Below are positions 1 through 64,000 of a DNA stretch of 64,000 nucleotides, piece by piece. The DNA is from Bacteroidota bacterium. Its GTDB lineage: Bacteria > Bacteroidota > Bacteroidia > 2-12-FULL-35-15. The translations under genes were made by a program, and so were the position numbers. Every line of letters begins with the position of its first letter. Position 1 is the first letter of the stretch. The notes beneath the pieces were generated by a model. The model saw only the letters and a list, made by a program, of their open reading frames with translations. It was not told the origin of the DNA and searched no databases. The DNA lies in NCBI GenBank assembly GCA_025963725.1, contig JAOQAE010000002.1:186001-250000 (forward strand), given 5' to 3'.

Positions 1-513
1 GAAGCATCGAAGCAGGTTCCGTTCGAGCGGGTGCTGTTTGCGATCGGCATCAGGCATATCGGTGAAACCACCGCAAAAAAGTTAGCACACTCGTTCAAGT
101 CCATCGATGCGCTGTCGAAAGCAAGTGTGGAAACGCTGCTCGAAGTGGGTGATATCGGCGAGCGCATTGCGAACACTATTGTGGAGTTCTTCTCAAATGC
201 GGAGCATGCTGCGATCATCAGCCGCTTAAGGCTGCAGGGGCTGCAGTTCGAGCTCTCGGAAGAGCAGATGAGCAATGCGAGCGATAAGCTCAAAGACAAA
301 ACATTTGTAGTGTCGGGAGTGTTCAGTAAATTCTCGAGGGATGAGATCAAAAAGATCATCGAGCAGAACGGTGGAAAGAATGTAGGCTCCATCTCCGGCA
401 AAACAAGCTATGTGCTTGCGGGTGAGAACATGGGGCCTGAAAAGTTAAAGAAGGCTGAAAAGCTGGGTGTGCCGATCATTTCGGAGGATGAGTTCATTAA
501 AATGGTAGAATAG
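1..513 (+). CDS. ligA: NAD-dependent DNA ligase, C-terminal part
   Basis: This is the last ~170 residues of the replicative and repair ligase that seals nicks using NAD+. The frame is open from base 1, so the true start lies outside the window and the apparent start at base 31 (GTG) is internal. The first part carries helix-hairpin-helix DNA-binding sequence ('AIGIRHIGETTAKKLA'). From about base 280 to the end there is a BRCT domain ('FVVSGVFSKFSRDE' and 'SYVLAGENMGPEKLKKA'). The adenylation and OB domains are not visible. The stop is immediately followed by the ATG of the next gene with no gap, which suggests co-transcription. Identification from the HhH-BRCT order is firm. Confidence 0.95.
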   Translation, partial: EASKQVPFERVLFAIGIRHIGETTAKKLAHSFKSIDALSKASVETLLEVGDIGERIANTIVEFFSNAEHAAIISRLRLQGLQFELSEEQMSNASDKLKDKTFVVSGVFSKFSRDEIKKIIEQNGGKNVGSISGKTSYVLAGENMGPEKLKKAEKLGVPIISEDEFIKMVE

Positions 514-1080
514 ATGTTTACAAAAATAAAAAAGTGGTTTGCAGGAAGCACACTGAAGAAGGAGCTGCTGAGCAACCCGCGTAAAATGCTTGCGAATAAA
601 TTTAACTTTCACGGTGTACGCACCGTTGGGATGCTGTTCGACGCTTCCAACCCGGAAGATTACGAGCTGGTGAAGCGTTATGTGGTATACCTTCGCGAGC
701 ATGCAAAAAAAGTAAAGGTGATGGGCTATTTCAGCAAAAAGCAGATCCCGGCGCTCACTTATTCAAAGCTGGAGTACGACTTTTTCTCCTCGAAGGAAAC
801 CAACTGGTTCGGAAAGCCCACCACGCACATCATCGATAATTTTATAGAAGAAGAGTACGACCTGCTGATCGACCTCAACATCCACGATCATTTTTCGCTG
901 AAGTACATTACCGCCTTATCAAAGGCAAAATTCAAAGTGGGAAAGTACAAGGAAGAGGATGAGCCGATTTACGATATGATGATCGATGCTGATAATACGC
1001 AAACGCTGAAGTATTTCCTGAGGCAGATCGATACGTACATCACCATGCTGAACAAGCAGCAGGAGATGAGCTTGAATTAA
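514..1080 (+). CDS. DUF6913-like protein of unknown function
   Basis: A 188-residue soluble protein with a basic N-terminus and no signal peptide or membrane segment. It resembles the Bacteroidota family labelled DUF6913, which is often found beside ligA; that label is from memory and not a search. Visible features are an alpha/beta pattern with 'VRTVGMLFDASNPEDYE' near residue 35 and an acidic 'LLIDLNIHDHFSLKYI' stretch near residue 118. The ATG abuts the ligA stop, so it is very likely translated from the same mRNA. The protein ends in a helical, Gln/Met-rich tail. No enzymatic motif was recognised and function is unknown. Confidence 0.8.
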   Translation: MFTKIKKWFAGSTLKKELLSNPRKMLANKFNFHGVRTVGMLFDASNPEDYELVKRYVVYLREHAKKVKVMGYFSKKQIPALTYSKLEYDFFSSKETNWFGKPTTHIIDNFIEEEYDLLIDLNIHDHFSLKYITALSKAKFKVGKYKEEDEPIYDMMIDADNTQTLKYFLRQIDTYITMLNKQQEMSLN

Positions 1081-1117
1081 CGTCATTGCGAGGGAAGTAT
1101 AACCGAAGCGATCTCAC
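1081..1117. repeat. R1 element, degenerate single copy
   Basis: This begins 'CGTCATTGCGAGG' and ends 'GAAGCGATCTC', the two ends of the repeat tandemly arrayed at 2470-2718, with an altered middle. It starts directly at the stop of the preceding gene. Confidence 0.6.
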
Positions 1118-1128
1118 AAAGCGAGCAA

Positions 1129-1136
1129 TAAATTTG
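1129..1136 (+). promoter_or_regulatory. Bacteroidota -7 box upstream of the GlmU-like gene
   Basis: TAAATTTG matches the -7 consensus TAnnTTTG and ends 14 bases before the ATG at 1151. No TTG is seen at the normal -33 spacing, so only half of the promoter is supported. Confidence 0.4.
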
Positions 1137-1150
1137 TAAAAAATAGAACT

Positions 1151-2335
1151 ATGAATTACATCCTCTTCGACGACAACACCCGCAACAACCTGCTGCCGCT
1201 CACATTCACGCGCCCGGTAGCCGATATCCGTATCGGGATCCTAACCATCCGGGAAAAATGGGAGCGCATGCTGAATGCGGAAACTTCCACGAAAACAGAA
1301 GAGTACCTCAGCAAAAAATTCCCGCTTGAATTTGCGATCGATGTCGATAATGTATGGATCAACGGATCGGTTTGCCCGAACGCGAAGCTGCTGGAAGAGC
1401 TTAAATTGCTGCAGCCGTATCATGCGCTGCTTTCCGGGGAAACCGTGATAGCTGCCAACACCGGCTCCGATAAAAAATTCGACCTTGCCCTGAGCGATAA
1501 CTATACAAGATTCGAATCGCATGCAAAGGCCATGCACATCGAGCATCCCTGGGATATTTTTTCAAAGAACGGCGATGCCATCAGGGAGGATTTCGAGCTT
1601 GTTACCAAAGGCAGGATCTCGCTTGCGATCAGTTCCACCAACCAGGTGATCGGGCTGGAGAATATTTTTGTGGAGGAAGGCGCAAAAGTGCAGTGCTCGA
1701 TCCTTAACGCTTCTACAGGCCCTATCTACATTGGCAAAGACGCGGAGGTTATGGAAGGCTCCATCATCCGCGGCCCTTTTTCACTGGGAGAACATTCCGC
1801 CTTAAAGCTTGGCGCGAAGATCTATGGCCCTACAACCATTGGCCCCCACAGCAAAGTAGGAGGAGAGGTAAACAATTCGGTGATCTTCGGTTTCTCGAAC
1901 AAGGCGCACGACGGCTTTCTCGGGAATTCGGTCTTGGGCGAATGGTGCAACATCGGCGCCGACAGCAATAATTCCAACCTGAAAAATAATTATGCGGAAG
2001 TAAAGCTCTGGAATTATACGAAGGAGCGCTTTGTAGGCACAGGCCTTATGTTCTGCGGGCTCATCATGGGCGACCACAGCAAATGCGGGATCAACACCAT
2101 GTTCAATACAGGCACTGTGGTTGGAGTGAATGCCAATATTTTCGGCTCGGGCTTTCCGCGCAATTTCGTTCCTTCGTTTTCCTGGGGCGGAGCAGCGGGC
2201 TTTACCACCTACAAAGTGAAGGATGCCTTTGAAGTGGCAGCGCGCGTGTTCGAACGCAGAGGGCTTGTATTTGATGAAGCCGAGCAGGAGATCCTCACGC
2301 ATGTGTTTGAGCTTACGGAGAAGTACAGGAAGTAG
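1151..2335 (+). CDS. GlmU-like sugar nucleotidyltransferase / acyltransferase
   Basis: This 394-residue protein resembles the alternative GlmU family of Bacteroidota, inferred to act in UDP-N-acetylglucosamine supply for the cell wall and lipid A. Residues 1-170 form a nucleotidyltransferase-like domain. It lacks the classical GxGTRM pyrophosphorylase signature of E. coli GlmU. Residues ~170-350 show imperfect hexapeptide repeats of a left-handed beta-helix ('GPIYIGKDAEVMEGSIIRG', 'GPTTIGPHSKVGGEV'), the acetyltransferase fold. The helical C-terminus is about 40 residues. A -7 box lies just upstream. It stands alone between repeat elements. Family placement is confident; which of the two GlmU reactions it performs is inference. 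Confidence 0.85.
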   Translation: MNYILFDDNTRNNLLPLTFTRPVADIRIGILTIREKWERMLNAETSTKTEEYLSKKFPLEFAIDVDNVWINGSVCPNAKLLEELKLLQPYHALLSGETVIAANTGSDKKFDLALSDNYTRFESHAKAMHIEHPWDIFSKNGDAIREDFELVTKGRISLAISSTNQVIGLENIFVEEGAKVQCSILNASTGPIYIGKDAEVMEGSIIRGPFSLGEHSALKLGAKIYGPTTIGPHSKVGGEVNNSVIFGFSNKAHDGFLGNSVLGEWCNIGADSNNSNLKNNYAEVKLWNYTKERFVGTGLMFCGLIMGDHSKCGINTMFNTGTVVGVNANIFGSGFPRNFVPSFSWGGAAGFTTYKVKDAFEVAARVFERRGLVFDEAEQEILTHVFELTEKYRK

Positions 2336-2356
2336 GCGGGAGGTTTCTTTAGGATT

Positions 2357-2446
2357 GTCATTCTGAGCGGAACGCAGTGCAGCGAAGAATCTTCTTCTTG
2401 TTAACCGGATGCTGCCAGAGATCCATTCGCTTCGCTCAGGATGACA
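2357..2446. repeat. R2 inverted pair downstream of the GlmU-like gene
   Basis: The left arm begins 'GTCATTCTGAGCGGAACGC' (2357-2396) and the right arm ends 'TTCGCTTCGCTCAGGATGAC' (2419-2446). The two arms are reverse complementary at their outer ends, so the transcript can fold into a long stem just 3' of the gene. Related pairs occur at 55112-55188 and 61391-61483, and a single copy at 42743-42779. Confidence 0.75.
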
Positions 2447-2469
2447 TATAGGATGCATCACGTATTGAG

Positions 2470-2718
2470 TCATTGCGAGGAGGCACGACGAAGCAATCTA
2501 TGGTTCGGATCGCGAATAAATATGAATTTTCGAATCTGTACGTCATTGCGGGGAGGCACGACGAAGCAATCTATAGTTCGGATCGCGAATGAATACGAAT
2601 TTACGAATCTGTACGTCATTGCGAGGAGGCACGACGAAGCAATCTATGGTACGGATCGCGAATAAATACGAATTTTCGAATCTGTACGTCATTGCGAGGA
2701 GGTACGACGAAACAATCT
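2470..2718. repeat. R1 tandem array, 73-bp period
   Basis: 'TCATTGCG' begins at 2470, 2543, 2616 and 2689, an exact spacing of 73 bp, giving three full units and a partial fourth. Each unit joins an R1 palindromic part ('TCATTGCGAGGAGGCACGAC') to an AT-rich R6 part ('GATCGCGAATAAATACGAAT'). Copies differ by a few substitutions. Short open frames through the array are not genes. With its flanks (2336-2761) this is a 426-base gap holding only R2 and R1/R6 repeats. Confidence 0.9.
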
Positions 2719-2761
2719 CTCAATAAAAAACAATTTTCAATCTTTAATTTTTCAATCAAGC

Positions 2762-2983
2762 ATGAACATCACAGAAATAATAGGTTACATCGGCTCCTTA
2801 GGCATTTTAGTATCATTCCTCATGAAGGACATCAACCGCCTGCGGATCGTAAATACCATCGGCTGTGCCTTTTTTGTGCTGTACGGCATCCTGCTCAATT
2901 ATTCGATCCCGGTGATCGCCACCAACGCTATTATTATTTTGATCAATGTTTATTACCTTTTAAAAAATAATAAGGAAAACTAA
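2762..2983 (+). CDS. small YgjV-like inner-membrane protein
   Basis: A 73-residue protein that is almost entirely hydrophobic, with three probable membrane segments at about residues 4-22, 29-46 and 48-67 and a short charged C-terminus. It resembles the YgjV family of small membrane proteins, whose function is not established; members are sometimes mislabelled as uroporphyrinogen decarboxylase. Its stop overlaps the next start by one base (TAATG), indicating translational coupling with the 202-residue protein downstream. It begins right after the 73-bp repeat array, so its promoter must lie in or beyond the repeats. Confidence 0.7.
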   Translation: MNITEIIGYIGSLGILVSFLMKDINRLRIVNTIGCAFFVLYGILLNYSIPVIATNAIIILINVYYLLKNNKEN

Positions 2984-3591
2984 TGGAGCTTATTCTTTCT
3001 ATAGCACTTGGCGCCTTTATTATGTATGGCGTTTTTATGGCAAAAGGGGCGAAGAGGGATTATTATACAAAGAGGAAGGCGTTCGCTGATCATTTTATTG
3101 AAAGGCTAAAACACCTGGGTTATTTTGAATATGCTGATAGTGAAAATGTAAAACATCTTCAGAAAGCCTTGGTGATCTCATTTTTAAATGACGAAGGTCT
3201 TGCTTTCATTCAGGATAAGCAGAACGGTCTTCCTCTCGATTTCAGGCTATATGAAATCAGTGGGAAAGAATTAGCAGCGGCCGGGGCAGGTAATTATTTA
3301 AAAAAGCTAAAGCCTGCGTTTGAACGAATGAGAGTTCCGCTGATTCAAAAAGAGCTTTTATTTGACGCCATGCAGCCGGCAAGGATGATCGCGGAGCTGG
3401 TTGTTTTTTTAAATAAACACTTCGAATCAGCCGGAGCAAAAGAAAGAGTTTTTGTTATTGGAGATCCGGAAAATGCTAAAATTATTTTTCTGACGAAAGC
3501 ACAGCAATCTTATATTTCCACTGTTATAAAAAATGGAAATCTTCAACCGATGGAGCTTAAAGCCTGGGCGAAATGGAACAGGCTAATCTAA
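2983..3591 (+). CDS. unknown protein with N-terminal membrane anchor
   Basis: A 202-residue protein not recognised. One hydrophobic segment at residues 2-20 is followed by a basic stretch ('KGAKRDYYTKRKA'), fitting an N-in membrane anchor or uncleaved signal. The rest is soluble and mixed helix/strand, with two blocks similar in style ('ALVISFLNDEGLAFI' and 'AKIIFLTKAQQSYI'). No catalytic motif was seen. It is coupled to the YgjV-like gene by a one-base overlap. The coding sequence is more AT-rich than the neighbouring lon gene, possibly a sign of weaker codon selection or different origin. Confidence 0.65.
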   Translation: MELILSIALGAFIMYGVFMAKGAKRDYYTKRKAFADHFIERLKHLGYFEYADSENVKHLQKALVISFLNDEGLAFIQDKQNGLPLDFRLYEISGKELAAAGAGNYLKKLKPAFERMRVPLIQKELLFDAMQPARMIAELVVFLNKHFESAGAKERVFVIGDPENAKIIFLTKAQQSYISTVIKNGNLQPMELKAWAKWNRLI

Positions 3592-3687
3592 GCGGCCTTA
3601 TGCCAAATTGTCCAGCTTTCCTTATTGGCATATTCATTGAAAAAAGAAGCTCAGTAAAACCCAAAAACGAATTAACATTCTCACAAT

Positions 3688-6165
3688 ATGACCGATAATT
3701 TTGACCTGAATGGCTTGTCACCGCTGCTGCGTGATAATCTGATGGATGAGGATACCGAATTTATTCCCCTGCTTTCTTCCGAGGATGAGGACCAGATGAA
3801 CTCCGAAAATGTGCCGGCTGAACTGTCAATATTACCTCTTCGCAATACCGTACTCTTTCCTGGCGTGGTGATCCCTATCACCGTTGGCCGCGATAAATCC
3901 ATCAACCTCATCAAGGATGCCTACAAGGGCGATAAGACCATCGGCGTGGTGTCCCAGAAGAACGATTCCATTGAAGACCCTACGATCGACGACCTGAACA
4001 AGATCGGTACCGTGGCGCACATCATTAAAATGCTGCGCATGCCCGATGGCAACACCACCGTGATCATCCAGGGAAAACGCCGCTTCGAATTAAAGGACAT
4101 CAGGCAGACAGAGCCGTATATCCGCGCTTCCATCACCGCTTTCGCGGAAGTGAGGCCGGGCAAGGATGACAAGGAGTTCCAGGCGCTGGTTTCTTCCCTG
4201 AAAGACCTCGCATTGAAGATCATCAAGGAAAGCCCGCAGATCCCGAGTGAAGCAGGCTTTGCATTAAAAAATATCGAAAGCCCTTCCTTTCTTGTGAATT
4301 TCATTTCTTCCAACATGAATGCGCCGGTAGCTGAAAAGCAGGCGATGCTGGAAGTGGCCGACCTTTCTTCCCGCGCCACCATTGTATTGGCAAACCTTAC
4401 AAAGGAGCTGCAGATGCTGGAGCTAAAGAACCAGATCCAGTCGAAGGTGAAGGTGGACCTCGACAAGCAGCAGCGCGATTACTTCCTGCACCAGCAGCTG
4501 AAAACCATCCAGGAAGAACTGGGCGAGAACAACTTTGCGCAGGACATCAAGGAGATGCGTGCAAAGGCAAAGGATAAAAAATGGAGCAAGGAAGTTTCAC
4601 AGGCCTTCGAAAAAGCCATTACCAAGCTGGAGCGGATGAACCCGAATGCTGCGGAATATTCCATCCAGACGAACTACCTCGAAGTGCTGCTCGACCTTCC
4701 CTGGGATGAAAAAACAGCGGATAACTTTGACCTGAAGCGTGCCGAAAAAGTGCTGAACAAGGATCATTTCGGGATGGATAAAGTGAAGGAGCGCATCCTC
4801 GAGCACCTTGCCGTATTGAAGCTGAAAGGCAATATGAAATCGCCCATCATCTGCCTGTACGGCCCTCCGGGAGTCGGAAAAACCTCCCTGGGAAAAAGCA
4901 TCGCGGAAAGCCTCGGGCGCAAATATGTGCGCATGAGCCTTGGCGGTTTGCGTGATGAAGCGGAGATCCGCGGCCACCGCAAAACGTACATCGGCGCATT
5001 GCCGGGACGCATCCTGCAAAATATTAAAAAGGCCGGCAGCTCTAATCCGGTATTCATACTGGATGAGATCGATAAGGTCGGGAACGATTTTCACGGCGAC
5101 CCTTCTTCCGCATTGCTGGAAGTGCTGGACCCGGAACAGAACAATGCATTTTACGACAATTACGTGGAAATGGATTATGACCTTTCCAACGTCATGTTCA
5201 TTGCCACGGCAAACTCGCTGAGCACCATTCAGCCGGCTTTGCGCGACAGGATGGAGATCATCGAGATCACCGGCTACACCACCGAGGAAAAAGTGGAGAT
5301 CGCTAAGCGCCACCTGCTGCCGAAGCAGCTGGGAGAGCAGGGCGTGAAGAAAGAGCAGCTCCTGCTCGATAAGAAAATGATCGAATACATCATTGAGAAC
5401 TATACAAGGGAAAGCGGCGTGCGCGGGCTTGAAAAGGTGATCGCGAAAGTGGTGAGGAACGCTGCAAAATCAATAGCGATGGAGCAGAAGTACAGTGTAA
5501 CGGTTACTGAAAAGGACCTGACAAAGATCCTCGGCCCGGCACACGAAAAGGACCGCTACCAGGGAAATGATGTGGCAGGCGTGGTAACCGGGCTGGCATG
5601 GACCTCCGTTGGCGGCGATATCTTATTCATTGAAAGCAGCCTTACCAAAGGAACAGGAAAATTAACGCTCACCGGTAACCTCGGGGAAGTGATGAAGGAA
5701 TCGGCTGTGATCGCGCTCGAATACTTAAAGTCGCACAGCTCATTCTTAGGGCTGAAATCAGAGATCTTCGATCAGTGGAATGTACACATCCACGTGCCGG
5801 AAGGCGCTACGCCGAAGGACGGCCCGAGCGCGGGGATCACCATGCTTACGGCGCTCGCTTCCGCATTTACGCAGCGCAAAGTAAAGCCGCAGCTGGCAAT
5901 GACCGGCGAGATCACCCTTCGCGGCAGGGTATTGCCTGTTGGCGGCATCAAGGAAAAGATCCTGGCCGCCAAGCGCGCAGGCATCAAGGAGATCATCCTG
6001 AGCATCGACAATAAAAAGGACATCGTTGAAATAAAAGCGGATTACCTCAAAGGATTAAAATTCATTTACGTGGAGAAAATGATCGATGTGGTGAAGCAGG
6101 CGCTTCTCAAGGAAAAGGTAGTGAACCCGATCGATTTTAATGTAAAGGAAGAGAAGAAGAAGTAG
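3688..6165 (+). CDS. lon: ATP-dependent Lon protease
   Basis: An 825-residue LonA, the soluble AAA+ serine protease that removes misfolded and regulatory proteins. The N-terminal substrate-binding domain starts near residue 45 ('[16 protein letters not shown]') after an acidic leader. Walker A is 'GPPGVGKTS' at residues 392-400, with K398. Walker B is 'VFILDE' at 455-460. The protease dyad is S714 in 'DGPSAGIT' and K757 in 'GGIKEKIL', spaced 43 residues as in E. coli Lon (S679/K722). A Lys-rich tail ends the protein. The gene sits with porQ and cmk, a grouping I recall from other Bacteroidota. Everything needed for activity appears intact. Confidence 0.98.
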
Positions 6166-6210
6166 TCAACAATATTTCCCTGCATTTCCCGTTACAACCC
6201 GGATAATTTT

Positions 6211-6218
6211 TAACTTTG
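6211..6218 (+). promoter_or_regulatory. -7 box five bases before the porQ start
   Basis: TAACTTTG matches TAnnTTTG exactly and ends five bases before the ATG at 6224. If used, transcription would begin at or next to the start codon. No TTG is visible at -33 spacing. Confidence 0.45.
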
Positions 6219-6223
6219 TAGGA

Positions 6224-7300
6224 ATGAATGTAAAAAAGGTACTCTTCGTTTTTGCTTCTCTGATCAGCTTTGCTGCCAATGCCCAGATGGGCGGCAACAA
6301 TACCTTTGAATTCCTTAATCTTCCTATTTCCGCAAGGGTAAGCGCGCTTGGCGGCAACCTGCTTACCGCCCGCGATGGCGACCTTAACGTTGCATTGGTA
6401 AATCCTTCGCTGCTGTCGGATTCGATGGACAATAACCTCGCCCTCAGCTATATCAATTATTTTGCGGATGTAAATTACGGCTATGCCGCTTACGCGAAAA
6501 AATTCAGGAAAATAGGAGGGGTGTTCAGCGCAGGCATCCAGTACCTTGATTATGGCAAATTCATTCGCGCCGATGAGATCGGAAACCAGGACGGCACCTT
6601 CTCAGCCAATGAAATGAGCTTTAACCTCGGCTATGCGCGCTCCATTCTCGATTCCAACCTGTATGTGGGTGCAACCTTAAAAACCATTTATTCCCATCTT
6701 GAATCGTATACTTCAACAGGCTCTGCGCTCGACCTCGGGGCAACTTACATGCGGCCGAAACGCGGCTGGACGGCAGCCATTGTGATCAAGAACCTCGGCC
6801 GCCAGTGGAAAACATATGCAGGCCACAAAGAAAAGCTGCCCTTCGAGATCCAGCTGGGGCTTTCGATGAAGCCGAAGCATGTGCCTTTCCGGTTATCGCT
6901 GGTGTATGAGAATTTTGAAAAATGGGATCTCACCTATGTTGATCCCGCAAATCCGACTTTAACGGAAGACCCGCTTACGGGAGAACCTATCAAGCAGCAC
7001 AAATACAAGATCGTTGGCGACAAGTTCATGCGCCACATGGTGATCGGCGGAGAATTTATCATCACTAAGAATTTCTTTTTACGCGGAGGCTTCAACTACC
7101 AGCACCGCAAAGAGCTGAAAGTACCTGAAAAGCGCGGCATGACGGGCTTCTCGTTCGGCTTCGGGTTTCGTGTGTATAAGTTCCATTTCAGCTATGCAAG
7201 GGCGGTGTACCACCTCGCCGGCGCATCCAATAACTTCTCCATCAGCTTCGACCTCAACAGCTTCGCGAAGAAGCGCTTTGTGTCGCCGGCGAACCCGTAG
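6224..7300 (+). CDS. porQ: type IX secretion system protein PorQ
   Basis: A 358-residue outer-membrane beta-barrel protein. Residues 1-20 are a Sec signal peptide ending 'SFAANAQ'. The mature part opens with 'NTFEFLNLPISARVSALGG', the typical start of PorQ and related barrels, followed by alternating short beta strands. In characterised T9SS systems PorQ works with PorU, PorV and PorZ in the cell-surface attachment complex that cleaves sorting domains and anchors cargo. That role is carried over from the family. The genes for PorU, PorV and PorZ are not in this window. The gene lies between lon and cmk and matches the several T9SS cargo genes found here. Confidence 0.88.
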   Translation: MNVKKVLFVFASLISFAANAQMGGNNTFEFLNLPISARVSALGGNLLTARDGDLNVALVNPSLLSDSMDNNLALSYINYFADVNYGYAAYAKKFRKIGGVFSAGIQYLDYGKFIRADEIGNQDGTFSANEMSFNLGYARSILDSNLYVGATLKTIYSHLESYTSTGSALDLGATYMRPKRGWTAAIVIKNLGRQWKTYAGHKEKLPFEIQLGLSMKPKHVPFRLSLVYENFEKWDLTYVDPANPTLTEDPLTGEPIKQHKYKIVGDKFMRHMVIGGEFIITKNFFLRGGFNYQHRKELKVPEKRGMTGFSFGFGFRVYKFHFSYARAVYHLAGASNNFSISFDLNSFAKKRFVSPANP

Positions 7301-7333
7301 TTGTCATCCCCCCCGAATGCTGTGTGGAATGGT

Positions 7334-7352
7334 ACCCCGGATCAGGTCCGGG
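7334..7352. repeat. GC-rich palindrome downstream of porQ
   Basis: CCCCGGA-TCAGG-TCCGGGG is a perfect 7-bp stem with a 5-base loop, 33 bases after the porQ stop. It lacks a T-tract, so it is more likely an intergenic repeat or mRNA 3'-end hairpin than a classical terminator. Confidence 0.55.
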
Positions 7353-7435
7353 GCAGGCTGCTGATTTTCGCGGATTCTTATGCTGTAAATTATGATTGCT
7401 TCGCAATCTATGATTTGTTATGATTGACGTACTAG

Positions 7436-7522
7436 CGTCAGTTCGAGTGCGAGGTACGAGCGTATCGAGAACAAGCGACCCGGATCATTCTGCTTAGTCA
7501 CTTCGAGCGGAGTCGAGAAGTA
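7436..7522. repeat. R3 elements in the porQ-cmk gap
   Basis: One element runs from 7436 to ~7475 ('CAGTTCGAGTGCGAGGTACG' onward) and is identical over about 42 bases to a copy at 35711-35752. A second, shorter one ('TCACTTCGAGCGGAGTCGAG') is at 7499-7522. The whole 427-base gap 7301-7727 holds no convincing gene. Besides these it contains the palindrome at 7334, an AT-rich stretch, and a short inverted sequence (CGGT-TAATT-ACCG) near 7630. Confidence 0.75.
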
Positions 7523-7727
7523 GAATCGACAATTTAACTTTCCCGTTATAACACGCAGTACTTCAATTATAAGGATCTGCGTTCCATTTCACACAGCTTG
7601 GTCCGACCCTCCCACGAAACTCGGACTGACGGTTAATTACCGGTGAATTACTTCCCGAAAACGCTCTGCTTTTCCTTCGGAATTCAAAAAAATATTGCCT
7701 AATATTGTGCATCACTAAAGGTTCAGT

Positions 7728-8423
7728 ATGCCAAAGATCACCATTGCCATCGACGGGTATTCATCATGCGGGAAAAGCACATTAGCAAAGGCTTTGGCTG
7801 CAAAACTCGGATATGCGTATGTGGATTCGGGCGCCATGTACCGCAGCGTAACGCTGTATGCCCTGCGCCAGGGGATCATCAAGGATCATGGCTTCATAGA
7901 GGACCAGATCGTGCGCATTCTTCCGGAGATCAATCTCACTTTTAAGTTCAACCCCGCCACACGCTCTTCCGAAACCTTCCTCAATGGCGAGAACGTGGAA
8001 AAAGAGCTGCGCCACATGGTTGTTTCCGAAAACGTAAGCAAGGTAAGCGCGATCCATGAAGTGCGTGTGAAGATGATCGCCATCCAGCGTGAGCTTGGCA
8101 AGAACAAAGGCATTGTGATGGATGGAAGGGATATCGGCACCAACGTATTTCCCGATGCGGAGCTTAAGCTGTTCATGACGGCTGACCCGGACATCCGCAC
8201 CCAGCGCAGGTATGATGAAATGCTTTCCAAAGGCCAGCATCCCACTTTTTTAGATGTGAAAAAGAACCTGCTCGACCGCGATCATGAGGATACCCACCGG
8301 AAGGAAAATCCGCTCACACAGGCCGAGGATGCTATTGTGCTTGATAACTCCGATCTCAGCCGCGAGCAGCAGGTGGAGTATGTAATGAAGCTGATCACCG
8401 ACCTTACGCTTACCGTTAATTGA
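7728..8423 (+). CDS. cmk: cytidylate kinase
   Basis: A 231-residue enzyme phosphorylating CMP and dCMP to the diphosphates with ATP. The P-loop is 'GYSSCGKST' at residues 10-18, the form I expect in Bacteroidota, with K16. 'DSGAMYR' at 33-39 and 'MDGRDIGT' near 128 are nucleotide-binding signatures of the family. Length fits standard cytidylate kinases and all core motifs are present. Its last eight bases overlap the end of the convergent gene on the other strand, so the two 3' ends are mutually antisense. Confidence 0.96.
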   Translation: MPKITIAIDGYSSCGKSTLAKALAAKLGYAYVDSGAMYRSVTLYALRQGIIKDHGFIEDQIVRILPEINLTFKFNPATRSSETFLNGENVEKELRHMVVSENVSKVSAIHEVRVKMIAIQRELGKNKGIVMDGRDIGTNVFPDAELKLFMTADPDIRTQRRYDEMLSKGQHPTFLDVKKNLLDRDHEDTHRKENPLTQAEDAIVLDNSDLSREQQVEYVMKLITDLTLTVN

Positions 8424-9960
8424 GGGTTTCTGAAAACTTTTCCCTGGCAAGCGTCCTGAATTCCTTCTTGTCCACCTTGCTTTCGATCCAGGTGATAAAA
8501 TCAAAATAATTGAGCACCTTCTTTTCCAGCGGATCCCTGAAGATCTTTTCCAGGTCGGCTTTCAGCTCCCTGAACGCAGCGCTTTGCTTCGCGCCGGTAT
8601 CAATGTAAGGAAGCTTGTCGCGGATGAACCTTAACACCATGTTCTCAAATTTGTAGAGCTGCTTCCGCTTGTACAAAAAGCGGTAGGCGGAAAGCGCTGC
8701 ATAGGGCAGCATTTCCTGCTCTCCTTTTTCCCAGAACACGATCAGGCGCATGATCCTTGCAAAGCTTTGGATATCATCGCGAAGCGAATGCTCGTTGCCG
8801 GTCTCATTGATGATCTCGTTCAGCGCCTTGATGGCCTTGGAATACCTGTTATTCACAAAGTACACGATAGCGATGTTGTATTTGAATGTGACAATATCCG
8901 TTGCCGGGATCTTGTCAAAGTAAACGCCGATGCCCGCTACCACTTCATTGGCAATGCGTTCGGCCTGCTCGTAATTGGCAGAGCGGATGCTTACGCCAAG
9001 CACCAGCTTGTAGGAGGTGGCCCAGAGCAGTACGTTTTCACGGATGTTATGCGTTGCCAGCGAGCGGATCTTCCTGATGTAAGGCGCCGTTTCACTAAGC
9101 TTCTGAAGGTGGATGTAATTCACCACAAGGTTGTTCAGCGTTACCAGGTGCTTTTCAAATTCCTCTTCCCGGAGCTTTGCGGGAATCGATTGCAGCAGCT
9201 CGATATTCCGTTTGGTATAAATAAAGCTCTTGCTGTTGTTCCCGGAAGAAGTGTAATATACCGTGCGGATATAGTTCAGGTAATATTTATCATTGAAGGT
9301 GAGCTTGTTATAATTCAGCCGTTTGTATTTATTAAGCAGCTCCTGCATCAGCTCCAGGTCCTTCTCCGAGCGGGCAAATCCTTTTTTACGGATCTGTGAA
9401 AACACATCCAGCACCTCGCTTTTCAGCTGCAGGCTTTGTTTGATGGAATCAAGAATGCGGCTTTCCTCGGCAAACACGTTTTTATGAAAGCGCTCCGGCT
9501 CCGAATCCTTGTTGCGCAGCTGCATCAGCTTCGCCTTCCATTCAAGGATCTCCAGCAGCCTTGTTTTTTTATCCGTTTCCACCGCCAGCTTTTCCGCCTT
9601 GCGGTGAAGCTTTTCACATTGCCTGTACAATCCTTTCTGGTAAAGAAAATCGATGTCGATCAGCATTTCCTTTAATTCCACATCTATCGTGGAGCCTGCA
9701 TGAAAATTCCGCATGCTTTTAATGATCAGCAGGTGCAGGTAGTTTTTCACGGCTGCAAACCGCTTGATAAAAGGCTCTCCGCTGAACTTTGCCTTCAGCG
9801 CTTTTTCATCGTAACTTTTCTGGAGGGTGATCGCATCGAACAGCCGCACATAATTATTGCCTTCACCGATCACATGGCGTGAAGCATAAATTTTAAAGAA
9901 GCGTTTTTCCGACTGGGATAATGATTTTACCAGCTTATGGAGTTCATCGGAAGCGATCAT
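8416..9960 (-). CDS. large helical protein of unknown function, TPR-like
   Basis: A 514-residue protein, apparently cytoplasmic, with no signal peptide or membrane segment. It is almost wholly alpha-helical and Lys/Glu/Leu-rich. It opens with 'LHKLVKSLSQSEKRFFKIYA', a start I associate with a Bacteroidota-specific hypothetical family. From about residue 240 helical pairs such as 'ATDIVTFKYNIAIVYFVNNR' suggest TPR-type repeats, so protein-protein scaffolding is possible. No catalytic motif was recognised. It is transcribed alone, converging on cmk with an 8-base overlap and diverging from the T9SS cargo gene at 10114. Function is unknown. Confidence 0.75.
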   Translation of the reverse strand: MIASDELHKLVKSLSQSEKRFFKIYASRHVIGEGNNYVRLFDAITLQKSYDEKALKAKFSGEPFIKRFAAVKNYLHLLIIKSMRNFHAGSTIDVELKEMLIDIDFLYQKGLYRQCEKLHRKAEKLAVETDKKTRLLEILEWKAKLMQLRNKDSEPERFHKNVFAEESRILDSIKQSLQLKSEVLDVFSQIRKKGFARSEKDLELMQELLNKYKRLNYNKLTFNDKYYLNYIRTVYYTSSGNNSKSFIYTKRNIELLQSIPAKLREEEFEKHLVTLNNLVVNYIHLQKLSETAPYIRKIRSLATHNIRENVLLWATSYKLVLGVSIRSANYEQAERIANEVVAGIGVYFDKIPATDIVTFKYNIAIVYFVNNRYSKAIKALNEIINETGNEHSLRDDIQSFARIMRLIVFWEKGEQEMLPYAALSAYRFLYKRKQLYKFENMVLRFIRDKLPYIDTGAKQSAAFRELKADLEKIFRDPLEKKVLNYFDFITWIESKVDKKEFRTLAREKFSETLN

Positions 9961-10053
9961 GAAAGAGGATGATTAATTCATAATACCATTATCAAATATA
10001 GTATAATTTCTTAATAACTGAAGTTTGACTTAGTATAATCAATGTATTTAAGA

Positions 10054-10084
10054 TTGATTCCGGTTGATTATTCATTCAAATTTG
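10054..10084 (+). promoter_or_regulatory. possible promoter of the 939-residue cargo gene
   Basis: TTG (10054-10056), 20 bases, then CAAATTTG (10077-10084), one mismatch to TAnnTTTG, 29 bases before the ATG. It is supported only by spacing and near-consensus. Confidence 0.35.
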
Positions 10085-10113
10085 TAAGGAAATAAATAAC
10101 CAGGCAGTACATA

Positions 10114-12933
10114 ATGCGACACGACCATTTCCTAAGGCCTGCAGTTAAAAGGGCTTCTGTTCGGGGGAGCAGGGCGCCCTATACACTGCTGTGCCTTTTA
10201 TTCTCTTTTTTTGCAGTCCTTTGCACAGGGCAGGTAAGCACCCTGTATACTTTTTCCAAGCCAACGGCCGCCCATGCATTTATGGCGGGAGGCACCACCC
10301 TTGCCAGCGGCAACGGCGCATCCATGGACAATACCATTTATACCAATGTGCCCATCGGCTTTCCATTCAGCTTTAACGGCATCGATTACACAACCGTTGG
10401 CGTGAGCACCAATGGATTTCTTTGGTTCGGTTCCACCAATCCCGCAACCACGGACTATAATCCTATCTCTTCCGCCACAGCCATGTCGGGCGTGGTAGCC
10501 GGCTATGCGGCAAACCTGACAGGGCGTGTAGCTGCCGCCACATTAAAATACACAACTACCGGAACATGCCCTAACAGGGTTTTTATGGTGGAGTGGAACA
10601 ACATGATCGTTTCAGGGGTCACTACAGGCTCGTTCAGCGCCAACCGGATCGACATACAGATCAAGCTCTATGAAGGCTCCAACAACATTGACATTCATCC
10701 GTATGATTCGCCTTATTTTGTAACGGCGCTTTATTCGGGGCAGGTAGGGTTAAGAGGAAGCTCCAATACCGATTATAATATCAGGTCGGTTACCACCTGC
10801 ACCAATACATGGAACACTTCCGTAGCAGGCGCCTCCAATGCGGCTGTCTGCCAGATCGATGGCGCCACCTGTTCCACATTTCCCGCTGCCAACCTCATCT
10901 ACAGGTTTACCAATGGTGCCGCGGTATCCTCACTCACATGGAACGGAAGCGTGAGCAGCGACTGGTTCACCGCTGCCAACTGGACCCCCGCGGTTGTCCC
11001 GACGATCTACTGGAGTGTAACATTGCCGGCGGCGTTAACAACGTATCCTTCCCTCAGCGGAAGCAGCAACGCATACTGCAGGAGTCTGACGCTTGCCGCC
11101 GGAAGCTCATTGTCAACTGCCGCAGGCTATTCCGGCACGCTGAGCATCAGCGGAAGCCTTGCAAACGATGGAACGATAACTAATAACGGCAGCAATTACA
11201 TAACGCTCACCGGAACTACGGGTACGGCGCTAAGCGGCCTGGGCGATTTCAGCGCGGCGGATCTTTTCCTGTCGGGTGCCTGCGCGGCCTATACAATGGG
11301 CAACGCCATCGTGATGAGGAAGCTGAACATTGGCGTATCCGCAGCGCTCAGCATGAACACGTATAATCTAACAGTGCTCACAGCATTAACACAAACCGGA
11401 ACCATCAACCAGTCAAGCGGAGTTTTGCAGATCGAAGATCCGGCCTGTACACTAACGAATGCCACCTTCAATGAAAATACCGGCACTACGTATTTTGCGA
11501 TCGGCACAGGCACCGCGGCGGCAAATCAAACCGTGCCTTCCATCACTTATTACAACCTGAAAGTGAACACCAACAATGGTTTTACGGCATCAGTGGGCAA
11601 TGGCGGTACCGTTACCTGCAATAATCTTACGATCAGCAACCCGGGCGCTTCGGGCGGAATTGCCAGTGTGGTGAATGCTGTAAGCGTGAATGCCAATTTC
11701 GACCTTGCCCCAACAGGCAACACTCCAGCGGTGAATCTCAGCAGCAACATTACCGTTGCCGGCATTATGACCCTGTATGCAGGTGTGATCAGCACCGGCA
11801 CAAACAAGGTGATCATCAGCAACTCTTCGGCAGGAGCGGTGGTGCAGGGCGGAAGCAACGTGGATTACACGCTCAGCTACATTAACGGGAACCTGCGCAG
11901 GATGATCCTTTCCGGGGCTGTCGCCAATTATGATTTCCCGATGGGCGACGCCAGCAGTCCGCGTTACATTGTAATGATGGATAATGGTTTATCGGGCGGC
12001 GGATTTACCTTCATCGATGCCGCATTTCTTCCACTCACAAATCACAGCGATGCGGCCATGGTGGCTACCGAGCCTTCCGAGCCCGGTGTTACGTATGATC
12101 ATATCTGCACCGAAGGCGTCTGGTACCTCGATCCCGACAACCAGCCTGCTGCCGGCACTTACGATATTAAAGCCTACACACTTAATTTCAGCGGGCTCAT
12201 CGACGATCAGTTCGCGGTGCTGAAAAGGATCTCAGGCTCTCTGACCGGCGCCGATTGGGACAATGGCGGTGCAGCAGCAACGCGGCCTTCCAGCATGCAG
12301 CCCGGCAGGACTGTGGCGAGCGGTTATGCGCTGCGCTTCGGCTTGAGCTCCTTTTCACAATTCGGCATTGCCACGCATCCGGTAATTCCGCTGCCGATAG
12401 AGCTGCTCTCGTTTACAGGAAAAAAAGCAGGCCATGAAAATGTGCTTGAATGGATCACTGCAAGCGAGCATAACAACGATCACTTTTCGCTTGAGCGATC
12501 TGCAGATGCGCTCGGTTTTTATGAGATCGCAAAAGTGGATGGAGCTGGAAACAGCAGCCAGCTGACCGGCTATGCACACAATGATGGATCTCCTCCCGCC
12601 GGCATTTCCTATTATCGCTTAAAGCAGGTTGATTTCGACGGAAGGTATTCCTACAGCAATACGATAGCACTCGACAGGACTGTTGCAGACCTTGAGCTGC
12701 TGAATGTATATAGCACGGAAGGGGAGATAGAGATCACCCTTAATTGCAGCGGCGGTTGTGCCGTGGTTTGTGAGCTGTATGATGCAGAAGGCAGGCTCCT
12801 GCTTTCTTCAGCGGGGCAGGTCCCGGGAGAGGGCTCCGTATGGCGCATTCCTGCGGGGAACCTGTCGAAAGGGATCTATTTTCTCAAGGCAATTAACGGC
12901 AATACGGTGCTCACTAAAAAAATTATTCTTTAG
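10114..12933 (+). CDS. T9SS-sorted secreted surface protein
   Basis: A 939-residue exported protein. The N-terminus has a long basic n-region and a hydrophobic core ending near 'FAVLCTGQ' (about residue 40), a Sec signal. Residues ~45-270 form a beta-rich module with 'YDSPYFVTALYSGQVGLRG'. Residues ~275-750 are Thr/Ser/Gly/Asn-rich beta repeats of the kind seen in adhesins. Residues ~765-860 contain 'LPIELLSFTGKK' and 'YYRLKQVDFDGRYSYSN', a module common just before T9SS sorting domains. The last ~70 residues end in 'GIYFLKAINGNTVLTKKIIL', a type A sorting domain. It should be secreted through T9SS and attached or released at the surface. The ligand is unknown. Confidence 0.85.
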   Translation: MRHDHFLRPAVKRASVRGSRAPYTLLCLLFSFFAVLCTGQVSTLYTFSKPTAAHAFMAGGTTLASGNGASMDNTIYTNVPIGFPFSFNGIDYTTVGVSTNGFLWFGSTNPATTDYNPISSATAMSGVVAGYAANLTGRVAAATLKYTTTGTCPNRVFMVEWNNMIVSGVTTGSFSANRIDIQIKLYEGSNNIDIHPYDSPYFVTALYSGQVGLRGSSNTDYNIRSVTTCTNTWNTSVAGASNAAVCQIDGATCSTFPAANLIYRFTNGAAVSSLTWNGSVSSDWFTAANWTPAVVPTIYWSVTLPAALTTYPSLSGSSNAYCRSLTLAAGSSLSTAAGYSGTLSISGSLANDGTITNNGSNYITLTGTTGTALSGLGDFSAADLFLSGACAAYTMGNAIVMRKLNIGVSAALSMNTYNLTVLTALTQTGTINQSSGVLQIEDPACTLTNATFNENTGTTYFAIGTGTAAANQTVPSITYYNLKVNTNNGFTASVGNGGTVTCNNLTISNPGASGGIASVVNAVSVNANFDLAPTGNTPAVNLSSNITVAGIMTLYAGVISTGTNKVIISNSSAGAVVQGGSNVDYTLSYINGNLRRMILSGAVANYDFPMGDASSPRYIVMMDNGLSGGGFTFIDAAFLPLTNHSDAAMVATEPSEPGVTYDHICTEGVWYLDPDNQPAAGTYDIKAYTLNFSGLIDDQFAVLKRISGSLTGADWDNGGAAATRPSSMQPGRTVASGYALRFGLSSFSQFGIATHPVIPLPIELLSFTGKKAGHENVLEWITASEHNNDHFSLERSADALGFYEIAKVDGAGNSSQLTGYAHNDGSPPAGISYYRLKQVDFDGRYSYSNTIALDRTVADLELLNVYSTEGEIEITLNCSGGCAVVCELYDAEGRLLLSSAGQVPGEGSVWRIPAGNLSKGIYFLKAINGNTVLTKKIIL

Positions 12934-12987
12934 CTGCATACCGCTTTTTTCTCCGTTTAGCCCTGATATTAAATAAGCATTAAAAAT

Positions 12988-13017
12988 TTGATTTAAAGCA
13001 ATCTAATTCTAAATTTG
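12988..13017 (+). promoter_or_regulatory. promoter of the adhesin-sprF operon
   Basis: TTG (12988-12990), exactly 19 bases, then TAAATTTG (13010-13017), a full match to the Bacteroidota primary sigma consensus, 37 bases before the ATG at 13055. Confidence 0.75.
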
Positions 13018-13054
13018 AATAGTTTTACGCGTACTTCAATCAACAAAAATATAT

Positions 13055-16000
13055 ATGAAAAAAATAAATCCTTGCCGCCTTATTTTTAAAGGCAGCCTCC
13101 TCGCATTTTTCTTCCTGTTCACGCAGGCCTTTCATGCAGGCGCACAAACCTTCTACACCGAAACTTTTGACGGAAGCCCTTGTCCGGGGAGCTCCAACTG
13201 CGATCCCAGCCTGGTATCGTGGACAACCACATCAGTGACCGCTGAAGGCGCTGCTGCCAATAAATGGTTTGTCAGCTGCCAGGAGAACGGCAATGCGGCA
13301 GGCACCTGCGGTACGGGATGTGCGGGTGATCAGTCGCTGCACCTCGGAACCCTTTCCAATTTCTTTTGCTCCTCGGGCGACTGCGGTGCTGCTTACAATG
13401 CAACAGGCGCCGCCAATGTTACCGACAAGCGCGCCGAATCGCCGGTGATCAATTGCACGGGGCAATTCGGGATCACCATCGCATTCAATTACATAGGCAA
13501 GGGACAAACCTGCACCACCGATTTTTGCGACCTCCAGTACAGCACCAACGGAGGAGCCACCTGGAATAACCTGCAAACCTGTATGACCTCCACCACCTGC
13601 GGATCGGGGCAGGGGAGATGGACCGCATTTTCCATTGCAATGCCTGCCACCTGCGATAACAATCCGAATGTGAAGATCGGCTTCCACTGGAAGAACAATG
13701 GCGATGGCGCGGGCTCCGACCCTTCATTCGCAGTGGACGACATCACATTGTCCGTTGTTACATCTACCAACACCATCACTACAGGAGTTATTGCCGGAAG
13801 CCCCTTCTGCGCATGCAGCGCCATCAATGTGCCATTTGTAAGCACAGGCACATTCACGGCAGGTAATATTTACACGGCTCAGCTATCGGATGCAGCAGGA
13901 AGCTTTGCCGCGCCAACCGCCATCGGCACGCTTGCAAGCACGGCCAACGCAGGTACCATTGCAGCCGCCATTCCCTGCGGAACTCCCACAGGCAGCGGAT
14001 ACCGCATTCGCGTAGTAAGCTCGGCACCGGTTGTTACCGGCACCGATAACGGCGTCAACATCACCATCAATGCACTGCCTGTAGCCACGTTCAGCTATAC
14101 CGGCACGCCTTATTGCTCTACTGCGGCAAATCCGCTTCCCACATATAGCGGCGGGGGAACAGCCGGAACATTCACCGCGCCTGCAGGGCTTGTATTTGTG
14201 AGCGCTGCAACAGGAGAGGTAAATCTTTCGGCAAGCACAGCCGGCACATACACTGTTACCAATACAATTCCCGCTTCGGGCGGATGTGCTGCGGTTACGG
14301 CCACTTCCAGCATTACGATCACCACTGCACCTGCCGGCACGTTCAGCTACGCTGCAACCCCTTATTGCGCCGATGCTGCCGATCCTTCACCAACATTCAG
14401 CGGCGGAGGCGTGGCAGGAGCATTCACAGCGCCGGCCGGGCTTGTATTTGTAAGTGCTGCAGCAGGACAGGTTGACCTCTCGGCAAGCACCCCGGGAACA
14501 TATACCGTTACCAATACTATTGCCGCTTCAGGCGGATGCGCTGCCGTTACAGCCACTTCATCCATCACCATCAATCCTGTTCAGAATGCTGCCTTCAGCT
14601 ATTCCGCAAGTACCTACTGCCAATCGGGCACCGATCCTGCGCCAACTATAACGGGCACGCCGGGCGGAACATTCAGCGCATCGCCTGCAGGACTCGTGTT
14701 CATCAGCACGGCAACAGGCGAGATCGACCTTTCAGCCAGCGCATTGAATACGTATACAATTACGTATACCACGCCGGGGCCCTGCAGCGCAAGCTCAACG
14801 GCATCGGTGACCATATCAACAGCGCCGGCGGCAACATTCAGCTATACAGGATCGCCTTATTGCGTTAATGGCACCGATCCCTTTCCAACGTTCGGGGCAG
14901 GAGCAAGCGCGGGTGCATTTTCAGGCCCGCCGGGAGTACTATTTGTGAGCACGTCAACCGGGCAGATCGACCTTTCTTTAAGTACGCCGGGAACTTACGT
15001 GATATCAAACAACATCGCGGCTTCGGGAGGATGTCCTGCTTCATTCGCTATTGACACCATTGTGATCAGCCCTGTGCAGGATTCATCGTTCAGTTATTCT
15101 TCGTCCACATACTGCCAGTCGCCTGTAGATCCCACACCTGTGATCACCGGAACACCGGGCGGAACTTTTACCGCTACGCCTGCGGGGGTTGCCTTCATCA
15201 GCACCACAACAGGCGAGATCGATATTTCGGCAACCCCGGTGAACACGTACACTATTACTTATACAACACCCGGGCCTTGTCCGGTGAGCATGAGCGTCTC
15301 GTTAACAGTAACTCCGCCGCAGATCGCAGGTTTCAGCTATGCAGGCAGCCCTTATTGCGCCAATGGAGCGGATCCATCGCCAACCCTGGCTGCCGGCGGA
15401 AGCGCGGGAACATTCACCGCTTCTCCCGCGGGATTAACATTTGTAAGCACTGCAACGGGTGAAGTTGACCTTTCTGCAAGCACTCCCGGAACATACATGG
15501 TAACGAATACGATCGCAGCATCCGGCAGTTGCCCTGCAGCTTCCGATTCGTCCAGCATCACCATCAACCCTGTGCAGGATTCAACCTTCAGCTACCCGGG
15601 GAGCAGCTTCTGCCAAACGGGAACTACAACTCCAACGGTTACAGGCGTGGCGGGAGGAACATTCAGCTCATCGCCTGCAGGCCTTGTTTTTGTAAGTACA
15701 GCCACAGGCGAGATCGATCTTGCATCAAGCGCGATCGGCTCGTATTCCGTAACGTATACAACACCTGGGCCCTGCGCCGGCAGCATGACAGTCGCAATAA
15801 CGATCACACCGCCGCCAACAGCCGATTTCAGCTATTCAAGCCCATCGTATTGCCAGAATGATCCGAATCCTTCGCCTGTATTCAGCGGAAGCTCAACTGC
15901 CGGAACATTTACCGCATCTCCCGCAGGCCTTGCATTTGTAAGCCCAACAACGGGGCAGGTGAATCTCGGCGGCAGCACAGCCGGAACATACACTGTAACA

Positions 16001-17041
16001 AATACCATTGCCGCTGCCGGCGGATGTCCTTCTGCCACGGAAACAACAACCATCACCATTGACCCGGTGCCGACCATCACGGTGAACTCACCAGTGATCT
16101 GTAACGGCGAAAGCGCCACCTTAACGGCAAGCGGCGCCTCGTCCTATTCATGGTCGAGCGGCGGAACGGCAAGCACAGAAACCGTTTCACCGACAAGCAG
16201 CACTACGTATACTGTAACCGGAACAACAGGAGGCTGCTCCAACACGGCATTGTCGATCGTTAGCGTATCCAACTGCAACGTGCCCGATGCGAATTTTTCC
16301 GGGACTCCAACGGTAATGTGCCAGGCGGGATGTGCCGATTTTACCGACCTGAGCACCAACACGCCAACATCCTGGAACTGGTCGTTCCCGGGCGCAACAC
16401 CTTCCACATCCACTGCGCAGAACCCGACGAATATTTGTTATTCTGCCAACGGAAGCTATGATGTAACGCTGATCGCGACCAATTCAAGCGGATCGGATAC
16501 GCTCACGATAAGCGGCTATATTACGGTGGGCGCGCCTGTTACGGTGAACATTACCGGCAACCTGCTCATCACTTCCTGTGAAGAGACCGTGCTCACAGCT
16601 GTTCCGGGAGACGGAACATATTCATGGGGGCCATCGGGAACATTGTCGGGAACCAGCGGAGCTTCCGTAACCGCCAGGCCGCCGGCAACACAGCAATATT
16701 ATGTAACCTATACAAGCCCGGAAGGCTGTACCGATTCGGATACAACAACCGTGGTGGTGCAGGACATCAATACCTATTTCCTGCCAACAGGATTTACCCC
16801 GAACAACGATGGAATAAATGACCAGGTGCATCTGCACGGAAGGGGCATCGATTATTTTACGCTGAAAATATTTGACCGCATCGGGGAAAAGGTATTCGAG
16901 AGCAGCGACCTTGAAAAAGGCTGGGATGGCAGGCTGCACGGCCTTCCGATGAATGACGGGGTGTTTGTGTACACGCTCGACATTACTTTCTGTAACGGGG
17001 AGCGCGTGAAGAAACACGGCGACATCACACTTGTAAAATAA
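13055..17041 (+). CDS. giant repeat adhesin with PKD and gliding-type (type B) C-terminal domain
   Basis: A 1328-residue secreted protein. The signal peptide ends near 'AFHAGAQ' (about residue 31). Residues ~32-235 are a Cys-rich jelly-roll-like module. Eight repeats of ~82 residues, each starting with a 'FSY...YC' signature, run from about residue 345 to 1005. They are of two kinds: those ending in a 'TNTIAASGGC'-like phrase and those ending 'YTTPGPC'. A PKD-like domain ('SWNWSFPGATPS') lies near 1100-1165. Residues ~1243-1328 ('LPTGFTPNNDGINDQVHLHG' onward) are the gliding motility-associated C-terminal domain, a type B T9SS signal. The PorP/SprF gene follows after 24 bases, the usual partner arrangement. 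An adhesion or motility role is inferred. Confidence 0.9.
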   Translation: MKKINPCRLIFKGSLLAFFFLFTQAFHAGAQTFYTETFDGSPCPGSSNCDPSLVSWTTTSVTAEGAAANKWFVSCQENGNAAGTCGTGCAGDQSLHLGTLSNFFCSSGDCGAAYNATGAANVTDKRAESPVINCTGQFGITIAFNYIGKGQTCTTDFCDLQYSTNGGATWNNLQTCMTSTTCGSGQGRWTAFSIAMPATCDNNPNVKIGFHWKNNGDGAGSDPSFAVDDITLSVVTSTNTITTGVIAGSPFCACSAINVPFVSTGTFTAGNIYTAQLSDAAGSFAAPTAIGTLASTANAGTIAAAIPCGTPTGSGYRIRVVSSAPVVTGTDNGVNITINALPVATFSYTGTPYCSTAANPLPTYSGGGTAGTFTAPAGLVFVSAATGEVNLSASTAGTYTVTNTIPASGGCAAVTATSSITITTAPAGTFSYAATPYCADAADPSPTFSGGGVAGAFTAPAGLVFVSAAAGQVDLSASTPGTYTVTNTIAASGGCAAVTATSSITINPVQNAAFSYSASTYCQSGTDPAPTITGTPGGTFSASPAGLVFISTATGEIDLSASALNTYTITYTTPGPCSASSTASVTISTAPAATFSYTGSPYCVNGTDPFPTFGAGASAGAFSGPPGVLFVSTSTGQIDLSLSTPGTYVISNNIAASGGCPASFAIDTIVISPVQDSSFSYSSSTYCQSPVDPTPVITGTPGGTFTATPAGVAFISTTTGEIDISATPVNTYTITYTTPGPCPVSMSVSLTVTPPQIAGFSYAGSPYCANGADPSPTLAAGGSAGTFTASPAGLTFVSTATGEVDLSASTPGTYMVTNTIAASGSCPAASDSSSITINPVQDSTFSYPGSSFCQTGTTTPTVTGVAGGTFSSSPAGLVFVSTATGEIDLASSAIGSYSVTYTTPGPCAGSMTVAITITPPPTADFSYSSPSYCQNDPNPSPVFSGSSTAGTFTASPAGLAFVSPTTGQVNLGGSTAGTYTVTNTIAAAGGCPSATETTTITIDPVPTITVNSPVICNGESATLTASGASSYSWSSGGTASTETVSPTSSTTYTVTGTTGGCSNTALSIVSVSNCNVPDANFSGTPTVMCQAGCADFTDLSTNTPTSWNWSFPGATPSTSTAQNPTNICYSANGSYDVTLIATNSSGSDTLTISGYITVGAPVTVNITGNLLITSCEETVLTAVPGDGTYSWGPSGTLSGTSGASVTARPPATQQYYVTYTSPEGCTDSDTTTVVVQDINTYFLPTGFTPNNDGINDQVHLHGRGIDYFTLKIFDRIGEKVFESSDLEKGWDGRLHGLPMNDGVFVYTLDITFCNGERVKKHGDITLVK

Positions 17042-17065
17042 TTTGTGCTAAACGAAAGAGAGCTT

Positions 17066-18100
17066 ATGAAAACTATAAAATTCTTCTTCCTCATTTTTAT
17101 TGCTGCGGGCATCAATGCTTCAGCGCAGGACCGTCATTATTCCCAGTTCTATGCAGCGCCGCTCAATGCAAACCCGGGCAATACGGGCGTGTTCAATGGC
17201 GACATCCGTGCCTACACGCTCTACAGGATGCAATGGTTCACCGTGACCAATCCGTATAAAACATTTACCATTGCGCTCGACGGGCCGATCTTTAAAAAGA
17301 AGATGCGCAGCGACGATTTTTTTGCGGCAGGGCTTGAGATCACGAATGATAATGTGGGAAGTCCGCGCTTAAAGACAAACACCTTTAACGGATTGATCTC
17401 TTATACGAAATTTATCGGTGGACGACAGCATCACCAGATCACGCTGGGCTACGAGATCGGCTACGCGATCAAAAGCGTGAGCACCGGCGGACTTACATGG
17501 GACAGCCAGTGGGATGGCACCAGCTATAATGGCGCTGTGGGTGTGAATGAAGGCGGCGGAGGCGGAGCAGGCTATCTCGATATGTCAACAGGGCTTGTTT
17601 GGAATTTCACGACAACACATTTGTTCAGGAGCTCGCTGGGCTTTTCATTCCATCATTTTACGGCGCCTGCCAACTCCATTCACGGCGGGCCGGAGCGACT
17701 GATCCCGAAATTCGGGGTGCAGTGGAACATCGGCTATCACCTGAGCGAAACGAGCAACACGACGCTTATGCCGAGCATCATTGCCTACCAGCAGGGAACC
17801 TCTCTGTTATTGAACGGCGGATGCAACGTGAAATATGTATTGGAGGAGCATTCGCGCTATACCAATAACCAGCAGGACAAAGCATTTTACATCGGCGTGT
17901 TCTACCGATTCCGCGATGCGGCTTATGTTACCTTCCGCTACGATTACGATGCGTTCACTTTCTCTGCAGCGTACGATGTGAACATTTCCGGCTTAACACC
18001 CGCAAGCAAAAGCGTGGGAGGCTTCGAGATCGCAATCCAGTGGAAAGGCATCCTCGGCAAGAACAAGCTTGCGAAGAGATCGAGTGTAAGGTTTATGTAA
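17066..18100 (+). CDS. PorP/SprF family T9SS outer-membrane protein
   Basis: A 344-residue outer-membrane barrel. I chose the ATG at 17066 because it begins the signal peptide ('FFFLIFIAAGINASAQ'); an upstream GTG at 17045 would add seven charged residues in front. The mature N-terminus 'DRHYSQFYAAPLNANPGNTG' is the hallmark of the PorP/SprF family. In Flavobacterium, SprF is needed for secretion of the adhesin SprB, which carries a type B C-terminal domain. Here the gene directly follows a type B adhesin, so a dedicated partnership is likely. A Gly-rich loop ('EGGGGGAGY') sits near residue 165. Confidence 0.9.
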   Translation: MKTIKFFFLIFIAAGINASAQDRHYSQFYAAPLNANPGNTGVFNGDIRAYTLYRMQWFTVTNPYKTFTIALDGPIFKKKMRSDDFFAAGLEITNDNVGSPRLKTNTFNGLISYTKFIGGRQHHQITLGYEIGYAIKSVSTGGLTWDSQWDGTSYNGAVGVNEGGGGGAGYLDMSTGLVWNFTTTHLFRSSLGFSFHHFTAPANSIHGGPERLIPKFGVQWNIGYHLSETSNTTLMPSIIAYQQGTSLLLNGGCNVKYVLEEHSRYTNNQQDKAFYIGVFYRFRDAAYVTFRYDYDAFTFSAAYDVNISGLTPASKSVGGFEIAIQWKGILGKNKLAKRSSVRFM

Positions 18101-18103
18101 GCT

Positions 18104-18451
18104 TTATTTCAGCTTCAGGAAATCGCCGTCAACAATGAACAGCTTAACACCACCGGCTGAGCTGGTACGGTGCGAGCTTAATTCGTCCGACACCTGGTAG
18201 CTCATTCCTTTGGAGAGCTTCATCATTCTTTCATCGGCAAGCTCTGTGTCCATTTCTCCTTCAACGCAATAAATGATGTGTCCTTTTTCACACCAGTGGT
18301 CGGCTTTGTAGTTAGCTGAATACTCCACCATCCGGATCCTCAGTCCCTCGAACTGCAGCGTTTTCCAGTAAGCAATTCCGGTTTCTCCTTTATGCTCCAC
18401 AGCAGGGATCTTCTCCCAGTCGGTAATTTGAAAAGCAATGTTTTTTTCCAT
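18104..18451 (-). CDS. cupin-fold protein with DHWC motif
   Basis: A 115-residue single-domain cupin. The motif 'ADHWCEKGHIIYCVEGE' at about residues 49-65 supplies the His/Cys/Glu pattern of small cupins described as having a DHCW motif. Metal binding at these residues is likely from family knowledge, but substrate and reaction are unknown. There is no signal peptide. It ends three bases from the end of the convergent PorP/SprF gene and is transcribed alone. Confidence 0.75.
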   Translation of the reverse strand: MEKNIAFQITDWEKIPAVEHKGETGIAYWKTLQFEGLRIRMVEYSANYKADHWCEKGHIIYCVEGEMDTELADERMMKLSKGMSYQVSDELSSHRTSSAGGVKLFIVDGDFLKLK

Positions 18452-18499
18452 TTTGTAGCGCGTGTTTTATAAAGGTATGCATTCCTCCTGATTGTGTTT

Positions 18500-18530
18500 T
18501 TGCTTTTCGAAAAATAATATTCTACTTTAG
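18500..18530 (+). promoter_or_regulatory. promoter of the DUF4231-like gene
   Basis: TTG (18500-18502), 20 bases, then TACTTTAG (18523-18530), one base from the TAnnTTTG consensus, 43 bases before the ATG. Confidence 0.5.
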
Positions 18531-18573
18531 CCAGAACTGCTCCACATCATAATTCATCGCTAAAAGAACAATC

Positions 18574-19002
18574 ATGACAGAAACAGATTTTTTCAGGAAA
18601 GAGCTCGAATCGCAGATAAAGAAGTTCGGTGATGAATCGTCGAAGCATAAATACATGTACCGCAGGCTGCGTTACCTGATCTTTGGCGCTACCGGCTTAT
18701 CGATCGTATTGGAAGGCATCGTGATCGGGAATCCACTGTATCAGCGCTTCCTGAACATCCTGATCCTGATCAGCACCGCAACCATCGGCATCGTGAGCTC
18801 GATAGAGGGACTGCGGAAACCCAGCGAGCTGTGGATCCTTGAAAAGGCTATTTTTAATTCCCTGACAGACCTTCGCCGCGAGTTTGAGTTTGACCTTGCA
18901 GGCAATGATGCAATTATTGTTAAGGATTATTTTTACAGGATGCAGAAGATCCTGGGCGCTGCAGGTGAAAAATGGAATAAGAATATACAGAATGGAAAAT
19001 GA
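18574..19002 (+). CDS. two-helix membrane protein, DUF4231/SLATT-like
   Basis: A 142-residue protein with a charged N-terminal helix, two adjacent membrane segments (about residues 46-64 and 70-90) and a soluble helical tail. This layout and the 'ESQIKKFGDESSKHKYMYRR' start resemble DUF4231, a branch of the SLATT superfamily. SLATT proteins have been proposed as membrane effectors in bacterial conflict systems; that is a literature proposal, not something visible here. No partner nucleotidyltransferase or nuclease is adjacent. The next genes, 98 bases on, are a HigBA toxin-antitoxin pair with their own promoter. Confidence 0.7.
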   Translation: MTETDFFRKELESQIKKFGDESSKHKYMYRRLRYLIFGATGLSIVLEGIVIGNPLYQRFLNILILISTATIGIVSSIEGLRKPSELWILEKAIFNSLTDLRREFEFDLAGNDAIIVKDYFYRMQKILGAAGEKWNKNIQNGK

Positions 19003-19045
19003 AATGGCCTTTAGGAAGAGTAGGTATAAAATTGCTATAACAAAT

Positions 19046-19085
19046 TTGATTTTTATTTTTAAAATACTTACCTTTGACGTAAGTA
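19046..19085 (+). promoter_or_regulatory. higBA promoter with overlapping operator
   Basis: TTG (19046-19048), 20 bases, then TACCTTTG (19069-19076), a full -7 match. A perfect 7-bp inverted repeat, TACTTAC (19065-19071) and GTAAGTA (19079-19085), straddles the -7 box. HigA-type antitoxins repress their own promoter, so this is the likely HigA or HigBA binding site. Confidence 0.65.
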
Positions 19086-19100
19086 ACGTAATGCGGTAGT

Positions 19101-19382
19101 ATGATAGTATCATTTGGCGATAAAGACACTCAGAAGATATGGGAAGGTGAAAGAGTAAGGGGAAGATCAATTGAAATTCAGGAAGTGGCAAGAAGAAAGC
19201 TGCGAATGCTGAATAATTCTCAAAATCTCGCCGATTTGCAAATCCCGCCATCGAACAGACTGGAAAAATTAAAAGGTAACTACAAAGAATTTTACTCAAT
19301 CAGAATCAATAATCAGTGGCGCGTTATTTTTAAATGGAATAACGGGAATGCCACTGAGGTTGAAATAATTGATTATCACTAA
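19101..19382 (+). CDS. higB: HigB-family toxin (RelE/ParE fold)
   Basis: A 93-residue toxin of the HigB family, expected to cleave mRNA on the ribosome. The signatures are 'FGDKDTQKIWEGERV' at the start, 'IPPSNRLEKLKGNYKEFYSI' in the middle and 'NNQWRVIFKW' near residue 75, typical of the plasmid-maintenance killer family. The toxin precedes the antitoxin, the usual HigBA order, with five bases between them. The promoter and operator lie directly upstream. Chromosomal HigBA pairs are often gained by transfer. The region is AT-rich relative to flanking genes. Confidence 0.9.
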   Translation: MIVSFGDKDTQKIWEGERVRGRSIEIQEVARRKLRMLNNSQNLADLQIPPSNRLEKLKGNYKEFYSIRINNQWRVIFKWNNGNATEVEIIDYH

Positions 19383-19387
19383 TAACC

Positions 19388-19687
19388 ATGAAAAAATTAA
19401 AGAATATACATCCCGGCGAGATCTTGGCGGAAGAGTTCCTGCTTCCTTTAGAAATTAGCGCTTACAGGCTTTCTAAAGAGATTGGAATTCCACAAACACG
19501 GATTTCAGAAATTGTGAAAGGTAACAGGAGAATCACTGCGGATACCGCCCTCAGGCTGTCCAGGTATTTTGGTAATTCAGCCAAATTCTGGCTGGGCTTG
19601 CAGGATGATTTTGATATAGAAGAGGAAATAAATCAGAAAAAATCTGAACTCAGCGCTATTAAGCAGCACAACCGCAATGCCGCATAG
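19388..19687 (+). CDS. higA: HigA-family antitoxin (HTH, VapI type)
   Basis: A 99-residue DNA-binding antitoxin that neutralises HigB and represses the operon. It begins 'IHPGEILAEEFLLPLEISAY', the standard HigA start, followed by an XRE-type helix-turn-helix ('RLSKEIGIPQTRISEIVKG') and 'ADTALRLSRYFGNSAKFWLG', all at expected positions. A Lys/Glu-rich tail follows. The gene is complete and in tandem with higB. Confidence 0.92.
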   Translation: MKKLKNIHPGEILAEEFLLPLEISAYRLSKEIGIPQTRISEIVKGNRRITADTALRLSRYFGNSAKFWLGLQDDFDIEEEINQKKSELSAIKQHNRNAA

Positions 19688-19702
19688 TTAAACAAAAATT
19701 AT

Positions 19703-20470
19703 TTGAAGCCCCAGTTAAAAAAGATCCTCCTTCGCCTGCTTGCCACCCTGCTGCTGATCGCAGGCGTATTGCTCGTGATCATATTAAACCCTTCGCTGAT
19801 CTATGCGCACAAAACACCGCAGAATAATTTCTCCGTTTTTCATGATCATCCACTTGATCCGGCTTTCGCTCCTAAGCTGGAGCAGGCAGCTGCGCTTATT
19901 CAGACAAGCGAATTTTACAACAAAAACCTTCAGCTCGGCATCTGCCTGAATGATGGCTCCGCTTATCCTGAGCTGATGCGGAAGGTTCGCGGAGAGGCAT
20001 TCGCCTGGGGATTTTATGATAAGGTAGTTATGCAGGGAGAGATGGATTGTAAAAATAATAGTGTTGCGCTCAACGGCTACAAATGGAACCTCACGCAGCT
20101 GCTGGCGCATGAAATGGTACACTGCCTGCAGTTCGATAAATTAGGCCTCTGGAAGTCGAAGCCGCTGGCTGACATTCCCGATTGGAAATGGGAAGGCTAT
20201 GCCGAATACATTTCCCGGCAGGACACTTCACAAAAAGACCCCGCTAAAAATATTGAACGCCTGCTGGATGCGGAAAAAATAAATAAGGATAGCTGGGAGA
20301 TCAGCTTTACAGACGGTACGATCGCGCCGAAAGACTATTACAGATACTGGCTGCTGGTACAGTATTGCATGGACATTAGGAAAATGAGCTACATGCAGGT
20401 ACTCACAGATACAACTCAGGAAGCTTCACTGAGGCAGGAAATGATGAGCTGGTATGCAAAAAGAAATTGA
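19703..20470 (+). CDS. membrane-anchored zinc metallopeptidase-like protein
   Basis: A 255-residue protein. The start is taken as TTG at 19703 because it is the only one that gives the basic N-terminus and membrane segment (residues 9-29); no in-frame ATG occurs before residue ~85. The rest should lie in the periplasm. 'AHEMVHCLQF' contains HExxH at H136/E137/H140. 'WEGYAEYIS' supplies E164 or E168 as a possible third zinc ligand, a gluzincin-like arrangement. Substrate is unknown and no named family is claimed. It is 15 bases after higA and could be read from the same transcript. Its stop abuts the stop of the convergent gene. Confidence 0.65.
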   Translation: MKPQLKKILLRLLATLLLIAGVLLVIILNPSLIYAHKTPQNNFSVFHDHPLDPAFAPKLEQAAALIQTSEFYNKNLQLGICLNDGSAYPELMRKVRGEAFAWGFYDKVVMQGEMDCKNNSVALNGYKWNLTQLLAHEMVHCLQFDKLGLWKSKPLADIPDWKWEGYAEYISRQDTSQKDPAKNIERLLDAEKINKDSWEISFTDGTIAPKDYYRYWLLVQYCMDIRKMSYMQVLTDTTQEASLRQEMMSWYAKRN

Positions 20471-21052
20471 TCAGACCAGCTCTTCGTTGATCATGCTTTC
20501 CCCGTCGCCTTCTTCTTCCCCGATCTCAAAAGGGTGATTCAGCGCGACTAAAAAATCGCCGGTAGAATCAAATGTTACATTATCGATTGTTTTGTTCTGG
20601 GTATCCACCCTGAAACGGATGGCAGCCAGCTGGAGCGTGCTTCCGTTCTCGAAGGTAAGGAACATCTCCATCGGCATGTAATTCTTGTGTTCCGTGGGCT
20701 CGTAATTCTCATCCAGGTCGTGATAAAAGTTCCACCTGATCTTTACATCGCTGATCTTTTTACCGCATAACTCCTTAATGCCATCCACTTCCATCGCATG
20801 CAGCGCTTTTATCTCGATCTCGCCCTTCAATTCATCCAGCTTCCCGAAATGATGCTCGTACAGCTCTTTCCCCGCGCTCCAGCCAAACGAGAACACATCG
20901 CTGCCAACGCTTAATTCAATGCCGCAGTCGAGCACCCAAACACGCTCTTCATCAAACACCCAGTACTTGTCGTTGATGTTGTAGAATTCGATGTTGGTTA
21001 GCTCTTTATTAAGAAGAAACTGTTGGATGGTGCTTTCAAGTTCTGCAGACAT
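20471..21052 (-). CDS. unknown acidic cytoplasmic protein
   Basis: A 193-residue soluble, acidic protein that I do not recognise. It has an alternating beta-strand pattern ('KYWVFDEERVWVLDCGIELS', 'MFLTFENGSTLQLAAIRFRV') and an acidic C-terminus. No signal peptide, membrane segment or catalytic motif is visible. It is convergent with the metallopeptidase gene with zero bases between the stops, and is transcribed alone. Antitoxin or immunity-type roles are possible for such small acidic proteins, but nothing specific supports that. Confidence 0.6.
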   Translation of the reverse strand: MSAELESTIQQFLLNKELTNIEFYNINDKYWVFDEERVWVLDCGIELSVGSDVFSFGWSAGKELYEHHFGKLDELKGEIEIKALHAMEVDGIKELCGKKISDVKIRWNFYHDLDENYEPTEHKNYMPMEMFLTFENGSTLQLAAIRFRVDTQNKTIDNVTFDSTGDFLVALNHPFEIGEEEGDGESMINEELV

Positions 21053-21247
21053 ATTAACGTTTTTTTTATGCGGGATAAAATTAAGGGAAATTTTGGTTGT
21101 AGTACGCGGATTAATTAAGAGAGATTATGATTGAAATTATGATCTTTTTATGGTGCAGGATCAGATCATTGTTTATCATACAGCACCAAAGGCGATTAAA
21201 AGATTCGTGGCATCAGCGTACTTCCCGGAGAAAACCTGTAAAAACAA

Positions 21248-21277
21248 GAAGCACAAAGAAATGAATCTTTGTGCTTC
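21248..21277 (-). terminator. terminator of the M2 peptidase gene
   Basis: A perfect 12-bp stem (21248-21259 with 21266-21277) and 6-base loop lies ~20 bases after the minus-strand stop at 21299, followed in that direction by TTGTTTTT. The plus-strand side also has a T-rich run, so it may work both ways. The remaining gap 21053-21247 shows nothing else. Confidence 0.75.
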
Positions 21278-21298
21278 CGGTATTTTGTTTTTGAAAAA

Positions 21299-23125
21299 TT
21301 ACTTCAGCTCAGGCAAGGTATATTTTCTTCCCTTGTTCTGCTCCTTTAAATAATCCATCAGCGGTGCGAAATAATCGAGCATTGCTTTTGCGCTCAGGTC
21401 GCTGCCGGTTTTTTCCTTTAACAATTTCCTCCAGTCGGCGCTGGCGCCCGGTTTCATGATCTCGCCGATGAACTTACCAACCTCTTTGTTTCCATAGTAA
21501 TTGGTATTGTGCGGGTCCTGGTGAAGGATCTCTTTCGCGATGTGGTCGTGCACCTGGAACAGCAACACGAACGACAATGCGTAATCATAGTACTGTGCAG
21601 CATCATCGTTGATATGCGTTTTTGTAGCAGCATCGCAGTATTCCTCGCCGCGTGCGGTTGGAGGTGCAATTCCCTGGTATTGTGCCGCAAGCTCCCACCA
21701 GCGCTTGTTGAACTGGTCGGCAGGAAGGTTGTTTGAATACAGGTCGTGCTCAAACATGCTCATGGTGCCTGTGCTGAACGGAATGAACACAACGTAGTTC
21801 AATGCTTCTTTCAGCAGGGTTTGCATCTCATCCGATTTTGTCCCTTTCGGGATCAAGCCGAGGTTTTCCATGAAGGGCTTCTGCATGGCTGCCATTCCCA
21901 TCATGCTTCCCAGTGCCTCGTGGTAAGCGCGGTTGGCGCCTTCACGCAGCAGGATCGGCACCTGCGGATTGCTGTAGGAAAGGTAATAGTAAATGTGTCC
22001 GAGCTCGTGGTGCGAGGTTTCATACCATTCGCTGTTCGGCTCCACGCTCATGAGCGAGCGCACATCCTGGTCGTAATCCATGTGCCATGCCGAAGCATGG
22101 TTGTTCTTCTTGTAATTCGCATCTTTCGGGGCAGGGTAGAGGTCCGATTTTTCCCAGAATGTTTTTGGCAGCTCCGGGAAGCCGATGCTCACATAAAAGC
22201 GCTCGCCCTGTTTTACGATCCATTCCGCATCCTTTGTTTTAAGGGCGCTGTCGAGGTTAATGCCTTTTACATTCACGAGGCTGCTCCATTCCTGTCCCCA
22301 GCGGTTTGGCAGCCAGTGTGCAGGGATCAGGTCGGGAACGTCCTGCACTTTGTATTTTTTTGCCAGCTCGTAGCGCGCCCAAGTGTGCAGCTCGCGGTAC
22401 AGCGGGTACAGCTCACGGTTGAACTTCTGGAGCATGTCGATCATTTCCTGCGTGGTCATTCCGTAATCGGAAACCTGGTACTCGAAATAATCCTTATAGC
22501 CAAGGCCCTGAACGGTTTTGTTGCGCAGGTCGCGCAGGTTCACCAATCCGGCCTTCAGGCCTTTTCCGACTTCCTTGCTGGCTTCCCATACTTTCTGGCG
22601 CTTTGCAAGGTTTGTTTCAGAGGCAAGGGCGCCGTCGATGTCGTTTGCCGATACCGATTTGCCATCCACCTTAAAATCAAATCCGAATAAATTATCTGTT
22701 TGCTTTGTTTCCGCTTTGATGCGCGCATCCACCAGATCCTTGATGGTTTGAGGGTTGTTGGCCGCCTTGTACAGGATGCTTTTCAATTGTTTTACCTGCA
22801 ATTCCGTAAGCTTCGACTCATCTTTCAGGAACCGCTTTGCCATCGCGATGTTATCGCTGCTGCCGGTAAAGATCGCCAGGTCCTGCTGCGCCTTGTCATT
22901 CGCCGCGGCATTCATTGTGTCGCCTTTTACAATGTGTGTTTGCTGTTTCCAGGAAGACTCGTTCGCCACGATGTTCAGCTCACGGTATTTCTGGTTATAG
23001 CCATCGAGGTAGGTTTGCACGCTGTCCTGCAATGCCTTGTCGGCATTGGAACCGCCGCCGTTTTTGTCGCCGCCGCAGGAATATAGCACCACAGCAGCCG
23101 CAATTAATAAAATATGTTTTTTCAT
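21299..23125 (-). CDS. M2-family (ACE-like) peptidase, lipoprotein
   Basis: A 608-residue zinc peptidase related to angiotensin-converting enzyme, expected to remove C-terminal dipeptides from peptides. Residues 1-16 are a lipoprotein signal with the acylated Cys at 17 ('VLYSCGGD'). A Lys/Glu-rich helical region follows. The zinc site is 'HHELGH' with H373, E374 and H377; 'EALGSMMG' about 25 residues on provides the third ligand. Length matches bacterial members. A -7 box TACATTTG (23148-23155, minus strand) lies 22 bases upstream of the start and a terminator follows the stop, so it is a single-gene unit. A periplasmic or outer-membrane location is inferred from the lipobox. Confidence 0.9.
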   Translation of the reverse strand: MKKHILLIAAAVVLYSCGGDKNGGGSNADKALQDSVQTYLDGYNQKYRELNIVANESSWKQQTHIVKGDTMNAAANDKAQQDLAIFTGSSDNIAMAKRFLKDESKLTELQVKQLKSILYKAANNPQTIKDLVDARIKAETKQTDNLFGFDFKVDGKSVSANDIDGALASETNLAKRQKVWEASKEVGKGLKAGLVNLRDLRNKTVQGLGYKDYFEYQVSDYGMTTQEMIDMLQKFNRELYPLYRELHTWARYELAKKYKVQDVPDLIPAHWLPNRWGQEWSSLVNVKGINLDSALKTKDAEWIVKQGERFYVSIGFPELPKTFWEKSDLYPAPKDANYKKNNHASAWHMDYDQDVRSLMSVEPNSEWYETSHHELGHIYYYLSYSNPQVPILLREGANRAYHEALGSMMGMAAMQKPFMENLGLIPKGTKSDEMQTLLKEALNYVVFIPFSTGTMSMFEHDLYSNNLPADQFNKRWWELAAQYQGIAPPTARGEEYCDAATKTHINDDAAQYYDYALSFVLLFQVHDHIAKEILHQDPHNTNYYGNKEVGKFIGEIMKPGASADWRKLLKEKTGSDLSAKAMLDYFAPLMDYLKEQNKGRKYTLPELK

Positions 23126-23147
23126 TGTCTGTTTTGTTTATGGAAAG

Positions 23148-23155
23148 CAAATGTA
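23148..23155 (-). promoter_or_regulatory. -7 box of the M2 peptidase gene
   Basis: Read on the minus strand this is TACATTTG, a full TAnnTTTG match 22 bases before the start codon. No clear TTG is seen at -33. Confidence 0.45.
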
Positions 23156-23275
23156 TAAAAAAATGCTTAGCCGCCTTTTAAGAAAGGATGAACGGCAGAT
23201 ACTAATGACGTTCTGTAAATCTATAAATCTGTGAATCTGTGGCTAAACAAGCGGTCAGGACTATCCTCTTTTTTC

Positions 23276-23283
23276 TATCTTTG
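23276..23283 (+). promoter_or_regulatory. -7 box five bases before the glycosyltransferase start
   Basis: TATCTTTG is a full consensus match and ends five bases before the ATG at 23289, so the transcript may start at the ATG. There is no TTG at -33 spacing. Confidence 0.45.
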
Positions 23284-23288
23284 CGATC

Positions 23289-24455
23289 ATGTCTTCCGAA
23301 AAGCAAAAGGTGATCATTGTAGGCCCGGCATTTCCGCTGCGCGGCGGGATCGCTAATTTTAACGAAGCGCTTTGCAGGGCTTTCGGAAAGGCAGGCATTG
23401 ATGCGAAGATCATTTCCTTTTCATTGCAGTATCCCGGTTTTTTATTTCCCGGCAAAACGCAGTACGATACAGGCAAAGGCCCGCAGGACATTTCCATCGA
23501 CACCCGGATCAATTCGGTGAATCTTTTTAACTGGATCGCTGTGGCAGGGCAGATCAAAAGGGAAAAGCCCGATCTTGTCATCTTCCGCTACTGGCTTCCC
23601 TTCATGGGGCCATGCCTCGGAACCATTGCAAAGCTCGTTCGGAAAGGAACAGCCATTAAGACCATCGCCATTACGGATAATGTGATCCCGCACGAAAAGC
23701 GCTTCGGCGACAGGCCATTCACCAATTATTTCATTAAGCAGATGGACGGATTTATTGCCATGTCGCAATCCGTCCTCAACGACCTGTCTGAATTTACTTC
23801 CAGCGATAAAAAGGCATTTCTGCCGCATCCCATTTATGATATTTTCGGGGAGAAGATCGGCAAACCGCAGGCATTGCAGCATCTCGGGCTTTCGGAAAAT
23901 GATAAGCACATCCTGTTCTTCGGCTTCATCCGCAAATACAAAGGCCTCGACCTGCTGCTGGAAGCTATGGCAGATGAGCGGATCAAAGCGCTGGGTATAA
24001 AGCTGGTGATTGCCGGTGAGTACTATGAGGATGCAGCTCCTTACAACGAGCTTATCCGGAAGCATGGCCTCGAAAGCAGTGTGATCCTGAAAACAGAATA
24101 CATTCCCTCGGAAGAGGTACGCTATTATTTCTGCGCTGCCGACCTCGTGGCGCAGCCCTACAGAACCGCCACCCAGAGCGGCGTAACGCAGATCGCCTAT
24201 CATTTCGAAAAGCCCATGCTCGTTACCAGTGTAGGCGGTTTGCCCGAAATTGTGCCGCATAACAAGGTGGGATATGTTACCGCCATTGAACCAAAAGCAA
24301 TTGCCGATGCGGTTGTTGATTTTTATTCCAATAATAAGGAAGATGAATTTGTGCGCAACACAGTAGTGGAAAAGCAGCGCTTTTTGTGGAGTACGTTTGT
24401 GGAGGGTGTGATGAAGCTTTATAAGAATTTGTTAAATGATAAAACACACCCCTAA
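23289..24455 (+). CDS. GT4-type glycosyltransferase
   Basis: A 388-residue GT-B fold glycosyltransferase that should move a sugar from a nucleotide sugar to a glycan or lipid at the inner face of the membrane. The N-terminal domain has the Gly-rich loop 'FPLRGGIANFNEALCRA'. The C-terminal domain begins near 'KHILFFGFIRKYKGLDLLLE' (residue ~215), and 'EKPMLVTSVGGLPE' near residue 318 is the donor-binding region. Substrates cannot be told. Its last four residues (K-T-H-P) and stop lie in an R5 repeat, so the C-terminus has been recut by the repeat. It is divergent from the M2 peptidase. Confidence 0.88.
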   Translation: MSSEKQKVIIVGPAFPLRGGIANFNEALCRAFGKAGIDAKIISFSLQYPGFLFPGKTQYDTGKGPQDISIDTRINSVNLFNWIAVAGQIKREKPDLVIFRYWLPFMGPCLGTIAKLVRKGTAIKTIAITDNVIPHEKRFGDRPFTNYFIKQMDGFIAMSQSVLNDLSEFTSSDKKAFLPHPIYDIFGEKIGKPQALQHLGLSENDKHILFFGFIRKYKGLDLLLEAMADERIKALGIKLVIAGEYYEDAAPYNELIRKHGLESSVILKTEYIPSEEVRYYFCAADLVAQPYRTATQSGVTQIAYHFEKPMLVTSVGGLPEIVPHNKVGYVTAIEPKAIADAVVDFYSNNKEDEFVRNTVVEKQRFLWSTFVEGVMKLYKNLLNDKTHP

Positions 24456-24680
24456 CCCCTCTCAAGAGGGGAATTGCAACTGCTAAATTTTACATTATAG
24501 TTTTTGAATTGTATTATATATTTAAGACTGTGATTACTCAATGGGCAGGATCCGTTCCCCTCCTGAAAGATTTGCAACTGCTCACATGACGATTTCGATC
24601 TTACGATTGCACACACATCAAAACTATAATTTTTCGGTTAGCAGCGTCCGTTCCCCTCTCGAGAGGGGTTAGGGGTGTGT
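24444..24680. repeat. R5 inverted pair after the glycosyltransferase
   Basis: The left arm 'ACACACCCCTAACCCCTCTC' begins at 24444, inside the end of the coding sequence. The right arm ends 'GGTTAGGGGTGTGT' at 24680. Each arm also has its own hairpin (CCCCTCTC-AA/G-GAGAGGGG type). An R6-type AT-rich stretch lies at 24704-24740. The 426-base gap 24456-24881 contains only these and a possible -7 box (TATTTTTG, 24784-24791) for the next gene. Confidence 0.75.
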
Positions 24681-24881
24681 AGCTTTTCAATGCCTCTCCC
24701 GCAACGATTCGTAAATTCGTACAGATTCGCGATCCGCATCCTAATTCTGGTTTGATTTTTGGAATTACCTCCCTGATTTTTCGTATTTTTGCCCTGTTTT
24801 TTTACTAATAGAGCCATCTCCCGGAAAATGTATCCTTATTTACCAGCAGCGTTATAGTAGAAATCCCATAAATTCAAGCGT

Positions 24882-25658
24882 ATGAACAAAGTAAAATTGT
24901 TTTTGTTATGTATCTGCCTGCCGGTTCTGGCATTTGCGCAGGAGGCACCCAATAAAACGGATGCTGCCGGCAAGAAGCAGGGACACTGGATCAAGCTGGA
25001 CGCGAATAAAAAGAAGGTTTACGACGGCAACTTCAGCAATGATGTGCCTGTAGGGAAGTTCACGTATTATTATCCCACAGGTGAAGTAAAGGCGGTTACG
25101 CTTTTTTCAAAGAACGGCACCGTGGCCCGCACCAAAATGTATAATGTGGGCGGAAAAGTAATGGGGGAAGGCAAATACATCAACGAGAAAAAGGACAGCC
25201 TCTGGAAGTTTTATGATGAGGATGGAGGCCTGCTCTCGGAAGAAAATTATGTGAATGGCCTGAAGGACGGCAAGAGCAAGGTGTATTACCTGAGCGGGCA
25301 GCTGGCCGAAGAACGCACCTGGAAAATGGGTGTGCTGGATGGGCCCCGCATTAATTATTTCGACAGCGGACAGGTGAAATACCGCGGACAATACGTAAAA
25401 GGAAAAGTGGAAGGGAAGGTTACATTCTACCATCCCACAGGCAAGGTGGATGCGGAAGGCGTTTATGTGAATGACCTGAAGGACGGTGCATGGAAGTATT
25501 ACAATGAGGACGGAACATTAAAAAGAACGGATACCTATTCGAACGGAAGGCTCACAAGCCCCGATCCGAACGTGATCCCGAAAGAGCAGCTGGAAAAAGA
25601 GAAGCAGCAATACCAGGATTATGAATTGAAGAATCCGATGGAAAACAGCCCGAATTAA
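24882..25658 (+). CDS. secreted MORN-repeat (YwqK-like) protein
   Basis: A 258-residue exported protein with a signal peptide ending 'LPVLAFAQ' (residue ~20). The rest is a ladder of MORN-variant repeats of about 22-24 residues ('GKFTYYYPTGEVKAVTLF', 'GKVTFYHPTGKVDAEGVY', 'GAWKYYNEDGTLKRTD'). Databases often label this family a toxin-antitoxin YwqK antitoxin; a periplasmic MORN ladder with no toxin gene nearby does not support that here. It ends one base before mnmA starts, so the two are probably co-transcribed. Function is unknown. Confidence 0.85.
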   Translation: MNKVKLFLLCICLPVLAFAQEAPNKTDAAGKKQGHWIKLDANKKKVYDGNFSNDVPVGKFTYYYPTGEVKAVTLFSKNGTVARTKMYNVGGKVMGEGKYINEKKDSLWKFYDEDGGLLSEENYVNGLKDGKSKVYYLSGQLAEERTWKMGVLDGPRINYFDSGQVKYRGQYVKGKVEGKVTFYHPTGKVDAEGVYVNDLKDGAWKYYNEDGTLKRTDTYSNGRLTSPDPNVIPKEQLEKEKQQYQDYELKNPMENSPN

Positions 25659-25659
25659 A

Positions 25660-26763
25660 ATGAGCAAAAAAGGAAAAGTATTACTGGCAATGAGCGGCGG
25701 GATCGACAGTTCGATCGCGGCGCTGTTGCTGCATGAGCAGGGATATGAAGTGGTGGGGATCACCATGAAGACGTGGGATTATGCTTCTTCCGGCGGATCG
25801 AGCAAGGAAACAGGCTGCTGCAGCCTCGACAGCATCAACGATGCGCGCATGCTGGCGGTGAACCTCGGCTTTCCGCATTATATCCTCGACATCAGGAATG
25901 AGTTTGGCAACCACATCATCGATAATTTTGTGGACGAATATCTTGCCGGGCGCACGCCAAACCCCTGCGTGCTCTGCAATACGCACATCAAATGGGAAGC
26001 GCTGCTGAAGCGTGCCGACATGCTCGACTGCGAGTTCATCGCTACCGGGCATTATGCGCGCATTCGTGAAGAGAACAAGCGTTTTGTGGTTTCAAGAGGA
26101 CTGGATACTACCAAGGACCAGTCATACGTGCTTTGGGGGCTTACCCAGGAGAGCCTGAAACGCACCATTTTCCCTTTGCAGGATTTCCGTAAATCGGAGA
26201 TCAAGCAAATGGCGAAGGATAACGGCTACATCGACCTTGCGAATAAAAGCGAGAGCTACGAGATCTGCTTTGTGCCCGACAATGATTACCGCGGCTTCCT
26301 GAAGCGTAAAGTGGAAGGCCTCGAGCAGCGCGTTGACGGTGGGGACTTTATTGACCGCACCGGGCGGGTTTTAGGAAAGCACAAAGGCTATCCTTTTTAT
26401 ACCATCGGACAGCGCAAAGGGCTGGAAATAGCTGTTGGCGAACCGCTGCACGTGCTGGAGATCGTTCCGGAAACTAACACCGTAGTGCTGGGAAGCAAGG
26501 AAGAGCTGGAAGAGCAGCAAATGATAGTTGGAAAATACAACCTGATCAAATACGCCTCATTGCCCGATAATTTTGAAACGCTCACCAAGATCCGCTACAA
26601 GGACCCGGGTGCAATGGCAACCGTATCGCATAAGGATGACAAGCTGAATGTGCTGTTTCACACGCCTGTTTCGGCAGTGGCGCCGGGGCAATCGGCAGTT
26701 TTTTATGAAGGCGACGACCTTGTTGGCGGCGGAATTATTGAGAGGCAGCGGATTGTATTGTAG
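25660..26763 (+). CDS. mnmA: tRNA 2-thiouridine(34) synthase MnmA
   Basis: A 367-residue enzyme that thiolates U34 of Lys, Glu and Gln tRNAs, using ATP to adenylate the base and a persulfide sulfur. The PP-loop is 'SGGIDSS' at residues 12-18, with Ile in place of the usual Val, a mild change. The catalytic cysteines are C106 in 'NPCVLCN' and C203 in 'YEICFVPD', spaced 97 residues as in E. coli (C102/C199). 'ATGHYAR' and 'KDQSYVLWGL' are further family motifs. It follows the MORN-repeat gene by one base. Downstream are R5 repeats. Confidence 0.97.
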   Translation: MSKKGKVLLAMSGGIDSSIAALLLHEQGYEVVGITMKTWDYASSGGSSKETGCCSLDSINDARMLAVNLGFPHYILDIRNEFGNHIIDNFVDEYLAGRTPNPCVLCNTHIKWEALLKRADMLDCEFIATGHYARIREENKRFVVSRGLDTTKDQSYVLWGLTQESLKRTIFPLQDFRKSEIKQMAKDNGYIDLANKSESYEICFVPDNDYRGFLKRKVEGLEQRVDGGDFIDRTGRVLGKHKGYPFYTIGQRKGLEIAVGEPLHVLEIVPETNTVVLGSKEELEEQQMIVGKYNLIKYASLPDNFETLTKIRYKDPGAMATVSHKDDKLNVLFHTPVSAVAPGQSAVFYEGDDLVGGGIIERQRIVL

Positions 26764-26807
26764 TTAGCAGTTTTTTCCTCTTTTAATCCCGTCGCAGAAT
26801 GTTCTGC

Positions 26808-26980
26808 TCCCTCCTTTTAGGAGGGTCGGGGTGGTATTGAAGCATTCGTTTGACCACCCCTGGCCCCTCCTGAGAGGAGGGGAAAGCTCCGTTGGGATAA
26901 TTGAGCGGAATTTAGAATAGAACTCCTTTTTAAAATGCTTGCAGGTTCTGCTCCCTCCTCTTAGGAAGGTCGGGGTGGTA
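26808..26980. repeat. R5-type GC-rich repeats, three copies
   Basis: Three related elements: 26808-26835 ('TCCCTCCTTTTAGGAGGG' plus 'TCGGGGTGGT'), 26853-26883 inverted ('ACCACCCCTGGCCCCTCC' onward) and 26951-26980 direct. The first two form an inverted pair, so a long stem can form 3' of mnmA. The rest of the gap to 27030 is AT-rich, with TATCTTAG at 27005 as a weak -7 candidate for the next gene. Confidence 0.7.
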
Positions 26981-27030
26981 CATGATAGTTTCAATCAAAA
27001 TCACTATCTTAGTAGCATAATCCAAGCTGC

Positions 27031-27804
27031 TTGAATAAATCTTGCTTCATACTGCTTTCTACTGCTGTGCTGCTTTTGGGGCTGGTTTCCTGCTCAAAGG
27101 ACCCTGCGCCGGCGCCGGATCTCGGCTATAATTATTTTCCCGATAAGGTTGGCAGCTATATAGTTTACAATGTGGATTCCATCGTGTACAATGCCCATTC
27201 CTACAGCTATCCCGCGATCATAGATACATTCAGGTTCCAGGTAAAGGAAAAGATAGAATCGGTGTACAGTGATAATGAAGGAAGGCCAACACTTCGCCTC
27301 GAGCGCTACATAAAGCAATACAACCCTGCAATACCGTATAGCCAGATGAGCTGGACACTGCGTGATGTTTGGGCAGAAAATAAGACGCTGAGGCGTGCTG
27401 AAAAAGTGGAAGAGAATGTCCGCTTCGTAAAGCTGGCCTTTCCCGTAAAGGAAGGACAGGAATGGAATGGCAATGCGCAGAATACCCTGGAAGCAAAAAA
27501 CTATACGTACAGCTTTTTCGACATTCCGCGCACCATCGGCAACATTCATTTCGATTCGGTGCTGCAGGTGGACCAGTATAACGAGCTGGATCTTGTTCAC
27601 CAGAAATATTACGAAGAAAAATATGCACGCAACACCGGGCTCATCTACAAGCGCGTGATCGATATTCAATCGCAGCCGCCCGACTGGAGCATGGAGCCCT
27701 ACATGAATGATTCCTTAACAGTGTTCTTCGGAAAGCCTATTTTAAAAAGGGTATCCGGCGGAATGCAATGCACAATGACCGTTACAACCTATGGAACTGA
27801 ATAA
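27031..27804 (+). CDS. lipoprotein of unknown function
   Basis: A 257-residue lipoprotein. The start is TTG at 27031; it is the only start giving the signal sequence, whose lipobox ends in C21 ('GLVSCSKDP'). The mature part is Tyr-rich and beta-stranded ('YFPDKVGSYIVYNVDSIVYN'), a pattern seen in Bacteroidota lipoproteins next to secreted proteases, with no catalytic motif. The stop is one base before the ATG of the subtilisin-like gene, so they are coupled. It might be an accessory to, or an inhibitor of, the protease; that is inference from position only. Confidence 0.75.
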   Translation: MNKSCFILLSTAVLLLGLVSCSKDPAPAPDLGYNYFPDKVGSYIVYNVDSIVYNAHSYSYPAIIDTFRFQVKEKIESVYSDNEGRPTLRLERYIKQYNPAIPYSQMSWTLRDVWAENKTLRRAEKVEENVRFVKLAFPVKEGQEWNGNAQNTLEAKNYTYSFFDIPRTIGNIHFDSVLQVDQYNELDLVHQKYYEEKYARNTGLIYKRVIDIQSQPPDWSMEPYMNDSLTVFFGKPILKRVSGGMQCTMTVTTYGTE

Positions 27805-27805
27805 T

Positions 27806-29455
27806 ATGAAAAGAAACATACTCGCATCAATTTTACTGCTCAGCACTTTTTTCGCATCTGCACAAACCACTACCAACTACTGGATCGTTTTTAAGGATAA
27901 GTCCGGCACGCCGTATTCGCTCAATGCGCCAGAGGCATACATGTCGGACCGCGCCATTGCAAGGCGGGAACGCCAGCACATTGCCTTGAATGAGCGCGAC
28001 CTTCCTGTGAACCCATCGTATGTAGCGGCTGTTGAATCATTGGGAGCTATCGTGAAGAACCGCTCGAAATGGTACAATGGAGTTACGGTTACTTTATCTG
28101 ACGAGAGTAAGCAGGCTGCCATTGCCGCTTTGCCTTATGTAAAAAGCGTAACAAGGATCACGGTAAAACCTGCACCTGAAAGCGCAAAGAAGTTTGAGCT
28201 GGAAACAGCAGTCGTTACAACGCCCACATCAAAAACAGCTGCTTATAATTACGGGCCTTCTTACAACCAGGCGCACATGATCGGTGTGGACTGCATGCAT
28301 GAGTGGGGCTATTCCGGCCAGGGCATGGTGATCGCAGAGCTGGATGCAGGCTTTTTCAATGTGAATATCCTGCCGGCTTTCGACAGCCTGCGTATAAATA
28401 ACCAGATCCTTGGCTGCAGGGATATCGTAACGGGCGACACCATGGTGTTTGAAGATTATCCGCATGGCATGAACGTGCTTTCCTGCATGGGAGGCAATCT
28501 GCCGGGAAGCCTTGTAGGCACTGCTCCCAAGGCGAGCTATTGGCTGATCCGCACGGAAGATGCCGCATCGGAAAGCATCCAGGAAGAGATCAACTGGCTG
28601 GTGGGCGCAGAGTTCGCCGACAGCGTGGGCGCCGACATTATTAACTCATCCCTTGGCTACAGCGTGTTCGACGATTCAACCACCGATCATACCTATGCCG
28701 ATATGGATGGCAATACGACTATTATTACAAAGGCTGCCGACTGGGCAGCAGCGACAGGGATCTTTGTTGTTTCCAGCGCAGGTAACTCCGGCGGGCCGCC
28801 ATGGTACAAGATCACGGCGCCTGCTGATGCAGATAGCATCCTGACTGTCGGAGCTGTGGATGCATCCGGAAATATTACAAATTTCAGCTCACGCGGGCCT
28901 ACGGCAGACGGGCGCATCAAGCCCAATACGGTGGCGCAGGGCGGAGGCGCCGTTACCGCTGCCAATGGCGGAGGCATTACCATGAACAACGGAACATCCT
29001 TTTCTTCACCGATCACGGCAGGCGCTGTAGCGTGCCTGTGGCAGGCAAATCCGGCCCGCACCAACATGGAGATCATGCTTGCCATTCACCAGAGCTCCAC
29101 GCAGTATAATTCTCCCGACACGGTAAAAGGCTATGGCATCCCGAATTTCTGCTGGGCGAACTATATCCTCGCCGGCATCGATGAGCAGGAAGCTGCCGCT
29201 GAAAACCTTGACGTTTACCCTAATCCGTTCAACGCTACGTTTGAGGTTAATTTTTATTCACTGAAGAAGCAGCAGGTAACGCTTGAGCTGTTCGATGTTT
29301 CCGGAAGAACGATCAGCTCACAGCAGGTTTCTGCAGAAATGAATACGGGCAACAGGTTCGGCATTTCAGGCGCTGAAGGCCTTGCCGCAGGAGTTTACAT
29401 TCTGCAGGTGCGCACAAAAGACAAGGTGCTGGTGAAGAAGGTTGTGAAGGAGTAA
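27806..29455 (+). CDS. subtilisin-like (S8) serine protease with T9SS type A domain
   Basis: A 549-residue secreted protease. I chose ATG 27806, which begins the signal peptide ('ILLLSTFFASAQ'); the upstream ATG at 27791 would add five residues. The catalytic triad is D180 in 'IAELDAGFF', H220 in 'HGMNVLSCMGG' and S398 in 'NGTSFSSPIT'. The oxyanion region 'SSAGNSGG' is present. Residues ~25-120 resemble an inhibitor-type propeptide. The last ~75 residues ('VYPNPFNATFEVNF' to 'LVKKVVKE') are a type A sorting domain. It should mature and act outside the cell, and is coupled to the lipoprotein gene upstream. Confidence 0.93.
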   Translation: MKRNILASILLLSTFFASAQTTTNYWIVFKDKSGTPYSLNAPEAYMSDRAIARRERQHIALNERDLPVNPSYVAAVESLGAIVKNRSKWYNGVTVTLSDESKQAAIAALPYVKSVTRITVKPAPESAKKFELETAVVTTPTSKTAAYNYGPSYNQAHMIGVDCMHEWGYSGQGMVIAELDAGFFNVNILPAFDSLRINNQILGCRDIVTGDTMVFEDYPHGMNVLSCMGGNLPGSLVGTAPKASYWLIRTEDAASESIQEEINWLVGAEFADSVGADIINSSLGYSVFDDSTTDHTYADMDGNTTIITKAADWAAATGIFVVSSAGNSGGPPWYKITAPADADSILTVGAVDASGNITNFSSRGPTADGRIKPNTVAQGGGAVTAANGGGITMNNGTSFSSPITAGAVACLWQANPARTNMEIMLAIHQSSTQYNSPDTVKGYGIPNFCWANYILAGIDEQEAAAENLDVYPNPFNATFEVNFYSLKKQQVTLELFDVSGRTISSQQVSAEMNTGNRFGISGAEGLAAGVYILQVRTKDKVLVKKVVKE

Positions 29456-29506
29456 ACATCCTTCCTTTTTTCGCATCTTTATCCCACAATAAAAACACCT
29501 CTTTTT

Positions 29507-31666
29507 ATGAAAAAATTCATCATCCTGTTTTTAACGGTTAATCTTTTCTCGCTTCATCTGCTGCGTGCCGATGAAGGCATGTGGCTGCCGGTACTTTTAA
29601 AGTCGCTGAATGAAAGCGATATGCAGAGCAAAGGACTGAAGCTGAGCGCTGAAGATATTTACAGCATCAACAAATCGAGCCTCAAGGATGCTGTTGTGCA
29701 GTTTGGCAGCGGATGCACGGGCGAGATCATTTCCGATAAAGGCCTGCTGCTGACCAACCACCATTGCGGCTATGGCCAGATCCAGGCGCACAGCACGGTA
29801 GAGAACGATCTGCTGACCAACGGATTCTGGGCAATGAACCAATCGCAGGAACTGCCTAACCCGGGATTAACGGTAACGTTCATTGTGAGAATGGAAGACG
29901 TGACAGCAAAAGTATTGGCGAATGTAAAAAACGGCATGACGGATGCCGACCGTGAAAAGGCCGTGAATGAAGCCATTGCAGCGATCACGAAGGAAGTGAC
30001 CTCCACATCGCGCTACGGCGCCTTTATCCGTCCGTTCTATTACGGAAATGAATATTACATGTTCGTGACGGAAACATTCCGCGATATCCGCCTCGTTGGC
30101 GCTCCGCCATCATCGATCGGGAAGTTCGGCGGCGATACCGACAACTGGATGTGGCCCCGCCATACCGGCGATTTCTCCATGTTCCGGATCTATGCGAACA
30201 AGAACAATGAGCCGGCAGATTACTCAGCCGATAACGTGCCTTACAAGCCGAAGTATGTGATCCCTGTTTCCCTGAAAGGCGCAGAGGAGAATGATTTTAC
30301 AATGGTGTACGGCTTCCCGGGCCGCACCACGGAATACCTGAGCTCGTATGCAGTAGACATGATCATGAACGAAAGCGATCCGGCCAAAGTGAAGATCCGT
30401 GAAACACGCCTGAAGATCCTGGATGAAGATATGAAAGCAAGCGATAAAGTGCGCATCCAGTATTCGGCCAAATATGCAGGACTTGCCAACTATTGGAAAA
30501 AATGGGCGGGGGAGATCAACGGGCTGAAAAAGCTGGATGCGATCAATAAGAAAAAAGCATTCGAGCAGGAGCTGATGCAAAAGATAAATGCCAGCGATGC
30601 GGGTAAACCGGACTACGCCAACCTGTTCAGCGATTTTGAAAAAGCCTATGCTCAATACCGTCCGCTGAACAAGCAGCGCGACTATTACGTGGAAGGCATG
30701 CTCGGGATCGAAGCGGTGAATTATGCGCTCACCTTTAACGAAACGATCGAACAGCTGAGCAAGGGAAAAAAAGCTGCCGACCTTCAGAAGAACATCGACA
30801 AGCTCAAGGCTGATCTTCCTGCGTTCTTCAAAGATTATAACGCTGCAACCGATGAAAAGATCTGTGCCGCCATGCTGAAGATCGTATCGGAGAATCTGGA
30901 TAAATCGCAGCTGGCCGGCCTGTTTGATGAGATCGGCAAAAAATACAAAGGCGACTTTACCAAATACGCAAAGGCCGTTTATTCAAAAACGGTGTTCACA
31001 TCGCAGGACGCGATGACCGCTGCATTGAACGACATGGACAAAGCTTACAAAAAGCTGATGAAAGACCCGGTTTATAATCTGATGAGAAGCAGCTATGACA
31101 AGTTTTACAAGGATGTGCGCCCTCAGTACAACGACATGGATGCGAAGATCATGACGCTGAACCGCACATACATGAAAGCGATGCGCGAGCTGGTGACGAC
31201 AAAGAAATATTATCCCGATGCGAACAGCACACTGCGTGTTGCTTACGGGAAAGTAAAAGGATATTACCCGAAGGATGGTGTGTTCTATAAGTATTACACC
31301 ACGCTGAACGGCTTGATGGAGAAGGAAAATCCGCTGGTGGACGAATTTATGGTATCGCCGCGCTTGAAAGAGCTGTATGAGAAAAAGGATTACGGACAGT
31401 ATGCCGACAAGAACGGCGAGCTGCGCGTGGCTTTCTGCGCAAGCAATCACACCACTGGCGGCAATTCAGGCAGCCCGGTGTTCAACGGCGAAGGACAGCT
31501 GATCGGAACCAACTTTGACCGGAACTGGGAAGGCACCATGAGCGACATCATGTACAATCCCGACCAGGTAAGGAACATTGTGCTGGATGTGCGGTATACG
31601 TTGTTTGTGATCGATAAGTATGCAGGAGCAGGGTATTTGGTGGAGGAGATGAAGTTGGTTAAATAG
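29507..31666 (+). CDS. S46-family dipeptidyl peptidase, DPP11-like
   Basis: A 719-residue periplasmic exopeptidase that releases dipeptides from peptide N-termini. The signal peptide ends near 'HLLRADEG'. The catalytic triad is H85 ('LTNHHCGY'), D222 in 'HTGDFSMFRIY' (inferred) and S654 ('GGNSGSPVF'). R672 lies 18 residues after the serine; in Porphyromonas DPP11 the pair S655/R673 has the same spacing and the Arg selects Asp or Glu at P1, whereas DPP7 has Gly. This points to acidic-residue specificity. It follows the subtilisin-like gene by 51 bases, so endo- and exopeptidase genes sit together, suggesting peptide feeding. Confidence 0.93.
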   Translation: MKKFIILFLTVNLFSLHLLRADEGMWLPVLLKSLNESDMQSKGLKLSAEDIYSINKSSLKDAVVQFGSGCTGEIISDKGLLLTNHHCGYGQIQAHSTVENDLLTNGFWAMNQSQELPNPGLTVTFIVRMEDVTAKVLANVKNGMTDADREKAVNEAIAAITKEVTSTSRYGAFIRPFYYGNEYYMFVTETFRDIRLVGAPPSSIGKFGGDTDNWMWPRHTGDFSMFRIYANKNNEPADYSADNVPYKPKYVIPVSLKGAEENDFTMVYGFPGRTTEYLSSYAVDMIMNESDPAKVKIRETRLKILDEDMKASDKVRIQYSAKYAGLANYWKKWAGEINGLKKLDAINKKKAFEQELMQKINASDAGKPDYANLFSDFEKAYAQYRPLNKQRDYYVEGMLGIEAVNYALTFNETIEQLSKGKKAADLQKNIDKLKADLPAFFKDYNAATDEKICAAMLKIVSENLDKSQLAGLFDEIGKKYKGDFTKYAKAVYSKTVFTSQDAMTAALNDMDKAYKKLMKDPVYNLMRSSYDKFYKDVRPQYNDMDAKIMTLNRTYMKAMRELVTTKKYYPDANSTLRVAYGKVKGYYPKDGVFYKYYTTLNGLMEKENPLVDEFMVSPRLKELYEKKDYGQYADKNGELRVAFCASNHTTGGNSGSPVFNGEGQLIGTNFDRNWEGTMSDIMYNPDQVRNIVLDVRYTLFVIDKYAGAGYLVEEMKLVK

Positions 31667-31748
31667 TTAATTTGGGAAATTGGGTTAATTTGGGAGTTAG
31701 GCGGGACAATTGATAAGTAGGTTAAACAAAAAAGATATAGAGAATTCT

Positions 31749-32117
31749 ATGAATAATTTTGAAGAGTTGGAGGCCTGGAAACAGGCACGGGCTTTAAGAA
31801 ATGACATTGCTGCACTTGTTAAAAAATTCCCTTCGGAAGAAAAATATAAACTTACAGACCAGCTGCTTCGATCCACACGCTCAGTTACTGCTAACATTGC
31901 AGAAGGTTACGGCAGGTTTCATTATCAGGAAAACATTCAATTCTGCCGGCAGGCCCGAGGCTCCCTCACAGAAACGCTGGATCATTTAATTTGTGCTTCG
32001 GATAGTTCTTACATTGATGAGAAATTATTAAGTGATTACAGATCTAAAATTAGTCAGAATATAAAAGTGTTGAACGGCTATATCTTATACTTGAAAAAAC
32101 GAAAGGAAGAGTTGTAG
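31749..32117 (+). CDS. four-helix-bundle protein (S23/IVP type)
   Basis: A 122-residue helical protein of the family first seen in 23S rRNA intervening sequences. Signatures are 'FEELEAWKQARALRNDI' at the N-terminus, 'DQLLRSTRSVTANIAEGYGR' in the middle and 'SLTETLDHLI'. I chose ATG 31749 because the family begins just there; TTG 31710 upstream is less likely. The gene is AT-rich and sits between repeats of AATTTGGG/TTAACCA type, unlike its GC-richer neighbours, which fits a small mobile cassette. Function is unknown; it is not inside an rRNA gene here. Confidence 0.88.
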   Translation: MNNFEELEAWKQARALRNDIAALVKKFPSEEKYKLTDQLLRSTRSVTANIAEGYGRFHYQENIQFCRQARGSLTETLDHLICASDSSYIDEKLLSDYRSKISQNIKVLNGYILYLKKRKEEL

Positions 32118-32176
32118 CTGATTAAAAATGAGCTTAGCCAAAATTTCCTTATTTAACCATTTAACCAATCAACCAT

Positions 32177-33436
32177 ATGCAAGTTGAAATTATTACGATC
32201 GGTGATGAGATCCTGATCGGGCAGATCGTTGACACCAATTCCGCTTTCATGGGACAGCTGTTGAACCTGAACGGGATGAGCGTAAAGCAGATCACTTCTG
32301 TTTCCGACAGCCGCGAGCACATTATGAAAGCGCTGGATGAGGCAAAAAGCCGGGCTGATATTATTTTAATGACCGGCGGATTGGGCCCAACAAAAGACGA
32401 CATCACAAAAAAAACACTGTGTGAATATTTTAATACAACAATGCGCTTCGATGAAGGCGCCTATGAGGATGTGACCAACATTTTTGCCACTTACGGAAAA
32501 GAGGTCACGCCCATCAATCGCCTGCAGGCCGAAGTCCCGGCGAATTGCGAAGTACTGAGGAATAAAGTGGGAACAGCTCCGGGAATGTGGTTCAATGTAG
32601 ACGGAAAGATCTTTGTCTCCATGCCGGGAGTGCCTTTTGAAATGAAGGCGCTGATGACAGAGCAGGTGGTGCCGCGCATAAGGTCGATGTTCAAATTGCC
32701 GGTGATCGTGCATAAAACAATTTTAACGCAGGGCATTGGCGAATCTACTCTTTCGGAACTGCTGAACGACTGGGAAGACAGCCTCGGCCCGCTTAACATC
32801 AAGCTGGCTTATCTTCCTTCGCCCGGAATGGTGCGCCTTCGGATGAGCAGCAGGGGAGAGGATGAAAAGAAATTAAAAGACCTCACCGATCAAAAGATAG
32901 AAGAATTAAAAAAGATCATCCCGGAATACATTTACGGCTACGAAGTGTACGGAGAAGAAAAGGAAACGCTGGAAATGATGGTAGGGAAGATGCTGAAGGA
33001 GAAAAAGAAAACAGTGTCTACCGCGGAAAGCTGCACCGGCGGCTATATTTCGCACCTGATCACGAAAGTGCCCGGCAGCTCACTGTATTACACCGGCTCG
33101 GTGATCTCTTACGCTTATGAAATAAAGGAAAGCGAGCTGGGCGTTCCGCACGATGTGATCATGCAGCACGGCGCAGTGAGCCAGCCTGTGGTAGAGCAAA
33201 TGGCCAAAGCGATCCGCGAGCGCTATAAAACGGATTATTCTATTTCAGCTTCCGGCATTGCCGGCCCCGATGGAGGAACCGCCGACAAGCCTGTCGGCAC
33301 CGTATGGATCGCGGTAGCTACACCTGATAAAGTAATCTCTGAAAAATTCCTGTTTGGCAGCAACCGTGAGCGCAATATTCAAAAAACCGCGAATGCGGCG
33401 CTGAACATGCTGAAGAAGGAGCTGGCGAGTTTGTGA
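32177..33436 (+). CDS. cinA: CinA family protein (NMN deamidase / competence-damage type)
   Basis: A 419-residue two-domain protein. Residues 1-170 are the MoaB/MoCF-like domain ('TIGDEILIGQIVDTNSAFMG', 'TGGLGPTKDDITK'), which in homologues is an ADP-ribose pyrophosphatase. Residues ~260-419 are the CinA C-terminal domain ('TAESCTGGYISHLI', 'SASGIAGPDGGTADKPVGT'), the nicotinamide mononucleotide deamidase. Both domains look intact, so it probably helps recycle pyridine nucleotides; the name refers to competence induction in other bacteria. It is transcribed alone, with an R4 inverted pair directly downstream. Confidence 0.93.
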   Translation: MQVEIITIGDEILIGQIVDTNSAFMGQLLNLNGMSVKQITSVSDSREHIMKALDEAKSRADIILMTGGLGPTKDDITKKTLCEYFNTTMRFDEGAYEDVTNIFATYGKEVTPINRLQAEVPANCEVLRNKVGTAPGMWFNVDGKIFVSMPGVPFEMKALMTEQVVPRIRSMFKLPVIVHKTILTQGIGESTLSELLNDWEDSLGPLNIKLAYLPSPGMVRLRMSSRGEDEKKLKDLTDQKIEELKKIIPEYIYGYEVYGEEKETLEMMVGKMLKEKKKTVSTAESCTGGYISHLITKVPGSSLYYTGSVISYAYEIKESELGVPHDVIMQHGAVSQPVVEQMAKAIRERYKTDYSISASGIAGPDGGTADKPVGTVWIAVATPDKVISEKFLFGSNRERNIQKTANAALNMLKKELASL

Positions 33437-33459
33437 TTGCTCAGGTTAGCACAATGATC

Positions 33460-33562
33460 GTCATTCCGTGCCACGACACGGAATCTCTCTATAATCATAA
33501 GGTGAGTGGTATCTGCCAGCCTTAACATTGCGTAGAGATCCCGTGTCGGAGCACGGGATGAC
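33460..33562. repeat. R4 inverted pair after cinA
   Basis: Arm one is 33460-33488 ('GTCATTCCGTGCCACGACAC' onward), arm two 33534-33562 (ending 'GGAGCACGGGATGAC'). The arms are imperfect reverse complements and each is also internally palindromic. A closer-matched pair is at 63868-63949. Confidence 0.75.
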
Positions 33563-33670
33563 AGTATGATCGTGCTGAAATGTTAAATGATCCTCACAAA
33601 ATAATCCATCAATTATTTCCCTATCAACCAATGCCATCTCATTATTTGGCTTTAAATTCGCGCCGTAAAA

Positions 33671-35644
33671 ATGAGCGGAGAAGAAAATATAAAAGCGCTG
33701 CAAAAGCGCATTGAGGAGTTGGAGCGGGAAAACGCCCGGTTGAAAAATAATTTTCCGCCTCCTGTGAGCGGCAACACCGTAAGTGTGCCCGATAACGTAA
33801 AAGCCCTGTTCGACAAGGCGCAGCAAACCGTGGGAGAATATTTCCAGAACCTGAAAATGGATCCCACGCATGGCACCATCGAGATCAATGACCAGCGTTA
33901 TGTGCTTGTGAGGGCTTCTGCCTTGTCGCACGATTTCCTTACCACCATTCAGCAATTGTATTCCGACAGAGGAGAAAAAGAGGCGATGCTGATCGGGAAG
34001 AATTTCCTGTTCGATATTTCTCATGTGATCGGGATCAATGATGCGAAGAACTTTCATTCAACCATGAACCTGAAGGAGCCGCTGGAAAAGCTTTCGGCAG
34101 GCCCTGTGCACTTTGCATACTCTGGCTGGGCATACGTGGAGATACTGCCGGAAAGCAATCCTTCGCCGGATGATAACTTTTATTTTCTTTACAACCATCC
34201 TTTTTCATTTGAAGCGGATTCCTGGATCCGCTCGGGAAAAAAATCCGATACCGCAGTTTGCATTATGAATGCCGGATACTCGTCAGGCTGGTGCGAGCAG
34301 AGCTACGGCCTTCCCTTAACGGCGGTAGAGGTTAGCTGCAAGGCCAGGGGCGATGAGAGCTGCACCTTCATTATGTCGCCGCCCCACAGGATCCAGCAGC
34401 ACGTTGAGCATTACACGGCTACATCGCAGAAGCAGCTCAATAAAAAGATCAGCTACGATATTCCCACATTCTTTGAGCGGAAAAAAGTGGAGGAGGAGAT
34501 GCGGAATGCCCGTGCCAAAGCGGAGGAATCCGACAAGGCAAAATCGGAGTTCCTTGCCAACATGAGCCACGAGATCCGCACACCGATGAATGCGATCATC
34601 GGCTATGTGGACCTGATGCTGCTCGACAATGTTTCCATGGAGCACCGCGGCTACCTGGAAACGCTGAAAGACAGCGGCAAGCTGCTGCTCAACCTGATCA
34701 ACGACATCCTGGATGTATCGAAAATAGAAGCGGGGCAGCTGGTGGTGGAGAATGAAGCATTCTCCCTGAAGGAGCTCTTTGATGCCAAAGAGTCGGCGGT
34801 GGCTGCTATGATCTCTAAAAGCGGTTCGAAGATAAGATTGCAGAAAGTATATCCTTCAAACATTGCAGCGCAGATCTGTTCCGACAATACACGCCTGCAG
34901 CAGATCCTCAACAACCTGCTCAGCAATGCACTGAAGTTCACTCAGGAAGGCACGGTTGAATTCGGCGTAAGCCTGAAGGATAACAGCATGCTTGAATTTT
35001 ATGTGAAGGATTCGGGGATCGGTGTGGAAGAGAAAGACCATGCAAAGATCTTCGAAATGTTCGGGCAGGCGGACGCTTCCAGCACGCGCTTGCATGGAGG
35101 AAGCGGGCTTGGGCTCACCATATCCAAAAAGCTGGTGGAGCTGATGGGAGGGAAGATCTGGGTGGAATCGGGAAAAGGACAGGGCTCCGTATTTTATTTC
35201 ACGCTGCCCTACAATCCCGTTACCGTGACGGATGATGAGAATAAAGCAGCTGAGCAGCCTTCGGAGATCGAGAAGGATTGCCTGCTGCTCGTGGAGGATA
35301 ATATTGTGAACCAGCGGCTCACGAAGCTGATCCTCGAGAAATCGGGATACAAGGTGCTTACCGCCAATAACGGGCAGATCGCGGTGGATATGTACCAAAG
35401 CCACAAGGAGATCAGGCTGATCCTGATGGATGTGCAGATGCCGGTGCTCGACGGGCTGCTTGCCACACAGGCGATCCGCGATTATGAAGGCATGAACGGA
35501 TTGTACCGCACGCCGGTGATTGCATTAACAGCGCACGCCATGAAAGGCGATAAGGAAAAATGCCTGGAAGCGGGCTGTGATAATTATCTTTCCAAGCCGA
35601 TTATGATGGAGGTGCTGGTGGCGACGATCAAAAAGTATATATAG
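33671..35644 (+). CDS. hybrid histidine kinase with XylR_N and V4R sensor domains
   Basis: A 657-residue cytoplasmic sensor with no membrane segment. A short coiled coil (residues 5-28) is followed by an XylR N-terminal-like domain (~70-160, 'GTIEINDQRYVLVRASAL') and a V4R domain (~165-240) with C-rich 'GYSSGWCEQSYG' and 'SCKARGDESC', modules that bind small, often aromatic, ligands in XylR/DmpR. Then come the kinase dimerisation domain with H300 ('MSHEIRTPMNAI'), an ATPase domain ('GGSGLGLTISKKLV') and a receiver with D587 ('LILMDVQMPVLDG'). No separate output gene is adjacent. Signal and targets are unknown. Confidence 0.92.
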   Translation: MSGEENIKALQKRIEELERENARLKNNFPPPVSGNTVSVPDNVKALFDKAQQTVGEYFQNLKMDPTHGTIEINDQRYVLVRASALSHDFLTTIQQLYSDRGEKEAMLIGKNFLFDISHVIGINDAKNFHSTMNLKEPLEKLSAGPVHFAYSGWAYVEILPESNPSPDDNFYFLYNHPFSFEADSWIRSGKKSDTAVCIMNAGYSSGWCEQSYGLPLTAVEVSCKARGDESCTFIMSPPHRIQQHVEHYTATSQKQLNKKISYDIPTFFERKKVEEEMRNARAKAEESDKAKSEFLANMSHEIRTPMNAIIGYVDLMLLDNVSMEHRGYLETLKDSGKLLLNLINDILDVSKIEAGQLVVENEAFSLKELFDAKESAVAAMISKSGSKIRLQKVYPSNIAAQICSDNTRLQQILNNLLSNALKFTQEGTVEFGVSLKDNSMLEFYVKDSGIGVEEKDHAKIFEMFGQADASSTRLHGGSGLGLTISKKLVELMGGKIWVESGKGQGSVFYFTLPYNPVTVTDDENKAAEQPSEIEKDCLLLVEDNIVNQRLTKLILEKSGYKVLTANNGQIAVDMYQSHKEIRLILMDVQMPVLDGLLATQAIRDYEGMNGLYRTPVIALTAHAMKGDKEKCLEAGCDNYLSKPIMMEVLVATIKKYI

Positions 35645-35667
35645 CAGTTTGTCATTCTTGTTCTGAT

Positions 35668-35807
35668 ACTTCTCGATACTCTCCCTCCGGTCGAACTCGA
35701 AGTGACGGTGGCGTCAGTTCGAGTGCGAGGTACGAGCGTATCGAGAACAAGCCTGCACGAATTCAATCACTTCTCGATACTCTCCCTCCGGTCGAACTCG
35801 AAGTGAC
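35668..35807. repeat. R3 triplet after the hybrid kinase
   Basis: Two identical direct copies (35668-35706 and 35769-35807, 'ACTTCTCGATACTCTCCC' onward) flank an inverted copy (35711-35752) that is identical over ~42 bases to the one at 7434-7475. The gap 35645-35829 holds nothing else. Confidence 0.85.
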
Positions 35808-35829
35808 ATTCGAGGATGCCAATGACAGA

Positions 35830-37134
35830 TCACTTCTTCATACTCAAAAACACATCCCAGTATTTTTCCTGCGTCATGTTTTCCCAGTGGATCAGGTAAT
35901 AGCGGTACTGGTAGGTCTGGAACTGGCAGAGCACGATCAGCAAAAAGATCAGCGGAACGAACACCCTTTGTGCGATTTTTTTAGAAGCATGCTGAAGCAT
36001 GAACGCGAGCAGCACTGCAAACAAAGGCAGGTATTCCACGTACACCCTTGAAGAAAAGCTGCCTCCGTACCACCAGTTCCACCACGAAGAGAGCACATAC
36101 GTGAGTGCCACAAAAAAGAAGATGAAGGTAAAGAACTCGAATTTTCTTTTTTTGAAGAAGAAATAAATTCCGCCCAAAGCGAGCAGGTAGAGCGGCGTGT
36201 AGAGGAACAATCCTTTCTTATAGCTGAAGAGGATGGAAAAAAAATGAGGATCGTTGAAATGGAAATCCTCGCCGGGGTATGAATCCACCCAGAAATGCCC
36301 GGTTGCAATTTTATAGATGATCAGCTGGATGCTCATGATCAGCAAACAGGAGATCAAACCTCCGAGAAACCAAAACGGATTTTTTTTAATGGTGTTGATG
36401 CCTGTAAGGATCGAATAAAGATCGCCGGCAAGAAAAGGCAGCGCCAGCAGGATCATAAGATTGGCAGGGCGTACCAGGAAAATGATCCCGAGCAGCAGCA
36501 GGCTGATGAACAAGTGCTTGCCCTGTCCCGACATAAATGCCCTCTTTACAAAATAGCAGAACATGGCCATGAAGGCGAAAGAGTAGATGTGCGACATTCC
36601 CATTTCGCAGACCGAATAAAAAAAGAGGTTTGTCCCGAACAAGATCCCGATGATACAAATGCTGCGGAAGCCTTTCCGGATGCGGTACAGGTCGAGGAGC
36701 TTGTCGGTATACCACAATCCCAGCCAGAGATAGAAGATCGCGGCAAGCGTTATAAAGAGCATATAGGTTTGAGAAAATCCTGTGTTGTTAGCTCCGCTTA
36801 TGCTGCTCACCGTATAGGCAAGCAAAAAGAAAGGCGCTTCGGCAAGGGCGGTGCCGCAAAAATATTTATTGATCGTTTTGCTGCCATCCACCTGCACGCG
36901 GTATTCCGATACGAAGTGGGGATCAGCATCCGGGCCCTTTTCAACGGAATCATAAAATCCGAAGTGGAGATCCTGGTAAATGAACACCGCCGGGAGATAG
37001 GCGTAATATCCCTTGGCATCCGCCTCCAGGATGTTCTGCCATTTGTTCTTTCCCCAGTGAATGTTCGTGGTCACAAACACGCAGATGGTGATGCAGAGCA
37101 GGATGATTATTTTCGGATGGAAGAGTTTTTGCAT
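35830..37134 (-). CDS. polytopic membrane protein, possible GT-C type glycosyltransferase
   Basis: A 434-residue integral membrane protein with about 11 hydrophobic segments. I chose the start at 37134 ('MQKLFHPKIIILL'); the upstream ATG at 37164 would encode part of an R5 repeat. The first periplasmic loop has the acidic motif 'LEADAKGYYAYLPAV', as in GT-C mannosyltransferase-like proteins that use lipid-linked sugars. That likeness is only in topology and this motif. 'SSWWNWWYGGSFSSRVYVEY' near residue 365 is a striking aromatic loop. It is transcribed alone. Function is not firmly known. Confidence 0.65.
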   Translation of the reverse strand: MQKLFHPKIIILLCITICVFVTTNIHWGKNKWQNILEADAKGYYAYLPAVFIYQDLHFGFYDSVEKGPDADPHFVSEYRVQVDGSKTINKYFCGTALAEAPFFLLAYTVSSISGANNTGFSQTYMLFITLAAIFYLWLGLWYTDKLLDLYRIRKGFRSICIIGILFGTNLFFYSVCEMGMSHIYSFAFMAMFCYFVKRAFMSGQGKHLFISLLLLGIIFLVRPANLMILLALPFLAGDLYSILTGINTIKKNPFWFLGGLISCLLIMSIQLIIYKIATGHFWVDSYPGEDFHFNDPHFFSILFSYKKGLFLYTPLYLLALGGIYFFFKKRKFEFFTFIFFFVALTYVLSSWWNWWYGGSFSSRVYVEYLPLFAVLLAFMLQHASKKIAQRVFVPLIFLLIVLCQFQTYQYRYYLIHWENMTQEKYWDVFLSMKK

Positions 37135-37158
37135 GAATGTTGGCAATTTTTTTACGAA

Positions 37159-37191
37159 ACACACCCCTAACCCCTCTCAAGAGGGGAATTG
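37159..37191. repeat. R5 single copy upstream of the membrane protein gene
   Basis: 'ACACACCCCTAACCCCTCTC' onward, identical in sequence to the left arm at 24444-24476, here lying 5' of a minus-strand gene rather than 3'. Confidence 0.8.
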
Positions 37192-37243
37192 ATCCTGCAC
37201 AATTTTAAAACTACGGTTTTATTTTAAATCTCAATCATTATGT

Positions 37244-37282
37244 TAACCGTCTCCTAACTACCAGCTTCAAACTCCAAACTAA
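37244..37282. repeat. R7 element at the end of the amidohydrolase gene
   Basis: 'TTAACCGTCTCCTAACTACC' and the following bases resemble 55199-55241 ('CTAACCGTCTCCGAACTACC'). Both sit directly 3' of a minus-strand gene and run into its last codons. Confidence 0.5.
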
Positions 37283-40200
37283 TCTCCATTCTCACAGCCA
37301 CCCATAAAGCTGTTCGTTTCCTCGTGCCATGGAAAATTATTGTTTGCTTTCGGGTTCTCCCAATAGAATTTGCTGCGCTTCACATCGTAATTTCCAAGCT
37401 CGTTCATGGTTTCCGCGTCGAAGAGCCTGCCGTTCACCATTACATATTTTATGCTTTCGGTGTTGCGAATGTTCTCGAGCGGATTTTTATCCATCACCAC
37501 AAGGTCGGCAAGCTTGCCCAGTTCGAGCGATCCTACCTGATCGCCCATGCCGATGTACTGTGCGCCGTTCATGGTGGCGCAGCGGATGGCCTGCAGCGGC
37601 GTCATTCCGCCCATCTGCAGCATCCATAATTCCCAGTGTGCGCCTATTCCCTGGATCTGCCCGTGCGAGCCGAGGTTCACCTTTACACCTGCATCCGCTA
37701 ATTTTTTGCAGGAGCGCGAAACCAGCATCCAGCCGTTCTCATATTCTTCCTCCGGGATTATTTTACGGTGGCGTGAGCGGGAGTCGATCACGGCGCGCGG
37801 AAAATAATTCAGCAGGCGCTTGTTCTCCCATACGTTTGTTTTTTGATACCAGTAGTCTTCGCCGTTAATAGCGCCGTAAGAAACAATAAGCGTAGGAGTG
37901 TAGCCTGTTTTGCTGGCTGCCCATAATTTGATCACATCGTTGCTGAGGTCGGCGATCGGGATGTTATGCTCGATGCCGGTATGGCCATCGAGGATCTCGC
38001 TCATGTTGTGATAAAAGGTTGATCCGCCTTCCGGAACTACCATGATCTGGAGGTCGCGCGCCGCCTGGATCACCTGCTGGCGCTGCTCCCTGCGCGGCTG
38101 GTTGTAGCTTTTCACGGAGAAAGCGCCGAATGCTTTTGTGCGTGCGATGGCAGAGCGTGCATCGTCGAGACTGTTGATCACCGCTTTGAAATCGCCTTCA
38201 GCGCCGTAGAGGATAGTGCCTGTGGAAAAGATCCGCGGCCCTACCATATAGCCCGCCTTTACCATTTCCGATTGTGAGAACACCATTTCGGAAACCGAGG
38301 AAGGGTCATGCGTGGTGGTAACGCCGAATGCAAGGTTCGCATAGTAGCTCCATTGCTTCTGCGGGCTCGGGCCGAGGCGCCAGGTGCTGAGATGCGCGTG
38401 CACATCCACCATCCCGGGCATGATCGTTTTGCCGCTGCAGTCGATCACTTTTGCATCGGCGGGAATTTTCACTTCATCCGCTTTGCCGATCGCTTCAATT
38501 TTATTTTCATTGATGATGATCGTTCCGTTCTCGATCACTTCGTCGCCTTTCATGGTAATGATGCGCGCATTCTTCAATGCAAGCCTTCCTTTCGGCTTGT
38601 CGGAAGGCAGCTGAAGATTTATCTTCACGCCGGTTGAATCCATCGGCAATGCCTTCGCAGGAGCGCCGTCGAGGAACGTGAAATGATCTTTCAGGTCTGT
38701 CGTGAAGTATTCGTCGCTGTAGGTCCAGTGGATCTTTTTGCTGTCGGCGCTGAACTGCAGGTTCAATCCCGCATCCTTCGAAACCTGCGTAACAGGCGCG
38801 GAAGCCATTTGCGCGCTCAGGTCCACAGGCTTTCCGGTAGGAGGGAAAGCCGCTACATAGGCTTTGAACAGCTCGATGAAGGCCACCCATCTGCCATCGG
38901 GGCTGGGCACCACGGAGGTTGCGTATTTGGAAGTGAAGTTTGTCCGCAGGTCTTTGCCTTCGATGGAAATGCTTTTGAACACTTTGTTCTCGCCGTCGGA
39001 GCTTTGGAAAAAAATGCGGTCGCTGCCGATGAAGCGCGGATCGAATCCTTCCTTGGTCACCAGCTTCGGCTGTGCGCCGGCTTTGTTCTCGATCACATAA
39101 ATGCCCGGATCTGTGGAATAAGTAAAGCCCATGTGGTCGTTGCCTTCTTCCTTCTGGAATACGATCCATTTGCCATCCGCTGAAAAGCGTGGTGTGCGGT
39201 AAATTCCCTTTGCAGAAGTGATCTTCACCGGCTTTTTATCCTTCAGGCTCATTTTGTACACAGCACCCATGTTTTCATCATTCCAGGTGGTGTACACTAT
39301 TTCATCTCCCTTAGGAGAGAAAGAAGGCTCAAACTCGAGGTTGGTGCCGGGAGCGGAAGCCTCTGTTGCGGTAAGCCTTACGGGCGTGCCATCCGGAAGG
39401 TCTTTCTTCCAGAGAAAGCCTACGGAATTGAATACGAGTGTTTTTTCATCTGCGGAAACAGTGGCACTGCGGATCACCTTCACGGTGAATTTATCGGGGG
39501 CCACTTCCTGCCGGAATCGCAGTGCATCAATGATCTTATGTTTTGCATGCACCACGAACGGAATTTCTGCGGCGCTTGATTTTGTAACATCCACGTTCAT
39601 GATCTTTCCGTTGGCCCAGATGATGATGTGTGAAGCGTCGAGCCAGTTGAAATTGCTGTACACGCCGAAGATCGCCCATGCTTCCTGCTGATCCTTGCTC
39701 AGCTTATCGTATACCGGCCATTCCTCGCCGGTTTCCATGTTGCGGAGGTACAGTACGGTCGCTGTGCGCACACGCCTTACAAATGCCAGTATTTTGCCGT
39801 CTTTCGAGATCTGCGGGCGAAAAGCGCCGCCCGGTCCGCCGGTTACGGTTTCGATCTCGCCGGTTGTACGGTCGAAGCGTTTGATCACATAGATCTGGCT
39901 GTTGGGATCTTTGTTGTATTGAAAAAATCCGCCCGGGTACATGTCTTCGCTGTAATAAAGGTATTTTCCATCCGCCGAAAGGCAGGGCTCGCCGGCATCC
40001 TGCTGCGCATTCTTCTTAACGGTAAGCTGCGATCCTTCGCCGCCGCTGATGTGGTACATCCACATTTCGCCGGCACCAAGGGAGCGGGTGGAGGAGAAGT
40101 GCTTGCGGGCCACGAGGTACTGTCCGTCGGGGGTCCACACGGCATTGTTCAGCAGGCGGAAGTTTTCGGTAGTTACCTGCTTTGGATCGGTTCCGTCGGC

Positions 40201-40554
40201 ATTCATGGTCCAGATGTTATCGCCGCCGCCTGCATCGCTGGTAAAGGAGATCTTTTTGCCGTCGGGGCTGAAGCGCGGCTGCACTTCGTAGGGGAAGCCG
40301 CTGCGGAGCACTTTGGCCTCGCCGCCTGCAACAGGCATGGAGTAAATGTCGCCGAGCATATCAAACACTATTGTTTTACCGTCGGGACTGATGTCGAGCC
40401 CCATCCAGGTGCCTTCGCTGGTGGTGATCTCCACTTCGGCGGATGTGCCTTTGGGATTGGAAACATCCCATTTTTTTTCCTTTTCCTTGTCGGATTGTGC
40501 AAAAATGCCGCTGCTGAAGAGCGTTGCGGCGAGCAATAATTTATAAGAATTCAT
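37279..40554 (-). CDS. secreted amidohydrolase with N-terminal PD40 (TolB-like) propeller
   Basis: A 1091-residue exported protein with a signal peptide ending 'FSSGIFAQ'. Residues ~45-640 are WD40-like PD40 beta-propeller repeats ('DISPDGKTIVFDMLGDIYSM', 'RFSPDGKKISFTSDAGG', 'SPDGRWVAFIELF'). Residues ~655-1060 are an amidohydrolase barrel with metal ligands H719 and H721 ('VDVHAHL'), and 'NLGSHGQIQGIG' and 'GKLADLVVMDKNPLENI' near the end. It should hydrolyse a cyclic amide, peptide or related C-N bond in the periplasm or outside; the substrate is unknown. Length fits this fused family. It is transcribed alone. Confidence 0.9.
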   Translation of the reverse strand: MNSYKLLLAATLFSSGIFAQSDKEKEKKWDVSNPKGTSAEVEITTSEGTWMGLDISPDGKTIVFDMLGDIYSMPVAGGEAKVLRSGFPYEVQPRFSPDGKKISFTSDAGGGDNIWTMNADGTDPKQVTTENFRLLNNAVWTPDGQYLVARKHFSSTRSLGAGEMWMYHISGGEGSQLTVKKNAQQDAGEPCLSADGKYLYYSEDMYPGGFFQYNKDPNSQIYVIKRFDRTTGEIETVTGGPGGAFRPQISKDGKILAFVRRVRTATVLYLRNMETGEEWPVYDKLSKDQQEAWAIFGVYSNFNWLDASHIIIWANGKIMNVDVTKSSAAEIPFVVHAKHKIIDALRFRQEVAPDKFTVKVIRSATVSADEKTLVFNSVGFLWKKDLPDGTPVRLTATEASAPGTNLEFEPSFSPKGDEIVYTTWNDENMGAVYKMSLKDKKPVKITSAKGIYRTPRFSADGKWIVFQKEEGNDHMGFTYSTDPGIYVIENKAGAQPKLVTKEGFDPRFIGSDRIFFQSSDGENKVFKSISIEGKDLRTNFTSKYATSVVPSPDGRWVAFIELFKAYVAAFPPTGKPVDLSAQMASAPVTQVSKDAGLNLQFSADSKKIHWTYSDEYFTTDLKDHFTFLDGAPAKALPMDSTGVKINLQLPSDKPKGRLALKNARIITMKGDEVIENGTIIINENKIEAIGKADEVKIPADAKVIDCSGKTIMPGMVDVHAHLSTWRLGPSPQKQWSYYANLAFGVTTTHDPSSVSEMVFSQSEMVKAGYMVGPRIFSTGTILYGAEGDFKAVINSLDDARSAIARTKAFGAFSVKSYNQPRREQRQQVIQAARDLQIMVVPEGGSTFYHNMSEILDGHTGIEHNIPIADLSNDVIKLWAASKTGYTPTLIVSYGAINGEDYWYQKTNVWENKRLLNYFPRAVIDSRSRHRKIIPEEEYENGWMLVSRSCKKLADAGVKVNLGSHGQIQGIGAHWELWMLQMGGMTPLQAIRCATMNGAQYIGMGDQVGSLELGKLADLVVMDKNPLENIRNTESIKYVMVNGRLFDAETMNELGNYDVKRSKFYWENPKANNNFPWHEETNSFMGGCENGD

Positions 40555-40624
40555 TGTGTAATGTTTGAAGGACTAAATAAGGAATAAAAAATGAGATTTT
40601 GGCTAAAAAATGATGAGCGGTTTT

Positions 40625-42589
40625 CTACAATCCGATCCCGAGCACCGTTACATCATCTACCTGCTCGTTATTGCCTTTCCATTCTTTCAGCGTTTTGCCA
40701 AGCAGCGACCTTTGTTCGGCAAAGGGCCTGCTGCTCATGTTGCTTAGGAGCTCTTTAAGTGACCTTTTCATGAACTTTTTACCTTTGCTTCCGCCAAACT
40801 GGTCGGCAAAGCCATCGGTAACAAGGTAAAGGCGGTCGCCCGGCTGCCATTCCATATTGAAAAGGCGGAAGTTTTCATTGCCTCCCTGGCCTACAGGCAT
40901 GCGGTCGTGATCGAAATCTATCACGTTGCCGCTGCGCACCAAAATTGGCGTATTGTTAGCGGCAGCGTAGGTGATCCGGCCGCTTGTCCGGTTAAAGCAG
41001 AGGAGGATGCCATCGAAGCCGTCCTTCTGCTCTTCCTTTCCAAGGGAAGTGATCAGCCTGTTGCGCACGTAATCGAATACTTTATCGGGGCTGTAAATCT
41101 GTTTTTCGTTAATGGCCTCGTTGAGGAAATTTGAATTGAGGAGGCTCATGAATGCGCCGGGAACGCCATGACCAGTGCTGTCGCATACAGCGATAAAGAC
41201 CAGTTCTTCCTTTTCCCTGATGCGGGCGCTCCAGTAAAAATCGCCGCTTACAATATCTTTGGGCTGGAAGAAAATAAAATGTTCGCTGAACACTTCCCGG
41301 ATCATGTTCTCGTTCAGCAATGCCTGCTGAATGCGCTTTGCATAGGTGATCGAATCGAGGATCTCTTTCTGCTTTTCATCCACAAGCATTTTCTGCCTGG
41401 TGATCTCTTTTTTCTGGAGCTGGGAAATGCGGAACCGCTTGTATAAAAGAAGAAGGAAGATGAGCACAAGGACCACGATCAGGAGGAGAAAATACCGGAT
41501 GGTGTTGCTTCTTTTGATCTGCTCGCCCTGCTTTTCTATGTGGGCTACCTGTACAAGGCTGTCGTTCAGGTGGCTGGAGGCGAGGCTGAACATCAGCTCT
41601 TTCTGCTGGATCTGGCTTTCCACTTCCTTCTTAAAAAGGTCGGAGTTGATACTGTGCAGCAGCTTGTAATAATGATAGGCCTGCGGAATATTGTTATGTT
41701 TCTCATGAAAGGAGGCGAAGGCCAAATACAGGCCTTTCAGGTGTTCGTTATAAACGGCGGTATCGGTATAGCTGAGGCTGCTTTGAAGCGCTGCAAGCTC
41801 TTTTGCCGGCTCATGCATTTGTTCATAGAGGTTCGCCATGGCCACGTAAGCTTCAGCCTTGTTGAGGCTGCTGCCGAATTTCAGCTTGAGCTCAAGCGCC
41901 TGCTTAAAGTAGGGCATTGCCTTATCGTAATGTCCCTGGTTGTATTCCACAAGCCCGAGGTTGTTGCAGGCATAGGCAATACTGGCGGAATCCCTGGTGG
42001 CAATGTTAATTGCCATGGCCTTCGTGAAATACTCTTTTGCCGCATCGAACTTCAGCTGCACGGCGTTCACGCTTCCGAGGTTGTTGTAGATATCGGCAAG
42101 GGAGGAGCGGTCGTCATGGATCAGGCTGTTCAGCGTAAGCGCGAGCTTGTAGCTGGCCTCGGCCTTCGGGTAATCGCTGTTGTTGAAAAAGGTGTTTCCG
42201 CGGTTGAGGTAAACACTGCGCTGCCCAACTGCATTGCCGATCTTCTGGTTGATCTTCAGCGCCTTTTCGAAGCTTTCCAGGGCTTTGGTAACATCGCCCA
42301 CGTAGTTGTACAGGTTGCCTGCATAATTATAAGCGTAGGCCCTGAATTTTTCATTGCGGATGGCGTTGGCCCTGTTCAGCGCCGAATCAATGTAGTTAAA
42401 GCCTCTGCCGGCATTGTTCTCATCGATATATGCATCGGCAACAGCGCAGGCCAGCTGAACGTATGCCGTATCGGTTTTGCCCTGAAGGAGTCGGGCGAGG
42501 CTGTCGGCTTTCCCGGCCGTCAGCCTGACGCTAAAGCACATGAACAGCGTGGAAAGAATAATAAAGGGAAATGGTATAAAGCGCTTCAC
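40625..42589 (-). CDS. TPR sensor protein with SpoIIE/PP2C phosphatase domain
   Basis: A 654-residue protein. The start is GTG (MKRFIPFPF), beginning a signal or anchor. Residues ~30-320 are TPR repeats ('AYAYNYAGNLYNYVGDVTKA', 'IYNNLGSVNAVQLKFDAAKE'). A membrane segment ('LLLIVVLVLIFLLLLY') is near residue 370, then a linker helix, then a SpoIIE-type Ser/Thr phosphatase (~430-654) with metal-site motifs 'DSTGHGVPGAFMS' and 'LVTDGFADQFGG'. Periplasmic TPRs with a cytosolic phosphatase suggest signalling across the membrane; partners of the RsbV/RsbW kind are not nearby. A second SpoIIE protein is at 52346. Confidence 0.88.
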   Translation of the reverse strand: MKRFIPFPFIILSTLFMCFSVRLTAGKADSLARLLQGKTDTAYVQLACAVADAYIDENNAGRGFNYIDSALNRANAIRNEKFRAYAYNYAGNLYNYVGDVTKALESFEKALKINQKIGNAVGQRSVYLNRGNTFFNNSDYPKAEASYKLALTLNSLIHDDRSSLADIYNNLGSVNAVQLKFDAAKEYFTKAMAINIATRDSASIAYACNNLGLVEYNQGHYDKAMPYFKQALELKLKFGSSLNKAEAYVAMANLYEQMHEPAKELAALQSSLSYTDTAVYNEHLKGLYLAFASFHEKHNNIPQAYHYYKLLHSINSDLFKKEVESQIQQKELMFSLASSHLNDSLVQVAHIEKQGEQIKRSNTIRYFLLLIVVLVLIFLLLLYKRFRISQLQKKEITRQKMLVDEKQKEILDSITYAKRIQQALLNENMIREVFSEHFIFFQPKDIVSGDFYWSARIREKEELVFIAVCDSTGHGVPGAFMSLLNSNFLNEAINEKQIYSPDKVFDYVRNRLITSLGKEEQKDGFDGILLCFNRTSGRITYAAANNTPILVRSGNVIDFDHDRMPVGQGGNENFRLFNMEWQPGDRLYLVTDGFADQFGGSKGKKFMKRSLKELLSNMSSRPFAEQRSLLGKTLKEWKGNNEQVDDVTVLGIGL

Positions 42590-42742
42590 CGGGGTATTGA
42601 TTTGAGGTAAATATACTGATAATAATGGTTTGGAAATGAAGCAAGATGAAAGGGACGTACGTTAATGATGGTAGGTTAATATATCTGATTGTTAGCTATT
42701 TAGAAGGCGTTTTGAGATAATGGCCTGATTAACGAATAAAAA

Positions 42743-42779
42743 GATCCTTCGACTCCACTACGTTCCGCTCAGGATGACA
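42743..42779. repeat. R2 single copy
   Basis: 'TTCCGCTCAGGATGACA' end of the R2 family preceded by 'GATCCTTCGACTCC', between divergent genes. The rest of the gap 42590-42822 is AT-rich with nothing else seen. Confidence 0.65.
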
Positions 42780-42810
42780 CGCTGCTAAAAAAACGGATTG
42801 ATTAATTTTA

Positions 42811-42818
42811 TATCTTCG
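42811..42818 (+). promoter_or_regulatory. -7-like box four bases before a small gene
   Basis: TATCTTCG differs by one base from TAnnTTTG and ends four bases before the ATG at 42823. Confidence 0.35.
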
Positions 42819-42822
42819 CAGC

Positions 42823-42969
42823 ATGAAAAAATCGGTTTTTAAGCTGCTGGCGAAGATCAACAAGGCGATCCTGCCAAAGTACTACAAGCGGGACCTTAAG
42901 GGCCTGAAAAAGTGGGAAATGGCGATCGTGGGGTATAAGTACTGGGTAACGACGAATTCACTGGATTAG
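42823..42969 (+). CDS. small basic protein of 48 residues
   Basis: A 48-residue Lys-rich protein starting 'MKKSVFKLLAKINKAILPKY' and ending 'YWVTTNSLD'. I recall very similar small proteins across Bacteroidota, sometimes misannotated as SsrA-binding protein; SmpB is about 150 residues, so that label is wrong. It is short, but the start has a near-consensus -7 box and the composition is like a real basic helical protein. Basic and aromatic residues suggest nucleic-acid or ribosome contact, which is unproven. rpmE2 follows 194 bases downstream from its own promoter. Confidence 0.65.
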   Translation: MKKSVFKLLAKINKAILPKYYKRDLKGLKKWEMAIVGYKYWVTTNSLD

Positions 42970-43009
42970 GTGGGAGTCGGGAGAGCGGAGATAAGAGTGC
43001 CCTCGCTCG

Positions 43010-43084
43010 TTTCTCGACTTCGCTCGAAATGACCGGCACACAGATTCGTAATTCGTAAATTCGTAACGATTCGCGATCCGTACC
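43010..43084. repeat. R3 half-element and R6 AT-rich element
   Basis: 'TTCTCGACTTCGCTCGAAAT' (R3 type, about 43010-43033), followed by 'AATTCGTAAATTCGTAACGA' and 'TTCGCGATCCGTACC' (R6 type, 43044-43084). It lies directly upstream of the rpmE2 promoter. Confidence 0.6.
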
Positions 43085-43104
43085 TAAAAAAAAGTAATAA
43101 AAAA

Positions 43105-43134
43105 TTGCAGTTTATATGAAAATATGTATCTTTG
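43105..43134 (+). promoter_or_regulatory. rpmE2 promoter
   Basis: TTG (43105-43107), exactly 19 bases, TATCTTTG (43127-43134). A perfect Bacteroidota sigma-A type promoter, 29 bases before the ATG. Confidence 0.8.
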
Positions 43135-43163
43135 CAATCCGAAATTAAAAATAGAATAAAAAA

Positions 43164-43421
43164 ATGAAACCAGGAATTCACCCAGAAAATTACCGTTTAG
43201 TGGTATTTAAAGATATGAGTAATGATTACTCTTTCATCACAAAATCATGCGTTGATACTAAAGAAACCATTAAATGGGAAGATGGTAACGAGTATCCTGT
43301 TGTAAAATTGGAGATCTCCCACATGAGCCACCCTTTTTACACTGGTAAAGTTAAATTGGTGGATACTGCAGGCCGCGTTGATAAATTCCGCAACCGCTAC
43401 GCTAAAAAAGCTTCAGAATAA
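43164..43421 (+). CDS. rpmE2: 50S ribosomal protein L31, type B
   Basis: An 85-residue ribosomal protein of the zinc-independent type B: it opens '[20 protein letters not shown]' and has only one cysteine ('SCVDTKETI') instead of the CxxC zinc ribbon of type A. '[20 protein letters not shown]' near the end is the L31 core. The gene has a perfect promoter, a strong terminator and stands alone. Its coding sequence avoids the GC-rich codons of its neighbours, as is common for highly expressed genes. Confidence 0.97.
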
Positions 43422-43443
43422 TAAGTTTATAAAGGTGTATATG

Positions 43444-43476
43444 AAGATCCCTTTCCGGTTTCCGGGAGGGGATCTT
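43444..43476 (+). terminator. rpmE2 terminator
   Basis: AAGATCCC (43444-43451) pairs with GGGATCTT (43469-43476); an inner CCGG-TTT-CCGG extends the stem; TTGTTTT follows. It lies 22 bases after the stop. Confidence 0.8.
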
Positions 43477-43501
43477 TGTTTTAAAAATTGTCCATAAGTG
43501 T

Positions 43502-43531
43502 TTGTATTCACCAATAAAAAACATACTTTTG
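43502..43531 (+). promoter_or_regulatory. sucC promoter
   Basis: TTG (43502-43504), exactly 19 bases, TACTTTTG (43524-43531), a full consensus match 29 bases before the ATG at 43561. Confidence 0.8.
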
Positions 43532-43560
43532 GAACTCTTAATTAAAAACAAGCAAACGTT

Positions 43561-44772
43561 ATGAACATACACGAGTATCAGGGTAAGGCCATTTTGAAAA
43601 GTTTTGGTGTTGCCATCCAGGAAGGTATTGTTGCCGATACGCCGGAGCAAGCGGTGGAAGCTGCAAAAGAATTGCAAAAAACGACCGGCACAGGCTGGTG
43701 GGTTGTGAAATCACAGATCCATGCAGGCGGACGCGGTAAAGGAAAGATCGCCGGAACTGAACAGCGCGGCGTTGCATTGGCAAAATCACTGGATGATGTA
43801 AAAACCATTTCCAAAAACATACTCGGCAACCAGCTCATTACACTGCAGACAGGTGAAAAAGGGAAAAAAGTGAACAAGGTGCTGATCGCGCAGGATGTAT
43901 ATTACCCGGGCGACTCGGAAACCAAGGAATATTATGTGAGCGTTCTGCTCGACCGCTCCAAAGGCCGCAATACCATCATGTATTCAACCGAAGGCGGAAT
44001 GGACATTGAAACCGTTGCACACGACACTCCTCATCTGATCTTCAAGGAAGAGATCGATCCGAAAGTGGGATTGCGCGATTTCCAGTGCCGCAAGATCGCA
44101 TTCAACCTGGGCTTGTCGGGAGAAGCGATGAAGCAAATGACAAAATTTATCGCATCGCTTTACAAAGCATACGAATCAACGGATTCATCTATGTTCGAGA
44201 TCAACCCGGTGCTGAAAACGTCCGACAATAAGATCATTGCTGTGGATTCAAAAGTTACATTCGATGGCAACGGGCTGTTCCGTCACCCTGATTATGCTGC
44301 TTTACGCGATACTTCGGAAGAAGATCCTACGGAAGTGGAAGCAGGCGAGTTCGGACTGAACTATGTGAAGCTCGACGGTAACGTTGGCTGCATGGTGAAC
44401 GGTGCAGGGCTTGCAATGGCTACCATGGACATCATTAAATTATCGGGCGGCGAGCCTGCCAACTTCCTCGATGTTGGAGGTACTGCAAATGCAGCACGCG
44501 TGGAGCAGGCATTCCGCATCATTTTAAAGGACCCGAAAGTAAAAGCGATCCTCGTGAACATCTTCGGCGGGATCGTTCGTTGCGACCGCGTTGCACAAGG
44601 AATCGTGGATGCGTATAAAAACATGGGAACAGTCAACGTTCCGATCATCATCCGCTTACAGGGAACAAATGCCGTGGAAGCGAAAAAGATCATTGATGAG
44701 TCAGGCTTGAAAGTGTTCTCTGCAATTGCATTGCAGGAAGCTGCCGACCTGGTGAAGAAAGTGCTGAGCTAA
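43561..44772 (+). CDS. sucC: succinate-CoA ligase, beta subunit
   Basis: A 403-residue beta subunit of succinyl-CoA synthetase, the TCA-cycle enzyme making ATP or GTP from succinyl-CoA. Residues 1-230 are the ATP-grasp domain ('MNIHEYQGKAILKSFGV', 'KSQIHAGGRGKGKIAG'). Residues ~250-403 are the ligase domain with 'LDVGGTANAARVEQAF' and 'VNIFGGIVRCDRVAQGIV'. All family blocks are present. The alpha subunit gene sucD is not next to it; separate sucC and sucD would be in line with some Bacteroidota. A perfect promoter and a strong terminator make it a single-gene unit. Confidence 0.97.
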   Translation: MNIHEYQGKAILKSFGVAIQEGIVADTPEQAVEAAKELQKTTGTGWWVVKSQIHAGGRGKGKIAGTEQRGVALAKSLDDVKTISKNILGNQLITLQTGEKGKKVNKVLIAQDVYYPGDSETKEYYVSVLLDRSKGRNTIMYSTEGGMDIETVAHDTPHLIFKEEIDPKVGLRDFQCRKIAFNLGLSGEAMKQMTKFIASLYKAYESTDSSMFEINPVLKTSDNKIIAVDSKVTFDGNGLFRHPDYAALRDTSEEDPTEVEAGEFGLNYVKLDGNVGCMVNGAGLAMATMDIIKLSGGEPANFLDVGGTANAARVEQAFRIILKDPKVKAILVNIFGGIVRCDRVAQGIVDAYKNMGTVNVPIIIRLQGTNAVEAKKIIDESGLKVFSAIALQEAADLVKKVLS

Positions 44773-44796
44773 TCTAAGCCAATACAAAATAAAACG

Positions 44797-44830
44797 AAAC
44801 GATCCTTCCCAAAAATGGGAAGGATCGTTT
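44797..44830. terminator. bidirectional terminator between convergent genes
   Basis: A perfect 15-bp stem (44797-44811 with 44816-44830) and AAAA loop, followed by TGTTTTT on the plus strand and flanked by a T-rich run on the minus strand. It serves sucC and the convergent gene ending at 44856. Confidence 0.9.
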
Positions 44831-44855
44831 TGTTTTTAATGCATATCGAATGCTT

Positions 44856-46910
44856 CTATTGGATCACGATCCTGCCTGCGCGCGACTCTTTCCCCTGGTT
44901 CACCCGTACAGTGTACAGCCCTTTTGGAAGTCCCGGGATGCTGATCGTTTCCCTGAACTCGTCGCCGGAAGGCATTCCATTCCTTTTGAATAGTAGTTGT
45001 CCCTGTGAGTTGTACACCAGCACTTCGGCCGGTTCGTGACTTTTGGCGGAACAGATCAGCATAAAGCTGCCTGTGGCAGGGTTCGGATAAAGTTGAAGAT
45101 AGGTATTGCTTTGTGTCAACGCAGGAACAAAAGTCGCTCCCGTAGTATCGATCCTCAATTTTTTTATTCCCTGATGTTCGATAGCACCGTACAGGTAATC
45201 GCCTTTAATAGCAAGGGATTCACAAACTACAGAAGAGTCGTTGTTGAGCAGCTGCCAGGTGGTATCGCCTTCGGCAAGCATATAGATCCCTGTGTAAACC
45301 TCGTGCCCGTATGAGCCGAACGTATACCCGCCCACGAAGATCTTGTCGGCAGAAGCCGCCAGTGTAGTCCGGTTCCCGATATTCAATCCCGTATTGGGAA
45401 GAAGGGTCCAGCTAAGGCCAAGGTCGCTGCTTCGATAGATGCTTGTATTGAAATTCAATACAAACAGATCGCTGCCGTTTGTAAAGAAGCGGCCGGAGAA
45501 TGGCGGGCTGATCCCGCTGTCGGAACTGCTCCAGCTGGCACCATCGTCGGTGCTTTTAAAGATGCCTGAACTGTTCATAATGAAAAGCACTGAATCCATC
45601 CCGAGAAATTGGTTAAAGCGGATATTCCCGAGGTAGCTCCAGCTCTGTCCAAGATCGGTGCTTTTAAAAAGGCCGGCCGGAAAAGTGGCAAACAGGGTGT
45701 TGTTATTTACGGCAATGTTCTCCATATCGGTAAGGTTGATGTTGATCCAGCTTGTTCCGCGGTCGCCCGAAACCTGGAACCAGGAAGCAGGGGTAGAGGC
45801 TGGATTATATACGCTGGCAATTACGACATCGTTCTTTACAAGGATAGCCGACATTGAATCGGGCAGGGCACGATGCCAGGGCCCATCGCTCTGCGAAATA
45901 AAGTGATCGGCCCAAACATCATCGCCGTTTACAAAAAGGTTCATGACCCAGTAGCCCGGAATAATGCCTTCATATCGCTGCTGCCATGAAGCTCCGTCGT
46001 TAACCGATGCGAACAAGCCTTGCTCGCTGCCGGCATACAAAACGCCACCAAGCTTTTTTATGTCGCAGATGAGTGACGACTGGCTTGTGCCCGGGATGGT
46101 GAATGGCTGCCAGTTCAGTGCTGTCTTCCCGGTGCTGTATATTACCTGCCGCGAGCTGCCTGCATACATCATTGTATCAATTATAGCAAAGGATGTGATC
46201 ACTGCATCGAAAGTGTTAAAAACTGTGTCCCAGGATGAAAATTCCGAGCTGATCCTAAAAATCCCCGCTGCATTGGTGTAATACAGGAACAGGTCATCGT
46301 CATTTGTGAGTGCATTGTTTTCATAGGCGCTTGCTTCATACGCAGCTGCAGGCTGGTTGGGCAGAAGGCTCCAGGTAAGGCCTGTGTCGGGGGAAAAATA
46401 AATATACCCTTCGCTGGAAGCAAAGTACAGCTTGCCCTGGAAGAAGCTGATGCCATTGCAAAAAGCTCCGGCATCAGGCAGTGTGCCGGTAATATCCGTC
46501 CATACACTCCCGCCATTTCCCGAATAATACAGCCGGTCGCTTCCTCCCATAAACACATCGTTCCCGCTTACGTACGAACGCCTTACATTCTGCGGCGTAT
46601 CCGCATGCCAGGAGATCCCATTGTCATCGGAGTAAAAAAGGCTGTCATACTTTGTGAGGAACAGCCGGCTTCCGCAGGAATTAAAATGTATGTAATTGTA
46701 ATTAATGTAGCTGTTAGGTATATTCAGCTTTTCCCATGAAATACCATCAGTCGACCTGTAGCAGCCCGTAAGGCTGGTCATGAAAAGATATGGCGGCTTC
46801 TCATAAAGATGATACGTTGAATTGTTCTGCGGCCCCCAGGTAGGCTCCCACTGGGAAAAGCCGGTTTTAAAGAACACGAATAAGACAAGGAGCAGGTATA
46901 ATTTTTTCAT
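44856..46910 (-). CDS. T9SS-sorted beta-propeller protein (BNR / YCF48-like)
   Basis: A 684-residue secreted protein. Signal peptide at residues 1-19 ('LLVLFVFFKTGFSQ'). Residues ~25-590 repeat Asp-box/BNR motifs ('SDDNGISWHADTP', 'KSTDLGQSWSYLG', 'KSTDDGASWSSSDSG', 'RSSDLGLSWTLLP'), the sialidase-type propeller found also in photosystem-assembly-like proteins. There is no sialidase active-site set that I can see, so it is a binding or structural propeller. The last ~75 residues ('LYPNPATGSFMLICSAK' to 'SRAGRIVIQ') are a type A T9SS sorting domain. It converges on sucC across a shared terminator. Confidence 0.88.
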   Translation of the reverse strand: MKKLYLLLVLFVFFKTGFSQWEPTWGPQNNSTYHLYEKPPYLFMTSLTGCYRSTDGISWEKLNIPNSYINYNYIHFNSCGSRLFLTKYDSLFYSDDNGISWHADTPQNVRRSYVSGNDVFMGGSDRLYYSGNGGSVWTDITGTLPDAGAFCNGISFFQGKLYFASSEGYIYFSPDTGLTWSLLPNQPAAAYEASAYENNALTNDDDLFLYYTNAAGIFRISSEFSSWDTVFNTFDAVITSFAIIDTMMYAGSSRQVIYSTGKTALNWQPFTIPGTSQSSLICDIKKLGGVLYAGSEQGLFASVNDGASWQQRYEGIIPGYWVMNLFVNGDDVWADHFISQSDGPWHRALPDSMSAILVKNDVVIASVYNPASTPASWFQVSGDRGTSWININLTDMENIAVNNNTLFATFPAGLFKSTDLGQSWSYLGNIRFNQFLGMDSVLFIMNSSGIFKSTDDGASWSSSDSGISPPFSGRFFTNGSDLFVLNFNTSIYRSSDLGLSWTLLPNTGLNIGNRTTLAASADKIFVGGYTFGSYGHEVYTGIYMLAEGDTTWQLLNNDSSVVCESLAIKGDYLYGAIEHQGIKKLRIDTTGATFVPALTQSNTYLQLYPNPATGSFMLICSAKSHEPAEVLVYNSQGQLLFKRNGMPSGDEFRETISIPGLPKGLYTVRVNQGKESRAGRIVIQ

Positions 46911-46961
46911 GTTGACTAATTATATATTTCTATGCCGGCAGGTACTTCAGCCGGTTTGTTT

Positions 46962-47738
46962 TCAAATGATCTTCTCGATCAGCAAATTCACCACTTCCAC
47001 AAGGATCAGAATGATCACCACTACTTCCAGCGCGCTGCTCTTCCGCTGGTGCATCAGGTCGATCAGCAGGCTCAGGTTCTCCTTGATGATCTCCAGCTCT
47101 TCCTGGATGTTGCGGTAGCGGCTCTGCAGGTCGAATGTCTTTTTCAGCTCCACATCTATTTTGTACAGCTCTTCATTTTCCCAGGTCTCATCCGTGGAAT
47201 CGAAAATGTACAGGTTCTCGCTGATGCGGTTCTTGAGGTTGATGGTTTTTCCGATAAAGCGCCTCAGCCGGCTGCCGGAAATATCGAGCTTCCCGCGCTT
47301 TTCGAGAAAGTCCATGTGCAGGTTGGTCTCGGCCAGCAGCAGGATCGACTGCTCCGAATAATAATCGAGCGCCACCGACTGCGATACATTGAGCATGATG
47401 AGCCGGAAGGCTTCCACCGTAGGGTTCATGATCGCCACCTTGCTGTAGCCGAATTTATTTTCCGGGGCATTGGTTTCAATGATGAATTCTTCCGTAAGCT
47501 TGAAATCCACAGGATGCTTGCAATAGGGGGCAATGTGCTTCACAAATGCATTCACCCTTGCTTCATCGTGATTCAGGAAGCAGGCCACGCCGTATTTGAA
47601 CACATAGAGGTATTCCTCGGTGCCTACTTTATAGAACAGCTCATCCGAATCGGAATAAATGAGCTCCGCCTTGTAATCGGCCCGGAAGGCCTTAATGTCA
47701 ATGCTGTCGGCGATCTGGAGTGATAATACGGTTGCCAT
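46962..47738 (-). CDS. RMD1/DUF155-family protein with C-terminal membrane anchor
   Basis: A 258-residue protein of the RMD1 (DUF155) family, known best from yeast and mitochondria, where members influence meiotic division and mitochondrial translation. The domain core is visible in 'LFYKVGTEEYLYVFKYGVAC' and 'SVALDYYSEQSILLLAET'. A long helical region (~180-230) precedes a C-terminal membrane segment ('ALEVVVIILILVEVVNLLI'), giving a tail-anchored layout. The function in bacteria is unknown. It is transcribed alone and diverges from the glycosyltransferase at 47840. Confidence 0.85.
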   Translation of the reverse strand: MATVLSLQIADSIDIKAFRADYKAELIYSDSDELFYKVGTEEYLYVFKYGVACFLNHDEARVNAFVKHIAPYCKHPVDFKLTEEFIIETNAPENKFGYSKVAIMNPTVEAFRLIMLNVSQSVALDYYSEQSILLLAETNLHMDFLEKRGKLDISGSRLRRFIGKTINLKNRISENLYIFDSTDETWENEELYKIDVELKKTFDLQSRYRNIQEELEIIKENLSLLIDLMHQRKSSALEVVVIILILVEVVNLLIEKII

Positions 47739-47839
47739 GGCTCAGGTTGATGGGTCAGCTTTGTTGTGAAAAAAATATGCCATCGAATAGCCCCGGCAGG
47801 AGCTGCCTTTTTTGTATTTTGTGATCTGTGAGCAGCAAT

Positions 47840-49069
47840 ATGCAGGAAAAAACACTATTGATCATCGGGACGGTATGGCCGGAGCCCGCTTCATCGGCGG
47901 CAGGCAGCCGTATGCTGCAGCTGATGGAAGTGTTCCGACAGCAGGGATATGCCATTACGTTTGCAAGCGCTGCTGCCGACAGTGAATTTTCGGTAAACCT
48001 TGACGAATTAAATATAAGAAAGAAGAGCATTGAGCTCAACAGCAACAGCTTCGATGCGCTTGTGAAGGAGCTGGATCCTGCGGTTGTTCTGTTCGACCGA
48101 TTCATGTGCGAAGAGCAGTTCGGCTGGCGGGTTGCTGAAAATTGCCCGGCTGCGCTGCGTATACTCGATACGGAAGACCTGCATTGCCTGCGTTACGGGC
48201 GTCAGTCTGCCTGGAAAGAAAAACGAGCATTTGCGATGAGCGACCTGCTCAGCGACCATGCAAAAAGAGAAGTTGCAAGCATTTACCGCTGCGACCTTTC
48301 ACTGATCATTTCCAGTTATGAAATGGAATTATTACAAAACCATTTTAAGGTAGAGGCTTCTTTGCTGCTGTATCTTCCCTTCATGCAGGGGCCTGTTGAA
48401 ACAGCCAGGTGGAAAGGCTTTGAGGAGCGCAGTGATTTCATCACCATCGGGAATTTCCTGCATGAGCCCAATTGGAATTCCGTTCTGTATTTAAAGGAGA
48501 ACATCTGGACAATGATCCGGAAACAATTGCCGGAAGCGGCATTGCGTGTGTACGGGGCATACCCTTCGCAGAAAGTAACTGCGCTGCACAATCCCAAAGA
48601 AGGTTTTTACATCATGGGAAGGGCGGAAGATGCGCAGGAAGTGATCGGGCAGGCGAGGGTGCTGCTGGCGCCATTGCGCTACGGAGCGGGATTAAAAGGC
48701 AAGCTGATGGACGCGATGCTGTGCGGAACACCGAATGTTACCACGGCGATTGGGGCGGAAGGCATGCAGGGCGGGCTTGAATGGAGCGGGCTTGTTGCAG
48801 ATACAGCCCCTGCTATTGCAGCTGCAGCGGTAAAATTATATACTGATAAAAACCTTTGGGAGCAAAGCCGGCAGAACGGCATCGCGATCATTCATACGCT
48901 ATTCCGAAAAGAGGAGCATGAAGAACGCCTGTGTGCGGCTGTTTCCGCGCTTCAGAAAGATCTTGAGGCGCACCGCGCAGCTAATTTTACCGGCGCCATG
49001 CTCATGCATCATACCATTTCAGGAACAAAGTACATGGCGAAATGGATCGAGGAGAAGAATAAGAAGTAA
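47840..49069 (+). CDS. GT4-type glycosyltransferase
   Basis: A 409-residue GT-B glycosyltransferase. ATG 47840 is chosen; a GTG at 47828 would add four residues and cannot be excluded. The N-terminal domain has 'TVWPEPASSAAGSRMLQLME', as in GT4 enzymes. The donor-binding C-terminal domain has 'PLRYGAGLKGKLMDAMLCGT' and 'PNVTTAIGAEGM'. Substrate is unknown. It stands alone, not in a polysaccharide cluster, and converges with the OmpA gene, three bases between stops. Confidence 0.85.
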   Translation: MQEKTLLIIGTVWPEPASSAAGSRMLQLMEVFRQQGYAITFASAAADSEFSVNLDELNIRKKSIELNSNSFDALVKELDPAVVLFDRFMCEEQFGWRVAENCPAALRILDTEDLHCLRYGRQSAWKEKRAFAMSDLLSDHAKREVASIYRCDLSLIISSYEMELLQNHFKVEASLLLYLPFMQGPVETARWKGFEERSDFITIGNFLHEPNWNSVLYLKENIWTMIRKQLPEAALRVYGAYPSQKVTALHNPKEGFYIMGRAEDAQEVIGQARVLLAPLRYGAGLKGKLMDAMLCGTPNVTTAIGAEGMQGGLEWSGLVADTAPAIAAAAVKLYTDKNLWEQSRQNGIAIIHTLFRKEEHEERLCAAVSALQKDLEAHRAANFTGAMLMHHTISGTKYMAKWIEEKNKK

Positions 49070-49072
49070 TCA

Positions 49073-50446
49073 TCATTCCTCATCTAACTCAATCTCGACG
49101 CGCCTGTTCAGCGCACGTCCTTCCGGTGTTTTGTTATCCCCGATCGGATCATCCGCAGAGCTTCCGATGTATTCCAGCCTATCGGCAGCAACACCGTTCT
49201 CCGTTAAGAAGCGCATCACGCTGGCAGCCCTTTTTTCAGAGAGCAGCTTGTTCTTCTCCGGGTTCCCGGTATTGTCGGTAAAGCCCGTGAGGGAAAGGTT
49301 CAGGGTTGGATGCTTCTTCAGCCATTCCGCAAGGTTTTGGATTCTTGCCTTGCAGCTGTCAGGGATCTCGTAGGAGTCGCTTCCGAAGAACACCAGCGTT
49401 TTCTCAAATGAATCGTACACTTTCTTTTCCTCCGGCGGCAGCGGCCTTGGTGCGGCTCCCGAGAAAAGACTGTCAAAGGAAAAACTGGCGCTCCTGTCGG
49501 CATAATCCATAAACTTCGGCTGTGCGGTATCCTTCACGGAAATGAACGACTTTTCCTCGAGGAACACGCCCGAATCAAAGGCATTGTCGCCCACATCGCC
49601 GATCGAAATTTTGATGTGATACTTCTGGTAAGGAATAGCATAAAATTCCACCTTCATCTTTTTTGTGAAGCCATCGTACTGAAATGTGCTGAAGACCGTT
49701 TCGTCCAAAAATGTTTTTTTGAAAGAGTTGGTGAAGTACAGCACCGAATCGCCCTGCTTGGTTCGCCTGCTGAACAGCGTGGCCACCTTCTGCCAGAAGC
49801 TGAGCTTGGGTTTTGGCCCGGCTGATTTAAAGAGCTTGTTGTTGATGAAGGGATCGTTATCGATGAAAAGGTTCTTGTTCACATCCTGGTTCACATTGTT
49901 GATCGCCACAAATTTCCTGTCTCTCGGCAACAGCGCAACATTCTTTTTTTTCATTCCCGGGCCTGTCACAAAAAATCCGAACACATCGTTATAGGGCGAG
50001 CCCACGTACTCCTTGTACTCCTCCGATCCGAAGGAATATTCAAACATGACCTTGTTGTTCAGCGGCACAAAATCAAATTCAATGGTGGTGATGTCGTAGG
50101 TCTTTAAGCCTTTGGCGAGGCGGTTCAGGTCCTTGTCGCCTTTCCATTTATTGAGGCGGGGAGAGATAATGCCGGTAATGCCGGGAGAAGTATTAGGGCC
50201 CGCTGCATTGGCGGCCAGTCCCGTGCTGAGGAGGATGCCGCTCTTCAATCCTGTTTTGTTTGCAGGGCAGCTGTAATATCCTGTAGTGCGCTTATCCTTG
50301 CTGTATTTGATATTCCCAACCCGCATTCCTTTACCCACGAGGATCTTGTCGATGAGGGCTTCCGGGCTTACCGTGGTATCGATCGTAAGCTGGGCGCGCA
50401 GGGTGAATGTGCAGGTGCACAATACGGCTGCTAAAAATAGTTTCAT
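49073..50446 (-). CDS. OmpA-family protein with choice-of-anchor L domain
   Basis: A 457-residue exported protein with a signal peptide ending 'CTCTFTLRAQ'. Residues ~20-330 resemble the choice-of-anchor L domain ('SGILLSTGLAANAAGPNTSP', 'FEYSFGSEEYKEYVGSPYND'), a surface-associated module. Residues ~350-457 are an OmpA domain ('LSLTGFTDNTGNPEKNKLLS', 'GRALNRRVEIELDEE'), which binds peptidoglycan. The protein should therefore link the cell wall to the outer surface or outer membrane. This pairing is unusual outside Bacteroidota in my experience, but that is not searched. It is transcribed alone. Confidence 0.85.
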   Translation of the reverse strand: MKLFLAAVLCTCTFTLRAQLTIDTTVSPEALIDKILVGKGMRVGNIKYSKDKRTTGYYSCPANKTGLKSGILLSTGLAANAAGPNTSPGITGIISPRLNKWKGDKDLNRLAKGLKTYDITTIEFDFVPLNNKVMFEYSFGSEEYKEYVGSPYNDVFGFFVTGPGMKKKNVALLPRDRKFVAINNVNQDVNKNLFIDNDPFINNKLFKSAGPKPKLSFWQKVATLFSRRTKQGDSVLYFTNSFKKTFLDETVFSTFQYDGFTKKMKVEFYAIPYQKYHIKISIGDVGDNAFDSGVFLEEKSFISVKDTAQPKFMDYADRSASFSFDSLFSGAAPRPLPPEEKKVYDSFEKTLVFFGSDSYEIPDSCKARIQNLAEWLKKHPTLNLSLTGFTDNTGNPEKNKLLSEKRAASVMRFLTENGVAADRLEYIGSSADDPIGDNKTPEGRALNRRVEIELDEE

Positions 50447-50518
50447 AGGCGCTTAGTAACAGACGTTCTGTGTTTTATAACGTTTTCCCGGCCGGAAGAT
50501 ACAACAAGTATAAAAAAT

Positions 50519-50544
50519 AAACCCATGGCATCTGCCACGGGTTT
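50519..50544 (-). terminator. terminator of the RCC1-repeat gene
   Basis: AAACCCATGGC (50519-50529) and GCCACGGGTTT (50534-50544) pair with one A-C mismatch and a 4-base loop. On the minus strand TTATTTTTTATAC follows. It lies ~25 bases after the stop at 50570. Confidence 0.75.
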
Positions 50545-50569
50545 ATAGATCATTATTGTTCTTTTGCTC

Positions 50570-51963
50570 TTATTTCTGAATGATCAGCCTTTTTACGCCG
50601 CTTACCTCAGCTGAAGAAAAGTGTACGATGTACATTCCTGCAGAAAGCCGGTCAAGGTTCAATTCTACATTGCCGCCGTTTGTTGCTTCGGTATACACTT
50701 CCTGCCCGGTAACGCTCATTACGCGGATAGTGCTGTTCTTTACAGCAGGTAATTCAAGGATCACTCTTCCTGAAGAAGGGTTCGGATAAATGCTGAAGTC
50801 GAAATTGTTTTCCGGCTGATCGTTTATTCCTGCAACAAGGGCTGTGGACAAACCTGTTGCCTGCACGGCAGTGGTTTTGTCAACTATTGTACCGTCGCTC
50901 AGCTGGCTGGAACCGTTGGCTCCCCAGCCCCAAAGCGTCCCGTCATTTTTCAGGGCAAGTGAATGTTCCGTTCCGCAGGCAATGGTATTGATGCCGCTGA
51001 TGCCGCTAACCTGCACAGGGCTTGTCCTCGATGTAGCTGTTCCATCGCCGAGCTGGCCGCTTGCATTTTTCCCCCATGACCAAACAGTGCCATCGGTTTT
51101 GAGCGCAAGTGAATGAAACTCACCGGCCCTTAATAAGGAAACACCGCTCACCCGGTAATTTGTACCGGCGTATGCTGCTCGGTGTTGGTTCCGTCGCCCA
51201 GCTGTCCGTCGGCATTTTTGCCCCACGACCATACTGTTCCGTCGTTTTTAACTGCAAGTGAATGCCAGCCGCCCGCTGCGATCTTTGTAACGTTTGAAAT
51301 GCTCACTACTACCGGTGAATACCTGTTTGTAGTGGTTCCGTCGCCAATACGGCCGTCGGCATTATATCCCCATGCATACAGTGTTCCGTCGCTTTTTAGG
51401 GCCAGGCAATGAAGGCTTCCGGCCGAAATGGCTGTAATTCCTGAAATGCCGGTTACCTGCACAGGCGTTGCCCTTACAGAAATGGTTCCGTCGCCGATCT
51501 CTCCGGCAAAATTGCTTCCCCAGCTCCATACTGTTCCATCGCTTTTTAAAGCAAGTGAATGATAGCCTCCCGCAGAAATAGCCACAATGCCTGAAATGGC
51601 AGCTACCTGAATCGGCGCCTCACGGTCGCCACCCGGCGTTCCGATCCCGAGGGAGGAATAAACGTTATAGCCCCAGGCCCATACGGTGCCATCGCTTTTC
51701 AGCGCCAGCGTGTGCGCTCCGCCACTGGAGACAGCGATCACTCCTGTGAGCCCGTTTACCTGTACAGGTGCGGCCCTGTTGGTATGTGTACTATCGCCCA
51801 ATTGTCCTTCGCCGTTATATCCCCATGACATTGCCGAGTTGTTATTACAAACGGAAATAGAAAAGTTAATGCCCCCGGAAATGGTTTGTGCGCTGGACTT
51901 TTGCGGCATAAAAAAGCATGCAGCGATCAAAAGTGATGCAACGTGTGTAGCTGTTTTGTTCAT
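50570..51963 (-). pseudogene. T9SS-sorted RCC1-propeller protein, split by a one-base frameshift
   Basis: Two open frames on the minus strand belong to one protein. 51963-51148 encodes the signal peptide and five RCC1 blades, ending 'HTPVQITG'. The second frame, usable from about 51150 to 50570, continues with 'VSGVSLLRAGEFHSLALKTD', two more blades and a type A sorting domain ('IYPNPSSGRVILEL', 'VKRLIIQK'). The break is at CCC 51151-51153: one more C restores 'ITG-VSGV' and a single 464-residue frame of 1395 bases. Joined, it has exactly seven RCC1 blades, a complete propeller. It is either a recent null mutation or a homopolymer sequencing error. Confidence 0.85.
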
Positions 51964-52126
51964 ATTATTTGTTTTAATTGTTAAGCTTCAAAGGTTGGAA
52001 AATAAGGGCCGAGAGTAAAGAGGGGATTGCGGTATTTTTATATCCGTACAGGTACGGAGATGCGGATGTTCCCGGGTGAACCACAAAAAAATAAGCTGCG
52101 GTTGGAGTTTATGAAAAATTAAATCA

Positions 52127-52134
52127 TACATTTG
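52127..52134 (+). promoter_or_regulatory. -7 box in front of the leader-like ORF
   Basis: TACATTTG is a full TAnnTTTG match, 18 bases before the ATG at 52153. A TTG at 52102-52104 is 22 bases upstream, slightly longer than the usual 19-20. Confidence 0.45.
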
Positions 52135-52152
52135 CCGCAGTTAAATAACAAA

Positions 52153-52266
52153 ATGACAACAGCGCTTACACTCATTTCCACTATTATTCCGGTGATCACT
52201 ATCACGGGGATGCGCTGGTATTGTCATAATTATATGCAGTTTCACTGCATTCACATCCGCAGCTAA
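52153..52266 (+). CDS. Thr/Ile-rich leader-peptide-like ORF (37 residues)
   Basis: The peptide starts 'MTTALTLISTIIPVITITG', six Thr and five Ile in its first 18 residues, closely resembling threonine/isoleucine attenuator leader peptides such as E. coli ThrL. The tail is rich in His, Cys and aromatic residues. Hairpin ATGCAGT-TTC-ACTGCAT falls near its 3' end (52230-52246). CTGC/GCAG segments around it could pair in alternative ways, and a T-rich run follows at 52291-52305. A second hairpin, AAAGGC-TCCG-GCCTTT, is at 52315-52330. The next gene, 80 bases on, is a PAS-SpoIIE phosphatase, not a threonine operon. The remaining upstream part of the gap (51964-52126) shows nothing. Confidence 0.45.
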   Translation: MTTALTLISTIIPVITITGMRWYCHNYMQFHCIHIRS

Positions 52267-52345
52267 CCTGCACGCTTTCTAAGCAAATCCTTTTTTTATT
52301 TTTTATTGCTCACTAAAGGCTCCGGCCTTTGTAATCTTTTTGATC

Positions 52346-53506
52346 ATGTCGTTAGTTACCGATAGCATCCTGGAAAAACTGAATAGTTTGATAGTGGTTG
52401 TGAACAAGCTTGGGAAAGTGGAATATGTAAGCCCTTCCGCAAAGCGGATCCTCGGCTTTGAGCCCGAACAGCTGATGGGCGATGGCTGGTGGAACCTCAC
52501 CCGCGACAACGAGCATGAGCGGAACGACATCCGCGCGCTTGCGCTCCGCCAGCTGAAGCAGGATTCGCTTGCCGAATCGCTGCCATACGAGCGGCTTTTA
52601 AAAACTGCGAATGGAGCGGAGAGGTGGATCCTCTGGAACACTTCCAAAGGCCCGCTGAACACGCTTGTAGGGATTGGCCACGATATCACCGACCGCAAAA
52701 AAGCGGAGCAGCGCCTCCTGGAAAAGAACAGGGAGCTGGAGCAGCATAACAAGGACATTACCGACAGCATCCAGTATGCGCGCGGCATCCAGAATGCGAT
52801 CCTCCCGGATGTGAATAAAATAAAAAGCACATTCAAGGATGCGTTTGTGCTGTACCTTCCGAAGGATGTGGTAAGCGGGGATTATTATTTTTTTTACAGG
52901 AATAAGAACAAGGTGTTTGTAGCGGCGGTGGATTGTACCGGGCATGGCGTTCCCGGCGCGCTGATGAGCATTATTGCAAACGGCATATTGAAGGAAGTGA
53001 TCATAAAGAAAGGAATAGAGGAGCCTTCCGAAATTTTATATGCGCTGGATGAAGAGCTTTTCCTGGCGCTCAACAGGCAGAACAGCGATGGCGTGACGAG
53101 CGACGGAATGGATGTGGCCATGGGCGTATTCGACCTGCAGGCAAACACGCTGAGCTATTCAGGGGCTTTCCGTCCGATGCTGATGGTGCGCAACAACGAG
53201 ATCATTGAATTCGATCCGAATCGTTACCCGATCGGATTTTACGGTGATGTGCAGAAAAGCTTTGTGTCGAGAACGATCGCGCTGGAAGAGAATGATACCT
53301 TTTACTTTTTTACGGATGGCTATTGCGACCAGTTTGGCGGAGAGCTGAAAAAGAAATTCAACAGGAAACGGTTCAAGGAACTGCTGCTCTCTGCGCAGTC
53401 GATGGAGATGGAGGAACAGGAATCATTCCTGCAATATGCCTTATTGAACTGGAGGCAGGAAGAGCCGCAGATGGATGATATACTGGTGATGGGCGTGAAG
53501 ATCTGA
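52346..53506 (+). CDS. PAS-domain SpoIIE/PP2C phosphatase
   Basis: A 386-residue cytosolic signalling protein. ATG 52346 is chosen; a TTG at 52340 is less likely. Residues ~8-125 are a PAS domain ('GKVEYVSPSAKRILGFEPEQ' and 'VGIGHDITDRKKAEQ'), followed by a coiled-coil helix ('ELEQHNKDITDSIQYARG') and a SpoIIE-type Ser/Thr phosphatase (~170-386). Its metal motifs are 'DCTGHGVPGALMS' and 'FFTDGYCDQFGG'. A sensor-regulated phosphatase probably acting on an anti-anti-sigma factor or other phosphoprotein, but no such gene is adjacent. It is preceded by the leader-like ORF and ends exactly where the convergent maf gene ends. Confidence 0.88.
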   Translation: MSLVTDSILEKLNSLIVVVNKLGKVEYVSPSAKRILGFEPEQLMGDGWWNLTRDNEHERNDIRALALRQLKQDSLAESLPYERLLKTANGAERWILWNTSKGPLNTLVGIGHDITDRKKAEQRLLEKNRELEQHNKDITDSIQYARGIQNAILPDVNKIKSTFKDAFVLYLPKDVVSGDYYFFYRNKNKVFVAAVDCTGHGVPGALMSIIANGILKEVIIKKGIEEPSEILYALDEELFLALNRQNSDGVTSDGMDVAMGVFDLQANTLSYSGAFRPMLMVRNNEIIEFDPNRYPIGFYGDVQKSFVSRTIALEENDTFYFFTDGYCDQFGGELKKKFNRKRFKELLLSAQSMEMEEQESFLQYALLNWRQEEPQMDDILVMGVKI

Positions 53507-54091
53507 TCAGAAGGCGAGGAGCTCCTCGTACAGCTCTTTCAGCGGCAGCCCCATTACATTGAAGTACGAGCCTTCGATGCGCTCCACGGCAATGTAGCCG
53601 ATCCATTCCTGCGCGCCATAAGCGCCGGCTTTGTCGTAAGGGTTGTAATTGCTGATGTAATATTCGATCTCCTCTTGTGAAAGTGTTTTAAAATACACCT
53701 TGGTAAGGGAATGGAATGCTTTTGTCTTGCTCTTCGACCGGAGACAAACGCCGGTATACACTTCATGCATTTTTCCGGAAAGCATTTTCAGCATCCGTAC
53801 GGCATCATCGAAATTCTCGGGCTTGTTCAGCACCTGCCCGTCGACCCATACAATGGTATCGGCGGTGATCACGATGGTGTTGTCGTCCAGCTCCGCATCA
53901 AAGGCTTCCGCTTTCTTTTTGCAGAGATAGAGGGGAATCTCCTGAGCTTTCAGCGTTTCGGGGAAGCTTTCGTCTACTTCCTTCGTATGCACTTCAAACT
54001 GCAGCCCCAGGTCTTTTAAAAGGAATTGCCTGCGCGGCGATTTGGATGCGAGGATGAATTTATAGTTGTTGAGGTCTTTAAATGTCGCCAT
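53507..54091 (-). CDS. maf: Maf-family nucleoside triphosphate pyrophosphatase
   Basis: A 194-residue house-cleaning enzyme that hydrolyses non-canonical or modified NTPs to NMPs. The signatures are 'ILASKSPRRQFLLKDLGL' at residues 13-30, 'VITADTIVW' with the catalytic Asp near residue 74, and 'GAYGAQEWIGYIAVERIEGS' near 157. Its 5' end overlaps the UbiA gene by 14 bases, so the two are co-transcribed. There are no bases between its stop and that of the convergent phosphatase gene. Confidence 0.95.
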   Translation of the reverse strand: MATFKDLNNYKFILASKSPRRQFLLKDLGLQFEVHTKEVDESFPETLKAQEIPLYLCKKKAEAFDAELDDNTIVITADTIVWVDGQVLNKPENFDDAVRMLKMLSGKMHEVYTGVCLRSKSKTKAFHSLTKVYFKTLSQEEIEYYISNYNPYDKAGAYGAQEWIGYIAVERIEGSYFNVMGLPLKELYEELLAF

Positions 54092-55037
54092 AGGAAGCGG
54101 AATGTAAAACGTAAGCGTAAATGAATAAATAGCAGATCCCCGTCAGCATAATGAATTTGGCGGTATTGCCTGCAAAGCGGAATTCTTTCTTCGTCTGGGC
54201 TTTCCATGTTTTCCAGATCAGGAAAATGAACGGAAGCTGCAGCGCGATCATAAAATAATAGAAAGTGGCAGAGTGCTCTTTGAAGAGATACTGGATATAC
54301 GCCAGGCTCAGCATGGTAGCCAGTGAAAGAATAATTACAACGATCTTCGAAGACCGCACACCTAAAACAATGGGCATGGTTTTGCAGCCATATTCCTTAT
54401 CGCCGTCCATGTCCTCTATGTCTTTCAGGATCTCCCGCAGCAGGGTGGTAATGAATGCAAAAAAAGAAACAGCAAGTACCGGCACCATAAAATAAAACCT
54501 CAGGGTTTCACCCTCAAACAGATCAGCGTATGTCCTGCGGCAAAGCAGTAACTCATAAACACCAACGATAAAGGGCACCAGCGCTGTAAATGCGGCGATA
54601 ACCAGGTTGCCGATAAAGAACTTACGCTTGAAGGTAGTAGAGTAGAACCACAAGCCGGTTGCACAAACAACGTGAAAGATCACCAGCTTCCAGTTGCCCA
54701 CCGATAACGAAACAAGAAAGCCAAGAAGGATCGCAAGGATATTGATCACGGTATGGGCGCCGATGGCAACGCGTCGTTTTACGCCTTTGTCGATCACCAT
54801 GCGCTGCGGCTTGTTCACCTTATCGATCCGTACATCAAAATAATCGTTGATCACATAGCCCGCTGCTGCGATCATAACGGTGGAGAGAGAAAGTATAAAG
54901 AACTGGAGGTTGTTCATCTGCAGCTCGTAGCCCCGAACGGTTTGCTCTGGGTAAATAAGGAACCATCTCACCATGTATTGCGTGAAGGCAATAATGAGCA
55001 AATTTTGAATGCGGATCAACTTAAGAAAAGATATCAA
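54078..55037 (-). CDS. UbiA-family prenyltransferase (geranylgeranylglyceryl-phosphate type)
   Basis: A 319-residue integral membrane enzyme with about eight or nine membrane segments. The two Asp-rich prenyl-diphosphate sites are 'NDYFDVRIDKVNKPQR' near residue 65 and 'DIEDMDGDKEYGCKTMPIVL' near 212. The start is TTG at 55037: it is needed for 'LKLIRIQNLL', typical for the family, and the next ATG is at residue 22. Bacteroidota members are often annotated as geranylgeranylglycerol-phosphate geranylgeranyltransferase, which would imply ether-type lipids; menaquinone-type substrates are possible too. R6/R2 repeats lie directly upstream. It overlaps maf by 14 bases. Confidence 0.85.
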   Translation of the reverse strand: MISFLKLIRIQNLLIIAFTQYMVRWFLIYPEQTVRGYELQMNNLQFFILSLSTVMIAAAGYVINDYFDVRIDKVNKPQRMVIDKGVKRRVAIGAHTVINILAILLGFLVSLSVGNWKLVIFHVVCATGLWFYSTTFKRKFFIGNLVIAAFTALVPFIVGVYELLLCRRTYADLFEGETLRFYFMVPVLAVSFFAFITTLLREILKDIEDMDGDKEYGCKTMPIVLGVRSSKIVVIILSLATMLSLAYIQYLFKEHSATFYYFMIALQLPFIFLIWKTWKAQTKKEFRFAGNTAKFIMLTGICYLFIYAYVLHSASYGDI

Positions 55038-55039
55038 CG

Positions 55040-55188
55040 AAATACGAATTTGTGTTTTGTACGGATCACTAATCTTTACGAATTTGCTAATTACGGATCT
55101 GTTTGCACTATGTCATCCTGAGCGAAGCGAATGGATCTTCTGCATTATGATAGATTCTTCATTTCGCTGCGCTGCATTCAGAATGACA
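55040..55188. repeat. R6 + R2 composite, inverted pair
   Basis: An R6 AT-rich part (55040-55101) is followed by R2 arms 55112-55140 ('GTCATCCTGAGCGAAGCGAA' onward) and 55153-55188 (ending 'TTCAGAATGACA'). The same composite, in the same order and with a shared 'ATCTGTTTGCACAATGTCAT'-like junction, is at 61303-61483. Confidence 0.8.
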
Positions 55189-55198
55189 AGCAATTATC

Positions 55199-55241
55199 TA
55201 ACCGTCTCCGAACTACCAACTCCTCACTACAAGCTAATTAC
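55199..55241. repeat. R7 element at the end of the KdsC-like gene
   Basis: 'CTAACCGTCTCCGAACTACC' onward; related to 37244-37282. It touches the stop codon of the minus-strand gene. Confidence 0.5.
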
Positions 55242-55762
55242 TACCAGACAAACCCGTCATGGTCCAGCCATTTGCCCTGCACTTTCAGCACCTGCTCGAT
55301 CACATCGCGCACAGCTCCTTTGCCGCCTTTCTGATGTGAGATGTAAATGCTGATGTCTTTTATCTCCTGTGCCGAATCATTCGGGCAGGTTGGAATGCCG
55401 ACTCTTTTCATAACCTCGTAATCGGGAATGTCGTCGCCCATGTAGAGAATTTCCTCCGGCTGCAGCTCGTGGATCTCAATGAATTCCTTGTACGTATCAA
55501 TTTTCGACTGAATGCCGAGGTACACATCCGAAATGCCGAGCCCGTTCAAACGCTTGCGCACCATTTCCGACCTTCCGCCTGAAATGATCGCGATCTTATA
55601 GCCTTTTTTGATCGCGAGCTGAAGCGCGTAACCATCTTTTATGTTCATGATGCGTACCTGTTCGCCGTCGGGCATCAGCGTAACGGAGCCATCGGTGAGA
55701 ACGCCGTCCACATCAAAGATAAAGGCCTTTACACGGTTAAGCTTGGTTTTGAAATTCTCCAT
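55241..55762 (-). CDS. HAD-IIIA phosphatase, KdsC-like
   Basis: A 173-residue phosphatase. The HAD motif I is 'FIFDVDGVLTDGSV' at residues ~14-27 with the DxD nucleophile pair, motif II 'IAIISGGRS', and motif IV 'YMGDDIPDYEVM'. Size and the lack of a cap domain match 3-deoxy-D-manno-octulosonate 8-phosphate phosphatase, which would serve lipopolysaccharide core synthesis. A close alternative is a related C0-type HAD with another substrate, and no kdsA or kdsB is nearby. It belongs to the minus-strand run with UbiA and maf. Confidence 0.8.
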   Translation of the reverse strand: MENFKTKLNRVKAFIFDVDGVLTDGSVTLMPDGEQVRIMNIKDGYALQLAIKKGYKIAIISGGRSEMVRKRLNGLGISDVYLGIQSKIDTYKEFIEIHELQPEEILYMGDDIPDYEVMKRVGIPTCPNDSAQEIKDISIYISHQKGGKGAVRDVIEQVLKVQGKWLDHDGFVW

Positions 55763-55798
55763 AGGTTAAAAATACTCAATCTGCCACAGATTCACAGA

Positions 55799-57490
55799 TT
55801 ATTGTTTGACGATCTTAGCTGATTGGATCGTATTGTTGTCACTTATTATTTTAATGAGATACAAGCCGTTTGCTTCAGTGGCTAAATCGATCGTGGCATG
55901 TGTGCCTGTTATTTCCTGTCTTTGTATCAAATTACCTGAAGTATTATAAATTTCCATTGTTGCATACTTGCCGGGGAGGGAAATTGAAATATTAAAAGTG
56001 CCTGTGGTGGGATTAGGGAAAGCAGTAATATCCCTGAAATTGATACTTTCCGGAATCCCGGTTATTGCCTGGCTCATCTTATGAATATAAAGATCATTAT
56101 TTGCCGGGAAGGAGGTTAAATTGAAAACTCCTGAGCTTGGATCAAAGTCGACCGTACCTGTATAATTACCTGTTGTATAAACGTTTGAGTATTTGTCAAC
56201 GCTGATGTCGTTTCCGTTATCGCCACCGCTGGCTCCCATGTTTTGTGCCCATACAAAGTTACCTGCAGTGTCCAGTTTTGAGATAAAAATATCGAGGGAA
56301 AAACCGGAAGTAGCAGGTGAATATACTGCAGGCCCGGGATCAAGATCAGTAGTTCCCAAAAAATAACCGGTGGTATATACATTTCCTGACACGTCGAGTG
56401 CAACAGAGGCCGCAAAATCGTTATAGGTGCCACCCATACCTTTAGCCCAGATAAAATTACCTGCGGAATCCAGTTTGGAAATATAAATATCGCCGTCTCC
56501 CGCTGACGTTAAATTAAAAGTGGCAGCCCCCGGGTCAAAATCTGCCGTTCCATAAAAGCCTCCGCTCAGGTAGATATTGCATGCCGGATCCAAAACAAGG
56601 GAGCTTGCATACTCATCGGAAGTGCCACCTGCTTTTTTAGCCCATATAAAGTTCCCGTTGGGATCTAATTTCAAGATGAACAGATCTCCGCTTCCTGCTG
56701 CTGTTAAATTGAAAATGCTGCTGCCGGAGTCAAAATCAATGGTGGAATGAAAGACACCTGTTATATAAACGCTTCCCGACTGATTGAAAGCCAAGGAGGC
56801 CCCATAATCACTGAAAAAACTACCAAACGCATTTGACCAAAGAAAATTTCCCGTAGCATCTAATTTTAAAATAAATACATCATGACTGCCCGAAGAAGCT
56901 GCAGGTACCATTCCTGCCCCCGGGTCAAAATCCGTTGTGTCTGTATAATAACCTGTAACACATGTATTTCCTGATGGATCGACGGCAATGGACTGGCCCC
57001 TGGAGCTCGCAACGCTTTTTGCCCAGATATAATTCCCGGCCGGACTTAATTTCAAAACAAACATACTCTCGGTGCCGGGGGCTGCTGTTAAATTAACAAG
57101 GCCTGCACCGGGGTCAAAATCGACCGTGTCCTGGAAAAAGCCTGTTACATAAACGTTCCCGGTTCCATCCAACGCCACAGACAGTCCGTTATCCACCTCT
57201 TGGCTCCCCATGGACCGAGCCCAAACCAAATTACCGGCAGCATCCAGCTTTTCAATAAAGATGTCGTAATTGCCATTGGCCGTTAAATTGAACGTCCCTG
57301 CTCCCGGATCAAAATCTGTGGTTCCTCTAAAAAAGCCGGTGACAAAAGTGTTGCCTAAGGTATCTGTCGTGAGTGACGTTCCCGAATCGTCGGATGTTCC
57401 GCCCTGGCTGATAGCCCATTCAAAAACCGGGGATTGAGCTTTTGTTAATATTGTCGCAAATAAAAAGAACAGGGATAAGTTTTTTTTCAT
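55799..57490 (-). CDS. T9SS-sorted SBBP-repeat protein
   Basis: A 563-residue secreted protein. Signal peptide: residues 1-18 ('LFLFATILTKAQ'). Seven repeats of about 65 residues, each with a 'DFDPGAG'-type phrase and a 'KLDAAGNFVWA' phrase, fill residues 20-480; the fourth has 'DFDSGSS' and the sixth 'DLDPGPA'. They fit the SBBP beta-propeller family. The last ~75 residues ('AFPNPTTGTFNISISL' to 'IQSAKIVKQ') are a type A T9SS domain. Its start overlaps the stop of the DUF2520 gene (TGA within ATGA), so a secreted protein is translationally coupled to a cytoplasmic one. Confidence 0.88.
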   Translation of the reverse strand: MKKNLSLFFLFATILTKAQSPVFEWAISQGGTSDDSGTSLTTDTLGNTFVTGFFRGTTDFDPGAGTFNLTANGNYDIFIEKLDAAGNLVWARSMGSQEVDNGLSVALDGTGNVYVTGFFQDTVDFDPGAGLVNLTAAPGTESMFVLKLSPAGNYIWAKSVASSRGQSIAVDPSGNTCVTGYYTDTTDFDPGAGMVPAASSGSHDVFILKLDATGNFLWSNAFGSFFSDYGASLAFNQSGSVYITGVFHSTIDFDSGSSIFNLTAAGSGDLFILKLDPNGNFIWAKKAGGTSDEYASSLVLDPACNIYLSGGFYGTADFDPGAATFNLTSAGDGDIYISKLDSAGNFIWAKGMGGTYNDFAASVALDVSGNVYTTGYFLGTTDLDPGPAVYSPATSGFSLDIFISKLDTAGNFVWAQNMGASGGDNGNDISVDKYSNVYTTGNYTGTVDFDPSSGVFNLTSFPANNDLYIHKMSQAITGIPESINFRDITAFPNPTTGTFNISISLPGKYATMEIYNTSGNLIQRQEITGTHATIDLATEANGLYLIKIISDNNTIQSAKIVKQ

Positions 57491-58260
57491 TTCGATGCAG
57501 GTATATGTTTACTCACTAATTTATAGATAGCACTTAAATCCTTGTTCTTTTTCAACATCTTCAAATGCCCTTCCATCGTCTTCTTATCACCCCGCACAGC
57601 CGGTCCTGTCTGCACTTTCGCAGGCGATTCATTCCTGATCTTTAGTGCCGTTTCTTCGATCAGCGGTTTTAATATGTCGAGTGATAATTTATTCTTCTTC
57701 AAAATGCTTTCAGCAACAGCATACATGTGATTGCTGAAGTTGCAGGCAAATACGGCTGCAAGGTGGATCACTTTGCGCTGATCGGAATTGATCATCTGTA
57801 CGTTGGAGCTGATGCTTTTTGCGAAATACTGAAGCGTAGTGGAAGTGGCCTTGTTGCTGCCTTCAATGCAGATAGGAACTGTTTTGAAATCCACCTTTTT
57901 ATCTTTTGTGAAGGTGAGGAGCGGGTAGAAGACCCCGTAATTCTTTGAAACATTTTTTAATACATCCATGGAAACGCTCCCGGAAGTATGCGCCACGACC
58001 CGGTCTTTTAAGCGCAGCTGCTTCGCTACGTCTGTAATGGCATCGTCCTTTACGGCAATGATGTAAACCGAAGCATCTTCGTCAACTTTTGCAAGATCGG
58101 TGATGGCAGCTGCTTTTACTTTTTTTGCGAGGAGGGAGGCGGAGCGCTTCGTTGGACTGTAAACCTGCGAGATGTGATAGCCTGCACCGGTAAGCGCAAT
58201 GCCCAATTGCGTGGCAACATTTCCGGCACCGATGAGGACTATTTTTGTTTCGATTTTCAT
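57487..58260 (-). CDS. Rossmann-like DUF2520 protein
   Basis: A 257-residue protein with an N-terminal nucleotide-binding fold ('IVLIGAGNVATQLGIALTGA' at residues 6-25) and a C-terminal helical DUF2520 domain. I start at ATG 58260; the upstream in-frame ATG at 58287 lies against the R3 repeat. The family resembles NADP-dependent reductases such as the pyrroline-carboxylate reductase type, and 'VVAHTSGSVSMDVLKN' fits that, but the substrate is unknown. It is co-transcribed with the SBBP gene through a 4-base overlap. Confidence 0.85.
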   Translation of the reverse strand: MKIETKIVLIGAGNVATQLGIALTGAGYHISQVYSPTKRSASLLAKKVKAAAITDLAKVDEDASVYIIAVKDDAITDVAKQLRLKDRVVAHTSGSVSMDVLKNVSKNYGVFYPLLTFTKDKKVDFKTVPICIEGSNKATSTTLQYFAKSISSNVQMINSDQRKVIHLAAVFACNFSNHMYAVAESILKKNKLSLDILKPLIEETALKIRNESPAKVQTGPAVRGDKKTMEGHLKMLKKNKDLSAIYKLVSKHIPASK

Positions 58261-58287
58261 GTAAGCAGAATCTATTTGCCAGCGCAC

Positions 58288-58347
58288 CTTCTCGACTTCG
58301 CTCGAAGTGACAACGCGCGCCGGTCATTTCGAGCGAAGTCGAGAAAG
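58288..58347. repeat. R3 inverted pair after ccmF
   Basis: Arm one (58288-58311, 'CTTCTCGACTTCGCTCGAAG' onward) and arm two (58323-58347, 'GTCATTTCGAGCGAAGTCGA' onward) are near-perfect reverse complements over 24 bases with a GC-rich loop. It sits 13 bases from the ccmF stop at 58361 and may act as a 3'-end hairpin. Confidence 0.8.
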
Positions 58348-58360
58348 CGGGAAGCCGTAT

Positions 58361-60784
58361 TTAATTAGACGAGCTTCTTCTCAGTCGCTCTATGATCGCC
58401 ATCATCGTTCCGATCGCCATTACAATACAGCCGATCCAGAGAATATTGATGTATGGGAAGATCATTGCCTGCATCACGAAATAATCCTTGATGTTCGATT
58501 TTTTCTCCTGCACCGAGATCTCGATCTTTCCATCCTGCGGATCGATCTTCCAGAACATGAACTGCAAGCCCAGCTCATCCACTTTTGAAGCAATGGGCTG
58601 CACCGAATTCTCATGGATCACAAAGATGGGCGTAGCCTCGTATTTCTTCCGGATATCGAGCACGCGGATATGCGCCTTTACCGCAATGTCATCCGCGCCG
58701 ATGCTGTATTCCGATCTGTCGAACTGCGTGCTGAGCGAGTCGAAAATGATGATGGCATTGGAGGAGAAGATCGTATCGCCTTTCTTCATGCTCACATTTT
58801 TTGCTGCCGTGTATTCGTCTTTCGTAGCTTCCTGCTGCTGTTTCACGCTTTCGAGCGGAGCATAGGCAACATGTGTATAAATATCGTATGTAAGGAAGTG
58901 GCGGGTATCCGGCTCGGCTACATTTCCCATGCGCGGGTTGGTCTGCACCAGCGGCGACAATGTAAATTCCTTTGTATAGGTATTGTTCTGTTTGGTGAGG
59001 TAGTCCACATCGAAATACACATTGATGCCTTCAAAGCGCTTCCCGGTGTAGGCTACATAATAATTCCCCATCGGCAATGTATCGCCCTGCGTAAGGAGGA
59101 TGTTGTCGTTGTTCGACATGTTCTCAATCAGGTTCTCCACGCTTTTGCCTGAAGTATTCCGGGAAATCACTTCCTTTTTAGAGGTGGAAACCAGGGCTCC
59201 CAGCAGGATGAGCCCGAAGCCGATATGCGCCACGGAAGCGCCCGCTTTACGGATCTTTCCGCCCAGCGCATGCGTTATGTAATTGAAATTGGCAACGGCT
59301 GCAAAAATGCTCGAGAACATCAGCAGGATGTAGAGGAAGTTGGTGTAATGCAGAAGCCATGAAAACAAGGCGGTGAGCAGAACAGAAACTATTACAGGAA
59401 AGCTGATCTTTTTAACGAACTCTTTCGGCGCTGTATGTTTGAATTTGAAATACTGCCCGATCGCAACCAGCATGGTAACAAGGAATGCAAAAGGCAGCTG
59501 CCACGAATTATAAAAATTGATGATGTTCTTGGAAGGCGCCATCTTCAAACCGAACAGCTTGTTCCAAACCGGGATGGAAGTGTAGAACATGATCTGGAAA
59601 GAAGAAACGAGCAATATAATTGCGCCGACAAACATCCAGAACTCCCGCGAATAAATACTTTCTTCTTCCTGCACGCGGGGCATGTGCTTCCAGTTTACGA
59701 TCAGCAATACGATCCCAAGCAAGAGGAAGAACAATAAATAAATGAGGAGCTGTCCCGACATTCCCAGATCGGTAAAGGCATGCACCGATGTTTCACCCAA
59801 GATGCCGCTGCGGGTAAGGAATGTGGAGTAAAGGATCAGAATGAAAGTAAGAATAGCAAGCGCGAATGCTGTGAACAGGGATTGCCCTTTGTTCTTGTTG
59901 ATGAGCATTAAATGCGCAGCACCTACCAGCGTAAGCCATGGCACAAGCGATGCATTTTCCACCGGGTCCCAGGCCCAGAAGCCGCCGAAGCTCAGCGCTT
60001 CGTACGCCCATGCGCCACCCATAAGAATGCCTACGCCTAATACGGACACCCCGAAGAATGTCCATGGCAAAGCAGGCTTCAGCCATTCGGTGTATCTCTT
60101 TTTCCATAGTCCGGCTATCGCATAAGCAAAAGGAACAATGGTAAGCGCAAAGCCAAGAAAAAGGGTAGGAGGGTGGATGGTCATCCAGTAGTTCTGCAGC
60201 AGCGGGTTTAAGCCTCGTCCATCCAGCAGTTTAAGGTAATCTGCGTTCTGGAATAATGGAATAGCGCCATAATCGGGATGCTCGCGGAGCAGCACCGTGA
60301 ATGGATTGCTGCCGATCCGGTGCTCGCCGAAAATAAAAAGGCCTAAGAGCATGGAGGCAAGGAATGCCTGTACCAGTGAAAGCACCGACATTACAGGCGC
60401 TTCCCATTCTTTTGCTTTGCGCTGCAACACAAAGCCGATCACCACATGCCAGAAGGTCCAGAGCAGGAAGCTGCCTTCCTGTCCTTCCCAGAAGCAGGAA
60501 AGGATATAGCGCATCGGCATTTCCTTATTGCTGTGATGCCATACATATTCATACTCGAAATAATGATTGTAAAGCATGATGAACAGGGTGCCCACAATAC
60601 CGAAAACGGAAAAGCCATGAATGCGGAACGACCAGCGTGCGATGTTCCTCCAGGAAGGAGCTTCATCATTGTCGCGGGCGGCGAAGAAATAGCTGACGCT
60701 TGCCAGCAGCGCAAAAACAAAGGAAAGAATAACGAATACATTTCCAACCTTACCGATCACTAAATGCTCACCGATGTACTCCAT
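58361..60784 (-). CDS. ccmF: cytochrome c assembly protein, CcmF/CcsA type
   Basis: An 807-residue integral membrane protein with ~14 membrane segments. Heme-handling motifs of the CcmF/CcsA superfamily are clear: 'MGGAWAYEALSFGGFWAWDP' with the Trp-rich WWD-type loop near residue 255, and conserved His before and after it ('IHPPTLFLG', 'SVHAFTDLGM'). A large periplasmic domain (~550-770) follows, then a last membrane segment. It should join heme from CcmE to apocytochromes. The next gene upstream is ccmE. Confidence 0.93.
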   Translation of the reverse strand: MEYIGEHLVIGKVGNVFVILSFVFALLASVSYFFAARDNDEAPSWRNIARWSFRIHGFSVFGIVGTLFIMLYNHYFEYEYVWHHSNKEMPMRYILSCFWEGQEGSFLLWTFWHVVIGFVLQRKAKEWEAPVMSVLSLVQAFLASMLLGLFIFGEHRIGSNPFTVLLREHPDYGAIPLFQNADYLKLLDGRGLNPLLQNYWMTIHPPTLFLGFALTIVPFAYAIAGLWKKRYTEWLKPALPWTFFGVSVLGVGILMGGAWAYEALSFGGFWAWDPVENASLVPWLTLVGAAHLMLINKNKGQSLFTAFALAILTFILILYSTFLTRSGILGETSVHAFTDLGMSGQLLIYLLFFLLLGIVLLIVNWKHMPRVQEEESIYSREFWMFVGAIILLVSSFQIMFYTSIPVWNKLFGLKMAPSKNIINFYNSWQLPFAFLVTMLVAIGQYFKFKHTAPKEFVKKISFPVIVSVLLTALFSWLLHYTNFLYILLMFSSIFAAVANFNYITHALGGKIRKAGASVAHIGFGLILLGALVSTSKKEVISRNTSGKSVENLIENMSNNDNILLTQGDTLPMGNYYVAYTGKRFEGINVYFDVDYLTKQNNTYTKEFTLSPLVQTNPRMGNVAEPDTRHFLTYDIYTHVAYAPLESVKQQQEATKDEYTAAKNVSMKKGDTIFSSNAIIIFDSLSTQFDRSEYSIGADDIAVKAHIRVLDIRKKYEATPIFVIHENSVQPIASKVDELGLQFMFWKIDPQDGKIEISVQEKKSNIKDYFVMQAMIFPYINILWIGCIVMAIGTMMAIIERLRRSSSN

Positions 60785-60899
60785 ATATTTAATTGTTGAA
60801 TTTTAGAGTTTTAGAATTGTTGATTCGATGTTGGCCCGACATAAAAACTTGAATTTAAAATGATCCAATTCTAAAATTCAAAAAATAGCAATTCTAAAA

Positions 60900-61289
60900 T
60901 TAGTTACTCGCCTGCGGCTTGCCGTCATTGTATTTTGAAGGGCACTTCATTAGGATCTCGGAAGCGTGGAATTCATCGCCTTCCGCTTTGCCGATCAGCA
61001 CGATCTGCTCCGAGCGCTCAAAGTCCTGCGGCTTGCTCTTATGAAGGATCACCTTCTTTTCGGTGCCTGCATTATCGATCATGTAAAAGCTGAACACGTT
61101 GGCATCCGTTTTCGGATCATACACGGCCTCTTTCGATTTATCAAGCTTTCCTACCACGTGAAATTCATTGTCGGGGGCTTCAGATGCTTCGCGGAAGCTG
61201 GCGTATGTGCTGGTGCTGTTAAGGGTGGTCAGTATGGCACCTATCGCTACTGCGATGATGATGATGCCGAGAATGTGAGTTTTCTTCAT
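60900..61289 (-). CDS. ccmE: CcmE heme chaperone, CxxxY variant
   Basis: A 129-residue periplasmic heme carrier with one N-terminal membrane anchor (residues 6-22) and a beta-barrel domain. Classical CcmE binds heme through His in an HxxxY motif. Here the end of the domain reads 'EILMKCPSKYN', giving C116 and Y120, a CxxxY motif. Such variants have been described in archaea and a few bacteria as a modified System I, but the sequence alone does not show which thiol chemistry is used. The gene is between ccmF and an R6/R2 repeat composite that separates it from ccmD. Confidence 0.9.
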   Translation of the reverse strand: MKKTHILGIIIIAVAIGAILTTLNSTSTYASFREASEAPDNEFHVVGKLDKSKEAVYDPKTDANVFSFYMIDNAGTEKKVILHKSKPQDFERSEQIVLIGKAEGDEFHASEILMKCPSKYNDGKPQASN

Positions 61290-61302
61290 TTAATCTACGA
61301 AT

Positions 61303-61483
61303 TACGAATCTATACTAATCTACGAATTACGAATGTGTACTAATTTACGAATTACGGATTTCTACGAATTGCGAAATCTGTTTGCACAATGTCATCCTGA
61401 GCGAAGCGAATGGATCTTCCTGAATTTAATCCAAGTACCATTGTGAAGATTCTTCACTCCGCTGCGCTGCGTTCAGAATGACA
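61303..61483. repeat. R6 + R2 composite within the ccm gene run
   Basis: R6 copies ('TACGAATTACGAATCTATAC', repeated with changes, 61303-61375) precede R2 arms 61391-61420 and 61446-61483. It splits the ccm genes into ccmB-C-D and ccmE-F and is the second copy of the composite at 55040-55188. Confidence 0.8.
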
Positions 61484-61499
61484 GATTGACTCCACACAC

Positions 61500-61778
61500 T
61501 TATTTACTTTCCTTCTCCAGCCTGCTCACTTTCCTGTCGAGCATAGTGAGGTACGCAAAGATTCCCGCCATGATCACCGCAAGGACGATCACCACCACAT
61601 AAATTTTTCCGGACTGGTAAAGCCCTGTCGCCATCTCCACCGGCGGCTGCGATTCGGTTCCGGTAAGCGGGCCGGTGCTTACCTGCTTCACTTCCTCAAT
61701 TTGCTGGGCGAAGCTGCTGCCTGCGGAAAGGAAAGCCAGCAGCACTATGAAACCTGCTTTTTTCAAACAATTAATCAT
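61500..61778 (-). CDS. CcmD-like small membrane protein
   Basis: A 92-residue protein with an N-terminal signal-like segment ('GFIVLLAFLSAGSSFAQ') and a second membrane segment near residue 62 ('VVVIVLAVIMAGIFAYLTML') ending in the basic 'RKVSRLEKESK' typical of CcmD. In System I, CcmD helps release heme-loaded CcmE from CcmC. Extra length over the ~60-residue proteobacterial form is usual for Bacteroidota. Its start overlaps the end of ccmC by 8 bases. Confidence 0.75.
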   Translation of the reverse strand: MINCLKKAGFIVLLAFLSAGSSFAQQIEEVKQVSTGPLTGTESQPPVEMATGLYQSGKIYVVVIVLAVIMAGIFAYLTMLDRKVSRLEKESK

Positions 61779-62436
61779 TGGTCAGTGTTTTTCTTTTTAA
61801 TTTTTCAATGCGCACCTTAATGGTCATGATCCATACGCCAAGCAGGATCCAGCCCAGAACGGCAGGATAGAACACCATGCGCATGTTGGAGTCGAGGTCA
61901 TATTTATTAAAGCCGGGGTTCCCGCCGTTTCCGGGATGCAGTGAATCGTTGAGCCTCGGGAGGATCATCAGGAAAACGATGAGCATTACGTATGCAAAAA
62001 TATTATAGACCGCGGAGATGCGTGCACGTTTCTGCTCCTCTTCCAGCGAGCCTCTCAGCACAAAATAAGCGAGGTAAATGAGCAGGGTGATGGCCGCGCC
62101 GTTCAGCTTGGTATCGGATACCCACCAGGCGCCCCAGGTGTATTTTGCCCAGATGGAGCCTGTGATAATGCCTAAGAAGCCGAGCAGCATGCCGGTATGC
62201 GCAGCCTGCGTTGCCACGATGTCGCTTTCGATGTTAGAATTGCTTAAGTATTTGATGCTGTGCCAGAGCGATACGAACAGGATCGTCATCATCCCGAACC
62301 ACATGGGCACATGGAAATAAAGGTTGCGGATGGTTTCGTGAAGAATGGGCTGGGCAGGCACTTTAATTAAAAAACCGGCAATGACCGTATAAAGCACGAG
62401 CACAATTGCGAGAATTTTCCACCAATAATTTTTCAT
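61771..62436 (-). CDS. ccmC: heme exporter / CcmC protein
   Basis: A 221-residue protein with six membrane segments. 'YTWGAWWVSDTKLNG' is the conserved Trp-rich WWD heme site; 'HETIRNLYFHVPMWF' and 'HTGMLLGFLG' give the conserved histidines. CcmC loads heme onto CcmE. It overlaps ccmD by 8 bases and is followed upstream by ccmB with an 86-base gap. Confidence 0.92.
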   Translation of the reverse strand: MKNYWWKILAIVLVLYTVIAGFLIKVPAQPILHETIRNLYFHVPMWFGMMTILFVSLWHSIKYLSNSNIESDIVATQAAHTGMLLGFLGIITGSIWAKYTWGAWWVSDTKLNGAAITLLIYLAYFVLRGSLEEEQKRARISAVYNIFAYVMLIVFLMILPRLNDSLHPGNGGNPGFNKYDLDSNMRMVFYPAVLGWILLGVWIMTIKVRIEKLKRKTLTND

Positions 62437-62522
62437 TGCAATTTATTCTGTTGTAAACCGCGGGGATTGGGCAATTTTTTAGCAGGGAATACTGAGAAAA
62501 CCGGCTCAAAAAGCCCAACCGC

Positions 62523-63188
62523 TTAGTCCCGCCAAAGGTAGCGAAATAACAGATACGAAAGCGCGATAATGATCACATTTATAAACATTAGAACCGCGAG
62601 GTAGTTCAGGTCCCATTGCTCCAGTCCGTCGACCGCATTTTTCGATAATTTAAGCAGCACCATCAGCAGCGGCATCATGATCGGGAAGCTCAGGATCGCC
62701 ATCAGGGTGAAGTTGTTGCTGGTTTTGGATGCAATGGCGGAAACCATCGTCAGCAGCGAAGAAAAGCCGAAGCTGCCCAGCACAAGCGTAAGGATGAAAA
62801 GCGGAAGGTCCTGCACCAGGTAACCCACAAACAGACTGTAAGTAAGGAGGCAGAGGCCGGAGATGATCAATAGCAGCAGCGAATTGTAAATGATCTTGGA
62901 AAGGATCACCGCCTGGGGGCTTACAAGCGTATACAGGTAGAGCAGGCGCCCGCGGCTTTCGCCGATAAAGCTTTTGGCAACCCCGTTCACAGAGGCAAAC
63001 AGCAGGATGATCCAGAACAGCGCATTCCACGTAGGTACGTTTATGATCTGCTTAAAGGATAAATAGCTCACGAAAACCGTGGATACCACGTACAGGAGGA
63101 TCCCCCCAAGGGCGTATTTATTCCGCATTTCGAGGCGGAATTCCTTAATAATGAGATATTTTGTCTGCGAAGCGATCATGAAAGGCAT
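62523..63188 (-). CDS. ccmB: heme exporter permease CcmB
   Basis: A 221-residue protein with about six membrane segments and the typical N-terminal 'LIIKEFRLEMRNKYALGG'. It is the ABC-type permease that works with the ATPase CcmA in System I. ATG 63188 is used; an internal ATG at 63179 would also be plausible. No ccmA, ccmG or ccmH appears in this window; at least CcmA must be elsewhere if the system is complete. It begins the minus-strand ccm run. Confidence 0.9.
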   Translation of the reverse strand: MPFMIASQTKYLIIKEFRLEMRNKYALGGILLYVVSTVFVSYLSFKQIINVPTWNALFWIILLFASVNGVAKSFIGESRGRLLYLYTLVSPQAVILSKIIYNSLLLLIISGLCLLTYSLFVGYLVQDLPLFILTLVLGSFGFSSLLTMVSAIASKTSNNFTLMAILSFPIMMPLLMVLLKLSKNAVDGLEQWDLNYLAVLMFINVIIIALSYLLFRYLWRD

Positions 63189-63268
63189 CTAACCGTTCCG
63201 GCAAATATACATAACCGTTCAACATACGGCCCTTTAATTTGTTGGAAGAATGAGAACCATATTTTATT

Positions 63269-63276
63269 TATCTTTA
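63269..63276 (+). promoter_or_regulatory. weak -7 box of the glutathione peroxidase gene
   Basis: TATCTTTA differs by one base from TAnnTTTG and is 17 bases before the ATG. No TTG is at the right distance. Confidence 0.3.
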
Positions 63277-63293
63277 ACAAAAAATAAAAGACC

Positions 63294-63836
63294 ATGAAAA
63301 AAATTTCCGCTATCCTGTTCGCCCTTATGGTAACGCTGGGCGTTTCTGTAAATGCACAAACATTCTATGACCTGAAAGCTAAGACCATCGACGGCAAGGA
63401 TTTTAATTTTTCCGAGCTGAAAGGCAAAAAGGTGCTGATCGTGAATACCGCTTCCAAATGCGGCTACACCCCGCAATACGAGGATCTTGAAAAGCTGTAT
63501 AAAGAGTATAAGGACAAGAATTTTGTGATCATCGGCTTTCCCGCCAATAATTTCGGACACCAGGAACCGGGCAGCAACAGCGACATCAAGGAGTTCTGCC
63601 AGAAAAATTACGGCGTGAGCTTCCAGATGATGGAAAAGATCGACGTAAAGGGCGATGACATGAACGCGGTGTATAAATGGCTGACGGAAAAATCCCTGAA
63701 CGGCAAAATGGACTCTTCCGTTAAATGGAATTTTCAGAAATACATGATCGATGAAAATGGAAACCTTGTAGATGTGGTGTATTCTAACGAAAAACCGACT
63801 TCCGACAAGATCGTGAACTGGATCAACGGGAAATAA
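63294..63836 (+). CDS. exported glutathione peroxidase-like thiol peroxidase
   Basis: A 180-residue peroxidase that reduces H2O2 or lipid peroxides, probably with thioredoxin-like donors. A signal peptide (residues 1-22, 'LMVTLGVSVNAQ') sends it to the periplasm, which is less usual for this family. The peroxidatic Cys is C56 ('NTASKCGYT'). 'FPANNFGHQEPGS' has Ala84 where many members have a Cys. C102 in 'IKEFCQKNYGVSF' is the likely resolving Cys. 'VKWNFQKYM' supplies the active-site Trp and Asn. It is divergent from the ccm run and followed by an R4 pair. Confidence 0.92.
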   Translation: MKKISAILFALMVTLGVSVNAQTFYDLKAKTIDGKDFNFSELKGKKVLIVNTASKCGYTPQYEDLEKLYKEYKDKNFVIIGFPANNFGHQEPGSNSDIKEFCQKNYGVSFQMMEKIDVKGDDMNAVYKWLTEKSLNGKMDSSVKWNFQKYMIDENGNLVDVVYSNEKPTSDKIVNWINGK

Positions 63837-63867
63837 TTTTCTTTTAAGAAGATCTTCATAACTTACG

Positions 63868-63949
63868 GTCATCCCGTGCCCCGACACGGGATCTCATAAA
63901 TGTTTGCAGGTTCTTTTTGAAAAGATCCCGTGTCGAAGCACGGGATGAC
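63868..63949. repeat. R4 inverted pair after the peroxidase gene
   Basis: Arms 63868-63894 ('GTCATCCCGTGCCCCGACAC' onward) and 63923-63949 (ending 'GAAGCACGGGATGAC') are nearly perfect reverse complements over 27 bases. Same family as 33460-33562. Confidence 0.8.
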
Positions 63950-63966
63950 GAATACGATTAGCAAAT

Positions 63967-64000
63967 ATGAAACTCGATATATTAGCCATAGGCGTACACC
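63967..64000 (+). CDS. start of a PIG-L deacetylase, BshB1-like (partial)
   Basis: Eleven codons from ATG 63967 read 'MKLDILAIGVH' and run off the window end. This is the usual N-terminus of bacillithiol-biosynthesis deacetylase BshB1 in Bacteroidota, whose zinc-site motif H-P-D-D would follow at once. Only the first residues are visible, so this is a pattern match. Confidence 0.55.
   Translation, partial: MKLDILAIGVH

Follow-up and report, generated by a model that had tools for sequence, protein, structure and literature searches.

Among the classical attenuator leaders are TrpL, HisL, ThrL and IlvL, with the Rfam family Thr_leader (RF00506) covering the threonine case, and known attenuators link one pathway to its own product. 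Other leaders are less tied to a single pathway or lie closer in phylogeny. The toiL uORF of E. coli precedes topAI-yjhQ and, in the sections of the paper available, its regulation is described in terms of ribosome-targeting antibiotics, ribosome-binding-site occlusion and Rho (PMC12121999). Leader genes with ribosome reinitiation have been predicted in genomes that include those of Bacteroidetes, with a peak in Bacteroidetes at gaps of 11-14 bp to the gene, in the part of that study at hand (PMC4833913), and for structured 5' regions of Flavobacterium psychrophilum leader-peptide attenuation has been inferred before amino-acid biosynthesis operons, according to the accessible portion of the report (PMC9723704).

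The window analysed here, that is, the whole stretch of 64,000 nucleotides of Bacteroidota DNA, carries a short open reading frame (ORF) in front of a phosphatase gene. A previous reading made without database searches (the sequence-only reading) had claimed a 37-codon ORF, a -7 box, a 7-bp hairpin, CTGC/GCAG pairings, a T-rich run and a second hairpin, all of which are present in the sequence, and it had named the gene 3' of the ORF as a PAS-SpoIIE phosphatase, in which we found both the PAS and the SpoIIE domains. The Bacteroidota -7 promoter consensus is TAnnTTTG. The features are as follows, by position in the window:

52102-52104, + strand: possible -33 element TTG, 22 nt 5' of the -7 box
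52127-52134, + strand: -7 promoter box, TACATTTG, fitting the consensus
52153-52266, + strand: leader ORF from the ORF list, 37 codons and TAA (ATG at 52153, stop at 52264-52266), sequence MTTALTLISTIIPVITITGMRWYCHNYMQFHCIHIRS, with a counterpart at this position in 79 of 81 orthologs
52207-52263, + strand: candidate sensing zone, the last 19 codons, rich in Cys, Met, Trp, His and Arg, with no Asp or Glu
52234-52250, + strand: hairpin A, 7 bp, ATGCAGT ttc ACTGCAT, within the leader ORF
52259-52271, + strand: hairpin B, GCAG ctaac CTGC, whose loop holds the stop codon of the leader
52274-52284, + strand: hairpin C, GCTT tct AAGC, weak, 5' of the T-rich run
52291-52307, + strand: T-rich run, read from the sequence
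52314-52331, + strand: hairpin D, terminator-like, AAAGGC tccg GCCTTT and then T-rich, 14 nt 5' of the gene ATG
52346-53506, + strand: gene for the PAS-SpoIIE (PP2C-type) phosphatase, 386 aa, with DCTGHG and DGYCDQFGG motifs intact

From this layout the leader mRNA would be expected to start near 52140. The window's genome has at least 24 SpoIIE-like matches, this phosphatase among them, together with three short RsbW-like ATPases and two STAS matches, and judging from these, partner switching around the SpoIIE phosphatase may be possible. Two adjacent short RsbW-like ATPase matches lie about 5 kb before the window (G000:C7:180424-181459) and are possible partners of SpoIIE phosphatases. On the - strand, positions 50570-51963 of the window hold two overlapping RCC1-repeat-like ORFs in different frames, with Pfam RCC1 on the upstream one, which are possibly one frameshifted gene. 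In one relative, a Flavo-1 RNA (RF01705) was matched about 180 nt 3' of the phosphatase gene (L153:2822-2901), with 41.9 bits against a cut-off of 42.

Orthologs of the phosphatase, defined as best matches and not from a tree, were sought in 59 relatives, 395 genomes of the class, three families and one named locus, with E cut-offs that vary between the searches. An ortholog was found in 84 genomes and usable upstream DNA in 81; G025 (gene split over contigs), G456 (contig end) and G458 (partial match) were excluded, L065 and L071 are duplicates of G494 and G075, L014 and L072 were omitted as judged paralogs, and the related loci listed (at least 80) are mostly paralogs and were used as background only. 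The results showed that 79 of the 81 orthologs have a leader ORF of 20-45 codons, separated from the phosphatase gene by 38-100 nt, so the placement of the ORF before this gene, which the sequence-only reading had left to be looked for in relatives, is borne out. The start codons of the 79 leaders, picked partly by eye, were ATG in 59, GTG in 15 and TTG in 5. An exact TAnnTTTG box was found no more than 50 nt upstream of 62 of the 79 leaders, compared with 2.4% of background 50-nt windows, with a median of 10 nt from box to leader start in these 62, and a box with one mismatch stands before 16 further leaders, while no exact box occurs between the leader start and the gene start in any of the 79. 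It is because of this conservation that the leader features can be called more than chance.

The only clear case of a missing leader is G213 (locus L047), where the phosphatase gene lies directly 3' of a gene judged NUDIX-like by eye, an arrangement suggesting that the leader was lost when the gene joined another transcript; the uncertain leader of G507 was excluded from the 79. The downstream neighbours of the phosphatase vary among the 13 loci inspected. Carriers are a minority, amounting to 31 of the 395 class-sample genomes at E<=1e-100, and a phylum sample of 395 genomes searched at E<=1e-90 gave no ortholog beyond the window's own genome. Named carriers among the matches listed are all metagenome genomes, one of which is a Sediminibacterium sp.

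The arrangement recurs under eight family labels and in one unplaced genome, always before the same phosphatase. A profile built from 11 leaders and run against 36 congeneric genomes refound its ten congeneric members and one further leader, in G025, where the contig is split. Five weaker profile matches without stops (G028, G015, G004, G011 and G006; E up to 0.08) had no leader layout by eye, three further ones (G008, G001 and G005; E 0.003-0.042) hold internal stops, and among the five that were read no convincing copy of the leader was found elsewhere in these 36 genomes. These results contradict the proposal that the ORF is an orphan of a lost thr operon. Within the window no Rfam family, Thr_leader included, reached its threshold; a permissive Rfam search of six loci, with the window's region among them, gave nothing at the leader, the one sub-threshold Thr_leader match (E 0.93, in L052) being on the other strand and off the leader.

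The long ORFs at each locus served as the reference for the amino-acid composition of the leaders. Among the final 19 codons of the 79 leaders, Cys made up 9.9% in comparison to 0.9% in the long ORFs, Met 9.0% to 2.4%, His 6.0% to 1.7%, Trp 4.0% to 1.2%, Arg 11.2% to 3.3% and Ile 14.5% to 7.9% (1.8-fold), while Asp fell to 0.1% from 5.5%, Glu to 0.1% from 6.1%, Ala to 1.5% from 6.6%, Lys to 1.7% from 7.7% and Leu to 2.1% from 9.4%, with Val depleted as Lys and Leu are. The more abundant a residue is in proteins, the less it is enriched (Spearman -0.69, p 0.0008), and enrichment is greater for residues that are costlier to synthesise (Spearman 0.56, p 0.01). For the summed share of Cys, Met, Trp and His (CMWH), the excess begins about 19 codons before the stop and is mostly absent farther upstream. 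In the window's ORF the last 19 codons have 42.1% CMWH in frame and 10.5% in each of the other frames; over the last 16 codons of the leaders the share was 29.3% in frame in comparison to 9.6% and 8.1% in the other frames and 9.5% (sd 0.76) after nucleotide shuffling, and Asp and Glu together came to 0.2% against 4.6%. The leader's own frame was strictly highest in CMWH for 68 of the 79 leaders, with 6 ties, and highest for 22 of 23 representatives chosen at about one per genus. The in-frame bias recurs in each of the eight families and in the unplaced genome, the weakest group being genus g191 (16.7% versus 6.1% and 7.0% in the other frames). All four residues occur within the last 19 codons of 39 of the 79 leaders and at least three of them in 66, and the longest run of any one residue is only 1-2 in 65. 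The peptide sequence itself diverges strongly between families, and what persists is the make-up of the last 19 codons.

This composition bears directly on the proposal that the ORF is a ThrL-type attenuator peptide for Thr and Ile, or the relic of a lost thr operon, which we regard as the least probable of all the accounts weighed here. The N-terminal halves are indeed rich in both residues, with Ile at 19.1% and Thr at 13.0% (29 leaders from several families) in comparison to 6.6% and 6.2% in the window's long ORFs, and Ile is also raised in the last 19 codons. The description of the ORF as Thr/Ile-rich therefore holds for the N-terminal halves and fails for the stretch next to the stop, where Thr and Ile together are 10.5% in the window's ORF and Thr across the 79 leaders is 3.9%, below the 5.3% in proteins; the residues most enriched there are Cys, Met, His, Arg and Trp, and Thr and Ile are not supported as the signal. 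The position before the same phosphatase in all families examined and the fact that nothing in the window reaches the threshold of the Thr_leader family also speak against it.

Since Cys, His and Met are the classical ligands and are 3.5-11 fold enriched, a chain rich in them might act as a nascent-peptide sensor, through binding of copper, zinc or heme or through oxidation while on the ribosome; copper sensing by a nascent exported protein is the subject of one paper (PMC9973294). We consider this account improbable, as Arg, Trp and Ile are enriched as well and no conserved spacing or CxxC-type motif was seen by eye in two leader alignments. More doubtful again, and very unlikely in our estimate, is a small functional peptide (a membrane peptide, a cationic antimicrobial or a toxin) co-expressed with the phosphatase. 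A net positive charge with hardly any acidic residues, and an N-terminal half that looks hydrophobic by eye in the window's genus, would suit such a peptide, but its sequence and its length of 20-45 codons are highly variable, it is poor in Lys, Leu, Ala and Gly, which sets it apart from cationic peptides, and none of five leaders had an NCBIfam match.

The leaders were also identified by a blind rule that ignores composition, in which the last exact box with a fitting ORF was taken, with the first ATG or GTG within 45 nt and 14-60 codons. The rule found a leader in 60 of the 81 orthologs, missing 21, in comparison to 21 of 452 control open frames. A CMWH share of at least 20% was observed in 46 of the 60 ortholog leaders and in 2 of the 21 control matches (Mann-Whitney p 4e-8, a value that overstates independence because the sequences are related). 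One of the two CMWH-rich control matches is a leader with HHHH, MNLKKLHHHHFYNCSQASGK, followed by a GC-rich terminator-like hairpin and a U-run before hisG, and this textbook attenuator thus serves as a positive control. The site (L143:5873-6040) is in a Flavobacteriales metagenome genome and has the form of a classical His attenuator. The second such match, in L112, was rejected since it falls inside a coding frame, and so does a match in L141.

Selection on the leader was evaluated from differences between relatives. The pN/pS ratio was 0.56 for the leader frame (25 pairs) in comparison to 1.00 and 0.63 for the two off-frame readings, and strong purifying selection on the leader peptide was therefore dropped, the value being near that of one off-frame control. 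Among 53 single-base non-synonymous differences between close relatives (19 overlapping pairs, counted in both directions), the fraction leading into CMWH was 0.26 in comparison to 0.12 expected, and the fraction leading into Gly, Ala, Val, Asp, Glu, Leu, Lys or Gln was 0.11 in comparison to 0.35 expected. Since the differences favour CMWH and avoid the depleted set, it is the amino-acid class that is kept and not the sequence. The sequence-only reading had named a lack of conserved peptide codons as a refutation; this applies to exact residues only, while amino-acid class, frame and distance from the promoter are retained.

The 217-nt leader RNA of the window folds at -51.3 kcal/mol in comparison to -36.2 kcal/mol for dinucleotide shuffles (z -4.17; none of 200 shuffles as good). 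One could accordingly suppose a structured RNA element or a chance ORF for which translation is irrelevant, and the fact that pN/pS is only moderately below 1 would agree with it, but the composition bias is confined to frame 0 and sets in at a constant distance from the stop, and we give this account hardly any credence, slightly less than the functional peptide. Sliding-window folding of the 79 leaders showed one peak of structure about 24 nt upstream of the stop and another at the stop codon itself, followed by a weakly structured U-rich stretch and, where the spacer is long (n=32-39), by a third peak at the place of hairpin D. Hairpin D is the one terminator-like site in 600 bases, where 0.7 would be expected by chance, so it is weak by itself, and it was not seen by eye in the short-spacer family f41; for hairpin C, inspection by eye showed similar hairpins in relatives from f1 and f33.

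Hairpins at the stop codon are more frequent among the leaders than expected: against mononucleotide shuffles, a stem at the stop codon had p<=0.05 in 16 and p<=0.1 in 25 of the 79 leaders, and exceeded p 0.1 in the other 54, the window's own (p 0.114) among these. Their sequences differ widely (CTATTGTAT/ATACAATAG, GATGTGG/CCACATC, GCGATAA/TTATCGC and ATGCG/CGCAT), and where an ortholog has a clear stem, the loop contains or adjoins the stop codon, as in hairpin B. In a group of 10 relatives 90% of the cells of this stem pair, one of its four pairs is seen as G-C, C-G and U-A, and its covariation score was equalled by 1 of 500 shuffles. In eight sequences including the window, changes on both sides were observed in three of the seven pairs of hairpin A and one pair of hairpin B, and the total of four over hairpins A, B and C was equalled by 3 of 500 shuffles; of the hairpins, whose covariation the sequence-only reading had asked to check, C shows no such pair. 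A U-run follows the stop-codon stem directly in some orthologs and not in all, G075 and G435 being among the few where a stem with a U-run was visible by eye, and the stems are weak in many.

The segments GCAG-CTGC-GCAG-CTGC alternate within 52236-52271 of the window, and the GCAG of hairpin B could pair instead with the CTGC of hairpin A (52245-52248). Across the 79 leaders general alternative pairing between A and B is unsupported, as the region between the two peaks is less structured, and the folding model gave no support for an antiterminator pairing; classical alternative pairing is not supported as a general feature. In the folding model, a ribosome stalled in the last five codons abolishes hairpin B and one at the sixth halves it, stalls at codons -8 to -12 give 3.2-3.6 expected B pairs in comparison to 2.9 with no ribosome, and stalls farther upstream alter B little.

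In general, the small ORF, the promoter box and the hairpins are real, and we are highly confident that the ORF is a leader under codon selection. That leader and its tie to the phosphatase make ribosome-based sensing of amino acids in stress signalling a sound idea, and in this the proposal of charged-tRNA sensing by the sequence-only reading survives, without support for Thr and Ile as its signal. On balance we favour, with some reserve, a ribosome-sensing leader that would answer a shortage of any of several scarce amino acids and set the expression of a stress-type phosphatase. Translation in vivo, stalling, the direction of control and the choice between termination and translation control are parts of this account that we infer. 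The ORF would be translated and would serve as the regulatory leader of the phosphatase mRNA, whose transcription may start a few bases 5' of it, and the last 19 codons or so would be the sensing zone, with one or two codons for each of the scarce amino acids Cys, Met, His, Trp and Arg, along with Ile, Tyr, Asn and Pro, and no run of a single residue. When an aminoacyl-tRNA is short, or the ribosome is slowed otherwise, it would linger in the zone and cover hairpin A or B, which would alter the fold before the gene and most likely allow transcription or translation of the phosphatase. Under good supply the ribosome would leave, hairpin B would form ahead of the U-rich tract, with hairpin D adding to B in the window's genus, and expression would stay low. 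Starvation raising the phosphatase is the favoured direction because a stalled ribosome would remove hairpins that precede the U-rich tract.

A ribosome covers about 14 nt ahead of the A site, and stalls anywhere from codon -18 to the stop would hence touch hairpin A or B. This range matches the position of the rare codons and fits a control of fold and expression by the position of the ribosome. What the folding model explains is limited to stalls within the last 5-6 codons, and since stalls at -8 to -12 spare hairpin B, only geometry links the remainder of the zone to hairpin A. The depletion of Lys, Leu and Val counts against a starvation sensor, which could use these residues, and the Thr/Ile-rich N-terminal halves count against the reading in terms of scarce amino acids. 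A general sensor of translation stress, in which rare codons form a slow stretch reporting ribosome inhibition by antibiotics, cold or loss of energy, as proposed for toiL, is unlikely although credible: no amino acid dominates, runs are of 1-2 residues in most leaders, and toiL is, as far as the sections available go, a precedent for a multi-purpose uORF (PMC12121999), but the selection on amino-acid class and the near-total exclusion of Asp and Glu exceed what slow decoding needs.

Within the preferred account of scarce amino acids, a more specific form is plausible, although we would stop just short of calling it probable, namely that the zone is roughly the inverse of the composition of the proteome, so that shortage of any of five to nine scarce residues would trigger a PP2C-type stress phosphatase, while Glu, Asp, Gly and Ala, which central metabolism supplies, would be ignored. 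If true, a group of mostly uncultured Bacteroidota would possess, next to the stringent response, an RNA-based sensor of general starvation that acts in cis, and general amino-acid limitation would be wired directly to SpoIIE-type signalling through one ORF of 25-38 codons. Selection acts here on amino-acid class, across eight families and upstream of a signalling protein. The signature, a frame-specific excess of Cys, Met, Trp, His and Arg without Asp or Glu before the stop, is usable as a search rule and could find leaders that similarity tools would miss. No report of such a leader was found in the literature searched, to which subscription journals were mostly external.

Compared with the known systems, the leader resembles the classical attenuators in being a short ORF just past a promoter with candidate sensing codons near its end, and in having hairpins and a U-rich tract between leader and gene. 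It differs from them in that the stop codon lies in or at a stem loop where a clear stem exists, and from the TrpL/ThrL class in that there is no cluster of codons cognate to a downstream operon, only mixed rare residues with few runs, and in that the downstream gene encodes a signalling phosphatase and is not a biosynthetic operon. The Thr operon leader RF00506 gave no match at threshold, and its Thr/Ile codons near the leader end are absent here. As far as the available parts of the reports allow, toiL is similar in that one uORF is able to report several kinds of ribosome stall before a non-metabolic gene, whereas here the codons strongly favour scarce amino acids and many families share the arrangement (PMC12121999). 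On the same partial basis, the reinitiation leader genes are likewise predicted leader ORFs before structural genes, with gaps that peak at 11-14 bp in Bacteroidetes in comparison to 38-100 nt here (PMC4833913). The F. psychrophilum case shares the phylum and the inference of leader-peptide attenuation, but those leaders precede biosynthesis operons, and section 19 of that report names no SpoIIE phosphatase (PMC9723704). The leader thus works like an attenuator but fails the defining feature of the TrpL/ThrL class, and it is best filed with the ribosome-sensing leaders, as a variant.
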